This document shows, piece after piece, positions 1 through 64,000 of a stretch of 64,000 nucleotides of DNA. Where the stretch lies: the NCBI RefSeq assembly GCF_947623445.1, contig NC_135244.1:6510001-6574000 (forward strand). Direction: 5' to 3'. A program made the translations under genes and the position numbers. The stretch is from Clavelina lepadiformis (Eukaryota; Chordata; Ascidiacea; Aplousobranchia; Clavelinidae). The notes beneath the pieces were generated by a model that ran no database searches, was not told where the DNA came from, and worked only from the letters and a program-made list of their open reading frames with translations. The first letter of the stretch is position 1, and each line of letters starts with the position of its first letter.

Positions 1-3000
1 TTTATCCATGGCTTCATTGATAATGCTGTACGCATTGTCATTAACTGCGCCTGTTACCTTGTCGGGATAATCCAAACTTGGTTCAGTACTATTAGGTAAC
101 TGATTTACATCTTGGTTGGTGATGCTTTTGGATGAGTTATTCTCTGCTCTCTGCTGGTTAGCATTGGCTGGTGGTGATATGTGAAGGGCTTTCGTCTGCA
201 TGACCCTACCCGCTGTATCATCAACTTTTGAATGTAGATTCTTTTCTGACAGCTCAATCTTTGGAGATGAATCCATTTCAGACTTTAATATTTTTTCCCA
301 TGAATTATTACACAATTCATTGCTGTTTGTTCCTTTGGGTTGTAAAGACTTTACGCTGCTACATTGTACTGGTAATTTTTCACTTAAAACGGGATTCGAA
401 ACTGCAGCGACACTTTTAGTAGCATTTGCTCTTCTGTACATACTTTCTCTGGAGTGATTTTTAACTACAAAACAGTAAGATCAGTGTTTTATTTGTGATC
501 CTCAACTGTGTCTTGTCATACATAATTTTATTTACTAAATATAAGAATATCAGAAAAACGTCGTGAAACTAGCTTATGTTACCTTGTTCTTGAAAGGCAT
601 TCAATTTTTCTTTTTGAAGCTTAAGAAATTCAAGTTCCTTGTTAATCCGTTCAGTTTCAAGCGCAATCTCGTCCAAACTTTTGTTTTCCTCTTCATCACC
701 ATTCTCACGGATGTCCTGGATACTTTCCGGAGTGACATTCATAGCAAGAGGAATTGCAGTCTAACACGAATGATAAATTTTATTGTGGGTTTGTGGAAGC
801 ATATAATACTCGATGCTTTTTTCAATTTTCAATGTAGTTGTTTGATATTGATACAAATAAGATTTATTGAGTGCATCTGATTTTTAACATGCTTTACATG
901 AGTTGGTGATGTTTTTTCTTGAACTGCGCCGATCTTGTTCTTTTCACTGCTGAGAAAAATATCTTTCAGAATTTTGAATGTTTTCCTTTTACCATAATTA
1001 AATACCATACAGGTATGTTTAATGTAATGTTAACACACATTAAAAATATTGGCAAAGTTAAATACAATTTTTACATTTTTATTTGAGTTGAATCATTTGC
1101 CACTTCATCTTCTTCGTCTATAACATCATATTTCAAAGAAGGAAGGTTCAAACTTGTTGCTATGTTCTGCATGACTTTGGACAATTCGGTCTGAACACTT
1201 CGTCTCTTCACCGATGACACATGACGATTTAAGATCTTCAAAACCTGATTAACCTCCACTGCATTTTGCTGGGTTGCTGGATTCAGGCTCTCTACGTCTG
1301 ACTGAGTTTGAGCTTTGCTCTTAACATTATCAGGCTCACTTTGTTTGTCATTAATAACTTGTGGTGACACCACTTCAATGACAACATCATCTTCTAAGTA
1401 AACACAGAAATAAAAACATTTATGAGAATGTTTTGGCCACTCAGTGCTTGGTAGGAATGATTATGTTATCATGAAATAACAACAAGTGATGTCACTAAAC
1501 TTATTAACCATTTCCACTTGTTTGAGCTCACCAGGGTCTTTGTTTTCTTTTTTGGTAAATTCAAACTTGTCCTTTTTCTTCATGGGTGGAGTAAGAGAAT
1601 TTCTTTTACAGTGCTTCCTTGATTTTAATATAGAGACAGGAGTTTTGATTAAAATTGGTCGTTCAGGCGACTTGTTGGCAGGAGAATCTTGTAAAAAATG
1701 AGCAGCCAAATTTTTCTGTAAAAAAGACATGTTGACAAAGTTTGTAAGCACAAAATTTAGTTTATTCTCGAGTTTTTGTTCTGTGTTAAGGTAACGCAAA
1801 AACATACGAGGTCTATCCAAAATGTATTCTACCTTACACCAAAAATAATGTTACGCCAGCAAATTTGTTTGGGCACATAGTGATGTTACTAATAATGTGC
1901 ACACATAAAAATTTGAAGCAATAAGTTGACTCTTATAGTGCATGTTTGTTGATTTTTTGCTCACAAGCATGACAGGACGCTTGGAACAAACATACGGTAT
2001 CAAGTTCAGCCAAACGTTGGGCAATAATCAAACCGAAACAAGTTTTTGAAGATGCACGTTTTAAAAATAGTTGTCAGGAGAGTGAGACACACTCTAGCAG
2101 GCCATCCACAAGCCGAAACGAGAAAGTGATTGCGAAGGCTTACCGAATTGTGATCAAAGATCGCCGTGTGAAACTCAGAAAACATTGTTGAAAAAGTGGG
2201 AGTAATAAGAGAATCATTTCATTCCACTTTAACTGAAGATTAGTTCATGAGGACAATGCTGGTGAAAATCGTCCAGGACATGCTGAACTGTCCAAACAGT
2301 GATCCAGAATTTGTGAAGGCTAACATGACTGGTGATAAGCCCTGGGCTTATGGCCACAATCCAAAAACCAAGTTACAGTCGTCACAATGGAAGCATCTAG
2401 AACAGTGCTCTTCAACAGGGGTTCCGTGAGTTTTAAGGGTTCCGCGAGGGTTATTTAGGGAAATTGATTTCTTGCTTCAGCATTTTGATGCATCATTCCG
2501 ATTTTTTTTAGATCACTGCACCGCATTCATACTCCAAGTAGGCCAGTTTGTTAAACAAGAAGTTGAGTGCAGTCAACAACAAAATAAAACATTGATATAA
2601 TTGTTGCGTCACTTGCTGTTAACAAGAACGTTATTGTTGCATCACAGTCATAGGATGTTGCCGATGTACAGATCAAAGAAGTACAAGCAGACTGAGTAGA
2701 GAGTGCAGACTGGAAGGGTGTCGATATGTGTGTGAGAATTGCATTAAGCAATGTTGAGCCTCGATTTAAGAAGATTGTAAAAGAAAAGAAACAAAAACAG
2801 AGTCATTAAATGTCTGACTTTATAACTTTTGTAATAACTGTTTATGTTTTGAAATGTCTAATTATTTTTTGAAGTGTAACAGTGTAATAACGAAATATTT
2901 TATTTTCTGACCAAGCAATTTGTAATTTCTAAACTTTTGTTAGTGGGGTTCCGTGACAAACGCGAAAGTACATGAGGGGTTCCGCATTGACAAAAAGGTT

Positions 3001-6000
3001 GAAGAGCACTGATCTCGAATCACTAAGACTCAAAAAAGAAAGACAACTTCTCAGCAAGTGAAAGTGATGCCGATCTGTTTTTTTGATTTACGAAGCATTG
3101 TGCATCACAAATATGCACCAAAGCGATTAATAAAGAGTAATACTTTAAGGTTTTACATTGCTTCAGTGACGCTGTATGAAGAAAGCACCTAGACAGGAAA
3201 ACACTGGCAGAGCCCCCTCATGCCATCCAAGGTTTTTGGCCAAAAACAATATGGCACCTGTTAGGTAGCTTCCCTAAACTTAAGTAAAAGACTATGCTAA
3301 AAGGAACATCAGCCCCATAAAGATCGACGCCCGAACTTAGGAGCATTCCAGAGGAGGAGTTCAAGAGACGGTGACAATAGTGTGTGGACTTGCAAGGAGA
3401 TTAAATAAATTTTGTGATACTCAGTGTGTTGTGTTTTTATGCCCAACATTCTGATACATTTTGAACAGACCTCATTTACTATCAGAAATAGATCTATCTT
3501 ACCCGAATACAAGGTGAGTTTTCATCTGCCCATTTGACACCCCTTTTGTTACCTGCAAGAAAAATACACACTCAAATTATGATCTATTTCAGTGTAGCAC
3601 TTACTGCTCAAAAGACAAAACAAAATAACACTAATCATGCCACGTTTTCTAGTGGAACCTTCACTTGATTTAAAACTTTCTATAACTTTAAAAGTTCCAG
3701 CCCAAGAACTTTATAAGAATACGAATTACGGTAATTTTTTGAAGTTTCAAAATTTGGATAGTTACACGAAGAAATTTAATGGCCTTTCAGATCTGAGCTT
3801 CCACAATAAATGTAAAGTAATAAAACCTTTTTTGGGAACACGTCTTGGTGTTGGGGTTTTCGGTTTAGGTACCCTGAAGGCAGGTGAAGCAGATATTCGA
3901 GCTTCATCCCTCTGTTTTAGAATTCGTTGAACCTGGAAGGGATTTTAGCAACTCAGCCATTTTGTGCTGTGTTATGTTTATTTGACTGTTTAATATCACG
4001 AAATTTTTTAAAATTAGAAAATGCTTACGGCAGGAGACACAGGAGGCACATTACTTGCGGTATGATTCATTTTGTTCACTTCTAGTTCTTTTTTTGGGCA
4101 TCGCTTAGAAAAATCTGTTATAAAGATTATACAATATGCATACATGTAGTACTGCTTAAACACTTCTCTTAATTTCCATAAATCTTGGAGACAAACATAC
4201 TTTATTGTTGAAACTACTTTATTATGAGTGTGCTTGGAAGATCATGTCAATGAACCTGATAAAAATGATTGTCTTCCTTGTAGAGTTTTGTTGTCATTAT
4301 GCTGTGTATATCGTCCTTGTACCACTGAATAAAGTGAATGACGAAAACTTCCGGTTAACGGTTTGATAAAACTTTTCTTTTGTCCAGCGCAAGACATGCG
4401 AGACGTAACTAAAACACAAAAATAATATAATGTCTGTAGTAGAAAATACACAAAAATTTGTTAGACAAAAATTGAAACAAACACTTGAAAAACTAGTTTA
4501 AAGTTATATTGTAACAACGTGATAATAAAATACATTTTTTGCCAAAATAATTTTGTGTGGTAATTTGGTTAATGAACTGCACCTTTCTTTCCGGACAAAA
4601 CCCTCTTTGGTCCACCCATTGACATACGATGCTCAGAGGTAGCAGAGAGCTTTATCGGTACACGTCGACATAGTGAGGGCCTCCCGTCCGGAAGTAACAA
4701 AGTATTTGCTTTTGGTTCACCTTTCTGACTTTGCTGCAATTAGAAATATTACCTACCAACATATGTCGCATATGGCAATTTGTTTTTTTCAAAAAACAAA
4801 CACTTACAAATAGCACCTTTTTAAATATTCTGTTTGACGTCTTTACCCAAATAAATGCCTTTGCTTACATACCAGGATGACCAAAGTTAATACAGTTTCA
4901 GAGTGTTAGCACAGTTTTTAAAGTTACGTTGCTTACCTCAACCCCAGAAATTTTCTTCTGCATCAGTGCCTGCGTGATACCTTCATTATTAAGAATGCTT
5001 TCAAGGGCATCTGGGTCTGCTTTGAAGTCAAAGTCTAGCACATCATATTCACAACATTAAAGTGTACCTGAGATGATTTTATCAACAAACACTTATCAGT
5101 AGTATGCCAATCACATTTCATTATACATACCACTCAATTCACCCCCTTCGTAAATGCTCTTTTCATCACCTGAAACTATTACATGCATTATGTTAGATTA
5201 AACAGACCATGACATGTACGTTACAGGGTTTGGCTAAAATTTGCATGAAAAGAAATTCTGAAACAGAATTAATTACCAAGCTTCAATTACTGAAAACTGT
5301 GTTGACATTTAGTTGATTGACATGAACTTTTCAGAAATTGACTTATCAAGCCCTTTTGGCTATGTACTGGTATCACATTCTTAGAGAAATCATAACTGTG
5401 AGTAAAAGTGATTATGATTACCTGTCTCTCTTTCTTCCACTTTTTTAACATCTGCTCTGCATGGTTTGGCTTTGCTTAATGAAACAACAAATTCCTTATT
5501 GACAGCAGCACATGGTTTTGTATGAGCTGCTTTAATACGAGGAGAATTGCTTAAATTGCTCAAAGCAGCTCTCTCGGCATTTCTGTTCTTCTTTGGTAAT
5601 GGCACAATCTCTTTAAAAATCGGTCCAGTAGATGATTTTTGAGTAAACCCACTGGTCTGTTGAGTTGACTGAAAGGCAGAAAACAAACCATTAACTAAAA
5701 CAAATGATAATGTGAAGGAAACAGTCTGCAGTTAGACAGGTCAGGTGTATATTCTACCTTGGTGTCTTTATTTAGATGCAACTTGTCACTGGGCCGCTGT
5801 GGAGGCTCTGCGAAAGTAAATGTCAAAATTCACCAAACTCATAAAACAAGGCTTTTTATGATATTTGTCATTATGTAAAACAATTCGAATGAAAGCAGTG
5901 ACCAAATTAAATTAGTATTTAATGTATTAGAATCAGTCAGAGGATGTTATCGCATTAGAAAGACATATTTCACCCGAAAGACATCTTCAGGTGATACGAA

Positions 6001-7037
6001 GGTACAAAAACAAGTGTGAAACAAGAATTGGAAGTTTTTAACTATTGCAATTGTTGTACAAGGAAAACGCAATGTAGAAATTGATAATCTTATTTGTATT
6101 ATAATAGCTGATATAATAGCTGATTGATGCATAGCACTGATATTCAACAACGATTAAATGAACAAAACAAAACAGGTTTCATAAAAAGTTTTTGCTAACC
6201 TCGTGCCGACAAGCTTAATGCATTAGACTTAGATTTCAAACGATTTTTTGATTTCGTTACTCCCCCATTTAGAACCATTTTCCTGATACCTTGGCCAGCA
6301 CCCAACCTGTTAACAGAGAATATTGCCAGGTGAGTGGGGTTGCTGATTCTTCCATTATTTAGAAGAAAAAAATAAGAAACCAAAATGGAGAATAAAAATC
6401 ACATTTGCAAGCATAGGATTTGAGATAGTGACCCTCTTTCATTCAATGTAAAGCTGCTCACATACCGGTACTGACACCAACACTAAAACAGTGAGTTGGT
6501 ACTACTTTGCGTATTAAGCTTTCGATATATTAGTCTCTGCTTTGGTGGCAGCAAATAAAATTATATACTTACTATTGTGATATCAATTTAGGTTGCAGTT
6601 AGAGCTGGAGAAGTGGGACCCTGTAACCTTGCAGGTATTTTAACGCCCAAGTTTTTGCGTTTAATTATATAGCATAGGCTGTGTCAACACCATGCCCATG
6701 TCACAAGACATAAATGGAAATACTTAATACTTTACTGATGTAACATTCTGCTTGCAAAAGTAAGGACATAGCAAGTGTAGGCTATATATGGTGTACAGCT
6801 GGCAGCTTCAGCAATCATAATTCAGTTTTTATATTAGCTTGTGCCAACTACAAACATCACCTTATTAATGCATATCCAAAAGAATTACCTTGGAATTCCG
6901 CTTAAGCTCGGCTTTATTGCTGAACTTTTGATGGTGGAGTTTGCAACTGAGCTTCTGCCACCATTAGCAAGTTCAGGCATTCTTGATAACCTTGTTTTAG
7001 ACGTTGCAACAGCACTACACCTCGTAACACCTACCAT
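1..7037 (-). CDS. TROAP: Tastin (TROAP)-like protein, 14 coding exons, C-terminus off the left edge
   Basis: Exons read on the minus strand: 7037-6889, 6306-6200, 5807-5758, 5668-5422, 5169-5131, 5034-4937, 4733-4583, 4408-4256, 3552-3503, 1715-1532, 1393-1075, 949-898, 760-583 and 464 to beyond 1. All phases match, giving 747 codons still open at the edge. The family call rests on residues about 198-258: an acidic FKADPDALESILNNEGI block followed by GRPSLCRRVPIK, matching the vertebrate tastin pattern DPAALxxILSGEGV...RxxLxKRV. The rest is basic and Ser/Pro-rich, with a KENKDP motif like the ENQDP motif of tastin, and a heptad-like stretch (ETERINKELEFLKLQKEKL) in exon 13. Vertebrate TROAP acts at spindle poles and the cell cortex; the function here is inferred. 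The start at 7037 was chosen because it opens the well-supported exon. An in-frame ATG at 7112 is possible, but an AG at the end of a possible 3' splice site lies between them. Confidence 0.72.
1807..3474 (+). mobile_element. Mariner-family relict, split by a nested hAT element
   Basis: Inverted ends start with GAGGTCTATCCAAAATGTAT near 1809 and, on the other strand near 3473, GAGGTCTGTTCAAAATGTAT, which differ at two of 20 bases. A TA dinucleotide precedes the left end. Between them on the + strand are broken transposase pieces: at 2331-2398 the frame reads TGDKPWAYGHNPKTKLQSSQWKH, the mariner TGDExWxYGxDPExKxQSxxW block, and after the insert the same protein resumes at about 3035-3120 (VKVMPICFFDLRSIVHHKYAP). 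Stops and frameshifts show it is dead. It lies in an intron (1716-3502) of the tastin-like gene, opposite in orientation. Confidence 0.8.
2403..3011 (+). mobile_element. hAT element nested in the mariner relict
   Basis: The element starts CAGTGCTCTTCAACAGGGG and ends CAAAAAGGTTGAAGAGCACTG, so the outer 13 bases are perfect inverted repeats. It is flanked by ATCTAGAA (2395-2402) and ATCTCGAA (3012-3019), an 8-bp hAT target-site duplication with one mismatch, and it interrupts the mariner transposase reading frame. At about 2715-2808 it still encodes the C-terminal end of a hAT transposase of the ZBED5/FAM200 type (RIALSNVEPRFKKIVKEK, then QSH and a stop). It is internally deleted and non-autonomous. 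Confidence 0.85.
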
Positions 7038-9358
7038 TTTACAGTGATAGCCTGTTGTTATTTGCGAAAATAATGATAACCAAACCAGTTCCAGGTTGAA
7101 TATCGAACACATTCACACATTAGGATATACATAAAATTAAGCTTGCACTTTGGCCTCTTAAAATAACAAAACTTAAATACTTATCTTATTTTGCTAATAG
7201 CAACAGCCTAGATGGAGTTACAGTACAATTTTAGGCCTATACATAATCAAACTCTTGACTTAAAATTCTTCAATAAAAACCGCTCAAGCCCGGTTGGGAC
7301 AAGAAGCTTGAGGAGTAGGTAGAGCTTTTTTATCAACCATTAGAATAAGAAAGAGTAGGTCTCTCCCTCCAAATTGTGGAAAACAGTTTCATCAAGCTTG
7401 GCAGCCAATAGGTTCAAAATCACTCGAGCATAACCTTTTTCTCTTTAGGGTTCTAATGACTGATATAAAGGCTCTACCTATAAGGAGTAGGGGCCCGGTC
7501 TATATTTTGTAGCTGCTGACACCTGAGATAAATTTTGGGTAAAATTTCTGCACACTTGACTTTGTAAAATAAATAGTTGCCTAATAGTTTAAATTTACCT
7601 TCAAACAAAGGTTTGTTCGAATAGTACATTTATGTAATAATAGATATTATTGATGTTACAATCTTAAGCTAAAACTTTGCATTTGTGGTATCTACCAAAG
7701 CGAGATGCTACCTACAGACCTACAATGCTTTGTGCTACAACGCCTGCTTGCAGCTACCACTTTAAGAAAGGAAACGCAAAGTCTATGCAGCTTATCAATA
7801 TATTCAACCATGGGTAGTTTCTTACGAGGTGTAAGGCAGTCACAATTTTTTGGATATTATCAAGTGGCAGGTGAGTTCAATTGCTAAAACACTTTGCACA
7901 AATAGGCAATGGACATACATTTAATAGGGAAAAATTCACAAGTAACACTGTGAAACATGTTTAGAATCATAGAAGCGTGACAAGTGAGCAAGGCTGGCTA
8001 TTTAGCCATAAGGATTGGCTAAATTTCGATAAAAATTGCTGAAAATTTATCCGGGCCACAGCATGTTTTAGTAAGGCGTTTGATAAATCTAAGTTATAAG
8101 CTAGTTATAAGTGTTAGCTTAAAAATGCAGTGGAGTAAGATTGGATAGGTGTACACTTAGCAAGTCGTTGCAAACCTCAGTTAGCGCGTTTGCACATCCG
8201 AGATCTCGGCGAATCTTGCCATGAAGTACAAACCAGGTAAAGACTGCTGGACTAGCCTATAGACCTGGCTAGCCTAAGGCCCTAAGCTACGGTATCCGGC
8301 AAAAAAGTCTAGTTTTATAGCTAAAACTATCATGTAGCCTACACTCTGAAACTAGGCTAATGGCGAAAAATAAACAATACAATATACAATAAACTGGTTG
8401 GCCGGTACGGTAAAAGTCGGTAAGCTTGTCTGCCTGTATGCTAGCTAAATATCATGGTATAAAATCATTTCAAAGGCTAGGCATTGGTTCTCAAATATGC
8501 TCGTACGCTATTCGCAGGCTGCAACTTTCGGGCAAAACACGCTGCCTTTTAACACAACCTTTTTAAAATATTTCCATATATCCGAACAAATATTCAGCAT
8601 GACTAAAACAGGGCTAGCTTATCTTTAAAAGAGGTTCAAAACAAACGCCGTTACGCGAGAATGAAGATGTGGTGAAGCAAATCGTCAGTCTATAGATATC
8701 TTAACACACAGTTTGTTGATGCATAAATAATTCTTTGGTTGTCATATCTGTGGTCCACGACAGTCAAGGCTCATAAAGGTAAAAGCCGAAATTTTGATTT
8801 TATTTGCTGCATCATGATAACGACGATTTCCCTCCTTTGCAGCGAAATTATTGATTTCGGAAACGATTTTCGTTTACCCCAAAAGGGTGCTCTCGCATTT
8901 CTGTATCAAGCATGAATTATGTGTAATGAATTATATTCCTGTAACTAATTATATTGCAGTATATCTCCTTTTAGGAAAATGTATATGTAATCATGCTGTG
9001 GAAATATAAAATAGATTGCAATAGAAAGTATTACGACAAAACGGATGTAATGAAAACATAATTTGAGAACAATTCATATAAAAGCATAATATAGCCCAGT
9101 TTACTGAACAAAATTGAAAAAATGACAACACGGGAAATTTGATTTTGAAAGAAATATAACACTGGATCATATCTCACTGCAAAAATTAATATTTCAAATG
9201 ACTAAGAAACGGTAATAGGCAAATTGTCTTTCGCAAGTAGCGCAATTAAGTTAATTAACCTGAAAAAACATGGAAAAATTACAGAAATTGGCAAAAGTTC
9301 CTAGGTTGCATATCGCAGCAAAACCAAAATGTACGCACAGTTAAAACCTGATAAAAAT
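7038..9358. other. Intergenic region between the tastin-like gene and MANBA
   Basis: No coding exon was recognised on either strand. It should hold the promoter and possible 5' non-coding exons of the tastin-like gene, and the 3' end and polyadenylation site of MANBA. The only clear structure is the inverted-repeat element at about 7305-7490. Confidence 0.5.
7305..7490. repeat. Small inverted-repeat (MITE-like) element
   Basis: An arm GGTAGAGCTTTTTTATCAAC (7318 on), continuing CATTAGAA, is matched on the opposite strand by GGTAGAGCCTTTATATCAGT continuing CATTAGAA, ending near 7450. Both arms are preceded by an AGGAGTA/ACTCCTTA-like sequence. Size and structure suggest a short non-autonomous DNA transposon. 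The family and exact ends are not resolved. Confidence 0.5.
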
Positions 9359-12300
9359 TTATATGATGTAAAATCGAATTTCTGTCTTTTTCGAAACTTC
9401 TCCATTCGCACTCTTGGATTGAATTAGAAACCCCAAAGGTCCATCATCATCGTACCGATTATTATCCGTGCTTTCACCGCCCGAGGCCCACGAACTTACA
9501 CTGCTGTTTTTATGCAAATTTTGACAGGAAGGTTTCAAGTTGGGGTCCACGCATGACTGCTTTCGTGGCCTGTGGATCGGTTTATTTAACCTGCAACATA
9601 TTAGCGTTTTGAATCACCGAGAACATGCGGAAAAATGGCTAAACGATGTAACTTCACTGGTTTTGAAGCAGAAAGCTAGGTAAATAGCGACAAGAAGCTT
9701 GTTAACGAAAATGACAACAGTTTCAAGGAAATTGCTTCAACTGTCACAAGTTCACGGAGACGTAGTTGGCAATGTTTAACATCAAATGTAACTAAAGTAA
9801 TTTTCATCGGAGCCACTAAAGAAAACCATGACACATTGCAAACTCAGTAACTAGTCGCAGATGCTGGGTTGAGATACTGGTCAAGAAGAAACTAACCATG
9901 ACCCACCTCAAAACTAAACATATCACTTGAGCAGAGGCAATAACTATAAAAAGGAATCCAACTATGCCAAAGATAAGTTTGGTGTGAACGTCATCCAACC
10001 AGGTTCCTGCCGATGTCCGCACGATGTCGCTTGGAGCAAAGGATACCACCTCTTCGGCTGCTGGATAATAGTTTACCAGCACACAATAAACAACGCAAGA
10101 AATACTGTACTTCACGGTAGGGTACGATTACAACATCTATACGGCCGAATGTAAATGCAATGCAATGCAAAATACGTTTGTTTGCAACTTACTTTACTGT
10201 CTAATTCAATAGGTTAATGCGTAATATAGTGCAGGTATTGTATCAGCAACTTACCTGTGTTATGCTTGTATATGTCATACAGCGACTTGATTTCGAGACT
10301 ATTCTTCAGTTTTTCAACAGATAAATCTTTTTGCCACGAATAAAAAGTTAAGGACTTTGCGGATTCCGGCATTGTAAACGCGTTCTCGCTAAACCGTCCT
10401 AAACGAGAATAAGAAATTTACTGTGAGTACAACAGAGAATGTTGTTTAAGCTTTTCAATTCAAAGCATTGCCATCATTTGAAACCTTCCAGACCAAAGCA
10501 TCAGATCTGGCTCATTTTTTAAAACTAACGGAAACCGTAAGCGCAAGTGCTTTCATGAGTTACCTTTAATGCCCTTCGCTTCAAGCCATACAAACAGAGC
10601 AGGCGAGGTACTTCTTAGAACAAATCGAAATTCGTCATCCTTAGATTTGGCCATTCCTTCAACCTGTAACATAATTTATGAAAATGTATACAATCGTGAA
10701 ATACTTGCAAAACGAACAAAAGTTGTAAGTTTTGTGATATTATCGTGAAACATTTTATGCAAAAGCATGAGAAAAAGTCGCTGAGTCACCTTTCTTTACG
10801 CAAACACTTGTCTTTTCTGTGTTGTCAAAGTAAACAAAAATTTTGCAAATGTTGGGAGGCAAGACTTACAGTGAAAACAGCTTTTCCGAGCCCGTCTACG
10901 TCCTTCAACGCAACTGGGAAAAAGAAGCTCATCGGAATGGACGTCTGGTTGAGAACTTCGAGAGTGAGGTAGCACACTTCCTGTACAATAAATAGAATTT
11001 AATTAGAAATTGCTCAAGATCAAATGTGACTAAAAGTAAAAATACAAACTCCTGCAATGGAATGTTGGGCCAGAATGTTATCGGTATTTGTTTCAAAGCT
11101 TTGGTGACAGACTTTCACACTGATAACTATAGTTATTGTTATTAAACATCTCCTAACAATGCGTTAAGGCCAATAAACATGGTTTGACCAAGCTACTAGT
11201 AATATCTTCTCTTGGTGAAGGTGAACGTTTAACCAATCACAATAAAATTGAAATAAATTATATCCAATGTGCGGAAAAACACCATGTTAACACACAATAA
11301 CTGGACTCAATTACCTTGTACGGACAACCCCCTTCGTGTAAGATTTGACCGAGACTTTCCTCGGCCAGTTTGACAGATCTGTGTGGCAGTATGTTGACCT
11401 GATAAGTTTTCTGCCCAGTAAACCCAAAGCTAATCCACGATCTTATGGTAAGAACCATGGTGCCATATACAGGATTGTTGACATCCGATGCCGCATACAT
11501 TTTTAAAATGGTATCATCATCGTACATTATCAAGGATATTGGTGCAAAGAACTTGGTTGCAAAGTAATGTAATGCTTTCCATTTTCCACCATACTCTGCA
11601 GAATGACCATTGAAATAGGTCGATAACTGATTGAATTAGACTCAATATACCCAAATACAGTAATAATTGTAGTAAGTAATTGTTTGTTGTGTTGGTGTTA
11701 AATGCGATGTGTGATTGCGAACTGCAAACTCTGATTCTGTTGTTTTTTACAACTAAAATAGCTAATTCGTCTTTTGCTCATTGAACTTAAGTTTCACTAA
11801 AAAGTTTTCGTTGAATTTCTTCATGTTAAACAAAAATTACACAGACACACAGCGTTATAAATTTTAAAATGATTGAATGAGGTTAATATAAAACATTTTG
11901 CATTTATTAAACTAGTGGCAAAGTGTACCAACCTATGGAAGACCAGGTGGGGGCTTGCCAAATGTCATTTAATTGCCAGTATAGGGCTCCCATCGTATGG
12001 CCAGCACCATTAACAGTTTCGTTTCTACTCTTTCGATAGAATTCAGTTTGAGCTTTGTAACAAAGACCTTGCATAATCTGAAACATATACAGTAGCTCAG
12101 TTGTTTTAAAATAAATACACAAATTATTTTTGCAATATGATGTACTTCGGTTTCGCGTAAGGGAGCACAGATAGTTCTGCTGAAAGCATCAAAAGATACT
12201 GTTCTAACAGCTGTTTGCTTAGTCAACACGAAAAAGGCAACTGCAGAAGTTCTGTTTACCACAGCAGTTGCTTAGCTAGGCTTTTTGTGGAAATATTCGA

Positions 12301-15300
12301 GTAAATAAAATGAAATCTATCTTTCCTATGAGGTTAGTGACACATACAAAACCAAATATTGATGAATCAGACTAAAACGCCTAGCTAAGCGCGTTAACCT
12401 AACCTGTGTAAGATAAATTGTATCCTTAAAAACTTGAGTAGAATTGCCGACATTTGGCATATTAAAGTGCATAGCAATCTGATTAAGCATTTCTTGGTTG
12501 CCTGTGGCATGATGTTGACGATGATCTGACCAATTAGAGTTCATCTTCCGGTCTTCAGCAACCGTCACTGGCACGATGGTTTCAAAAGACGGCCATGACT
12601 GAAAGCCATATTCTGACGCAAACCTGGATAGTTTGCAGTTATTTGAGTTAATAGCAGTGAAAATAGAAGCTGGAAATTCATCATCAGTAACGAATGACTA
12701 CATTTTCCATTACTAGCATTGCACACCGTGTTGCTGGGTACTTTGTGATGTCCAAGCAATCATCATTGTAATTGTAATAATGGACATCTCCATTGTTAGG
12801 GTCATATGGATTCTTGGCGACCCAACCTTCCTGCTTTGTCTCGAGGCCATTGCTCGGGCTTGAAGTGGCAAATGGCCGAGTGGTGTCCAAGCTTTTTACC
12901 GTTTTATGTACGGTGTCTAATACAGTGAATTTTTGCGTTAAACATAAAACCTGAAATAGATTGCAGTGTTTGGGATACTTACCAACGTATAGCGACAAAT
13001 AGTCTTGCTTATAACGGTCAAAGTGCTCAGTGGTATTGTACCAGTCTGTGGATAAAGCAGCTTCATTTTCATTATTTCCTGCCCAGATCACAATGGATGG
13101 ATGGTGTTTCAGAGACCACATAGCTTGGTCAATTTCCTACAAAATGTTAGAGAATGAATTAAATCTTGAGCAAAAAAAAACTTATTTTCATATCAAAAAT
13201 ACTAATAATACTCAGACTTAGAATGTCAACTACCTATTAGTAATGAAACGTAGTTGTGATTGTGACAAAATACATTGCTTACTGCTTCAGCCTTCAACAC
13301 TAAGGAGTATCATGTAATTTTTTGTTGACTACATAAGACGTATGTATGAGTACTTCGCTTTAGTTTGGTCCAGTAATATGTATGTTATATTATTTACAAA
13401 GTAGCGTAGCTGAAATTGCGCAAACGGTATGAGGGAAAGACTTGGATGCCGACCAAAAAAAGAGATTTAATCAAAACTCTCACGCTTTTGGGGGATTTCC
13501 CGAAAGTAATGGGATATTATATTAGTGAATAGGGATGCGCCGATACGAACCCAAAACCGAACAGAATCGCCGAAAATCGCCTTTATGGAAGATTCGGGCG
13601 AACACGAATACCAACAATAGCGAACCCGAATGCAATATTACTTATAAATTTACTGACTTTTGTTAAAAATTATGATCTAATTTCCCGACAAAGCTAAACT
13701 AGAGTCAGCAGTACTTATAATGAAGGTCGTTTTCCTAACGATTTTGCTTTTTCAATCGTTTTTTAAACACTATTTTTCGAAAGAAAGCAATTTGTTTATC
13801 GATTACATCATGTTACAAGTAAGACTTGACAAATTTTGGATGAAATTTTATTGTTTGGTTCTAATACGAATAGACTCGGGATTCGTTCGTGTCGACCTTT
13901 ATGATATTCGGTTTCGCACGAACCCGAATAATCTTCCTCACGGCACATCGCTATTCGTGGATTCTTTCTTGTTGGAGTGGCCCTATTGTGTGATAACGGA
14001 TGACTCTGTTTGCAGTAAACATTGAGCACAATACTGTACCTGCACCATTTCGGTTTGGTAAACCACCTGTTGTTGGCAAGTGGTAAATGAACTTTTCTTA
14101 ATAATATTTTGGGATTAATTCGTTTGCAAAATTAAACATTTAACGCTTTGCCAAACATTTAAACGAACAAAAGTTAAACATTTCCCCTCTAAGATTTACT
14201 AATTTTAATTGCCAAAACTTGCTATTCGTCGTGATACATTGGTAAAAAACAAAACAGTTTAATTGATGTACGTGCTCATCAACTCGTGCCTGCCGAAGTC
14301 ATTGACTAGCGGTTTAGAAACTACGCAACGTTCCGAAGTGCACTACCGTTTAATTAGAACAACTATGTGTTTTGACCTAGTGCCACGGTTCGCACAAGCA
14401 TTTCCAGTAACAAACATTGTTAACAACAGTTGGTTTTAAACAGTGGTTTAAAAGGTCAAAACGTAACGTAATTATCCTTTAAACAAAGTAATAAATTTCC
14501 AGGCGAATCTTTTCTAAATTTATCATAAACAAATTTAGAAGATGGCCTACAAAATAAATACAAATTTGTCAGAAACAAAAATACACTTGCACACGCCGTT
14601 AAATGGATTGATACTGAGTGAGGATAAAAACAAAAGCTTGGCTTCAAAGATTTCGAAAAACAGAAACGACGTACAAGAAAGCAAAATAATAAAAATCACG
14701 TGGAAGTGGTGGTATCGTTGTGCTGCGTGAGACTTCGCTGGAAGGAAACAGGCTAACGGTATTAGGACAGATGTTTTTACCGGTATTGGGCCACTTTTCC
14801 TAATACCTCTTTCTACACCATTTTATATAGGTATTAATATATCCTACCTGAGTTACATTTGAGAGGAAGTTATCGGTAGCAGGATACATTGCACAAGCAA
14901 ACATGAAGTCTTGCCACAACATGATACCAAGGCGATCAGCTGCTAAATAAAACTCTTCATTCTCATACACTCCGCCACCCCACACTCGCAGCATATTCAT
15001 ATTTGCCGATTTTGCTGATTTCAGCAAATTTTCATACCTACGTACGAAAATATTGTATAGTCGTATTTGAAATTGCGTTTGCAAAATTGCACGAAAGTTT
15101 TAGTGAAATTACCTTTCAACTGTCACCCTATTGTTGAAAGCATCTGCTGGAATCCAGTTAGCACCTTTGGCAAAAATCGGCAAATCATTTATTCGAAAAT
15201 AGAAGCTTAGTCCAGTGCTGTCTTTAATTGCCTCTTGCACCAGTTCTACTTTGCGGAAACCAAACCTGAAACAAAAGGTAAACAGTCCAAAGTACTATAG

Positions 15301-18272
15301 CGGTTTACAACTTACGTTCATCACTTAAAGTAAGTACGTTTGGTAGTTACGATAGCATCGGCATTGCTTAAATCAGGTATGTCCAATTAAAATGCCTTAT
15401 TGAGCGAAAAATAAAGTCACTTTTTCAATAGGATCTGTGCATATGAAAATATATACTTACTGCACATCAAAAAGTTTAAAACTTTTTTGGAAAAAATTAG
15501 TAAATCACGAAAATGTTTAGATGGCAGTTTTTTTGTGTCAATTTAAAGATTTCGACATTTAAGCACGTCAGCACGCACTTCGATTCAAGATAGAATCGAT
15601 GTTGTCGTTAATTCCCGTCGGTCATAATTTTCTGGACAACTGTTTTCTGCCAAATTAAGACAAGTTGTCATCATACATTTCGTGCGTAAAAATAATCCCA
15701 ACAATCTTTAACCGGGCCGCATGCGGTTTGCGGGCAGGACATAGCTGGTTTAAACTATACGGATACCATTATCAGTTTTCAATATGTGTGGGATAAATAG
15801 GTACAACATATAAATGCGCGACATATGCATATGTGGAACAATGCAGTTTATTTTCATACAAACTTGATGATAATTTATGAAAACAAACTAACATAAAGTG
15901 CTTATGACTTTGGTCATCACCAAGTGATGAATGGAATGATACTGAAATGTTGTAAAGCTTTTGGTCACCATATCCATTAGGCCACCATCTCTCAAAGTCC
16001 ACCTGCGAAAAGCAGGTTGCTTTTGTTCATAAATACACATTCCATCTCAAAAGAAAATAAACATTTGCATATACAAATGTAAAGATAATCATAACGTCAC
16101 AACTTAAAAGCTATAAGTACATTTACTTACATCAGAGAAGTCAATACTAAAGCTTTTGTCTGTAATTTCAGTTTGGGTCCTTTGCAAAGTTATATTAGAA
16201 AAGATCTTCTCGACGTTAAGCTCAGGAACACTAATGCTAACATTCCCATACAAAGGTAAGTGATTTGCAAACATTACCAGCAAAAACCGAACATCAACAT
16301 TCAACATGTGGTTGTCTGAATTAAAACAAAACATTGGTTCCCAGATCACATTCTAAAATAAACAAGAGATTTATGTTTTGCAACAATTGCAATTTTAACA
16401 ATTGATCAGCTTTAGTCATACTTTTGTTCATATTGTTACATACCCCAGTCAAAAATTGCAGTCGCACGCCTAATTACAGCATAATTAAGAGACATTAAGT
16501 AAACAGGTTTCCATATCCCCTGAGTGGCAAAGGCAGGTCCCCAATCCCAGCTAAAAGAGCTCTGTTCTTTTCTGCAAACAGCAGTTTAAGTAAATAAACG
16601 AAGCAAATGATATGACTTTTAGGTTACTGAATTGGTCGGTTCAGTGTAAGCTCAAGGGCAATTCATTTTAGTTAAAATGATTCCAAGTTGAAAACATGTA
16701 AATTGATTGTTATAGATCATGCTTCTGGATTATCAAAATTTTTGTAATAAACATAACAAAGACAGAGTACAATAACATCCTGTTTAAGTTCGCATCTTGA
16801 ATCTGACCAGTTTATGCGAACTTAGGTGAAAGGTGTGCACTTGACAGTTATGGCTATGTAAATACAGTAGCTTTACATTAGGCGTATATTATTACATAAT
16901 GTATATTTCAGCAAAACTTGGGGTGTTGATCAGTATCCATTCAAAACTGATGCATGTCTCAACTGAAGTCGGCCTAACGTTTTTGTAAGTACAATGAATT
17001 AAAACTGTAATATAATCATAGTTGCATCTCAAAGTAGAAAACAGAAGGGGGTATGTAATCTTTTCGGAAGCTGATATCTGAGGTAAATACTGTAGGCTAA
17101 ATTATAATGGTAACCATCCTGTGCAATAAAATTTTCATCTCTTTGTTTATTTTGTAAATACCAATAAATTGCTGAAAAAGTTTAATCTAGATTTTGTGAT
17201 AAATTTTTGCGTACTTAACTGGGATGGGAACTTAAATGTGTGCAAACTGGGATATCACTGTATGGGATAGTCAATAACAATGGCATAGTTACTTCTCTGT
17301 AACAGCCTAAAGAAAACTGATTGCAATATCAAATAAATAAGTAACACTTTAAAAGTTTGTTTGTTTGTTTGTTTGTTAGTTCTGTTTAGCAAGAGTCTGA
17401 AAGTCCCACCTAATTAAATTGACATGGCAGAATCCATGTTGCACGTCTGGAGGACAGTCAGGTGGAATATCATACGACAATGTATTGGCAACATTTTGAA
17501 CATACCTCACCGCAGATGAAAGCGATACTTCCAGCATATTAAAATTTGTTTGTAGTAAACCAGTGACATTGAAACCCTGAGCATAAAACTCAATTGAAAT
17601 ATATGATAACTTATTATCCGAATCACAATGCAATGCAAAATAAACACAGAAATCTCTGGCACCAAACATTGATCTTAATTTGACTTACATAGGTGACAAA
17701 CATATTGTAAGATTTCCCCAAAACTCTACCATTCAGTGTAATAGTAGCCACAGTGTCAAGACCTTCAAATATCAACCATTGCTCATAGGTATTCATAATT
17801 GCATCGTCCACTTTGAATGTTCTAGAATATCGCCAGTCAGATTCAGCAATCCACTTCAGACTTGCATCATTAAATCTGTAATATGGGTCCTGAAACACAT
17901 TACATACAAATAAGTATATACAAACAAGTTGGAAAACAAGGAATTCCTATAAGTAGTCATAAAACAGTAAACATTACTATTAAATACACCATGTTATATT
18001 TAGTTTACGATCTGTGCAGTATTTATAAAAATAATTAATTATACATGTGTTAAATTATTTGGTTGATTTGTAATCCAGTCCGTGTGTACACATCCAGGCA
18101 CTTGGGTTTTCAAAAGGGACAAAATAATTTTAGAAGGCGGTGTAGTTCCAGACGCAGTCCACTGGTTTCCACCCAGATCTTGAAATGCAACACTTGCACT
18201 TGCATATTTGGCAGAAATAAACACTGTCACAGTAAAAAGTTGAAAACAGAAAAACAAAATTGACTTCCACAT
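9359..18272 (-). CDS. MANBA: Beta-mannosidase (GH2), 18 coding exons, with C-terminal transmembrane segment
   Basis: Hydrolyses terminal beta-mannose from N-glycan fragments in lysosomes. Exons: 18272-18045, 17889-17689, 17576-17410, 16571-16444, 16352-16131, 16002-15893, 15265-15113, 15037-14848, 13136-12983, 12916-12727, 12623-12404, 12077-11933, 11595-11315, 10980-10870, 10663-10564, 10398-10255, 10060-9907 and 9590-9359. The product is about 1042 aa, against roughly 880 in mammals. A signal peptide opens it, then the GH2 sugar-binding domain ([34 protein letters not shown]). The barrel carries the acid/base Glu in [11 protein letters not shown] (about residue 489) and the nucleophile Glu in [13 protein letters not shown] (about 585). 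[17 protein letters not shown] is also conserved. The mammalian protein ends near SLYDIY; here two more exons add a hydrophobic helix (about 943-965) and a basic cytosolic tail. All junctions keep frame except exon 4/5, which is one base out at a GGGG run. Confidence 0.96.
13530..13953. mobile_element. Non-autonomous hAT-type element in a MANBA intron
   Basis: The left end TAGGGATGCGCCGATACGAA is mirrored by the right end, which reads TAGCGATGTGCCGTGAGG on the other strand. The inside is rich in CGAACCCGAA and ATTCGG inverted motifs. Flanks TTAGTGAA (13522-13529) and TTCGTGGA (13954-13961) match at 6 of 8 positions, as expected for an old 8-bp duplication. No transposase coding remains. Confidence 0.65.
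17357..17376. repeat. Short (GTTT)n microsatellite
   Basis: Five direct GTTT units lie in the intron just downstream of the third MANBA coding exon, next to its donor side. Confidence 0.8.
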
Positions 18273-19373
18273 TTTAATGGCCTTTCACTTAAACATCTGA
18301 TATTTTGGCAAATTCCCCTAAATTCCCCAATATTGTAGCACCTAGGTCCTAACCTAGACAATACCGAAACATAAGTATTGCAGCAATTCACATGTCTAGA
18401 TTAAAACAACAGACAGCGACAAATAAATGCTTAGTTTTGCTTTGATACCAATACTTGCATTAAGTTGCATGTGAAGTTAGTTAATGGCAATCTCATTCCA
18501 ATAGTAGACTGTCTGGAACGTTAGTTTGTATTGGCCAAAGCTTTCATCTATGACATAAACTTTCCATTACGGAATATAATTGGTGCAATCAGTTATTATG
18601 ACACCATAGAAAATCAGGGTCCAGGTCAACTATAAACGCCCACACCAGGTATGAGTAATGAAGGATTATGACATCATCACTGTTTTCCATCCAGGCTTTC
18701 ATACGAAGAAAGTTATATAAGAATAATAAGCTAAGCTATGTAAGAAATCTTTCTTATCTTAGCAACTTGCACAATGCAATCCTCATTCAAATATAGTAAA
18801 TTTTTTGCATTGTAAAAATCCATCTAAGCAATTACTCTAAAAACAGCTTTATCATTTTGGCACCAACATATAATAAAGCTTAAAGACAACATTACATACA
18901 TTATGCAGCATTTTTGTTCCAGTTTTTCTGAATCATATTCTGTTTAACAAGCAAAATTAATTACCGCTACTTTTAATCAATGAATACGCGTTTGTTGTGC
19001 AAACTATTGAGAAAAGTGGAAGGTATTTCAGAAAGAAAAACTCTTTTCCACCATTTTCACTTTAGTACCTTGAGCACCGACTGTTTTCTACTATTAAGTT
19101 AAGTTTACATCAGACAAAAATAACCGGTTTCTTGTCTGGTGGGCAGGTAGATCCAGACCGGAAAGTTTGCAAACTGATACATGATATGTTAAATCCACAT
19201 GCACTTAAACTTTGGTGCTTGTTGCTTCTGATTTATCCATCCAAAATGGAAAACTTTCTAATCCGGTGATAGGTAAGAACTATAGGTTGCAAAGTATCTA
19301 AAGAGCGTACAAAATATGCACTCACTGCACATTAACCTTTTGCACTTGTTAAGCCTAGGCTATATGGAAAGGT

Positions 19374-19443
19374 GGGGTCTAGTGCTGTTTACAAAATGCA
19401 CAACCAGATGACATCACCATTTGAGTAGTTGGGGTCTAGTATA
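19374..19443 (-). repeat. Dispersed repeat, copy 1 (partner at 48432-48500)
   Basis: Read on the minus strand, it begins TATACTAGACCCCAACTACT and continues with a GTGATGTCATCTGGTTGTGCA block. The plus strand at 48432 on reads TATACTAGGCCCCAGCTACT and then GTGACGTCATTTGGTTGTACA. The two are clearly homologous over about 60 bp and lie in opposite orientation. Confidence 0.7.
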
Positions 19444-19482
19444 CAAAGGCACCCTGTGGTTGTGCACTTGTATACTAGACCC
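19432..19482. repeat. Perfect 15-bp inverted repeat (fold-back)
   Basis: GGGTCTAGTATACAA at 19432-19446 is perfectly complementary to TTGTATACTAGACCC at 19468-19482, with a 21-base spacer. It overlaps the end of the dispersed repeat, so it may be part of a small DNA transposon rather than a terminator or an RNA structure. Confidence 0.75.
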
Positions 19483-20324
19483 GATTGTTATTGTTAGCAA
19501 TCGCAACAAAAAATATCTGCTGTTGGTCACTTCATCCTGTTCTGCTTCAGTTTTCTGCCGACTATGTCCAATCACAGCCCTGCTGTGCGCCGGCTGAGTA
19601 TCTTCAAGATTTATCTGTTGCACGCTTCACTGCACTTTGCATTTAAAGCCAATCACGTGATGTGCAATCAGCAAAGTTGAAGAGATTGCTTCTGAAGCAT
19701 CTGGCCACACAAAGTACGTAATCGAATAGTCGAGCAAACGCACACTAGAATCGATTTATTTGCTGTATCGGAGCTGCTTTACTTGAGTTACGGTAAGGAC
19801 TTGACTAGAGTAACATTTTTGTCGTACTTGAAAGTACTCCAATGCTAATGTCCCAGTATTCGATTGTACGTGATAGTTATTAAAGTAGGCTACTTAATTG
19901 GGAACTTGTTTATCAATTTTTTTAGTTTATTTGTTATTGCATATTAAGTTTTCCTTCGTCCGACTGCATGGGTACGATTGAAACCTTTCCAATTTTAAAT
20001 TAAGACAGTCTTTTCTCCAGAAACCTGAGAGACCTGAAATTTCCTGACATCTCTGCATTTTTGTGTTAGATTATGCAGACTAAATTTCGGCAAAATATCT
20101 TTACACGTTGCCGAGATTGAGGATCGAGTTGTTTTACACCCTAAAGAGGCGGCATGGGTACAGTTGTACTCTTTCACATTTCGTATCGAAATGACGCCAG
20201 AATTCATAATACAAAGACAATTTTTTGAATGTTGAGTAAAACAGATTACAGAAATGGTTTATTTGATACAGAAATATGAAAGAAAACTTAATCGACGTGG
20301 CTTTAGTCCGTTTCACAAGTAATA

Positions 20325-20815
20325 CACCTTGTTCTTGTTAGTGTGTGTTCGTCGCAAACAGGCTGAACGCAAGCCACGCATCTTTTCCTGGTCTTACGTC
20401 GTTTTCGTTTCTGGTCTCAGCAGACATAGCAGCTGCCAACAATCGATGTAGCTCCACGACTTCCATGGGGTTCTTTGGAGTTAGTTGTTGTCCTTTCTGG
20501 CGGTGTCGCAGTGTGCCGTCCTAGAACCATTTCCACTGCAGCTCGAAGAAAACAGTTTCTCATCACCATCCGGTTGGTAGAGCAGGCTTCCACTGAAGGC
20601 ATACATAGCTGTTTCGCAAGATCTTTCGGAAAATTTCTCCGTTAGTCCTTTTTCCTGAACTCTGGGTTGTGTTCCCTGTACATGATAAACGACGCTAAGC
20701 CAGTGACGTCGATCGTGTTATACAAAAACGCCTAAGGCCAACGCAATGTCCGTCGTTTTACAGTGTACTCACCCAACATTTTGTCCACCCCACCTTTGGT
20801 TTTGTTATAATATCT
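20325..20815 (-). pseudogene. piggyBac transposase relict (C-terminal part)
   Basis: On the minus strand the frame opens with YYNKTKGGVDKMLGEYTVKR, the piggyBac YNxTKGGVDxMD signature. It continues through LRWP, FLYNTIDVTGLASFIMY and KDLAKQLCMPSV, and ends with a Cys-rich tail KTRKRCVACVQPVCDEHTLT like the piggyBac C-terminal zinc finger. Stops after LRWP, in the middle and before the Cys-rich tail, and at least one frame change, show it is dead. No terminal TTAA repeats were confirmed. It lies between the divergent MANBA and sulfotransferase genes. Confidence 0.85.
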
Positions 20816-21515
20816 TGTTACTGTAGAAGAGAAGGCAAAAATTGTTTTGTTTTTGCTGTGAACTAGCTTATTTAGAAAAAATTATGAATGATGGAGGAAG
20901 TAATTGATTTTTGGTTCGGAACGTGACGATATACTTACTTCGAACTTGAAAAAACTATTCGTAGATACGAAACAACAATCCTTTTAAGCATTTAAGTAAA
21001 TGTTGGTTTTCTAACCACAAATTAGTTTAGCACATTTCGTTACAAAGGTTTTAATTTATTTGCTTTGCAACAGTTTGGTGCCATGCTTCCTTACTGGGAT
21101 ACAGTATCGTAACGAACTTTCCATGATAGTGTTGAATACTAATGAATACGCTTTGATTTTTCTGATCACTGCTAAGTTAGTTTGGACTTTGGAGCATGTT
21201 GGCATTGAGGGTAATGATACTGGATGCAAATGCCACCCAGCAGCAGCTACCAGTATTCGGTCGCAACTAACTCCCTTCAGCGTAACACTTCTTACAGTCA
21301 GGGAAAAGCTAACGGACGTATCAGCTCCGTAACTATTTCCTGCCTAAATTATTCGACAGAACCCGACTGTCTAATTCATTGTAATACTGATGTGCTCATA
21401 TCACACATTCTTTCCAGTAACTAAGCGCTTTGTGCAGACTGCATGTTGCACACAGTACGCATGTTGCACAGGGATCATAACCTCAGGAATTTGTGGCAGG
21501 CAAAGCGTAATAGTC
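20816..21515. other. Upstream region of the sulfotransferase gene
   Basis: No coding sequence was recognised. It should carry the sulfotransferase promoter and 5' untranslated region. Short open frames here have no recognisable family. Confidence 0.4.
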
Positions 21516-24500
21516 ATGTTATACCGTGGCTTTATCAACTTGAAGAAAGCTTTTTTATTGGTATTAGCAGTAACCTTCATCTTGATATTAATTTTGAATA
21601 CATGGAGCCAGTTTGCTGTAGTAGCAAAACGAAGAAATTTTGTTTTAAACAAAGAAAGAATGCTGCCGTTTGCACAAGCCAGTAATTCCATGACAGTTCA
21701 TACAAGCGACAACATTGGATATACAGAAGACATGTTCATTGCAAATATGGCTGAGCGAATGCAGCAAAGAAAAGCGCAACTGAAACAAGCTTGTGAGAGT
21801 TTAGGTACAAGCCAGCCGGCACGTGCTTTCTGCTTGCATTGTTCTCGTTTATGATTACAAATATTATTGAATATCACATATCGTTTATTTGTCATTAAAT
21901 AGTTGGCTAGCTGTTATTTTCTTAAAACATTTTCTGCAGTGTACAATATGCATTTGTAAGATTTTTTCCAAGACTCACCGCAAATAAAGAAACACTGTAA
22001 ATTAATTTTTATGAAAAATCGTAGTATAGCATTTTGTAGAAAAATTAAGAAACTCCACTGGAAAGATTAAGACAAAGTAAAAGAAACCTTTCCTTTAGTT
22101 ACTTGCCATCCTGTTTTTAATGTAGTTTTAAATAAGTTACAATATGCATTCACTTGCCGTGATGCTTAGCAATTACTTAAAGTCACAAACTATGCTGGTC
22201 ATGCTACAATATGAGTCACAGATCAAAGTATCTTAAACAAGAATTTATTTACATTGTCATTTCATGTTATGAGACAAATCCCAACATCTAAAAAGTTTAG
22301 TTTTTAATTTTTCAGGACTACACGAAGACGAGAAGAGGTTATTAAGAATCAACTTTTCCAAAGAATATAAGTTTGCTTATTGCTACATTCCGAAAGTGGG
22401 CACTACCCATATGAAGGGCGTTTTGATGGAACTGAATGGCCATACGAATGTAAGTCATATAGGCTTATCTCTCTTATAGATTATTATTTTCTGTTACTTT
22501 AAACCTGGGTTATTCAACGGGGGCGACATTGTCCATCAAGGGGGAAATTGTGACAATTTTTGAAGCTGGGGGGCGATTTTATTTTTCAAAAGTGTGGAAG
22601 ACGTTGTTTCCATTGTCTTCCAAGTTGTGATTTTATAATTATGTATCCGTTATTTACCGCGCTATTATTGCATAACGTCATACTTGCTTTGTTTGTGATT
22701 ATTCTTTTTTTGTGATAATTTCAAAGCATATTGTATATCGCAAGAAGCAAATACATTCGTACAAAAATAATCATAGGGGCGATTTTGACCCAGAACTCCG
22801 AAAAGGTGGTGATTTCTCAAAAAAGGTTGAAGACCACTGCTTTAACCAATAAGCTTTCTGTGAACCATCAGCTTTATCAGTAAACAGCACTAATTATTAA
22901 GCGTAATTCTTGGTGCAGAACTGATAAGACTATTATTTGTGAAGTGCTTGAATATGTGGTGTTTAAACGCTTTGCTATTGTTGTATACAAAATGTTTCCT
23001 ATGACGTATTTTTAACTGGGTCAACTTTCGCAGAACTGCAAAACTATTTCTTTGTTCACACTTTTTGTTCAGAAATTGTTATTCTATGGACAATAACTAT
23101 ATGCTCGGCCGCACCGATTAAAGCTTACTTGGTTTGGAATAACACAATTGTCTACACTCTACAGTGATTTGCATACCGAATGCTAACAAAGGCCGACGAT
23201 TAATGAACGCGTGTACATTAAACACGCATACTGTAATTAAAACGACAATTAACAGTTTTGAAATCAGCTTACCTTTGTAGCCTACTGCGATATAAATCAT
23301 TGGAATTTGTTTGATTTTATGATATCTCGAATGATTTACTTTAACAAATCATCTGTAGTGGACACCTGACGACGTTCATATTTTGACGGCCAAGCGTTAT
23401 CTTTTCAAAGGCGAAAACTTGCCGGAGAGTTTTCGCAACTTCATCAAACTAATAGTTGTTCGCCATCCTTATGAGCGCATCATATCGTCATATAACGACA
23501 AAGTGGCCAATCCGCAAGAGAAAAAGTTCATAGAAAGATCAGGAATGATTCTAGAAAAATATGGAAATCAATCCAGACAAAGAGGTGAATTTATTTCGAC
23601 GCATTTTATTTTACAAATATGTTTGTTAGTTATATATATAAGTTAACAATGACGTACCTTGTAATTTTTACTTAATTCTTTCAGAAAAACGTAAAGTGCC
23701 TACTTTCGAAGAATTCATCGATTACCTTGTAGATGGAAATAATCAAGACGTAACATCTGGAGTTGAAAACCATTGGAATTCTTTCAATTCTATTTGTCAA
23801 CCATGTGCTATAGATTATGACGTCATTGCTCATCTAGAAACGATCGACGATGATTCTCGGTGAGGCCTATAATACATAATATGCAGTGATGTGCAGGCTT
23901 TTTTCTTGTTTTCATTCCAGAAAGTCAGTTTTAACAATTGTTTGCTGAATATGAGGCTATGATTTAAATTGTTGGGTTTGAGACTTGAATTGTCGCGATA
24001 TCCTGGATTCTTGGGATCGCGTATAGGCTACATACACCACAATAATCCCATTACACAAAAAATAGCATCACAAAAATTAATATTTGCCTGTGCAGCCTAT
24101 GCACTCTTTCTTGCAAGAAGCTTAGGTTTGGAGCTTCTAGTCTAGCAAGTAAACTGGTCTGTAGTTGAATTTCGTCGTAAATTTCATAGTATAAATTTCT
24201 TAAAGAGTTTTTAATAATTTACCAAGACTTGAACTTGCTTTAAACAAAAAGTCATTGTGAATTAGCTATTTTCAGGTAAGAAAACAACAGAGCTGGTGTT
24301 TACTGCAAAGTTTTGGATATAATCATATAGTTTTGTGAGCATCATGGCAGATTTTAACATAACCTCTTCGAAACTTTAGCCACCTTAGTGTTAGGTTTGA
24401 AAAGGCAAAATCAAGCTTGCAAAAGCTCATGTCAATAAATTAAAGTTAACTCTCAGTTTAAGGCGCTATCTATTCTGCTTTTGCTTTTAATTATCAGTTG

Positions 24501-25873
24501 TGTATCTGTCGCATTTAAAGTCAGCATAACAAAACAAACAACTTATACTGTGCAAAGTGCATGTGACAAACGATAAAACTTAACTTTGAGTTGGCTCAGT
24601 ACAAGAGTTTCTTAGCTTTTCTGGTTTTTCGAAAGCAGGGGTTCTCAACTTGTTTGCAGTCGTGGCCTCCCTTTCTTCTGTAAAATATTTCGTGGCCCAC
24701 TTCTCAAAGTTATGAGTAAATGGATTATGGAATTGTTAATTATAGATAATGGAATGTCTAAACACTACACTAAATTTATACTATTTCTTACTTTCTACCC
24801 TAAGATTCTTTCCAGCTTAAATGCTAAAACAAGACTAAAATTCTTAAATACAACATTTGAAATAAAGAAAGAGACTGAGATCTGATGAAAGCTCTGTATG
24901 GCCCAACTCAAAATGCTCCACGGCCCACTAGTTGAGAACCGCTATTTTAAAGAGTTTCCTTAAAGATGAATCCAATTGATTCACACGGTATTATGCTTCT
25001 GAAACTATGACGTAACTAACTTTTTCATTACATATCCACAAAACCAAAGATATTTCACCCTTTAGAAATAACAAGTTTCACTATGACACTTAAGGTTCAG
25101 GTCATGTTAGTGTAAATACAATGATCGCATTCTCTAGACTCCAGATGAATCCAATTGGTTCACACGGTATTATGCTTCTGAAACTATGACACATTCTTTA
25201 CATATCCACAAAACCAAAGATATTTCACGCTTTAGAAATAACAAGTTTCACTATGACGTCACACACCGCATGCGAAAAACTCGTCACTTGTATATTTCAC
25301 TTTTACGCGTGGTGCAAAAACTCGAGTCGCCGGTTTATGACGTCACTTGACACTCGCCGGATGGCGCCGGTGGATGGCGCCGACGGCGGAATGAAGGTGG
25401 GAGTCCTAGGGCGGCAGCACTATACTACTGGTTTCGATGTCTAAAAGACTAATTTTTAGCGTTTTGGGAAAATTTTTTAAAAGATTCTCTAAATTGTGTT
25501 TAAGGTTAGGACCCATTTTACGTGTTTTTGGATTATTTCGGTGTTGGGATTATAGGCATAGAGCCTTAGAATTGTATTAATTGTAGCAATTAGCTTTATA
25601 TGCCAAAGTATACAGTAGTTTATGTATAAAAATTAATTGAGGTTTGATTGACACGGTATACTGGTACACAGATATCTTCTAAGACTGATTGGAGCACCGA
25701 AGCATATACAGTATTCCAAGGGATATGGTGTATCTGGAAAATCTAAGACTGCTCAAAAGAACTTAATGGCATCTTATTTAAGAAAGTTGGACATATTAAA
25801 AAGGCAAAAACTTTATCAGGCCTTTGAAGCAGACTTTTTGCTCTTTAATTATTCTCCGGACGTACAGCTATAA
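21516..25873 (+). CDS. Carbohydrate sulfotransferase (CHST8-14 / HNK-1 family), 5 exons
   Basis: Exons 21516-21804, 22316-22449, 23359-23584, 23685-23859 and 25684-25873 give 337 aa with all phases consistent. It transfers sulfate from PAPS to a glycan in the Golgi. The start gives a short cytosolic N-terminus and one membrane anchor (about residues 10-31), so a type II membrane protein. The PAPS 5'-phosphosulfate loop is CYIPKVGTTHMK (119-130), the 3'-phosphate site is VVRHPYERIISSYNDK (174-189), and the family's CxPCxIxYDxIAHxET block is in exon 4. The last exon ends DFLLFNYSPDVQL. It is at the short end for the family (usually about 340-430 aa). Acceptor specificity (chondroitin/dermatan GalNAc-4-O, HNK-1 or other) cannot be told from the sequence. 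It converges on the mosaic protein gene downstream. Confidence 0.93.
22505..22839. mobile_element. hAT-type MITE in intron 2 of the sulfotransferase
   Basis: The left end CTGGGTTATTCAACGGGGGC pairs with the right end, which on the other strand reads CAGTGGTCTTCAACC. The 8-bp flanks are CTTTAAAC (22497-22504) and CTTTAACC (22840-22847), 7 of 8 identical. No coding capacity. Confidence 0.8.
24636..24944. mobile_element. hAT-type MITE in intron 4 of the sulfotransferase
   Basis: The left end CAGGGGTTCTCAACTTGTTT matches TAGCGGTTCTCAACTAG read inward from the right end on the other strand. Flanks TTCGAAAG and TTTTAAAG agree at 6 of 8 bases. GTGGCC/GGCCCAC motifs just inside both ends are typical of this Charlie-like group. 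Confidence 0.78.
24965..25257 (+). repeat. Tandem duplication, two diverged copies about 179 bp apart
   Basis: Copy 1 (24965-25087) and copy 2 (25144-25257) both run from GATGAATCCAATTGRTTCAC to TAACAAGTTTCACTATGAC. They differ by a few substitutions and a short gap where copy 1 has ACGTAACTAACTTTTTCATT. They lie in intron 4 of the sulfotransferase, just before the CRE-containing segment. Confidence 0.88.
25254..25345. promoter_or_regulatory. Two CRE palindromes (TGACGTCA) in intron 4
   Basis: Perfect TGACGTCA octamers occur at 25254-25261 and 25338-25345, 84 bp apart. They precede a short GC-rich stretch with repeated GATGGCGCCG units (25366-25388) that stands out from the AT-rich surroundings. 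CREB/ATF binding is known for this motif. Enhancer or promoter activity here is inferred only. Confidence 0.4.
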
Positions 25874-26953
25874 AACAAGAATTGTAATACTTGATGAAAT
25901 ATACACATTATATGTATAGTTAAATAATGATCGACTAAAAGTGAATATTTCAATTAATTATTGTGATAATAAAATTTTGTCTATTTATATAATTAACATT
26001 TATAGTTTTCAAAATAAATAAACTCTTAGTAAATTATTTGTTGCTCGCGCCCAGAACTGTAAAATAGTTTTTCTTTTCTGCTTCAATGCGTCCAAATCAC
26101 GTTGTATATATACACGTTTATCTTGCAATATGACCCATCACATAGGGTGGTTAGAAGAACTTTTATTTAAACAGCGCGAAAGTAATTTGTATGTAAATTT
26201 AAAAACAGTCATGCTGGCAAAAAAATACATTTAAAAGTTTCGAAATGCTATAAACGTTTTGCCGGAATATTTAGGTCACGGAAAGACCACAAAGCTTTCT
26301 TAAATATCACAATTGCCAAACAATCGCCCGGAATTTTTCTGTCGTCTCGAGTTTGTGATGAAAAAAAATTAAGATTTTTGACCATATATTTGCCATTATT
26401 GTACCCTCGCGTATTCGTACGGAACCATGCATAAAGTACGTCCATCTTGTCATTGCCAAAAGACTTTGAAAGAAAACCTATACACTTACAGACTATACAC
26501 AGCCCTGAGCCTATGTCACGGTATTGAACGTCATATAGAGTGTTGTATAAGACATGTGCAACTTTGAATCTATAGAATCTAATGCTTTGAATATAGCAAA
26601 CTCAAATAAACAATTGTTAATTCTGTATATAGCAAGCGTTGGGGTTATGAGAAGCACTTTATACATATTCACATCGACGTAATTCAGTAAAGCAATTCAA
26701 CAATGGATATAAAACTGCAGAAAAAAAACAGTATATTGTACATGTATGAATTATACCAATGAACGCTATGGATTAATACAAAAAGTAGTTTGCAAAAACA
26801 ACAGCTTCATAAATGATATCAAGTAAAGGATGAATCGAAGACAAAAGGCGATCCGCGATCGTGTGTATAGTTTGAATCTTTTAAACCACATGCGACAGCA
26901 TTGTTAAGAGTAAAGACCCAACGTGTTTCTGTCGCTAATAAATTGTTTGTAAT
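25874..26953. other. Convergent 3' intergenic region
   Basis: Holds the 3' untranslated regions of the sulfotransferase (+) and of the mosaic protein gene (-). It contains one unassigned minus-strand open frame at 26251-26463, described separately; nothing else was recognised. Confidence 0.5.
26251..26463 (-). other. Orphan open frame, faintly C-type-lectin-like
   Basis: A minus-strand frame runs from an AG-ended possible 3' splice site (ctttcaaag, before 26463) to a stop. It contains IPGDCLAIVIFKKALWSFRD, which resembles the CxAIxxxxxxWxDxxC end of C-type lectin domains, but the second cysteine is replaced (DLNIPAKRL). It could be an alternative or extra 3' exon of the mosaic protein gene, a decayed lectin exon, or chance. 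No start or upstream exon was identified. Confidence 0.25.
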
Positions 26954-29900
26954 TTAACAAGTGATGTACTCAATGCGTAAGATGGCATATCTGTCATGCC
27001 AAGATTGAACAATAATTCGAAAATATCTTCCGGTCACTGGGGCAGGAAAGTTGTTCCTAACAAGACTGTTGTGATCTCGATTACCTTGAAAAATCTAAAA
27101 AAAGTAAATCATTATTAACCCGGTTTAGAATAAATGATATACATAGATTTTATACATTAGCATTTTCATTCGAAATACAGTATATCGAAATGAAAAGCTA
27201 TACACTGCTCGATTTTAAAACAATATCAAACTAAAATCATTAAAATAAAGGGTTGATATACCGCAGGATTATACTTACGCGCTATATCGGTGTATATATA
27301 GGGCAGGTTGCGTATAAATACTAAGTTGACCAAACTTTTTCCAAAAATTCTTTGCAATTTCATTGCAAAAAGCGTATACCTCGAAAAAACATTTTAAACG
27401 ACCGCATTTCGCACGTTTTTGTATGCCCAAGCGTCTTCGGGAACTTGTAGTTCACAATGGATGTAATGAGAGTTTGTCTGCTTTTTTGGCGTTTTCACTG
27501 TTTATAATTATTCAATATTACATGATTGATGAGTTTATGATTTGTTACTATAGATTTTCGATGTGATGTTGGAAGGTATCAATTATTTTCACGATTAACA
27601 AATAAAACAAACACAAAGTAAAATGTTCAACACCACATATAAAGCAACCTGAAGAATTAATGAGTTGTATATTAAAGCTTGATCTGAAGAGAGGCTCGGT
27701 TTTGGTTTTGGAAGCTTCTTGATTTTGTTAGAAGCTACCCAAACCAGGCTTTGGGCACCACTAACCCGTTATGCTTGATAAATTGTGATAATTATTCAGT
27801 TTTGATATGCTTGGCGTTTGATTCAAAACGTTCCCATAGATCTTTAACTGAATAGGTTGACTATCTTACATATTCTATGCAAAGTTAATAGATACGCATT
27901 TTGTTTTGTCGGTAGGCGATATTAACTGACTTTTGCAGCAAATCTAGAACGGGTGGCAAGGTGTTTTTGCAAACATTGGACCCTATATATAGCATGTCAC
28001 GTCGTCCCCAGTATACCTGAGGTTTGGGAGTAACTGACCACTAATACAACATTCTATATTGCAAAAAATGTTTTTAATTTTCCGGATTACGAAGGTAAAT
28101 AAACAATGTGGATTAATATAAAAAAATAAGAGTTTTTGCAGGTTTTGGTTACAGCATTATATATAGTATGCGACTATACAGTTATATTTCATAAATAATA
28201 CATTTCATTTACCAAATCTCCTTCTGTGTCGTCTTGAATCACCTGCATGTCATCTTCAGACAAACCATACGATACTTTGTAACTTGTCACCCAATATGAT
28301 CCGCCATAATAACCTTGCGTTATAATAGCGACAACAGTTGTTGTTTTTTTCAAATCTACTTGAAGCCAATCACCCACTAGAGCTATCAAATGAAAACATC
28401 TATCATTAATGAAAGTGTACAAGTGAAGAAAATACAAAAAATACGACAGGAGACTTTGCTCATAAGAAAAAGTTGTTCTATGATTTTACAACATCAATAA
28501 AGAACTAGAAAAGCGAAAAAACGAAACAAAGCATCAAACAAATTGAAATGATGGGTTTGCAAATCTTATCTATATAAAACTCAAGTTAAATGGAACAGAT
28601 ATAGAAAATGAAAATATTTCCTTGTTACAAATTGTCATGCTTCGCAGCAACTTTACCTGGTTCAGGTGATACCCAACTACCAACAGCATTTCTCAAACGC
28701 GCTTGACCTGGAAGGTAGCTATTGTCATTAGGTAATGTACGGGATGCGGTGATATCGTCATCCGCTATTCTGCCATCCTCCATACCAACAGTGTTGCTAC
28801 ATAAATTTGCTGAAATAATAACATGATTTGAAATATTATGAGTAAATTAGCAATAACCAATCGGTAATACTCAAGAACGTAAAAATGGTGGAGTATAATT
28901 AAGAGTTTATAGAACACCTAGTAAAGAAAGTTTGCCTAAAAGCAGAAGTCTTTCTAGAAAGCTAAACAAATAGCCTTACGAAAGCTCAATCTATTTTAGT
29001 AAAGCAATTAGTATACCATTAAACACTGAACAGTCGTTTCCTGCATACCCTACATTGCATTGGCAAGTGTAGGTTGCATGATCTTGACTGGAGCAGATAC
29101 CTCTTTCTCCACAAGGCGAAGATATGCAAGGGTCACCTCAAAATATAAATTTACTCATTATATAGATTTAAAGGATGGTTCCTTGCAGTTAGCAGAATAG
29201 TTGCTGCAAACTATTGTAAGGTTTATTTTTCTTGAATATGTTGAAGATAATTTTTACTTTGCATGGAGCAATCTCTTCCTTCATATCCTTCATCACATTT
29301 ACACATTATTTGTTTGAGTTGATTGATGCAGGTTCCTTTTCCGGAGCAAGAATCGGGGGCACACTGATCAACTGAAAGGAAAGTGATAAAAATAAATAGA
29401 TATTAGCTGATATTGCAAAGGAAAACTGCAATAACTATAACTTAAGACTTACCAATGCAAACAGGAACATCTTTACTCCAAGTTTTATCCTTTTGACAAA
29501 TTGCAACAAGCACCATTTCCGCTTCATCAACAATTTTATGCCCTTCATCACATGTGAATGTTATGTTTTCCTTATATGCAATTGATGAATTACTTTCCCT
29601 AGATACAGTTCCAGATTGAGGAGGCATCGGCACTGCACATTTAATCCCTGCATGCATTTGGACAGTTACAAAAATACACTCGTTTAAAGTTCAAACGTTT
29701 AAAAAAATGGTTAAACACGGTGCTTACTTATAGAGCAATCTTGTCCCTCGTAATCATCCGTGCAATTGCATGCAAACCCTCTTTTTTGTCTGATACAAAT
29801 TCCTCCGTTTTTGCAAGGTTTGTGGTCGCACAAGTCAACTAAATAGTATTTATAATGCCATTGAGTCATTTCAGGACTTGGCTTATCCTCTCCTTGGCGA

Positions 29901-30848
29901 ATTTACCAAGTCGCATATGTATAGTGGCAATTTTACTAAAAGCGTGTCATCGATTTTTGTTTTCATATATTGTATGTATTACGGACATATCATGCCACAC
30001 TTGCAGAGCAAGCAAATGCATATGAAACTATAGAGGTCTGAAACTGCTCTGCATCACTATAGAAAAATTATTCCAACAAGCCATTATACGTAACAGCATG
30101 TTTCATTACTGTACGTTGAAAGCGTAGGCTATAACAACAATTTTGTTAATAAATTTCAATATCGTTACCGGACCATTTTGTATAAGATATTATGCAAATT
30201 GCACGTCAATATCAAAACGTAAATTTTCAAAGCGAATGAAAGTAGAATATGAGCAAGGACCTTTAAGAGCATGGTGGTGCAATCGATTTAAGGCTTGGAG
30301 CATCGCAGTGAGATTTGCAACGATGTCTACATAAAAACAAGAAATTTGCAATAAATGATGTGAAATGAAATCATAATATACAAAAGTTGCCAATTATATA
30401 CTTTGCAGACCTTTACAAAACAGATTAAAGTATTATTTCATATAACTAAAGAGTATAAAATATTATAAAAAAGCATTACTTGAAGGATGAATGCAGAAAA
30501 ATTATATATATCAAAAGCTTTTAAACGAAAATCGAAGCAGATCAAACGAAAAAATATCTTACCATCCAATGTTTCAAACCTTGCACTTATTTGCTCAATT
30601 TCGCTAGGATTGCAAGCACATCCCCCTGGTTCACCAGTAATTCCTCGGGGTCCTTGGGGCCCAACTGGTCCCGTTGCGCCCCGCTTTCCAGGGTTCCCCC
30701 TCATCATTGAGTTTCTTTCAACCTCGAAGCTTCGGGGCTCGGTCGAAAGACGTTGCACGGGCAAACAAAATTGATCGTCTTGTGCTCTTGCTCCTTTCCA
30801 TGCGGAAAGTATGAATACAACCATCGCGATATACCGGGTAACAAACAT
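26954..30848 (-). CDS. Secreted mosaic protein: collagen - coiled coil - EGF - sushi - EGF - EGF - F5/8C
   Basis: Exons 30848-30563, 30326-30261, 29838-29728, 29647-29453, 29371-29258, 29136-29017, 28809-28657, 28382-28213 and 27094-26954 give 451 aa. Residues 1-22 are a signal peptide. Residues 51-74 are eight GXY collagen triplets, followed by CAC and a short coiled coil of Leu/Ile heptads encoded by exon 2, suggesting trimers. Then come EGF (about 118-154), CCP/sushi (155-219), two more EGF (220-297) and a C-terminal F5/8 type C (discoidin) domain (298-451), with GDWLQVDLKKTTTVVAI and YFRIIVQSW. All module exons are bounded by phase-1 introns, the hallmark of exon shuffling. The layout resembles trimeric collagen-stalk recognition proteins (collectins, ficolins) with a discoidin head, so a role in innate recognition or matrix binding is plausible, but this is inference. 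I recognise no named orthologue. Confidence 0.9.
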
Positions 30849-33800
30849 AGTTTTGCTCACGAAAGCACAGCTTTTGCTATACGTTCGCTTTTGACACCAA
30901 TAAAGTAATAAATTGCCGTAATCCTGACACTTGAGGATTATCCCTTCAGCAGAGTTAGCAAATGCTAAAACAGTTTTAGAAATCTAAAAACCGGGGTATC
31001 GGATGATTTGTATAACAATCATTCACAAAAACGCAAAAATGCTAATATACCAATGTTACAAAGTTTATTATGTCACAAACGATTTAGTAAATTTTTTTTA
31101 TATAAATGTGATATTTCATCGTGAACCATGCAATAAAAAATAAAATGTATAAATGACAATTTGCATTTTATTATAAAATCGCTGTAACACTTTCAGTCTT
31201 TAATTACAACTAAAACTGTAAATTGTATTCTTGTAACTAATCAAGTAATGGACAAAGCGCTGCAACAAACCAATTACTGAATATATCCAGTATCTAGACG
31301 AGATTTACGTGCTTTCCAGCTTCACAAAATGTATACAGAAATATACCAAAAGATTCCCGTTACTTTTCAGATTAACAAGCATATAATTGTTTAAGATTTA
31401 AAGTTTAAATAACATATATACAACTGAGACATTCAAAGTTGGTTTGATGGGTATGTGAGAATGCGCTCTTTACACTAGAATTTCAGCCAAAAGCTCAAAA
31501 ACCGTAAAACCTCAGGAAATGTGGGAGATGATTTAGCATTATGCTTTATTCAGAAATGACCCAGAGACAAAGAACTTTGTCGAAAGATTTTTATAAGCTA
31601 AATCCATCAAAACCACAATAAAAGCACATGATAAAAATTTGAAAATGCATGTATTAGTACAAGTGTTTTTACATATGGTTTTAGCAGATATCTCGAATAT
31701 TACGACGTGGAATAAGATTTTTTGAGGCTGCTGAAGACAACATAAATTTTCGACACCTATGTAAAATACTTAAACCAAAATGCATCATTAATTTTTGCAG
31801 ATTACGTTATTCATTGTCATATACTGTATAGTTCAAACGTCTTGCATACAAAGAGAATGTTCCAATGTTCTGCTTTTGTTCGGACTTTCATAACTCATAA
31901 GTTTAATATATTCCAAATTTATTGAAATTCTATCATATTTCACTTTTTTGTATTCTTTGTTTTTTCATTAAATAGAATAATGTAAGCTGTAAAGTTTTAT
32001 AAATACTGTACAAAAGATATAGGCTATGTAAAACGTATGTAGCTTTATCGAAAACTGAATATACATCGATACAAGCGCGGAGGAACATTTGGCATAATCT
32101 TGAATAGTTTTCTATCTCTGACCGATTATTTCTCCGTAAAAATAGAGTGCAAAGAGTAAGCGGGCGCATTTAGTATATTATACATACATTGTGTTTGTAT
32201 CAAAAAAACGATTACAAAATGGATTTCAGTGGCAAGTTGGTTGTGGACAGCATAAAAATAATGGAAGTGATAGTTGATACATACACAAGAAGTATATAAT
32301 TATCCACAAAATCTACTTCAATACAATATATGCATTAAACTATTATTATTAAACTAATCATTAAACTATTAGTTTGATGCCCTTTAGTCTATAGATTCTA
32401 TAGCAAACGTTTTAGAAAAAATACTTAACACAACGTTCTTTTCACTTTTATGCCATATCCGATCAATTCGAATTCCGTTTATTCAAAATTTCTTCTGCTG
32501 AATCACACACGCTTATTTGCTTTAGAGTTTTAACCTATAATTTTTTGTTGTTGTATATTTGCTTCACGAATAAAGGTGAAGATTTTCTAACTTGTCAAAT
32601 GAATTCAAGCGTCGCATTAAATTTTCTATCGCAACAAGCATCTGCTGCAATCCACAAATAACTTCCGAATTATTACCATTGCTTTTCAAATCATTAATCT
32701 TGACGAATCAATGATCATGACATGGAAGACTACAAGCCAGTTTGCAATATTCTATATACAACAAAGAAGATAGTTGTTGGTGCTGGGCAAGTCTGCACAT
32801 GTTTTTCATGTAATTGTCTATAACTGTAACGTTTAAGTCAACAAATTTTGAGGACGTGTTTATAGCTTTACACCACATTGCTTACAACTCATTGTATAAA
32901 TTTATCTGTAATTAATAAACTAACTCCTACAGTATAAGCATAGCCTACACTGACACTACAAGCAAGTTATAAAATCCTATGCTTACTATAAACAAAGAAT
33001 TTTTGCTTGACCCCCAATTCCATTACCTTTTTATAACATTTTTTGCGAAAAAAGAAACACCGAAAACAGCCCGGGGCTTTTTGTTTTAATCTCAAACTGT
33101 TTTGTGCGTACATTTTCTTCTTGTTTTTCAAACAATTGTTGGCGTAAACATAAAAATTAGTGAATTAAATGATAAACTTGTCCAGCGCTGACAACCATAT
33201 CTATCCTGTTAGCGCAAGCGAGTTTGTACCGCACAGGGTCATGACATGTCTTTGCTAATGACTCAAAAGGCAAAAAGCTATCAACCGAGAATACTTGCTG
33301 GGTTATTCAGCGAAGGGATTCGTGAAAACAAAATTCGAATTGATTAGATATGGCATAAAAGTGATCAGAACGTTATGTAGTGTATATTTCGTAAATTGTT
33401 TGCTAGAATCCATAGACTAAAGGGTATAAAGTTGTCTAAGAAAGTTTGGCGATTTTAGCAAATTATGTTACAAACACTTCCCAATATTTCTATACATATA
33501 CTTTGCAACCGACGTGAAGTTGGTCACCGGTCCCTGCTTACTTATGAGTTACTTATTCGCAGTGTAAGTGGGTTTACTTGCTATCTGTTATAAAACTCAT
33601 GACTTACAATAAATGCATATACGAATTAGTGTTTAAGTTTAAATAATTTTATACAAAATAAAATAAATTCGTACTTCTATGATATTCAAATTTTTAGATA
33701 GTTTTTCAATTAACATGAATTTAAATAAATTCATTTCACGCAAAAAGTGCTCTTCGCATAACTGGTTTGAATTATTAACTATTTTTTCTTATAATGCATG

Positions 33801-35867
33801 TTTTAAACTTGATCGTGTATAACTAACTTATAGGCCTAACAAGTTGGTACAGGTGGCCCTAATTAAAAAACTGATGTTATTTTTAGTAAAAACTTTTCCG
33901 TGGACATAGCTGACTTATAGACATTGCGAAATTTGATATATCCTAATACGGTTACCCAATGCAAATTATATTCTTTGTAATCTTTCGTCATTAATGTTGT
34001 TAGTTACTTTATGGCGAGGTTAGGTTGTGGACTTGTTGTTATTTGATCTATAGATCCGACTCCTGATTCTGAAGCTCGCTGTTCATATGATCGTTCATTT
34101 GGCAAGTAAAAATAAACAGATGTTTATTCAAGATTTGTAACTCGAGAACTCTTAATTGTACACAAAGCGCAATGTGGCCTAAGGACACCAACAAGTGTCA
34201 AGAAAACAATTGCTTAACGACCGCTACAACATCTCTTGTAGGAGAGAATGAACGCATGTATTGGTGGGCAATGAGGTCATTTTACGCTTTATGATAAAAA
34301 GCGTTAGAATTTTGAACAAAGTATAACAATTATAGAAATAATGATCTAGATAATATACTCGTAAAAATATGTTCGGCACGACTGCATTTTCATGCTGCCA
34401 GATTGGCCTACCTAGAATTTTAACGCTAACATTCTCGAAGGCTATAAGCTGAATATTCATATTTTATTTCTTTCATTTGTCTAACTAACAAGAAATTTAC
34501 CTAGGTGAATCATATTTGACTTGAAAGAAAGGAGTGTTTATTTAAATGGTAGCAGCTAGCAAGTAAAACAGCAACATTGATCATACCCATGCCCTTTAAA
34601 AGCATGAAATAGGGCTTTAGCTTACTTGGTGAAAAATTAACACGAGAAAACCAGGTTTCATGTTACTCTGTCTATATGCAAGGAATTATTTTTAACTTCA
34701 TATCTTCTAATCTCATCATATACAAGATTAAAAACTGGTATGTTATTGGGGCCCTTACTTTGAAGAGGTTGTTGCAGCACAATGGTTTTCTTCACTAGAT
34801 TAAATTGGTAAAAGAACCTAAGTCTATAGTTGTTGCGTGCTGTTAGAATACTCTAACACTGTGGCAGTCAGTTGGCTACAGATTGCAACGAATATACGTA
34901 CAAGCGAAGGTGCTTACTGGAAATTATGTACACAATTTAACCTAAGATTATTAAGCGAGTCGATCTTGAAAACTGCCGTTCTACAAGTTTTACAAGAGTT
35001 TGTTTTCACCGAGTCTGACAGAGATTCGGTCAGTGATCTCTCTCTCTCTCTGTCTATCTTTGTGTGGTCATTGATAAAAACACAAGCTTTTATATAGTGT
35101 GTAGATGGGGAGTTGAATTTTGCTACCTGATAAACAACAGGTGCATGGGAAAGTTGAAATAAGCTTTTTCCAAAAAAACAAATTCATAAATGTCCATCAC
35201 AAGTTAGAAAACACGTTGCAAGAGATGGCGCAATGTAATTTGAAAGGACCACCCAAGCCGTTGCAAATTATTACTTACAGGTGTTAATGCTTTATGAATA
35301 GGAATTCGATGTTACTGATCCAAAAATACGTCCTTCAATTTTTGGATGAAGTAATAGAAAGTTACAAACTGTTTCAGACACAATATTTTCAACATAAAAA
35401 GATTAAGGTTAATGTTCTATTGAGGTGTGCTTGTCCAGAGAAATTCCGTAACACCTTGTATGCTACAATAAAAATGTAAAAGAAATATAAACAAATTTGT
35501 CAGAATGTAGGAGCGAAGTGTTTGGAGTGACCGGTTACGACTCATACGCAGAACGAACACTAGTTGACCCAAAACAACAAAATGGTTACGTATCAATGCG
35601 GTATTATAGCCTTTGTCAGTACTGTACATTGACTGCGAGCATCATGGCAGTCATGCCCTTATGGCCAAGTGTTTGCCAGCTGTTAATGGCCACGTGACTA
35701 CGATTTATCTTGCTTGAGTAAACACGAAGGCGTGCTTGGTGATTCAGTCACGTACGCAATTGTGAGCAGATGTACGTTAGGTCGGACAGTGAAAGTTAAC
35801 CTACTTCGTTTTTGTGTCGTTAAACTCAAAGTTCCAGATTAAAATCAATTTTAAAGAGGCGATTGAA
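30849..35867. other. Gene-poor intergenic region
   Basis: About 5 kb of AT-rich sequence between two divergent genes. Open frames are short and show no family motif. The ends should carry the promoters of the mosaic protein (-) and DPH2 (+). A short TCTC tract lies at about 35037-35053. I see no other structure. Confidence 0.5.
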
Positions 35868-38800
35868 ATGTCCACTGCAGGACTCTTTAGCTCAAGTGAT
35901 ACTGAGGTTCTTGAACGGAAAGATGAGTTATCGTCGAGTGAAATTCAAGCGAAAACAACTTTAGAACGAATAGATGAAGTTTACGAAATCCCAAGATGTC
36001 TCGAATTTATAAAGGTAATACTGTTTTTCATTGTGAAACAACAAACGGGATGACAAAATGTTTCATAGATATACTTTTATATCGTGGCTAACCTTGTTAG
36101 AGCACAATAAAACAGAAACATTCTCACAATCAGTCAATGCTGAATGCAAGAAAAGCGTCAAAACCTTGAGAACTTAAAATGTACAGGATGTTAACTATAA
36201 GAGTAGTGCTATAACGACGGAAGTGCAGCACGATCATCAAACCCAAATTGGAATTAAATATCAGTCAGTATAGCCTAATATTACAGTACGGTACAGTAGT
36301 ACTGGTAATAATTATTATAATCCTTATACGCCATTTATTGCTGTATACAAACACACAAGGGCTATTTCTACTCAATTTTGTCTCCAGTCTGTCAATTAAC
36401 TATAAAGTAATTTTGAAGATGAAGTCATGTAGATATTAATTATGAAATATATATCTACCTATGTTAGGTAAAGATGTGTGCACAAGCTTAATATATAAAC
36501 CAACTTTGGGTTTTGCTGCAAATGGCAACCATTATACAATGTAATGTTTTCACACTAATGCTTATTTTCAGGAACATGCTTGTGGAAAAGTTGCATTACA
36601 GTTCCCCGATTACATGCTTACTGATTCTGTTCAGGTTGCGAAACGTTTACAATCCCAGACTAATGCTAAAATTTTCTTGTTAGCAGATACTTCATATGGA
36701 AGGTAAATGTTACCTCGATGTAAAAACCAACATTATTTTCGAACCGTAATATCAGTACTTGAACATAATTAGTTTTGTTGCTGTTAACTTCATTGTGTGC
36801 AGTCAAAAATGGTTTTAGGCTATAATATTTATTTCATCATGCTTATTTTTATTTCAATAGTTATGATGTTGACGAAGTTGCTGCAAAGCATGTTCAAGCG
36901 GATTTGGTCATTCATTATGGAAAGTCTTCCTTAACAACAAGTGCCAGCATAAAGACCCTGTTTGTCTTTGGTCAAAGAGAAATTGATAAGGAAAAGCTTT
37001 GTTTGACATTTGAAAAGACTTATCCTCATGTTAACGACAAGATTTTGCTTATCATCCAGCTTGCATGGTCTTATGCAACAGGTTTGCGTATAAATTCTTA
37101 CAAAAAATTTCTGTTATTAGTTTCATTGTGTGTGCTTGCGCTAGCTGCTAGTCAGGCTTGCATGTGTATAAGCATTCCTGCATGCAGATTAATATCTAAC
37201 AATACATGTTTAATGTGTCTAAATAATTCGCATATTACCAATCCAATTTTGTAATTGTTTTAGAATATATACAAAAGACTCTTCAACCCAAGTACTCCAA
37301 CTTAAAAGTTGCTCAAGTGGAAATTCCAAGACAGCCAGAACCAGGAAAGCTCGACCTTGGTCTGTGCACCAACACTTGTTCCGAATGTCAAGCATGTCAG
37401 ACGCGACAGGGCGTTGTGGGTGACAGTACCACTGATAAAACTACATCTGACAGCATTGACATCAAAAGGCCATCTGACATACAGGCGAGTGTGATTGGTT
37501 AATGGATTAAGTGAGTTTGATCAGCATGTAGATATTAATATAAGATATTGTTGTTTTAAGTCAAAAAGTTATGATAGAAGTTGAATATGATGTAAAAGCG
37601 TTTGCTAGCTTGTAATAGTCTATAGCAAAGTCAGTGGCAGCAACTTCACAAATCATTCTGACAAATTTGTTTGTATTTTTTTACAGTTTTATCGTACTGG
37701 TTGCTATGAAATTCCTCTGGACAAAGACACCTCAGTAGAAGCTTATAATCTATTTTATGTTGGAAACATTGAAAGCGAAACATTTCGCAACTTTATACTA
37801 CTTCATCCAAAAGTCAAAGGACATGTTTTCGACCCAGTAACGTTGAATTGCTCTTCAATATCAATGCCTGTCAATAAGTAAGAGCTCTAATAACAACATT
37901 TCGCTTGCATGATGGGAATAGAACTTCAGAAATTATCAGTAATTCCTTGCATAAAGGTGGAATAACCCTGATTTAATCGTTTGAGTTTGTCATCAAACAA
38001 ACTAAAGTCCAAATTAATGACATGGATATGATTGATGTTGCTTTGTTACCTGCTACCCTTTCAATATTTCACGAATTGCAAGCATTCACCACTTGTCTTG
38101 TATGGCTTAGAGTAAACATGCATAACGGCCCATGACAAGAAATTATTAATTACTTCCCGTCCCGTCTGTTTAGGTTTCTGTTTATTCTTTGACGTCATTA
38201 TGCCATGACTGATATCGGCTTTTCTCTTTCATTTAGAGGTAGTGCTAACCAACATTTTAATCACTTCGCTCTAATTTGCAGAATGTTAATGAAACGATAT
38301 TACATTGTTGAACAAGTCAAAGATGCCAGAACTGTGGGTATCCTGGTAGGTACCATGGGCATGGCTGGATACTCAAGTATTTTGGACCATTTGAAGAAAA
38401 TTCTTTCTCAGTCTGGCAAAAAGGCATACACGTTTGTGGTCGGTAAATTAAATCCCCAGAAGCTTGCAAACTTTCCAGAGGTAAGAAAGCAATGGCCTTG
38501 GACATCGCTCAAGAAAATAATATAGAAATAGCGAATTTTCATCATACACTTTGCATCATAAAAGATGTAATTTATTTAGTCACGTATTTTTACAGATTGA
38601 CGTTTTTGTTCTTGTGGCTTGTCCGGAAGAGAGCTTAATAGATTCTACTGAATATTACAAACCTATTTGCACACCGTATGAAGTAGAACTGGCTTGCAAT
38701 GCAAATCGGGAATGGGCTGCTGTTGCACCACTCGATTTTAGAGAACTACTGCCTGGTAAGTGAAGTCTACACTTGTCGTATCACCATAACTTGACACATG

Positions 38801-39461
38801 AATGCTTGCGTTTTTAGGCAGAGACACAGCGGGACATATTTGACCCCTCTAATTCGTGCACTGTTAAAAATTTGTCTGAACACATTGTCTGAAACAGACT
38901 GTTGTACGGTTCTGATCTGCATCGTAATGAGACATTGTACGTTGTAAGCATTGTCTTCTGACACCTACATAGCTCATCGTGTTGCAATTTACAGGTGGAA
39001 GACATTTTGTTGAGTTTAAACCCAGCTGTGGTGAAGGAGATATGTCTCTTATTACTGGAAAGACGCGAGCATTTGACCAGACTTCGGCCTCATCCACTGA
39101 CGTAGAAGTAAAGAACACGGAAACATCTTTATCTATATTCCATCCATTCGCTGCTGGTAAGATACAATATTTTGAAGTTAGAGTTAATGGTCATACGCAC
39201 GGCAAATTGACTTTTTTCGTCGATCTGCGATCTGCAAGGTTTATGTTGTTGTTTATTTATCTATTCACAACGTGTCTTTTTTTGAAATAGTTTGTAATAA
39301 AACGACACTAATTTTTGACTTTTTCAGCTCGATATTACAGCGAGAGATCGTGGAAAGGACTCGAACAGAAGCTGGGGAAAACCCCAGTTATGAAAGCGAA
39401 GGAAGGCCGCAGTGGCTTGCCGATATCATACAATATCTCTACCGGCAGCGCCAGCCGATAG
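35868..39461 (+). CDS. DPH2: Diphthamide biosynthesis protein 2, 9 exons
   Basis: Partner of DPH1 in the radical-SAM-like complex that starts diphthamide synthesis on a histidine of elongation factor 2. Exons 35868-36014, 36572-36702, 36861-37081, 37264-37484, 37687-37877, 38282-38480, 38596-38755, 38995-39156 and 39328-39461 give 521 aa (human DPH2 489). Conserved blocks are [91 protein letters not shown] and a C-terminal [12 protein letters not shown]. Two positions that are usually cysteine (SYGSCC, ACLS) read SYGSYD and KSSL; only the ELACN cysteine remains. Intron 4 needs a GC donor (CAG|GCGAGT) to keep frame. It lies 0.8 kb upstream of the KDEL protein gene on the same strand. Confidence 0.95.
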
Positions 39462-40291
39462 AGCGCGATTAGAAATCCTCAACCGAATTCTCACTTGGGA
39501 CGTTTCGAAACCTTCCAGCAAACATTTTTATTAAGATTCTCTGCCTTCGCTCAAATGAAACAGACCTCCACGTCCACACACTCAATATGAACTTTGCAAG
39601 AAATATACCGAATACGCTCAAAAACGCAAACACCGTTTACAGTATGCGCGAAAATTGCTAATGCGTACTCATTTACTCACTTAAAATTTTATATGTTTAG
39701 CTCTTATTAAATTTTCAGCCTTGGTTGAGTGATTTGTTTGTTTTGTTTTATCAGATATCTTCTTACATTGAATTTATTACCACGTTATTTTCACTGATAT
39801 ATTTTCAATGAAAACTGTATTTACGCACTTTTAAAAATTGCCTATAATGCTTTGTGAAATACAACGGGTAATGGGATTGTACAGATTGGTCATATTGCAT
39901 GGAGATGGAGTCACACCTGATCACAATCATCTCTTACTAGCCATGAATAATTTAGGTTTGACCAGCATGGAAAAATGTTTGTTTAACATCATGGTTTAAA
40001 AGAGTAAACGAGACAAGAACTTTTAGATTGTTTGTGCCTTACGTAACAGGCTCTACCATAGGGTAGATATTTAGTTCTTATATTGGTCAATACAGTATGT
40101 GATTTCAGTAAGTCACCGTCATTATGGGGAGAAGGCGTTCTGTTACGACTTTCTAAACTCTTTCCCTGGGGCGATGAATATTCAATACTTTGTCGCGTAG
40201 TAACTCGTGGTGCTGGGCATTAGATAGAGATATCGATATTAGCTGGTAGCAGAACAAAGGGTATTGCAAAAAGTTAATCAAAATTCTGAAG
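39462..40291. other. Spacer between DPH2 and the KDEL thioredoxin-like gene
   Basis: Should contain the DPH2 3' untranslated region and polyadenylation signal and the promoter of the next gene. No other feature was seen. Confidence 0.5.
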
Positions 40292-42729
40292 ATGAGGGAG
40301 TCAGCAAAGAACTTTATAAACGTATTTCTGGTTGCTGCTTTGCTTTCGTTCTCTGTTGTGAGTTCAAACTTCTAACTTTATGTTGAGCAAATTGGTGAAG
40401 TTTTAAGTCATATGACTTGTTTTCATACAAAACGATAAATTGCATGTTTAATCTTTGTGCTCATATCAGATTTACCTATATTGTGATTTGGAGTAGCTGT
40501 AACTCTACTAAGCTGTGACATTGTCTTATAGTAATCATATATTTATAATAACAAAGTTAATAACAAATATCTTGCAATATTCATTATTAATTCCATGCAT
40601 AGGCTAAACAGGCCAGGAAAAGTCAGAATATGGAACCAGTAGATGTAAAACAATGGGGTCTCCCCGAAGACAAGAAATATGTTTCTGTGCGTGAAATAAA
40701 CACAGCTAATTTTAAATCAAAAGTTCTTGAATCCGATGACGCATGGATAGTTGTCTTGTATAGAAACAAACTCAGCAAGTGAGTGTCAACACAGAATATT
40801 TAAACTTCTCTGTTGATAACATCATTGTGTTCCCACTACAGTAGCCTATAGTATAATAAAATTTAGTGCATTAAGTATTGTTATACATACCATATCAAAA
40901 TTAGCTGCGAAATTTAGGAAATGGAAACAACATGCAGAAGAGCTACTTGGAAGTATTTGGTACGGCAAAATAAACGTCGACGAGGAACAAGAATTGGCAA
41001 AGAAATTGGTCAATAGTAAAATTTTTAATATTAAACTAATAAGTTAGTTTCTATATTGCCTTAATATCTCTTGTGCAAATTAGTGTCAAATCTACATGGT
41101 AGCATATACGAAGACGATTATACATTACTTGCTGTATATCTATTCTATAACAAATATACAGAAAAGTAGACTATCATCACTAAAATATGTTAAATACCTG
41201 AATGATTTCATCAAAAGAACATTAGCTTATGCGTGAACAGATATTATTTCAATATTATAATTTTGAGAGTGACTATTTCACCATAAGTAGGTCACGCAGC
41301 CTGTTGTTAAAGATAGGCGGTTAGGCTAGATACGTTGAATGGGCTGTATTCGTGTAACACGTTTAAATACATTAATATGTGTGTTAACTGCTTACATACT
41401 TTTTCCAGGCCGGTGATTTGAAAGAAACTGAGTTAAAGGAAGGCACTGCTCTTGTATTTCCATTTGGAAAGTCAAAGACTGGAAACGTAAAGAAAACGGG
41501 AAAGTGGCCCCAAAAAGCAAATGAACCACATATAGCTGAAGAAATGGCAAAAGGAACTATTCCAGATCGAATGAGGCGACTGACTTTTACACCTGGCAAT
41601 ATGAACGCATTCCAAGACTGGATTGTAACCTCCTATTATAAAGACAGGCCACCCCGGTAAGTTTTTCGAAAAAAAATGACATCGGCTATGCTATACAATC
41701 TTGTGCCAAAATCAAATTGCCTCACCGCACGCTGCAGATTTTTATCTATCAAGTTTAGCTACAATTGCGATTTGACGTTTAACACATTTTACATGCAATG
41801 ATTACCATCTTGTCCTATAGAAACTTATCTATCATTATAGCTTTCCGATTCTATGTATCACGGACAAACGCGAACCCATTGTACCTACGCTCTTCTTAGT
41901 CTTATCACATTATTTTGCTGACTTCTTTTCATTTGCTCTGATGAGAAAAAGCTATGTTCAAAATATGAGATCTCACTTTAAGGAAGTTCCAGTGCCAAAG
42001 GTCAGAATACGCTTTTGCTAATCTGGTGCTAAACTAAACCTAGCGTATATATGTAATTTTAGGCATGCATTCATAGAAAAAATATATCATACTACTTAGC
42101 AAGCGATAGTAGGCATCAGTTATTAGCTAATGGCAGTTTTTTCCAAACTTTGTAAATTGGAGACGCACATTTGTTTTTTACGTTTATTATTACTTTTATT
42201 TGAATGCACATTTATTTGTATCTGCACAAAATGCCCTTGATTGCATTAAGAAAAGAGTATATTCCCAGACTTATCCGCATTATTTACTCCTCCTCGGTAA
42301 AGAACCAACGGGAGATGATATGTATACAGAAAAACTTATGATGTCATTTGACATCATTCCTTTTATAAATGACAAATATGGGAAACCGGGTCACTTTTCT
42401 TCAGTCGTAAAATATTTGTTTACGGCTAACGGCGATTTTCGAAAGGTAAGTAAGTTTGTAAATGTTTTGATCATGATGAAATACCTTGTTATAGATGTAG
42501 CTTTTAGTTACTTGAATATGATCTTATTGATAAATAGCTTGCTTCCAAACACTTTTTATTAGAAGGTATTTCCGCAAATGAAGGTATTGTAATATAATAG
42601 GAATTGCCTGGTCGCTCTTCAAACGAACACCGAGACATAACTCAGATGACCTACGCAAGAAATCGTATTGTTGACCGCATTAAAACGGTTTCAAAAGTTT
42701 ACAAAAGCAAAGAAAAAGATGAGTTGTAA
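40292..42729 (+). CDS. ER-lumen thioredoxin-fold protein without CxxC, KDEL-tailed
   Basis: Exons 40292-40357, 40603-40778, 40918-41008, 41409-41656, 41841-42000, 42251-42445 and 42601-42729 give 354 aa with all phases consistent. Residues 1-22 or so are a signal peptide and the last four residues are KDEL, so an ER-lumen resident. Residues about 47-111 look like a thioredoxin domain of PDI type (SDDAWIVVLYRN...GSIWYGKINVDEEQELAKKL). The position of the catalytic WCGHC reads YRNKLSKKW, so it cannot do disulfide exchange. The second half (FPILCITDKREPIVPTLF, then YLLLLG, then DIIPFINDKYGKPGHF) resembles a further redox-inactive thioredoxin-like domain of the PDI/DNAJC16 sort. A chaperone or binding role is inferred. 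The acceptor of exon 6 (attgcattaag) has a weak pyrimidine tract, and the donor of exon 3 (TTG|GTCAAT) is weak. Confidence 0.78.
41270..41325 (+). repeat. Dispersed repeat, copy 1 (partner at 44826-44882)
   Basis: Shares CACGCAGCCTGTTGTTAAAG and the preceding CTATTTCAYCRTRAGTNGG with the copy 3.5 kb downstream, in the same orientation. It sits in intron 3 of the KDEL gene. Family unknown. Confidence 0.75.
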
Positions 42730-44039
42730 CCACCCACGCCTGACGTGTCAAAGGAATTTCATTTGCTTGTGAATTTCTGGCCCAATAATTTGACTCTAAA
42801 ACACGTTGTCATATCTAGCTCTGTTGAAAAACAATGTTAACATTCTTTTGCCGATCAATTGACCTACAATTAGTTTTAGAACAATTGCAAATGTTGTCGC
42901 AAAGCATTTGGGCAAAGGCCAGAGTTCTGTTGTCGGTGTTTTCACTGTTTAGTTATAATCTTGTACCCCACATTAAACTGGGTCGTGACATGTAAACAAG
43001 ACCATTTTTACAAATTTACGGGTGGTGGTATAGTCTATAATCTATATAAAGAATAAGAACTTTTGCACTCTACGACAAAATGCAAAGTATTAGGTTAAAA
43101 GCAGTTTACGACTGGCAGAATTAAATATGGTAAACTTTGCAGTATGAAATAAAAGTTAAGAAGAAAAAAACAAAGGAACAAACAACAAGAGTTTTGTTAA
43201 GTTTTTTTTTGCGTGGCCACCGAAGCAGCCAACGAGCTACACTGCGGAAAGCCACTTCAGCCAACAAAATGAAATTTCGAGCCAAAAAAGCAGCATCAGC
43301 AAATTTAAACACTTACTAGCAGACTTAAAATGGAGATGGTCTTTTGCTAATATATGGGCTTCAATAACTTTCGGCTCTCAGTCTCCGACGGTTGTGTTAC
43401 GGCAGATTGGTTGGCATTAGAGCAACTTCAGCCGAAAAGTGTAACATTGGAAACAGCATACTTAATGTACATAATAATACTTCGTTTGTAAATAAACTTT
43501 TGTGTAATGTATGACATGCCTTTTTAAATTTATTTGTATATAATGTGATGTATATTTAAAGCTTGATCCACAGAGATACTTCTAAAGAGCGTAGTTATAT
43601 CTTAAGTTTGTTTTCGTCAGCTCGCTCTCCTGCTGGGTTAAATTGAACAAAAATAAAGACCTGGTGTCAGTGGTGTGAAATCTCTGTGTGGATCCAGCCT
43701 TGTATAGTCAAGCCAAATTGCGTATATCTTCGGCCACCACAAAGTTTCACAAACATGCAACCCGCATGTAGGCTAATGTGAATGTAGTATATTGTTTTGT
43801 AATTGAGAATAATTGAATAAACATTTCAAAAATATAATTGAAAAAGTGGACCTAGTAATAGTAAATTACTAAGCAGTTAGTTCTGTGCTTATGTTTTTGC
43901 ATGTAAAATTACCACAACCTAAACATTAGCCTATATAAAAAAAATATCACTTAAAATGTGACAATAGTTTTTACTATAATAGGCTGAAACAACATTTTTT
44001 ATTCTAACTTTTTTTAGGGTTGTAACCAAGTCATTTTTT

Positions 44040-44112
44040 CTGACTCGAATCGTTTTGAAATCGAGTCACATCGAGTCAATTTAAGGCATGATTCGACTCG
44101 AATCGAGTCGGT
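44040..44112. repeat. Cluster of GACTCGA / TCGAGTC motifs
   Basis: GACTCGAATCG, ATCGAGTCACATCGAGTCAA and GACTCGAATCGAGTCGG follow each other within about 70 bp, preceded by TAGGGTTGTAACC (44017). This looks like one end of a decayed hAT element with subterminal transposase-binding motifs. No matching second end was found. Confidence 0.4.
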
Positions 44113-44825
44113 TTCAACTGCCCTCAATTTCTAAGATCACAGTATATAGCTCGAATTAAAAAGGTTAATATATAACGTCATGAATGTCTACAAACCATTC
44201 TGGTTGATACGTTTTACAGGGAGTTGTAAGTTTTTAGAAAAATATCGGTTCTTATTTCCTAAATTTTCTTTCTTGCCCACTTACGTGGGGTAAAGCTCAT
44301 TGTTGGTAAGGCAGTAATTTTTTCAGAGTTATGTTTGCAATAATGTTAATTCAATAACAAACAGAAACTGTGTTCTATACTGACCAAAATAAAAAAAATT
44401 ACAGCATGTTTTCACATTTATTTGTGAATGAAGTTCATGTGCTTAATTTTTCATGTTTTGTACGAAAAATTCGTGACTTTTTTGCCCTCTTTATTTTGCC
44501 CCATCTTTTCGATCTCAATGGCGGTTATTGCCGATCTCTGCCGCGTTGGGCCGGTGCAAGAGATGCATTGGGCGGGAAATGCCAGGAGCTAATGCGCACA
44601 GAAAAAGTGACAAAGCTTAAAAGGTGAATGAAAATACTGATTGTATTACTTTGCTCATCACTGATAACATCTAGCACGGCTGCACGGGTACTAAATGCAA
44701 AAACAAAAATAGAAAAAACAACCAAAACTTAAAAGATTTATATTCAAAACAAGGTTATCTAAGTTTTTTACTAAATCTCTCTTCATTTTACTTAAAGTTG
44801 TACGGTAGTCGAAAACATATTAAGG

Positions 44826-44882
44826 GTAACTATTTCATCGTGAGTTGGACACGCAGCCTGTTGTTAAAGATGGCGGATAGAT
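44826..44882 (+). repeat. Dispersed repeat, copy 2
   Basis: Same sequence as at 41270-41325, with CTATTTCATCGTGAGTTGG followed by ACACGCAGCCTGTTGTTAAA and GATGGCGG. Confidence 0.75.
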
Positions 44883-45029
44883 GGGAACATAGTCAATACA
44901 TTTATGTCAGACACGTAGCTGGGAATTAACGGGTCAAGGGGGACAAATTAAAGGTTAAATTTTGGCAAAAATCTACATTTTGTGAATATTTTTACATTAT
45001 GCGTCAGTTTATTTTTGCTCATTTGTGAT

Positions 45030-45543
45030 CAGAAGTGGGCAGTCGGTACTTTAAAAGCACTGTTGGTTACGGTACCAGTACTTGGCAAAAATAGTACCGA
45101 CGGTTCCGGTATTCGGTACTATTTAAAAAATGTAGTTCGGTACTTTGTCGGTACCGGAACTATTTTTGTAAAAGATACTGCAGCAAGTGCAATGTTTGCA
45201 GCTATTATGTTCACGGTAAAAGTTTTTCGAGGTCAAAACATATGTGATGTTACTCGATTGAAATTTTACTTGTCATTTCTAGATTAATAAAGATTAACAA
45301 ATGCTAAAATTGGTATTAAGGATTAATTAACAGGTATTTTTGAAAAAATAATTGTTAAAATTTTTAAATAATCACATGAAAAATACCGAGTACCGGGACC
45401 GACTGAAATTTCTTGAAAAAAGTAATTCGGTACAGAGATTCGGTACTTTTTTTCAAAAGTCCCGTCGGTACCGGTATCGTTATTGAAAAAGTACCGCGTT
45501 ACAGTAATTCGGTACTATAATACCGCGGTACTGCCCACCTATG
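45030..45543. mobile_element. hAT-type MITE with GGTAC-rich inside
   Basis: The left end CAGAAGTGGGCAGTCGGTAC mirrors the right end, which on the other strand reads CATAGGTGGGCAGTACCG. The flanks TTTGTGAT (45022-45029) and TTTGTGAC (45544-45551) match at 7 of 8 bases. Many GGTACC, CGGTACT and AGTACCG copies lie inside both ends, as expected for subterminal transposase-binding repeats. No coding capacity. Confidence 0.85.
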
Positions 45544-48237
45544 TTTGTGACACAATGTAGCTGGCAATTAGCTCTATCCACAAGTAACCTACAGAACCTA
45601 CAGACATAAATAGACGAACGCCTGTGACCTGTAAATGGTATTTTGTTTGCCAGTATAGCCTACATGCATTCGCAAAAGTTACAATATCATGCTAATCAGG
45701 CACTGAATAGGCGCAAGTTTTCTGCTGAGTCAAATCCTTTATTATGTGACAAAGGGGGATCAATATTTGGCAGGGGGTTGGCGGTTACTATTTTTTGTCA
45801 GTAACTACCAAATTATGGAAAATTAATATATTGTTATCTGACTCTTAAGAACGATTAGAAAGTTGCGACTTCTGTCTAGGAACTCCTAAACTTCAGTTGA
45901 ATAGCTTATATGAATTTCAAGCACTGAGAATCTGATTAATATTGATTTTAATATTCTTCATTATTACTTCAAACAAACACTAAAAAATTACAACAATGTT
46001 ATTATTATATAAGAAGGATTTTAAGAATTAATTAGCAATCAAAGCGCAACAGTCTACATTTCAGATTGATTAAGGTATAGTTTACTTAGTCATTACGATT
46101 GATATCTATCATTCATTGAACTTTAAAACTCTTAGGCTGAACACTGGAGAACTATTACTAGACAAAACAAAAACCAATCTGATCTCAGACTAATATTAAT
46201 AAAAACATAGCATGCAACGATACATTTATACCCTGAAGGAGATAAGAAAGAAACAGAAATTCGACTTGAGGCGCAATGCGCTTATCAATAACAGGAAATG
46301 ATTTGGACCTTGAGACTTGACGTATTACAGGTCAGGTGATAATTTCGATTAGAAATTTTCAATAAAGGAAACTATATGTCAATCACCATTGTCTATTTTT
46401 TATCTTAACAAAGCTGTTAATTACAAGGTCAATCGTGCAAATAAACAAGTTTACTAATAAAGTTGTCAATCACACAGGGGTTATTTCGAATTCGGCGAAG
46501 TCATAATGTCATGTAATTAACATGTTTACAAAATAGGATGACAAGTATGGGGTTATCAAAATGCAATAAGTTCAAAAGTGCAAGGCAGAAGGCACGTTTA
46601 CGGACCTGATTGTCAATCAATTATACTTCGATGAGTCTGCAATTATACCGTGAACTGAGATTGAACTTATGGTAAGTATGACGTTATGTAATAGCGCGGT
46701 AAATATCAGAATATAATTATAACAACACAACTTGGAAGACAATGAAAACAGTGTCTTCCAGGGTCACTATTTGGCACTACACCGGCTCTGGGTGATACAC
46801 GCTAGCGCCCGATCGAAAAGTGTGGCAGTTTTCGACGAGAAATCGGCCGTTTTTTCAAGTTAAATTTTTTCTGGAGAAACTATGCATGGTATCTATTCAA
46901 AATATAAACTAACTTTGAACAACTGCTCTTTCTCAAAATTGAAAACGCTTACAAAAGTCAAAACAGAACTCTGCATTGCAAAAGATAGATGAAATATCCA
47001 AGTGTCATCAAAAAATATCACGTGGTTTAAATCTTACTTCAAGCGTTTTTAGTAAAGAAAAGATTTTGTTTAGAACTTTAAGTATTTCCGGTTTACTGTT
47101 TCTTCTTTAGATGTTACCAATTTTTATTATTTTGTTTGGAAATTTAAAATTTGTACTAGATCGGATCTGTACAGAAATTTTACGCCTTCCAAGGTTTTGC
47201 GTATTTTGACTTTGTGCAGATTTATTCTGTGAGAAAAAGTGCTTTCAATTTTTAGCGGGAATGTACAGTGAATAAGACGACAATCGCTTCATTGTATTGT
47301 AGTTTAGTGTGATGTTTATTTTACGCCATTAACTGTGCGGAGCAAAAGATAGGATGCTACCGGTTGTAGTTATAGCACAATAAAACACATGCTCATGAAC
47401 AATTAACGAGCAGGAAAAAGTGGCGAAGCCCAAGGGCTCAAAACATGGAAGATAGCAATTGTGCCTACTATATAAGATTCTTGGTTGTTGCTAGGTTGTA
47501 CGATTGTTCGTTTATCAGACTCCGTTGATATGCGTGTTCGTTAACCACCGATAGACTAGTTGAGCATCACAGTACAATAACCGAACTGGCAATGTTCTTG
47601 AATGTAGTTATATTATTGATTCACAACGAAACGTTTACTGCTTTCAGAGCACACAACAGAGATGCATTCGATATAACTGCAAACACCGGACTGAATGTAG
47701 AGAAACAACGCACTGTTCGTGGGGAACGACGGTTAACGTAATTCGTTTCTAGTAATAGAAATGGGACGCGTACACTAAACACGGCCAAAATATAGCACGT
47801 TTGTTAGTAAACACACGATATAGAACAATATTGACATTATAATATCATCAGATCTACACAAATTATGACAATTAGCACGCAATAATTCTGCTATAAGATG
47901 GTAGGTTAGCATGGTCACCAAACCCACCAACTATGGTTCCTTAGTTTAACATCGTTTTTGATTAAAAGTTGAAGCAAAGTAAAAGTAGCCTATTCTAGGC
48001 CTTAAGGCCTAGTAGTTTGCAGCACAGTAGAACACGCTTTTCTGGTGATCACATCGTGGGGGAAACCTTTAAAGCTGTTGTTAAGCCAGGCTTAAGTTTT
48101 TAAGCTAATATTTGAGATACCGGTAATAAAGAACCTGTTTTTTTGCAAAACTTGCTAGGCCTAGTTATGCTTATGCAGACTGCAGTACTTCTAGGCCTAG
48201 CTTAGGTTAGTATGGACTGTTTTACAAAGTTTGCAGG

Positions 48238-48333
48238 TCAAACTGCAGTGTTTAGCATATAAGCGCCCTCGATACTTTTTTTTCCACGAGCTTTAGTTCA
48301 AACTGCAGAGTTTGGCATAGGCGCACTCAATGC
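48238..48333 (+). repeat. Short imperfect direct repeat
   Basis: GTCAAACTGCAGTGTTTAGC at 48238 on, with a following ATATAAGCGCCCTCGATACT, recurs near 48297 as TTCAAACTGCAGAGTTTGGC with ATAGGCGCACTCAATGCT. The units are about 59 bp apart. Confidence 0.6.
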
Positions 48334-48431
48334 TGCTTTTCATTAGTTCTGCACAAGACGTCTGTTATTTTGCACGTAGTGACTTGGACAGAACTTCTGT
48401 GCATTCAGTTTTCGGTCTACAGGATACATTG

Positions 48432-48500
48432 TATACTAGGCCCCAGCTACTCAAATTGTGACGTCATTTGGTTGTACACTTCTGCAGTAGAACCCAATTT
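48432..48500 (+). repeat. Dispersed repeat, copy 2 (partner at 19374-19443)
   Basis: TATACTAGGCCCCAGCTACT followed by GTGACGTCATTTGGTTGTACA, homologous to the minus strand at 19374-19443. It includes a TGACGTCA palindrome that the other copy lacks (TGATGTCA there). Confidence 0.7.
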
Positions 48501-49218
48501 TCAATTGATTGAAAGATCACAAACTGTGTGCATTGCTGTGCAATTGCACACCTAAGTGTACGCTTCCACTGCATCTAGGCGGTTTTGTGCACCACAATTA
48601 TCAGTTTTGGTTGTTTGGCGCATCCAAGATCTTGCTAGAAACGACCACACTTTGCAGTACAGGCTTCAGTGGTGCACTTTAGTTGTGTAATTTTGCACTC
48701 AATGAATTGTAATAATAAAGTTATTATTTTTTATAAATTGATTAAGTTATATTTTAATTTTTACATTTATATCTTTTCATTATATTTTAATACTTTTTGA
48801 TTTAATAAATTTTTATGTATATTTTAATTATATTTTAATTTATAAATTTATTTATTATGCTAGGATATTTAAACTAATTTATCCTTGATTTAAAATTAGT
48901 GTTAATCAAAATAAGCACATGTCGGTTTAAAGCTGCGCATAGCTACATAAGCTAGAGGGATGTCATTTGAAATGCACCTTAAACTTTTTGTGCTACTAGC
49001 ATATGTACCAAACGTGACCAAGTCATGAAACATGAGCCGCAAGTCAAATCGTTTCAAAGAAGTGATTGTAGTTAAGTCAAAAAAAACAAATAAAAAATGT
49101 GTGACGATTAGTACTTGCAAAAAGGCCCGCTCGCCAAAGACATGATTTCTCATTGAAAACTGCTTCCGGTCGGGTTTACGCACAAGATTTCATTAAAATT
49201 GCCATGTTTTCTTGTTTG

Positions 49219-49353
49219 GACAATATGGCGTTCATAATAAGTTTGTAGGTTAATTTGCTGAGTAATCTGTACTGTATTCCACAAACACTGACAATATGGC
49301 ATTCATAATAAGTTTGTAGGTTAATTTGCTGAGTAATCTGTACTGTATTCCAC
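49219..49353 (+). repeat. 71-bp tandem duplication upstream of HORMAD1
   Basis: GACAATATGGCGTTCATAAT through CTGAGTAATCTGTACTGTAT and TCCAC at 49219-49282 is repeated almost without change at 49290-49353 (one G/A difference seen). It ends about 205 bp before the HORMAD1 start codon. Confidence 0.92.
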
Positions 49354-49559
49354 TTTTCTACATTTACAATGCAAAAAGATTCTGTGCCATACGCTTCAGA
49401 TTGTTATGGCTTAAACTGCGGTGGTGTAGGTGAGCAGCTAAATTGTAATTAATTTTTTGTAAGCTTCTGTATATACTTTAGCTGTGGTAGGTCGGAGTTA
49501 AAAGTTTTTAGTTATCATTGGATAAAAACTTTTGTATACAAAGAACCTAAGGGAAAACT

Positions 49560-52500
49560 ATGGCCCAAGTTGCACAAAAACAAAAAGTTGTTGAGGTAAG
49601 GTGACTTACTCAGATAACATGATTTTAAATTATCTTTTAATGTATATTATAGTTTTACTGCAACCTATAACATTTTGTTATGGCTGCTGCATGCGTGTAG
49701 TGCATTAATTACCCATCATGCTTTGTTTAAAGACAAACTTTATTTTTTCATTTTTAGGCGGTTGAAAATGATACCCTTACGAAGGTTCAAAGTAAAGATT
49801 TTGTGAAGAAGATCCTTGCAATCAGCATTTCGAATATCACTTACCTACGAAATTTATTCCCGGAGTATGCCTATGCAGATCGTAAAATTGAAGGTATTTA
49901 ATTGTGTTTGCGTAAATATCATAAATTCTATCCAGGTAATTGAGGTTGAATTTTAAAGATTTTATAATTAAATCCTTGGAGGTATTCAATTGTGTTTGAG
50001 TGAATAACATATATTCTACCAACTCTATTCTACTCAACCAAAGTAATTGAGGTTGATTTTAGTTTTCCATTTTAACAGCTATCTATCTCTTTTTTTAAAG
50101 AGCTCCAGCTCAAAATTTTAAAAGAACACACTCACAAAGGGGCAGGGGAAATAGTTCAATGGTAAGCTCAAATGCAATACTGCTTTATATTATGCAGTGT
50201 TGTGTTATTATGCAATAATGTGAAAGTTTTTAAAATAATTCTTACAAGCCCAAAATTGGCATTAAATAAATATTTGATTAAATAAGTTTATATTTAGATT
50301 TCATGACTGCAATCTATCAACAGTTGTCATCTTATGAAACTTTGCTTAGGTTGAGTTGTTGTGACATTAATCATCAATTATATATATAAATATATATACT
50401 ATAAAGGTTTTGGCAATGCAATTCTAATGATAACTTGATCTAACATGATTTTGCTTGTTATACCGTACATGCCAGCCTATAGGCCCACTTTGTAGCGTGT
50501 TGAAATCATCACAAAAATTAGTGGTGCGTTTATACGCCAAGATTAAAATGTAACGTAAAAATTTTCATTCTGATCACATAAAATCATTACTGACTTACAT
50601 ATTTCCCTAATCACAGCTAAATAAACAACACATCACAACAGTTTTCAATTGCGGTTACGGTATCACACTTTCACCTTTCCACATAAATTCACTTGGCCGT
50701 TGTGGTCATGATTCTTTGCGAGTACAGCAAATGACTTTAATGTTTTTATTATTTACAAAACTGAACAATTATGCATACGTCAGTTCAAATTTGTTTAACA
50801 GCGTAATAAGAAAATAAATAGTCAGCTAAACAGGCAGTTTTGCAGGAAGTTATTTTTGCCGTTGATATTGCTTCCATTATAGGATGTCTTCTATTCAAAA
50901 ACACAATGCATTGTTATGAAGTTGTAGGGTCGCGAAGGTCACATACAAAGACTTCATGGCCGAGGTGCAATTATTCTTTTGTGGTCAAAGGTCAAAATGT
51001 GGTATGGGTTTATATGGCGAGTATAGGCTGAAAGCAATATGCTGGACCCAGAAATCAGTAGTGGGTTTATACGCCGGATGGGCCTATATTATATGACAGG
51101 CACACTTATATTGAGTAATTTTGCTTGGCTTGATTTTTTCAAACTATCCCTACTCTTAACCAAATCGTCCTATTTGATGTGATTTAATTCAATTTAACAA
51201 ATCAAACAATTTTAATTTAATTGTATACAATTTTGACAAACAAGTTTGTCAAATGGAACTAAAAATATTCTCAACCATGTGGAAAGAGTTCTAACTACTT
51301 ACTAACATAGGAAAATTTTTGTGTAACATATAGTCAGTATGTAGACTAAAATGCTTTCATGTGAAATTATTAGTTGTAAATCAATGCTGCATTATGTAGT
51401 AGGGGTTAGACATTGCTTTAGGTAATTAAGTTCATCAGGAACCGTAGGTTACTAATATGCAAAACAATTGACTTAAACCTGATGTTCGCTTGAACTATTG
51501 AACAGTTTCCGTTCACGGTTTTCACCCATTCATACTTTTAAACCTAAGGTTCAATTTCAAGTGATTTTTCTGTTCAAAAGTTTTTCTGTTTTACATAAAG
51601 ACAATGCCTTCCGCTCAAAATGTCTGAATGTCTTGTAGCAATTAAGCGATACGATGCATTAAATCTTAAATGCAAGTTTAACTCTCACTCATTCTTCTCA
51701 TGGAAAATAGTCGAAAAAATAGTTTCTTTCAAATTTGAATGTGACTGCTGCTGCCGATCAGACCAAAAGCATTTATTTGCTAAATCACTGCAAGGCCACT
51801 ATTGCCATTTTAAACGCTATAATGATAAATTGCTTGAATAAAATAAATGCTTAAATGATTAAGTCGACATCCAAAAATCAAAGAATATAAATATATATTT
51901 CAAAACAAACAACCTTACGTCCAAAACTTATATTCACCCTAAGCTTATGAAACTCTAATGTTTTGCAAATATGTTTATCTAAAAACTTTAAACTCAAAAG
52001 TTGAATTTTAGATTTAAGGCACTCTAGTTTCAAGTAACAATATAAAGCACGACTTCACTATATAGTAATTTTAGACTTACTAAGGCATAACTGAGCATAA
52101 TTCCGTTGATGAGGCTTATGTATTAACGAATTTACAATCACAAACTTTTTGTATATAATTTACCACCAAACAAGACTCCTCGTTGTTGATTTGACTAGAA
52201 TCATAAGGCACTTAGTTTAAAGAAATTTTTTTTGTAATTGTCACATTTTTTTTGAATTTGTAATATTTTATTGCAGCATTCTCAATCAAAATTTTGCAGT
52301 TCTACAGAATGTTTGCACCTCCAAAAATAATTTGTTCTCCTTAATTACAATAACAGCAAAGTTTGCTTAGAATAAAGAAAACATCCTCATGGCCTGTCAG
52401 TTTAGTCTATTCAACGATTCTCCTTGTCACTAGGCAAATTCTACAAAAAGGATTATAAATCGTTGCTGTGGTATAAGGTTAATTCAGTCGTTCTCAACCT

Positions 52501-55500
52501 TTCATGGTTTGTAGCCCCCTTACAGAGACCCTCAAATTCTGTGGCCCTCTACTCATCAATAAAAACTGTAGATTATTGATTGCAAAACACTTTTTACTTC
52601 ACTACTGCGTGTGCAGTAGCCTTTGCATCGCTAATTTTGCTCAGAAAACAGAAAAATGTGAAAAACTTGTGTCCTGCTTTGCCTCATCTTCCACTACTAC
52701 TACACAATAGCACACTAGTGAAGCATCTGCTTGTGGCCCCCGGTTGAAAAACCCTGGGTGAGACCTTGTTTATCTGGATCGCTTTGTTTCGTCGAAAAGT
52801 GTCGGTTTAGCGAGGTTTCCAGATTTATAAATTAACATGCATTAAGGTTACACTAAATTTTGACATTAAAAAGAACTGTATATGTTGAAGATGCATCTGC
52901 GTTGAAAGTAAATATTTCAAGTGAAAGAATTTGAAAATTGATCAACGACTGTGTCTTAACAAACATTAATGTGTAACAAATATGAAAAATGGATGTATGA
53001 ATTTGTAACATTTGCTGTAATCTCGATTACTGGATGTACCGTATTTTCTATTGGCATATCTGTGTCTAAATTGCTGTGTCGGATCTGGATTAAAGGTTTA
53101 AAATACATGGGAAGAAATTTGTTTCTAGCAGTTTCATATTTCAGGTTTTTGGTTCGTATAAACAAAGTCTAATTGTATTTGTATGTATTGTGCAGGATGA
53201 AAGGAGTTTACGATGCCCTCGACCAGGAATATTTGAAGGCACTTATCTTTGCTGTATGTATATTGATTTCCATTGACAAATTTTCTGACAAATGTGTATT
53301 GATTTCCATTGACAAATTTTCTGTTTGTTAGAAATTAGAGTAATCACTATTAAACACTTGAAAAAAGCTTGTATTGTTTTATTTTAGGTATGTACTGATC
53401 CGGAAAATCCAGGTGTAAGTGTTCGGTACCATTTGTGTTGCAGGTTTTTTCTGGCTTCTATGAATATGTCGTGATCAGCTTATAAACCACTATGCTATTT
53501 TAGAGTGTGATTGAGAGTTACACATTTGCTTTTACCTACAATGATGGCGTGGTAGAGACAAGTTACACTGTGGGTTCAAAAGATTCCAAAAGTGCCAAAG
53601 TTCCAACGAAAGCGCAGACTAAAGATTCTGCAAGACAGTGAGTTTGTCATAATGCTTTTTGTCATAATGCTTATGCGGCCGAACTTCAAACAAAAACGCA
53701 TTAAGCTAATTAGGCTAATCTTGTTAAAGCATTTGTTAATGTGTCACTTATTTTAATTTTTTACATGTTTTAACAGATTACTGCGAAATTTAGTAATATT
53801 AACCACCCAAATGAAACCATTGCCAAAAAATGTATTCATGACCACAAGGCTACTCTATTACGATGAAAGTAAGCTTGTTGAATCCATAATATTGCTTCAT
53901 AATATGTTTATAAACTAAAATAGTTTGATCACTTACTTGCAGATACGCCACTGAATTATCAACCACCAGGCTTTGTCGGAGCAGCAGAAAACGAAACACT
54001 TGGATTTTGCATTGAAAACATTCGTATTAAGGCTGGTACTATAATCACTCCCCACAGTTGCATGAAGGTTCGCGTTCGGGCAGAAAAAGACCAGTTTGAG
54101 GTGATGTGTATTGGTTGTATATTCATTGTTTTGTACATTCATTAGTTATAATTATGAGATATGGCAGTGCTTCTCATCTCTGTGTTGCAATACCGAATTT
54201 GGTTACTGAGTGATTTTGGGGGTGTTCTATTAGAAATGGGGCAAGTCGAGTTGGAGGTTGCTTATTTCCATTATTTGGTTGAGTATTGCTTCATACTCAG
54301 GCATCACACATAGTAACTAATGCTATTTTATTTTGCACATCAATACCCACAGCCAGTTTATATTCTGATTGTATGAACAAAACATTAGCTGCATAAGGTC
54401 ATGTAAGATACTCTAAGACAATTTGTCAAGTCACTTGTTGCTGCTTTGAATGACAACAGGTATTAGTTTAAGTTTTCAATATAGTCACTTAGTCAGTAGC
54501 GATTGTGTTATCATTACAGTTTACAAATGCATTGTGTCCCAAAAATAATATGCAGTAAGAAATAAACTGAAAACAGTAAAAGCAAATCAGTCATAGTCAA
54601 ATACATAGATGGGTACATATAAGGCATTTCAAAACCAACTCAATTTAACTTGGGCCACTAGGGGCAATATTTTAGCATTTTGACCCAAGTGAATGTAATG
54701 TAAAGATTTCGTGTAAAATTTCTTTAATAACTTAAAAAACTAACGCTAGCTACCAAATTAATCGTTTCTATTCAAAAGCTTATTACAAGAAGCATCATTC
54801 TCAGTAAACTTGGTGCTGGCTGAGAAGTGGGAACTATGAAGTTCAGTCTTTTTTCATCACCATATGTTATGCACTTGAGTCACAATTTGTCACTAAATCT
54901 AAATTCAACAGTGAATCAAACTGCGGCTCAAATGCTTTATGTACATACTCGAAATGGAACTTGTTATTCCAGATCTCATTTATCAAAACTTCTCGCTGTC
55001 CGACACAAATCATTAAAAAAAAATTTCCTCCCATCTGTTTTATTGCGTTGTATCCTGTTTGATTATTCCGGAAACTTCACTTATCCAACACAATGCTCTG
55101 GACATAAAATGGTTCAGATTAACAAAATGTAGATAGTATGGATAGAAGCTTATAATTACCAAAGTGACTCAACACTCAAAGTGATGTTACATATCGGTGA
55201 CAAAATGTAATGCCACCGCAGTCTAAATAATTGACGTCATGAATTAAATTTTGTCATCATACCGGAGTATACCAGATTTATTGAGTTATAGCTTTGACGG
55301 TAGTTATATTATTAGTAATATTTGATAGGTCATAGTTCTTTGATTGGTATTCCTGTTATTAATGGAAGTGACAAAACGTAGTTTTTGTGCATCTAATATT
55401 ATTCAAACTTTTCTAACCTTAGAAAGATGAAAATGCTGAATTGAAGCAGACAAACTTAGAACTTGATGACTCACAGATGGACTGCCTCTCCCAAGCAACC

Positions 55501-58500
55501 AGCAACGTTGTATGATTCTTTTTTATTGGTTAATTATTCACGGATTGAAACATGCTTAATTGCTCATAAATACTTGTAAATTCTACTTTGTAATAGATTT
55601 GCTGAAAGAAACATGAAACATTTTGTACAACTGTAAACATTTATTTTATCAACTTTGCAGGATATCGATATTCCACTTGCAACTTTTCAAACTCAGTCAA
55701 AGACAAAACAAGGTATGAAATTACTGTTGTTAGTAAATATAACGAAATCTTTTGCTGAAGAAATGCAAGAACATGAAGTATAACTGAAGTAATTTTTCAT
55801 TTTCAGTAACAGTTGATGATCAGACGTGGGACCAATCCTCGCAGAAAAACACACAAGGTAGTGCATCATACAGTCATATCAGTACCATGGTATGGATGCC
55901 TTAAACCTGTTTGTTTTGAGTACAGTTCCAGCTTTATTTTCATTAAGCAGAGTTAGGAGTTAGATGTCCATGTCTGGATGTAGAAAAGGATGGCCTTATG
56001 ATAATGTGCTCCCACTGCAATCACTGGCAGCATGCCATTTGCTTCTGTCTGCCAGATAATGTCAAAGCTCCTAGAGTTCATATTTGTCATCTTTGTGCAG
56101 AGAAGGTCAGTATGTCGGCAGGAGGATCCTAAAACAGATTTTCAACCGCCTGTGTCCAAATATTTTTGTGTTCCAAATTATTTTAGAATAGAATATCAAT
56201 GCTGTATTACAATTATACTCCACTTGAATGTCAACCAGTTCTATAAATCAGTGGTTTCAACGAGTCAACTCAACTTTTCCAATCTTTTAACTTTTGGTTT
56301 AATCACACATCCGATAACATTTTAGTGCTGTATAAGCTTTACCGGCTGAGTTTGTCGTATCTGATAAGCAACACATGAGTCTGAAAGCCAATTTCTAATA
56401 AAGGGTCCATCGAGACAAACAAGTTGAGAACCACTGCTGTATATCTGAATCAAACTTTTCTGTCCCCTAGAAGCATGCTAGTGAGCAGTCACTGCGTTTG
56501 TGTTAGCAATAGTTTGTTGGCTTTATATATTTTCATAATCTTGCAAACATGCTAAAAATTTATGTTTTTTCCTATCTAATCACCTCATACGCTGTTATTT
56601 ATCTTATATTGCACAACATTTTTGCAACCTGTGTACACATCATCATATTAATGTATACTCTTGTTAGTCACAATTTGGTATTGGCTACCTTCACTGCTTT
56701 CCATAAGAAGCAAATTTCAATAAGAAAGTTTAAAACTGTCAGTCATTTGAAGCTTTGGTGTGTTGTTGAGTCTTAGTAAAACAGTATATAAAGATATGAT
56801 CAATGTACAATGTACAATATGATCAAATGTATATCTCTAATTACATCTGATAGTTTAGACCAGGGATGTCCAACCTTTTATTATAGTGGGCCGCATTGTC
56901 ACTTGAAATAATTGAATGGGCCGCAAAATCTATTAAATTTCAAGAAAAATGGGTACATAAAGTACATACTTTTGGAGTGAAAATGACTAGCGGGCCGCAC
57001 AAAACTCTCAGGTGGGCCGCACTGTGGCCCGCGGGCCGCAGGTTGGACATCCCTGGTTTAGACTTTCTAGGCTGGTCACACATTTAGCAATTTAATAGTG
57101 AGAAAATAGACACTTAGGACCACTATAAAAGTCTTATATTGTATACTAAAACAGTCAGATTATTATGAAGAGAGGTAATAAAAAGTACTTTCACACATAA
57201 CTTAATCAGATACTACTATGTTAGTAGTAAAACTACCTTACAGCATATTTTTTTCGTTTCACTTTAGCAACAGTCACCAACAAGGGCCTTTGGTTTGAAA
57301 AATTTACCGAGTGAAAACATTGAATAAGCATTTATTTAATTAGATTTGATATTGTGAAATTGACACCCTAATAAAAACTTTCGTTTCTTTTTTAATCTTT
57401 GTAAATTCAACTTAGGAAAACCTCGTCTGCACCGATCCTCGTCTTACAGGAATGTCAGTGGAGCGCCAGCAGGAGGTCTGTGGGTTGAGGCGGATATTAC
57501 TACTCTGCTTTGATACTGAAGCTATCACCATTTCTGTAAGTATTAATGTAATGGTCGTTGCCGTTCAATTAAACACTCATTGCATTGATTTCGATTTAGT
57601 TATATCAACTTTTATAAAATCAACTGTAAAACATCCACTGCTGATCTATAATCATCTTAATCATCCAATTGCAGATGATTTGCACAAAGTTGTCCTGCAA
57701 TAAGGTACTAGCTCAGAGAATATTGGGAAAATTAATTATGGATGGAGCTGTAAAAGTTGCAAAAGGCCACAGGTATCTCATAGCTATTTAGACATCACTT
57801 ATTCTGGACAAGTTTGAAGGGTCATTTCTCATTACCTTAGTACCTTTACTAGAATTATCCAAATTCTGAAATAAAATTTGTAATTGTGCAATTTTTTTAA
57901 TTTTCTTGAAACTGTTGTCTATCCTGAACTAAAGCCTAGATCATCTAACTTATCAACAAACACTACAGTAATTTTTGTATTGCTATGTTTTGTGTAGTGG
58001 CATTCTGGTGAAGGTATGCGTTGTGTCTGATATTATAAATACTAGGATGTTTTGTTATTTCACCCTTATTGAAATTAAAAACGTTTGGGCAAAAGCAAAA
58101 AGCTCTTTGCATCTCATGTGGACAAGTAACTATGAAGAGGTCAAATACATTTGAAGTAGTTAGTTTTTAAATATGATTAAATAGTTTTTTTGTGAAAGCA
58201 ATTCAGTGTCCACAGCCATTATATATTACTTTTGCAACTAAGGCATGTTTAATGTTTATTCTGTGTTGCTGCTGTAGTCAGAATCAAAGTCTGAATAAAG
58301 AGAATTGATCAAGCTTTCTAGTTTTTGTTGTTTTGTTATAGACAGAACAAATTAATAGATAAAAAAGGATTAAAAACGGTGTTCTATCGTGAGGTTGAAC
58401 ACGTTTGTAAGAATCTTGCAAGACAAAGAGGTGAAGACGTCATCGACAGTGGATCAGGTATACATGGTAAAAACAATGCTCGAAGACACAACTCAATATC

Positions 58501-59052
58501 TATAATTTTAAGTTAAAACAAATAAATACAAAAAATCATGTGCAGAAAATCTTCCACTTGAAGAAAAATGTTTTTTCCAGTCTAATCCTTTGCACTCATT
58601 AAACGAACAGGTTTGTGATCTGACAGGCATATAGGTACTTTTACATTGTGTGAAAGACAGCACTTTATGTTGTTTTGTGTGGATTTTGACGAGAACAAGG
58701 AAGTTACTTTATGAAAGTTTTTGTCTTCGATTTTGAAGAGCAAAACTTACAACTTTCAGCGACTAAAATTGTTTTCTTCATAGACGCATGACACAGACAT
58801 GGAAGTTGACTCTAAAGAGCAAGGTCGAAAACGTCCAAACTCATCTCTTAGTGACGAAAATATTCCAGGTCTTCCTGAAAGCCAGTCCTCTCTGGACGCA
58901 TTTCAATGCGATAGGGTAGGTTTTACCTAATTACTTGAACTGTTCCTGGCAACGTTGAAGGTTTTTTTTGTTATCTTTAGTCGAGCAATGGTCGACGTTC
59001 ATCCAAACGCAAGAAGATGTCAAAATATCCAACAGTGTTTAATCGAATGTAA
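49560..59052 (+). CDS. HORMAD1: HORMAD1/Hop1-type meiotic HORMA protein with PHD finger, 18 exons
   Basis: Meiotic chromosome-axis protein that promotes double-strand breaks and homologue pairing. Exons: 49560-49595, 49758-49893, 50101-50161, 53196-53253, 53388-53414, 53504-53637, 53777-53868, 53943-54100, 55423-55509, 55661-55712, 55807-55857, 55951-56105, 57416-57535, 57675-57772, 58342-58457, 58546-58610, 58784-58915 and 58981-59052. Total 549 aa, all phases consistent. The HORMA domain spans about residues 15-235 (AISISNITYLRNLFPEYAY; SVIESYTFAFTYNDG; LLYYDENTPLNYQPPGF). Residues 303-346 form a C4HC3 PHD finger (CPC...CSHCNHWQHAIC...CHLC). Residues about 350-390 (RRILLLCFDTEAITIS, LAQRILGKLIMDGAVKVAKG) fit a winged helix. 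Together these are like the chromatin-binding region of yeast Hop1, which mammalian HORMAD1 lacks. The basic C-terminus (RRSSKRKKMSKYPTVFNRM) is a possible nuclear localisation signal and closure motif. Confidence 0.95.
52485..52756. mobile_element. hAT-type MITE in HORMAD1 intron 3
   Basis: The left end CAGTCGTTCTCAACCTTTCA mirrors the right end, which on the other strand reads CAGGGTTTTTCAACCGGGGG. GTAGCCCCC and GTGGCCCCC lie just inside the two ends. Target-site duplications are not clear, so the boundaries are approximate. Confidence 0.65.
53261..53323 (+). repeat. 36-bp tandem duplication in a HORMAD1 intron
   Basis: TATTGATTTCCATTGACAAA followed by TTTTCTG occurs at 53261-53287 and again at 53297-53323. 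It starts right after the donor site of exon 4. Confidence 0.9.
56861..57055. mobile_element. Young-looking 195-bp hAT MITE in HORMAD1 intron 12
   Basis: Begins CAGGGATGTCCAACCTTTTA and ends with the perfect complement of its first 15 bases (GGTTGGACATCCCTG). It is flanked by two identical copies of GTTTAGAC (56853-56860 and 57056-57063). The inside carries several GGGCCGC motifs. The perfect duplication and ends suggest recent insertion compared with the others in this window. Confidence 0.92.
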
Positions 59053-59567
59053 CCAAATGGTCATAGATGGGCACGTAATCCTAGATACCTGTCTTACTCC
59101 CCACTACAACACAGTGTTCATACAGTTCTTCAAAGTTGTTAATATTTGTTTTTCGCAATTTTTGTTTTAGTTTTTTTTGCAGTTATTTCTTATTTTTGTA
59201 CTGATCGATTTTTGTATTAGCACCTTTATTAAAATTTGATAATTAATACATTTTGACAGAAATTAGAAATTCTAAGCCAGTATATGAACTGCAAGAAATT
59301 CCATTGGACGCAGCCTGCATAACGAAAAACCATTGAACTGAACTGAAAAGAATTGAAAATATTAGAAAAAGAACTGAACATATTACAAGACACAACAGAC
59401 TGGCTCGTATCAATCTTCCTTCAAAATGTCTTGCACACCCTACAACATTAAAAAAATACGATTTTAAGGAGGTTTTTAGGTGGTGAACTGCATTCCGTAC
59501 AATGCAAGGAAAAGCCTTCATATTGATACACACAGATTGTATTCTTTTAATCTATAGGTAGAAAAAC
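59053..59567. other. Convergent 3' ends of HORMAD1 and the PhyH gene
   Basis: About 0.5 kb that should hold both 3' untranslated regions, perhaps overlapping. No other feature was seen. Confidence 0.5.
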
Positions 59568-60919
59568 TTAAGCAATTACTTTGTCTTTCCCGTGGTCGTA
59601 TCCATGGTTTCTTTCCCAAGTCACCATTAGGCCAGGTCTATAATTTACGATGAACGCTCTTCTTTGTTTATCAGTGCTGTTTCCGCGAGTGTAGTGAATA
59701 GTTCTGCCGTGATGCAAGGTACAAGAGCCAGCACGTATCGGTGAAGCAATCATTTCGCTCTAAGAAAAGAGACGACGTTTATCTTAATAGCTCGCACAGA
59801 GCACCGCTAATTGCCAAAACCGGGATTTAGGATGTAATGTGTAGAGTTGCGTAGTTCGCTGCTCCATAATATTTATATGACATAGTTACGGCTTAACACG
59901 CTCTTGTTAGTGCCAAGAAATTACCTCGTCCCCATCGCAGCACAAGACGTGGTGACCTTCTCTTGCTTGCCGATGCGGGCGTAGTTCCTTGTTATGAGAA
60001 CCTGGTACAAACCACATGCAGCCGTTGTCAACCGTCGCATTGTCCATCGCTACCCAGACCGTCACCGCGCGCTTGTCAGGCATATCACACCAATACGACT
60101 CGTCTTGGTGCATTGGGGTAACGGTATCGGTGAGAGGTGCCTTCAGTTGCAGCGTAATCGATTAAAATCGGTGTACTATGTATTCATTGTATTGCCTTTC
60201 ACAAGCTATGTTCGTGCTACTGTATATATGTTACAATGTGAGATTCGTCTCACGCAGTCCTAAGAATAACATTTTAACAAATTTTACCTTTGATATGAGC
60301 ATGTCAAAGTCAAATGTCATATCATCGCCGAGAATTATTTTTGCGATCTTCGCGGCTCTCTCGTGAAGTTTCCCTTCTTGCAGATTTTCGACGTAGCTTG
60401 ACGGCCACATTATTTGGCAGATATTCTCCTGCTTGCTTACCTGCAGATGCAAAAATGCGGGAGCTTTTCATCATGGTTGTACGGTAACGGGCCAAGTAAT
60501 TGTTTATGTATAAACCAAATAATTACACCAAGCTCAAGTATTTCTTCGGCGAGTATTAAAAGACTACAAGCAAATCGCATGTTGCGTACAAGTTATCTCA
60601 CTTTGCGATCAACATGATTTCCTAGGTCGTGTCGATGGGACTTTGCATTAATTTCACCTGATAGCAACTTGTCGTAAATGCGCTCGTAACCTATGATTTC
60701 TTCATGGCTCAGCAGACCTTCCACAACCTTATTCGCAACAAACAGAAGTTAGCTCTCTAGCACAGTCTAGTATCTGTCTGTACACTAAGTTCAGTTCAAA
60801 TAACCTTTTTTATGCTTAATTTCTGTCGTGAGTAGACTCACCAAGTACCCCTGTTGATCAAAATTTTCTTTCCATTCTGCGTGGTTCTGTTGAGCTAACC
60901 AAGCATCGACGTCGTTCAT
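59568..60919 (-). CDS. Phytanoyl-CoA dioxygenase (PhyH) family protein, 5 exons
   Basis: Non-haem Fe(II)/2-oxoglutarate oxygenase. Exons 60919-60842, 60727-60602, 60440-60288, 60140-59925 and 59759-59568 give 254 aa; all introns are phase 0. The iron ligands are His130 and Asp132 in the HQDESYW motif and the distal His213 in HHGRTIHYTRGN. An Arg a few residues further (in KQRRAFIVNY) is placed to bind 2-oxoglutarate. AVTVWVAMDNATVDNGCMWF and VPGSHN are typical of the family. No clear peroxisomal PTS2 or PTS1 is visible (C-terminus KVIA), so it is closer to the short cytosolic PhyH-domain proteins than to PHYH itself. The substrate is unknown. It is tail to tail with HORMAD1, and its start codon lies 0.5 kb from the end of the next minus-strand gene. 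Confidence 0.92.
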
Positions 60920-61422
60920 TGTAGCAGATCGCTAAATTTCAACTGTTACAAATCCAGCAACTTCGCCTGAAGCTAAGTACGCGAGCAAGTGTTCCCGGCC
61001 TATTATTTACCTATTATGTGTAAATTAGCGTTCAGTTGACGTTTATTTAACCACATTCGACCTGCTGTGTTTGTTCTTTGGTTAAACGACAACACTATGG
61101 CAATATGGAACCATTAAAAGCAATAAAGTACAACCGTCATGATAACCATTGTTAGTCTCGAAATTAGCAAACAAAATCGTGGCAGCGTTCAACAAAGAAA
61201 AACGACAAAAACAGTTTCGTGCAAAAACAAAAGCATACTCGTGCAACAAAAACGGAACTAAAGGCGGTGGCATCACAAAGCGCAGTTGATTAAAATATTC
61301 CCGTAGTGGCTCAAGGTACAGATAATAATAATACAAAAGAACTTAAATGAAGTCAGTTACGAACATACAACAACCCAAAAACATCTTCAAGAAGCAAAAT
61401 CAGTTCAAACAGCATGGAGTAG
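60920..61422. other. Spacer between the PhyH gene and the next minus-strand gene
   Basis: Should contain the PhyH promoter and the 3' untranslated region of the upstream gene. No other feature was seen. Confidence 0.5.
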
Positions 61423-62634
61423 TCACTTTTCCTTCTTCAATGGAAAGTTCAAAAATAACCTTGGACTGAAAGGTAGATGATTCGTTACTGACTTGACTGG
61501 CGACATTTCGTATTGACCATCTCTTGCCTCCTGAACATAACAAAGGGTCTGAATAATATAATCAGCAAAAATCGAAATAACTAAGTTTAGAGATAAAGTT
61601 TTGTAGGAAAAGTTATATTTCAACACGGTAGGCTACCTGAGGATGAACTGAGGCTTCCCTGGCATGGAAAGTGGCTGGCTTCCCGAAATACGCAGGTTCG
61701 CGTACAATGCTGAAATGAATATAAAGATCAGTACGAAGTTTTCACGCAAAACTGTTATCGTGATGAGTTACCGACTACCGTTTATACCTTCCTGATAGTC
61801 CTGAGTGTAAGACTGCATCACAGGGTGGTAGAGTAACTCGCGAATCATAAGCAGCGTTGGCTTTACAAAGATCTTTTTTGCGAAAATATGACACATTCTT
61901 TTTGGGTGTAGCTTTGATAGGAGTAAAAGCTCCGTAGTCATGATCGGCCACTGGATTAGTAACGATGTTCTTTTCCAAAATTGGCTTAAAGCAACCTTCA
62001 GATTTGCACAGACTTTGTGGACTGTTGTAGGGTGAAGGCTGGTCAGGTTGTTGAGTATGCATGTCGTCAGGAATCAGCATCACTACATCTTGGATCAACG
62101 GACAAATCTGACCATTCCACAAACTACTCCCAGGAGAAAACATCTGTAGTAACCAAGAAACTAATAGTTTTTCACAGAAATTGTGTGCTTGCTTATTTTC
62201 ATAACTACTGAAAATTGCAAATGATTTTATTAAGATGCAATCCAAAAGGAACTTTAAGAGAAATATCTAAACTTGTGATAAAAATGGTCAATTTATAAAA
62301 ATGATGTTATTACTAAACTGGTGTCTACCTGTGGATATTCAAATGTATCTTTTGGTGGCTCTTTGGAATTACTTTGGCAGTTGTCTGGAGATACAACAAA
62401 GAAGGGTGGTGACTGCAAAAAAAAGAATAATAAATTAATACTCATTTTGTCAGAGGTATTCAGTTAACCAGCATTGAGCTATAGTCTTAAATTACTATAT
62501 CATGTATTGAATGGGGATTATATAAATTTACAACTAAAATTAATAGATAAATATTTACATCAATTTCACTAATGTTGTTCACAGATGCAAGGCAAGGCAG
62601 CAATTTGTCTTTAGATTTCACTTGAGTCTGAATG
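61423..62634 (-). CDS. Unrecognised Ser/Pro-rich protein, last five exons
   Basis: Exons 62634-62559, 62412-62329, 62143-61788, 61709-61637 and 61530-61423 splice in frame to 232 codons including the stop. The 5' part was not found and probably lies further right or beyond the window. No folded domain is recognised. The chain is rich in Ser-Pro and Thr-Pro sites (FVVSPDN, MFSPGSS, SPYNSP, FTPIKATPKK, YEMSPVKS, PFSPRLF), often with a nearby Lys or Arg, as in substrates of proline-directed kinases such as CDKs. There is a basic end (FPLKKEK). It could be a cell-cycle or nuclear regulator, but I do not assign a name. Confidence 0.65.
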
Positions 62635-64000
62635 CTACAAATTTTAATATTATGTAATTTGTAAGACCAACACAAATTAAAGGCAACTGAACCAATATAA
62701 ACCAAGAAGTATTATACTTAAAGTCATTGTTTCTGAGTCCAGAACAAAAACCCCAAATTATTTTTTGCTTTTTCATAACCCCAAATATACAATAATTTGA
62801 AGTGGATTATGACACTAAGTTGAGTCACCTGAAATTGATAAAACTGGTGACAAATAGTGTAGCAATGGGATCAGGGGATAAAAAAGTTATTGTAGAAACA
62901 AGGACATCAGCTTTGATACATACTTACATACATTCATTTATTCAGCTTTGACTTAATACCACTGCATCATTTAAACATTAAAGTTCTCGGTACACATGTT
63001 TCACACAAATGTCGATCAGGTGTGGTTTTGTATTAAGTTATTTTTGTCATTACGAATAAATTACGAAGTGTTGAGCTAATGATCTCTTACGTATGCAATA
63101 AAACATGTACTGAATGAGGGCACATCGTATAGTGTCAGACTGAGATAAGGTCTATGTACTACTTAAACTGGCATCTCTTGATCTAAGACTGTCTATGTGC
63201 AAGTTCTGATAAACTGACATTTTTTTATCATTTTGCCTGAACTTAGAACTGTACACCAGGACCATAACCATTAAGAAGACAGACTGAAACTTTGATTAAA
63301 CTATCATTGCTAGATCACAACAATGAGAAAAATGTTACAAGACACCAGAGATTATTGCTGATATAATAGCCAGTCCATACCTCACCATGAAATATTTTTG
63401 GTTAACCTCGGCACAACAAGAGCCGCTTACACCTTGAGACCAACAAAACGCTTTTGAGTTAACTGAAATTTTATGTAAAATGTTTCAAATTGTCGTTTGT
63501 TGTTTACATGCATTTGAAGATGTAATTGCTGGTTCTGGTAAACTGACTTTAAGTTTGATAAAATTTAAAAAAAGCAAAGCAGAGCAACAAGCTTGCATTA
63601 TATTTCACCTACTAGTAGTCTACTACTATTTCTCCTATACACTTAATGCTGCACAGATGTTGAAAATTTGTAAGATTTAAGGATAAGTATTAAATAAAAT
63701 AAATGGCCAAAGTTATATGGTTAGGGCTCTAATAGCATGGTTTGCAATTGTGCTATTCCAGTGTAGGCATAGAAGTAAGAACCTTACCTGATGCTTGCTA
63801 CTAATTTATTTTTTATATTTAACACTGCTAATGCTGTAACGTAGGACGTTGAGATTATATAAATTTCCAGATGAGAAAAACTGCATTAAAAGCAAGTTCA
63901 TTTAAAAACATGAGAAAATATCTGTTTGCAAAAACAGCATTCAAAGTAAACTTGAACTTTACCGTATCTTGTCATTCATTAATGACTTTTTGGTAACGTA
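62635..64000. other. Unassigned region at the right edge
   Basis: AT-rich, with no exon I can support. It is probably intronic to, or upstream of, the minus-strand Ser/Pro-rich gene, because the first exon I can place (62634) begins in phase 2 and needs a preceding coding exon. Confidence 0.4.

Follow-up and report, generated by a model that had tools for sequence, protein, structure and literature searches.

Does a meiotic HORMA-domain gene of this animal encode, behind its HORMA domain, a PHD finger and winged helix of the kind through which Hop1 binds chromatin? The question is raised by positions 55951-58457 of the window, the 64,000-nucleotide stretch of DNA analysed here. The original prediction proposed for this interval that a HORMAD1-like protein keeps a Hop1-like module.

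Gene model and HORMA domain

AG/GT borders were picked by eye in the window and the pieces then joined, yielding a predicted model in which 18 exons on the forward strand (49560-59052) are separated by 17 GT-AG introns of compatible phase and form a single open frame from ATG to stop. The spliced frame measures 1650 nt including the stop codon and encodes a protein of 549 amino acids, referred to below as HORMAD. Exons 1 to 8 (49560-49595, 49758-49893, 50101-50161, 53196-53253, 53388-53414, 53504-53637, 53777-53868 and 53943-54100, all +) supply the start codon and the HORMA domain (residues 1-234). Exons 9 to 11 (55423-55509, 55661-55712 and 55807-55857, +), stop-free and with fitting GT-AG borders and phases, make up the linker between the HORMA domain and the chromatin-binding region (residues 235-297), in which a Pfam search at E≤0.1 found zero domains. 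Exon 12 (55951-56105, +) encodes the PHD finger (residues 298-349), followed by a winged helix-turn-helix (wHTH) in exons 13 to 15 (57416-57535, 57675-57772 and 58342-58457, +; residues 350-460, the match stopping at residues 435-438). Exons 16 to 18 (58546-58610, 58784-58915 and 58981-59052, +) encode the C-terminal tail, basic in the last exon, and the stop codon. The interval of the original prediction runs from the start of exon 12 to the end of exon 15 in this model.

Introns 8 and 12 are each about 1.3 Kb long: intron 8, of 1322 nt, follows the last HORMA exon, and intron 12, of 1310 nt, separates the PHD finger from the start of the wHTH. Intron 12 contains a short element with inverted ends (56853-57063; arms of 28 nt, 89% complementary) that reads CAGGGATGTCC...GGACATCCCTG and is flanked by two copies of GTTTAGAC, at 56853 and 57056. 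It looks like a non-autonomous element with an 8-bp target duplication, which we take to be a member of the hAT family. A stretch in intron 3 (52484-52759), starting with TCAGTCGTTCTCAACC and ending with GGTTGAAAAACCCTGGGT, resembles a degraded short repeat element by eye; the repeat search returned zero inverted pairs for it.

In the spliced product, the Pfam HORMA model matches residues 24-219 (E=1.8e-56) over profile positions 1-208 of 209. The best PDB match to this part of the protein (residues 15-234) is 8J69, a HORMA domain-containing protein 1, which ranks above 8CXK, HTP-1 and HTP-2. An N-terminal HORMA domain of this type suggests a meiotic HORMAD, of the Hop1/HORMAD1 kind. A HORMA-family search of the animal's own genome (209,060,895 bases in 95 contigs; E≤0.001) gave one match, the HORMAD gene itself; an exon-by-exon search of this kind argues only weakly for a single copy. 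Plasmid records searched with the gene gave zero matches, as expected. At the other end of the protein, the C-terminus is basic and its extreme possibly forms a closure motif; the last 31 residues found zero matches among PDB chains at E≤10, a closure motif being too short for such a search.

The PHD finger and the winged helix

Eight putative zinc ligands (C303, C305, C317, C320, H325, C328, C343 and C346) occur in exon 12 with the spacing C-x-C-x11-C-x2-C-x4-H-x2-C-x14-C-x2-C. A C4HC3 search pattern, composed after the exon had been inspected, matched once in the six frames of the window, in exon 12, and in none of 30 mononucleotide shuffles. Pfam PHD_5 matches residues 301-347 above its cut-off (7e-7; 29.7 vs 27 bits), and the general Pfam PHD model falls below its own (0.0028; 18.1 vs 24 bits). 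In the alignment, all eight zinc ligands of Schistosoma mansoni Hop1 face a Cys or His of HORMAD. The full C4HC3 finger initially read from this exon is borne out by these results, which point to a PHD with one C3H and one C4 zinc site, as found in PHD-wHTH chromatin-binding regions. Exon 12 alone, folded without relatives, gave a model too poor to support anything (mean pLDDT 54.5, pTM 0.30).

A PDB search with the module encoded by exons 12 to 15 returned 36 matches at E≤1, headed by 9MUG (3.7e-24) and then 9MYP (2.7e-23). According to PMC12365614, 9MUG is the chromatin-binding region of S. mansoni Hop1 and 9MYP that of Patiria miniata Hop1; each is matched in one continuous stretch covering both PHD and wHTH. 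The comparison with the Hop1 chromatin-binding region called for by the original prediction thus comes out in its favor by sequence. HORMAD is identical to 9MUG at 46 of 135 aligned residues and to 9MYP at 49 of 138; like HORMAD, both combine a PHD and a following wHTH in a HORMA-domain protein, with eight zinc ligands and a Trp at position I of the PHD pocket. The PHD alone matches 9MYP at 3.8e-11 and 9MUG at 1.1e-10. When exons 13 to 18 are used by themselves, they still match the wHTH part of both structures, 9MUG at 2.2e-7 and 9MYP at 8.8e-5, so the winged helix score is independent of the PHD score. Three Pfam families, S25 (0.00076), PCI (0.028) and Rrf2 (0.059), match exons 13 to 15 weakly, each below cut-off; all three contain winged-helix folds. 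The segment with winged-helix character, originally noticed directly after the finger, is thereby substantiated, and represents the wHTH of a PHD-wHTH chromatin-binding region.

Yeast Hop1 chains are absent from the PDB matches at E≤1 (module) or E≤10 (exons 13 to 18), a miss by sequence not being equivalent to absence of likeness. The designation "Hop1-like" holds for the presence of a PHD-wHTH after the HORMA domain, but what the module matches is the holozoan, two-part form (PHD-wHTH). We identify the gene, with a high degree of confidence, as an animal meiotic HORMAD of the Hop1/HORMAD1 kind, on the grounds of its uninterrupted spliced frame, its domains and its homology to two solved chromatin-binding regions. 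In order, its protein comprises the HORMA domain, the linker, the PHD-wHTH chromatin-binding region and the C-terminal tail.

DNA-binding residues, the PHD pocket and alternative readings

Residues were mapped using offsets derived from the construct limits and from the mutated residues named in PMC12365614. The DNA-binding arginines 463, 477 and 480 of P. miniata correspond to K408, R422 and K425 in HORMAD, basic at three positions out of three (K/R/K vs R/R/R). Those of S. mansoni (Arg 389 and 407) correspond to Q403 and H421 (Q/H vs R/R), basic at neither of the two, with R404 and R422 lying one column further. In the PHD, W323 aligns with the cage (position-I) Trp of both 9MUG and 9MYP; W323, M314 and V301 fit pocket positions I, II and III, the columns having been mapped by letters only. 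The conserved lysine pocket of Hop1 PHDs consists of a Trp, a Met or Leu, a small hydrophobic residue and, most often, an Asp; in the structures compared there, this fourth position (IV) carries a negative charge, and Asp is its commonest residue in Hop1 modules (PMC12365614).

Exactly two of the 46 PHD columns are acidic in all four comparators (9MUG, 9MYP, Set3 and PHF20). HORMAD has Lys310 (codon AAG at 55986) and Ser318 (codon TCC at 56010) at these columns, in contrast to the acidic residues of the S. mansoni and P. miniata structures. By analogy with MLL5 and ING2, residue 310 would be position IV and residue 318 the contact for H3 Arg2. Both acidic columns being changed, position IV would be non-acidic in HORMAD whichever column it is, and the replacements suggest that histone-tail reading may differ.

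Judging from the family, the HORMA domain would bind closure motifs of axis-core proteins and be remodelled by TRIP13/Pch2. The wHTH would bind DNA and the PHD add a histone-tail contact, as suggested by the family and by experiments with the P. miniata protein. The chromatin-binding region of the latter binds nucleosomes, and the W376A and R480A changes each reduce this binding; nucleosomes with an H3K4me3 analogue and unmodified nucleosomes are bound about equally (PMC12365614). Direct binding to histone peptides was undetectable for the authors of that study, whose inference of a preference for H3K4me3 rests on AlphaFold 3 models (PMC12365614). With DNA bound by the wHTH and nucleosome binding aided by the PHD, HORMAD could by itself dock on chromatin; its module would then engage nucleosomes and might help bring the meiotic double-strand-break machinery to chromatin, beside cohesin-based recruitment.

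All of this presumes that exons 12 to 15 belong to the HORMAD transcript. Their joining to the HORMA exons is inferred from the splice model, and the two introns of about 1.3 Kb offer space for alternative ends; hence these exons could conceivably constitute a separate chromatin gene or a remnant, skipped by a HORMAD transcript of the vertebrate type. We consider this highly improbable. The four exons lie on the same strand, in continuous phase and free of stops, and they have kept the zinc ligands and the hydrophobic pattern. Furthermore, the best PDB matches to the PHD-wHTH pair are themselves HORMA-domain proteins, and HORMA followed by PHD-wHTH is the published order in animal HORMADs (PMC10907721).

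With exons 12 to 15 regarded as part of HORMAD, the function of its PHD can be read in more than one way. Fold and DNA docking could be kept while the PHD, with Lys310 and Ser318, is not a usual reader of H3K4 methylation, serving chiefly to support the wHTH structurally or else reading another state of the tail. The two changed columns speak for this, as do a non-acidic residue where position IV of Hop1 modules is usually acidic and the poor conservation of the pocket in budding-yeast Hop1 (PMC12365614). Conversely, W323, the Met expected at position II (M314) and a Val at the presumed position III (V301) are all retained; the columns derive from the letters of four comparators rather than from structure; and the P. 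miniata module, acidic at both columns, showed little discrimination between H3K4me3-analogue and unmodified nucleosomes (PMC12365614). On balance we think such an altered role rather unlikely. Still more doubtful is a lineage-specific rewiring of the histone-tail groove that retained nucleosome docking by the wHTH and weakened or altered H3K4-methyl reading; if true, it would represent an intermediate step toward the full loss of the module in vertebrates. Either way, Lys and Ser at two acidic PHD columns make a small, testable point on H3K4 methylation reading.

Published relatives and neighbouring genes

The original prediction held that a gene of this kind keeps an ancestral module and dates its loss to within the chordates or vertebrates. 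The gene agrees with the published assignment of a loss to Vertebrata, provided that the animal is a tunicate, but the evolutionary claim itself is already in print (PMC10907721, PMC12365614). Milano 2024 found PHD-wHTH without a clear HTH-C in 36 of 149 meiotic HORMADs, in Opisthokonta except Saccharomycetaceae, described PHD-wHTH as present in many animals and assigned a loss both to Vertebrata and to Chromadorea, a class of nematodes (PMC10907721). The 20 chromatin-binding regions of the Rodriguez 2025 set comprise 17 of the PHD-wHTH type and three from budding yeast (PMC12365614). Ciona intestinalis (XP_009860628) and Branchiostoma floridae (XP_035662583) are among those used there for structure prediction, and we liken them to HORMAD by that listing. 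Both were taken as PHD-wHTH by elimination, because only three of the 20 are of the budding-yeast type. Their inclusion, together with the loss reported by Milano 2024, means that the headline of the original prediction had been published for two non-vertebrate chordates. The PHD-wHTH arrangement is already on record for a range of invertebrates, among them sea squirts, lancelets and starfish; what HORMAD adds is a further species and two unusual residues in the PHD.

Saccharomyces cerevisiae Hop1 resembles HORMAD in having a HORMA domain followed by PHD and wHTH (PMC10907721). It differs from the two-part match of HORMAD by an extra HTH-C (PMC10907721) and by a non-canonical binding of nucleosomal DNA (PMC12365614). 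Mammalian HORMAD1 shares with HORMAD the HORMA domain (8J69, 7.4e-44; species not given by the match). Unlike HORMAD, mammalian HORMADs are described in PMC10907721 as devoid of the chromatin-binding region. The present gene adds one genome to a published pattern in which a meiotic HORMAD with its own chromatin-binding region is kept by many animals, the region having been lost in mammals and in most nematodes.

A convergent gene of the phytanoyl-CoA dioxygenase family (59568-60919, -; PhyH, Pfam 4.4e-36, spliced by eye) ends about 0.5 Kb beyond the HORMAD stop codon. Farther away in the window, ORFs between 11261 and 17946 (-) resemble, by eye, exons of a beta-mannosidase-like gene, and one of these ORFs (12687-13136) matches the TIM barrel of glycosyl hydrolase family 2 below cut-off (0.0017). 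An ORF at 23359-23643 (+) matches the sulfotransferase family (Sulfotransfer_2, 9.1e-10).
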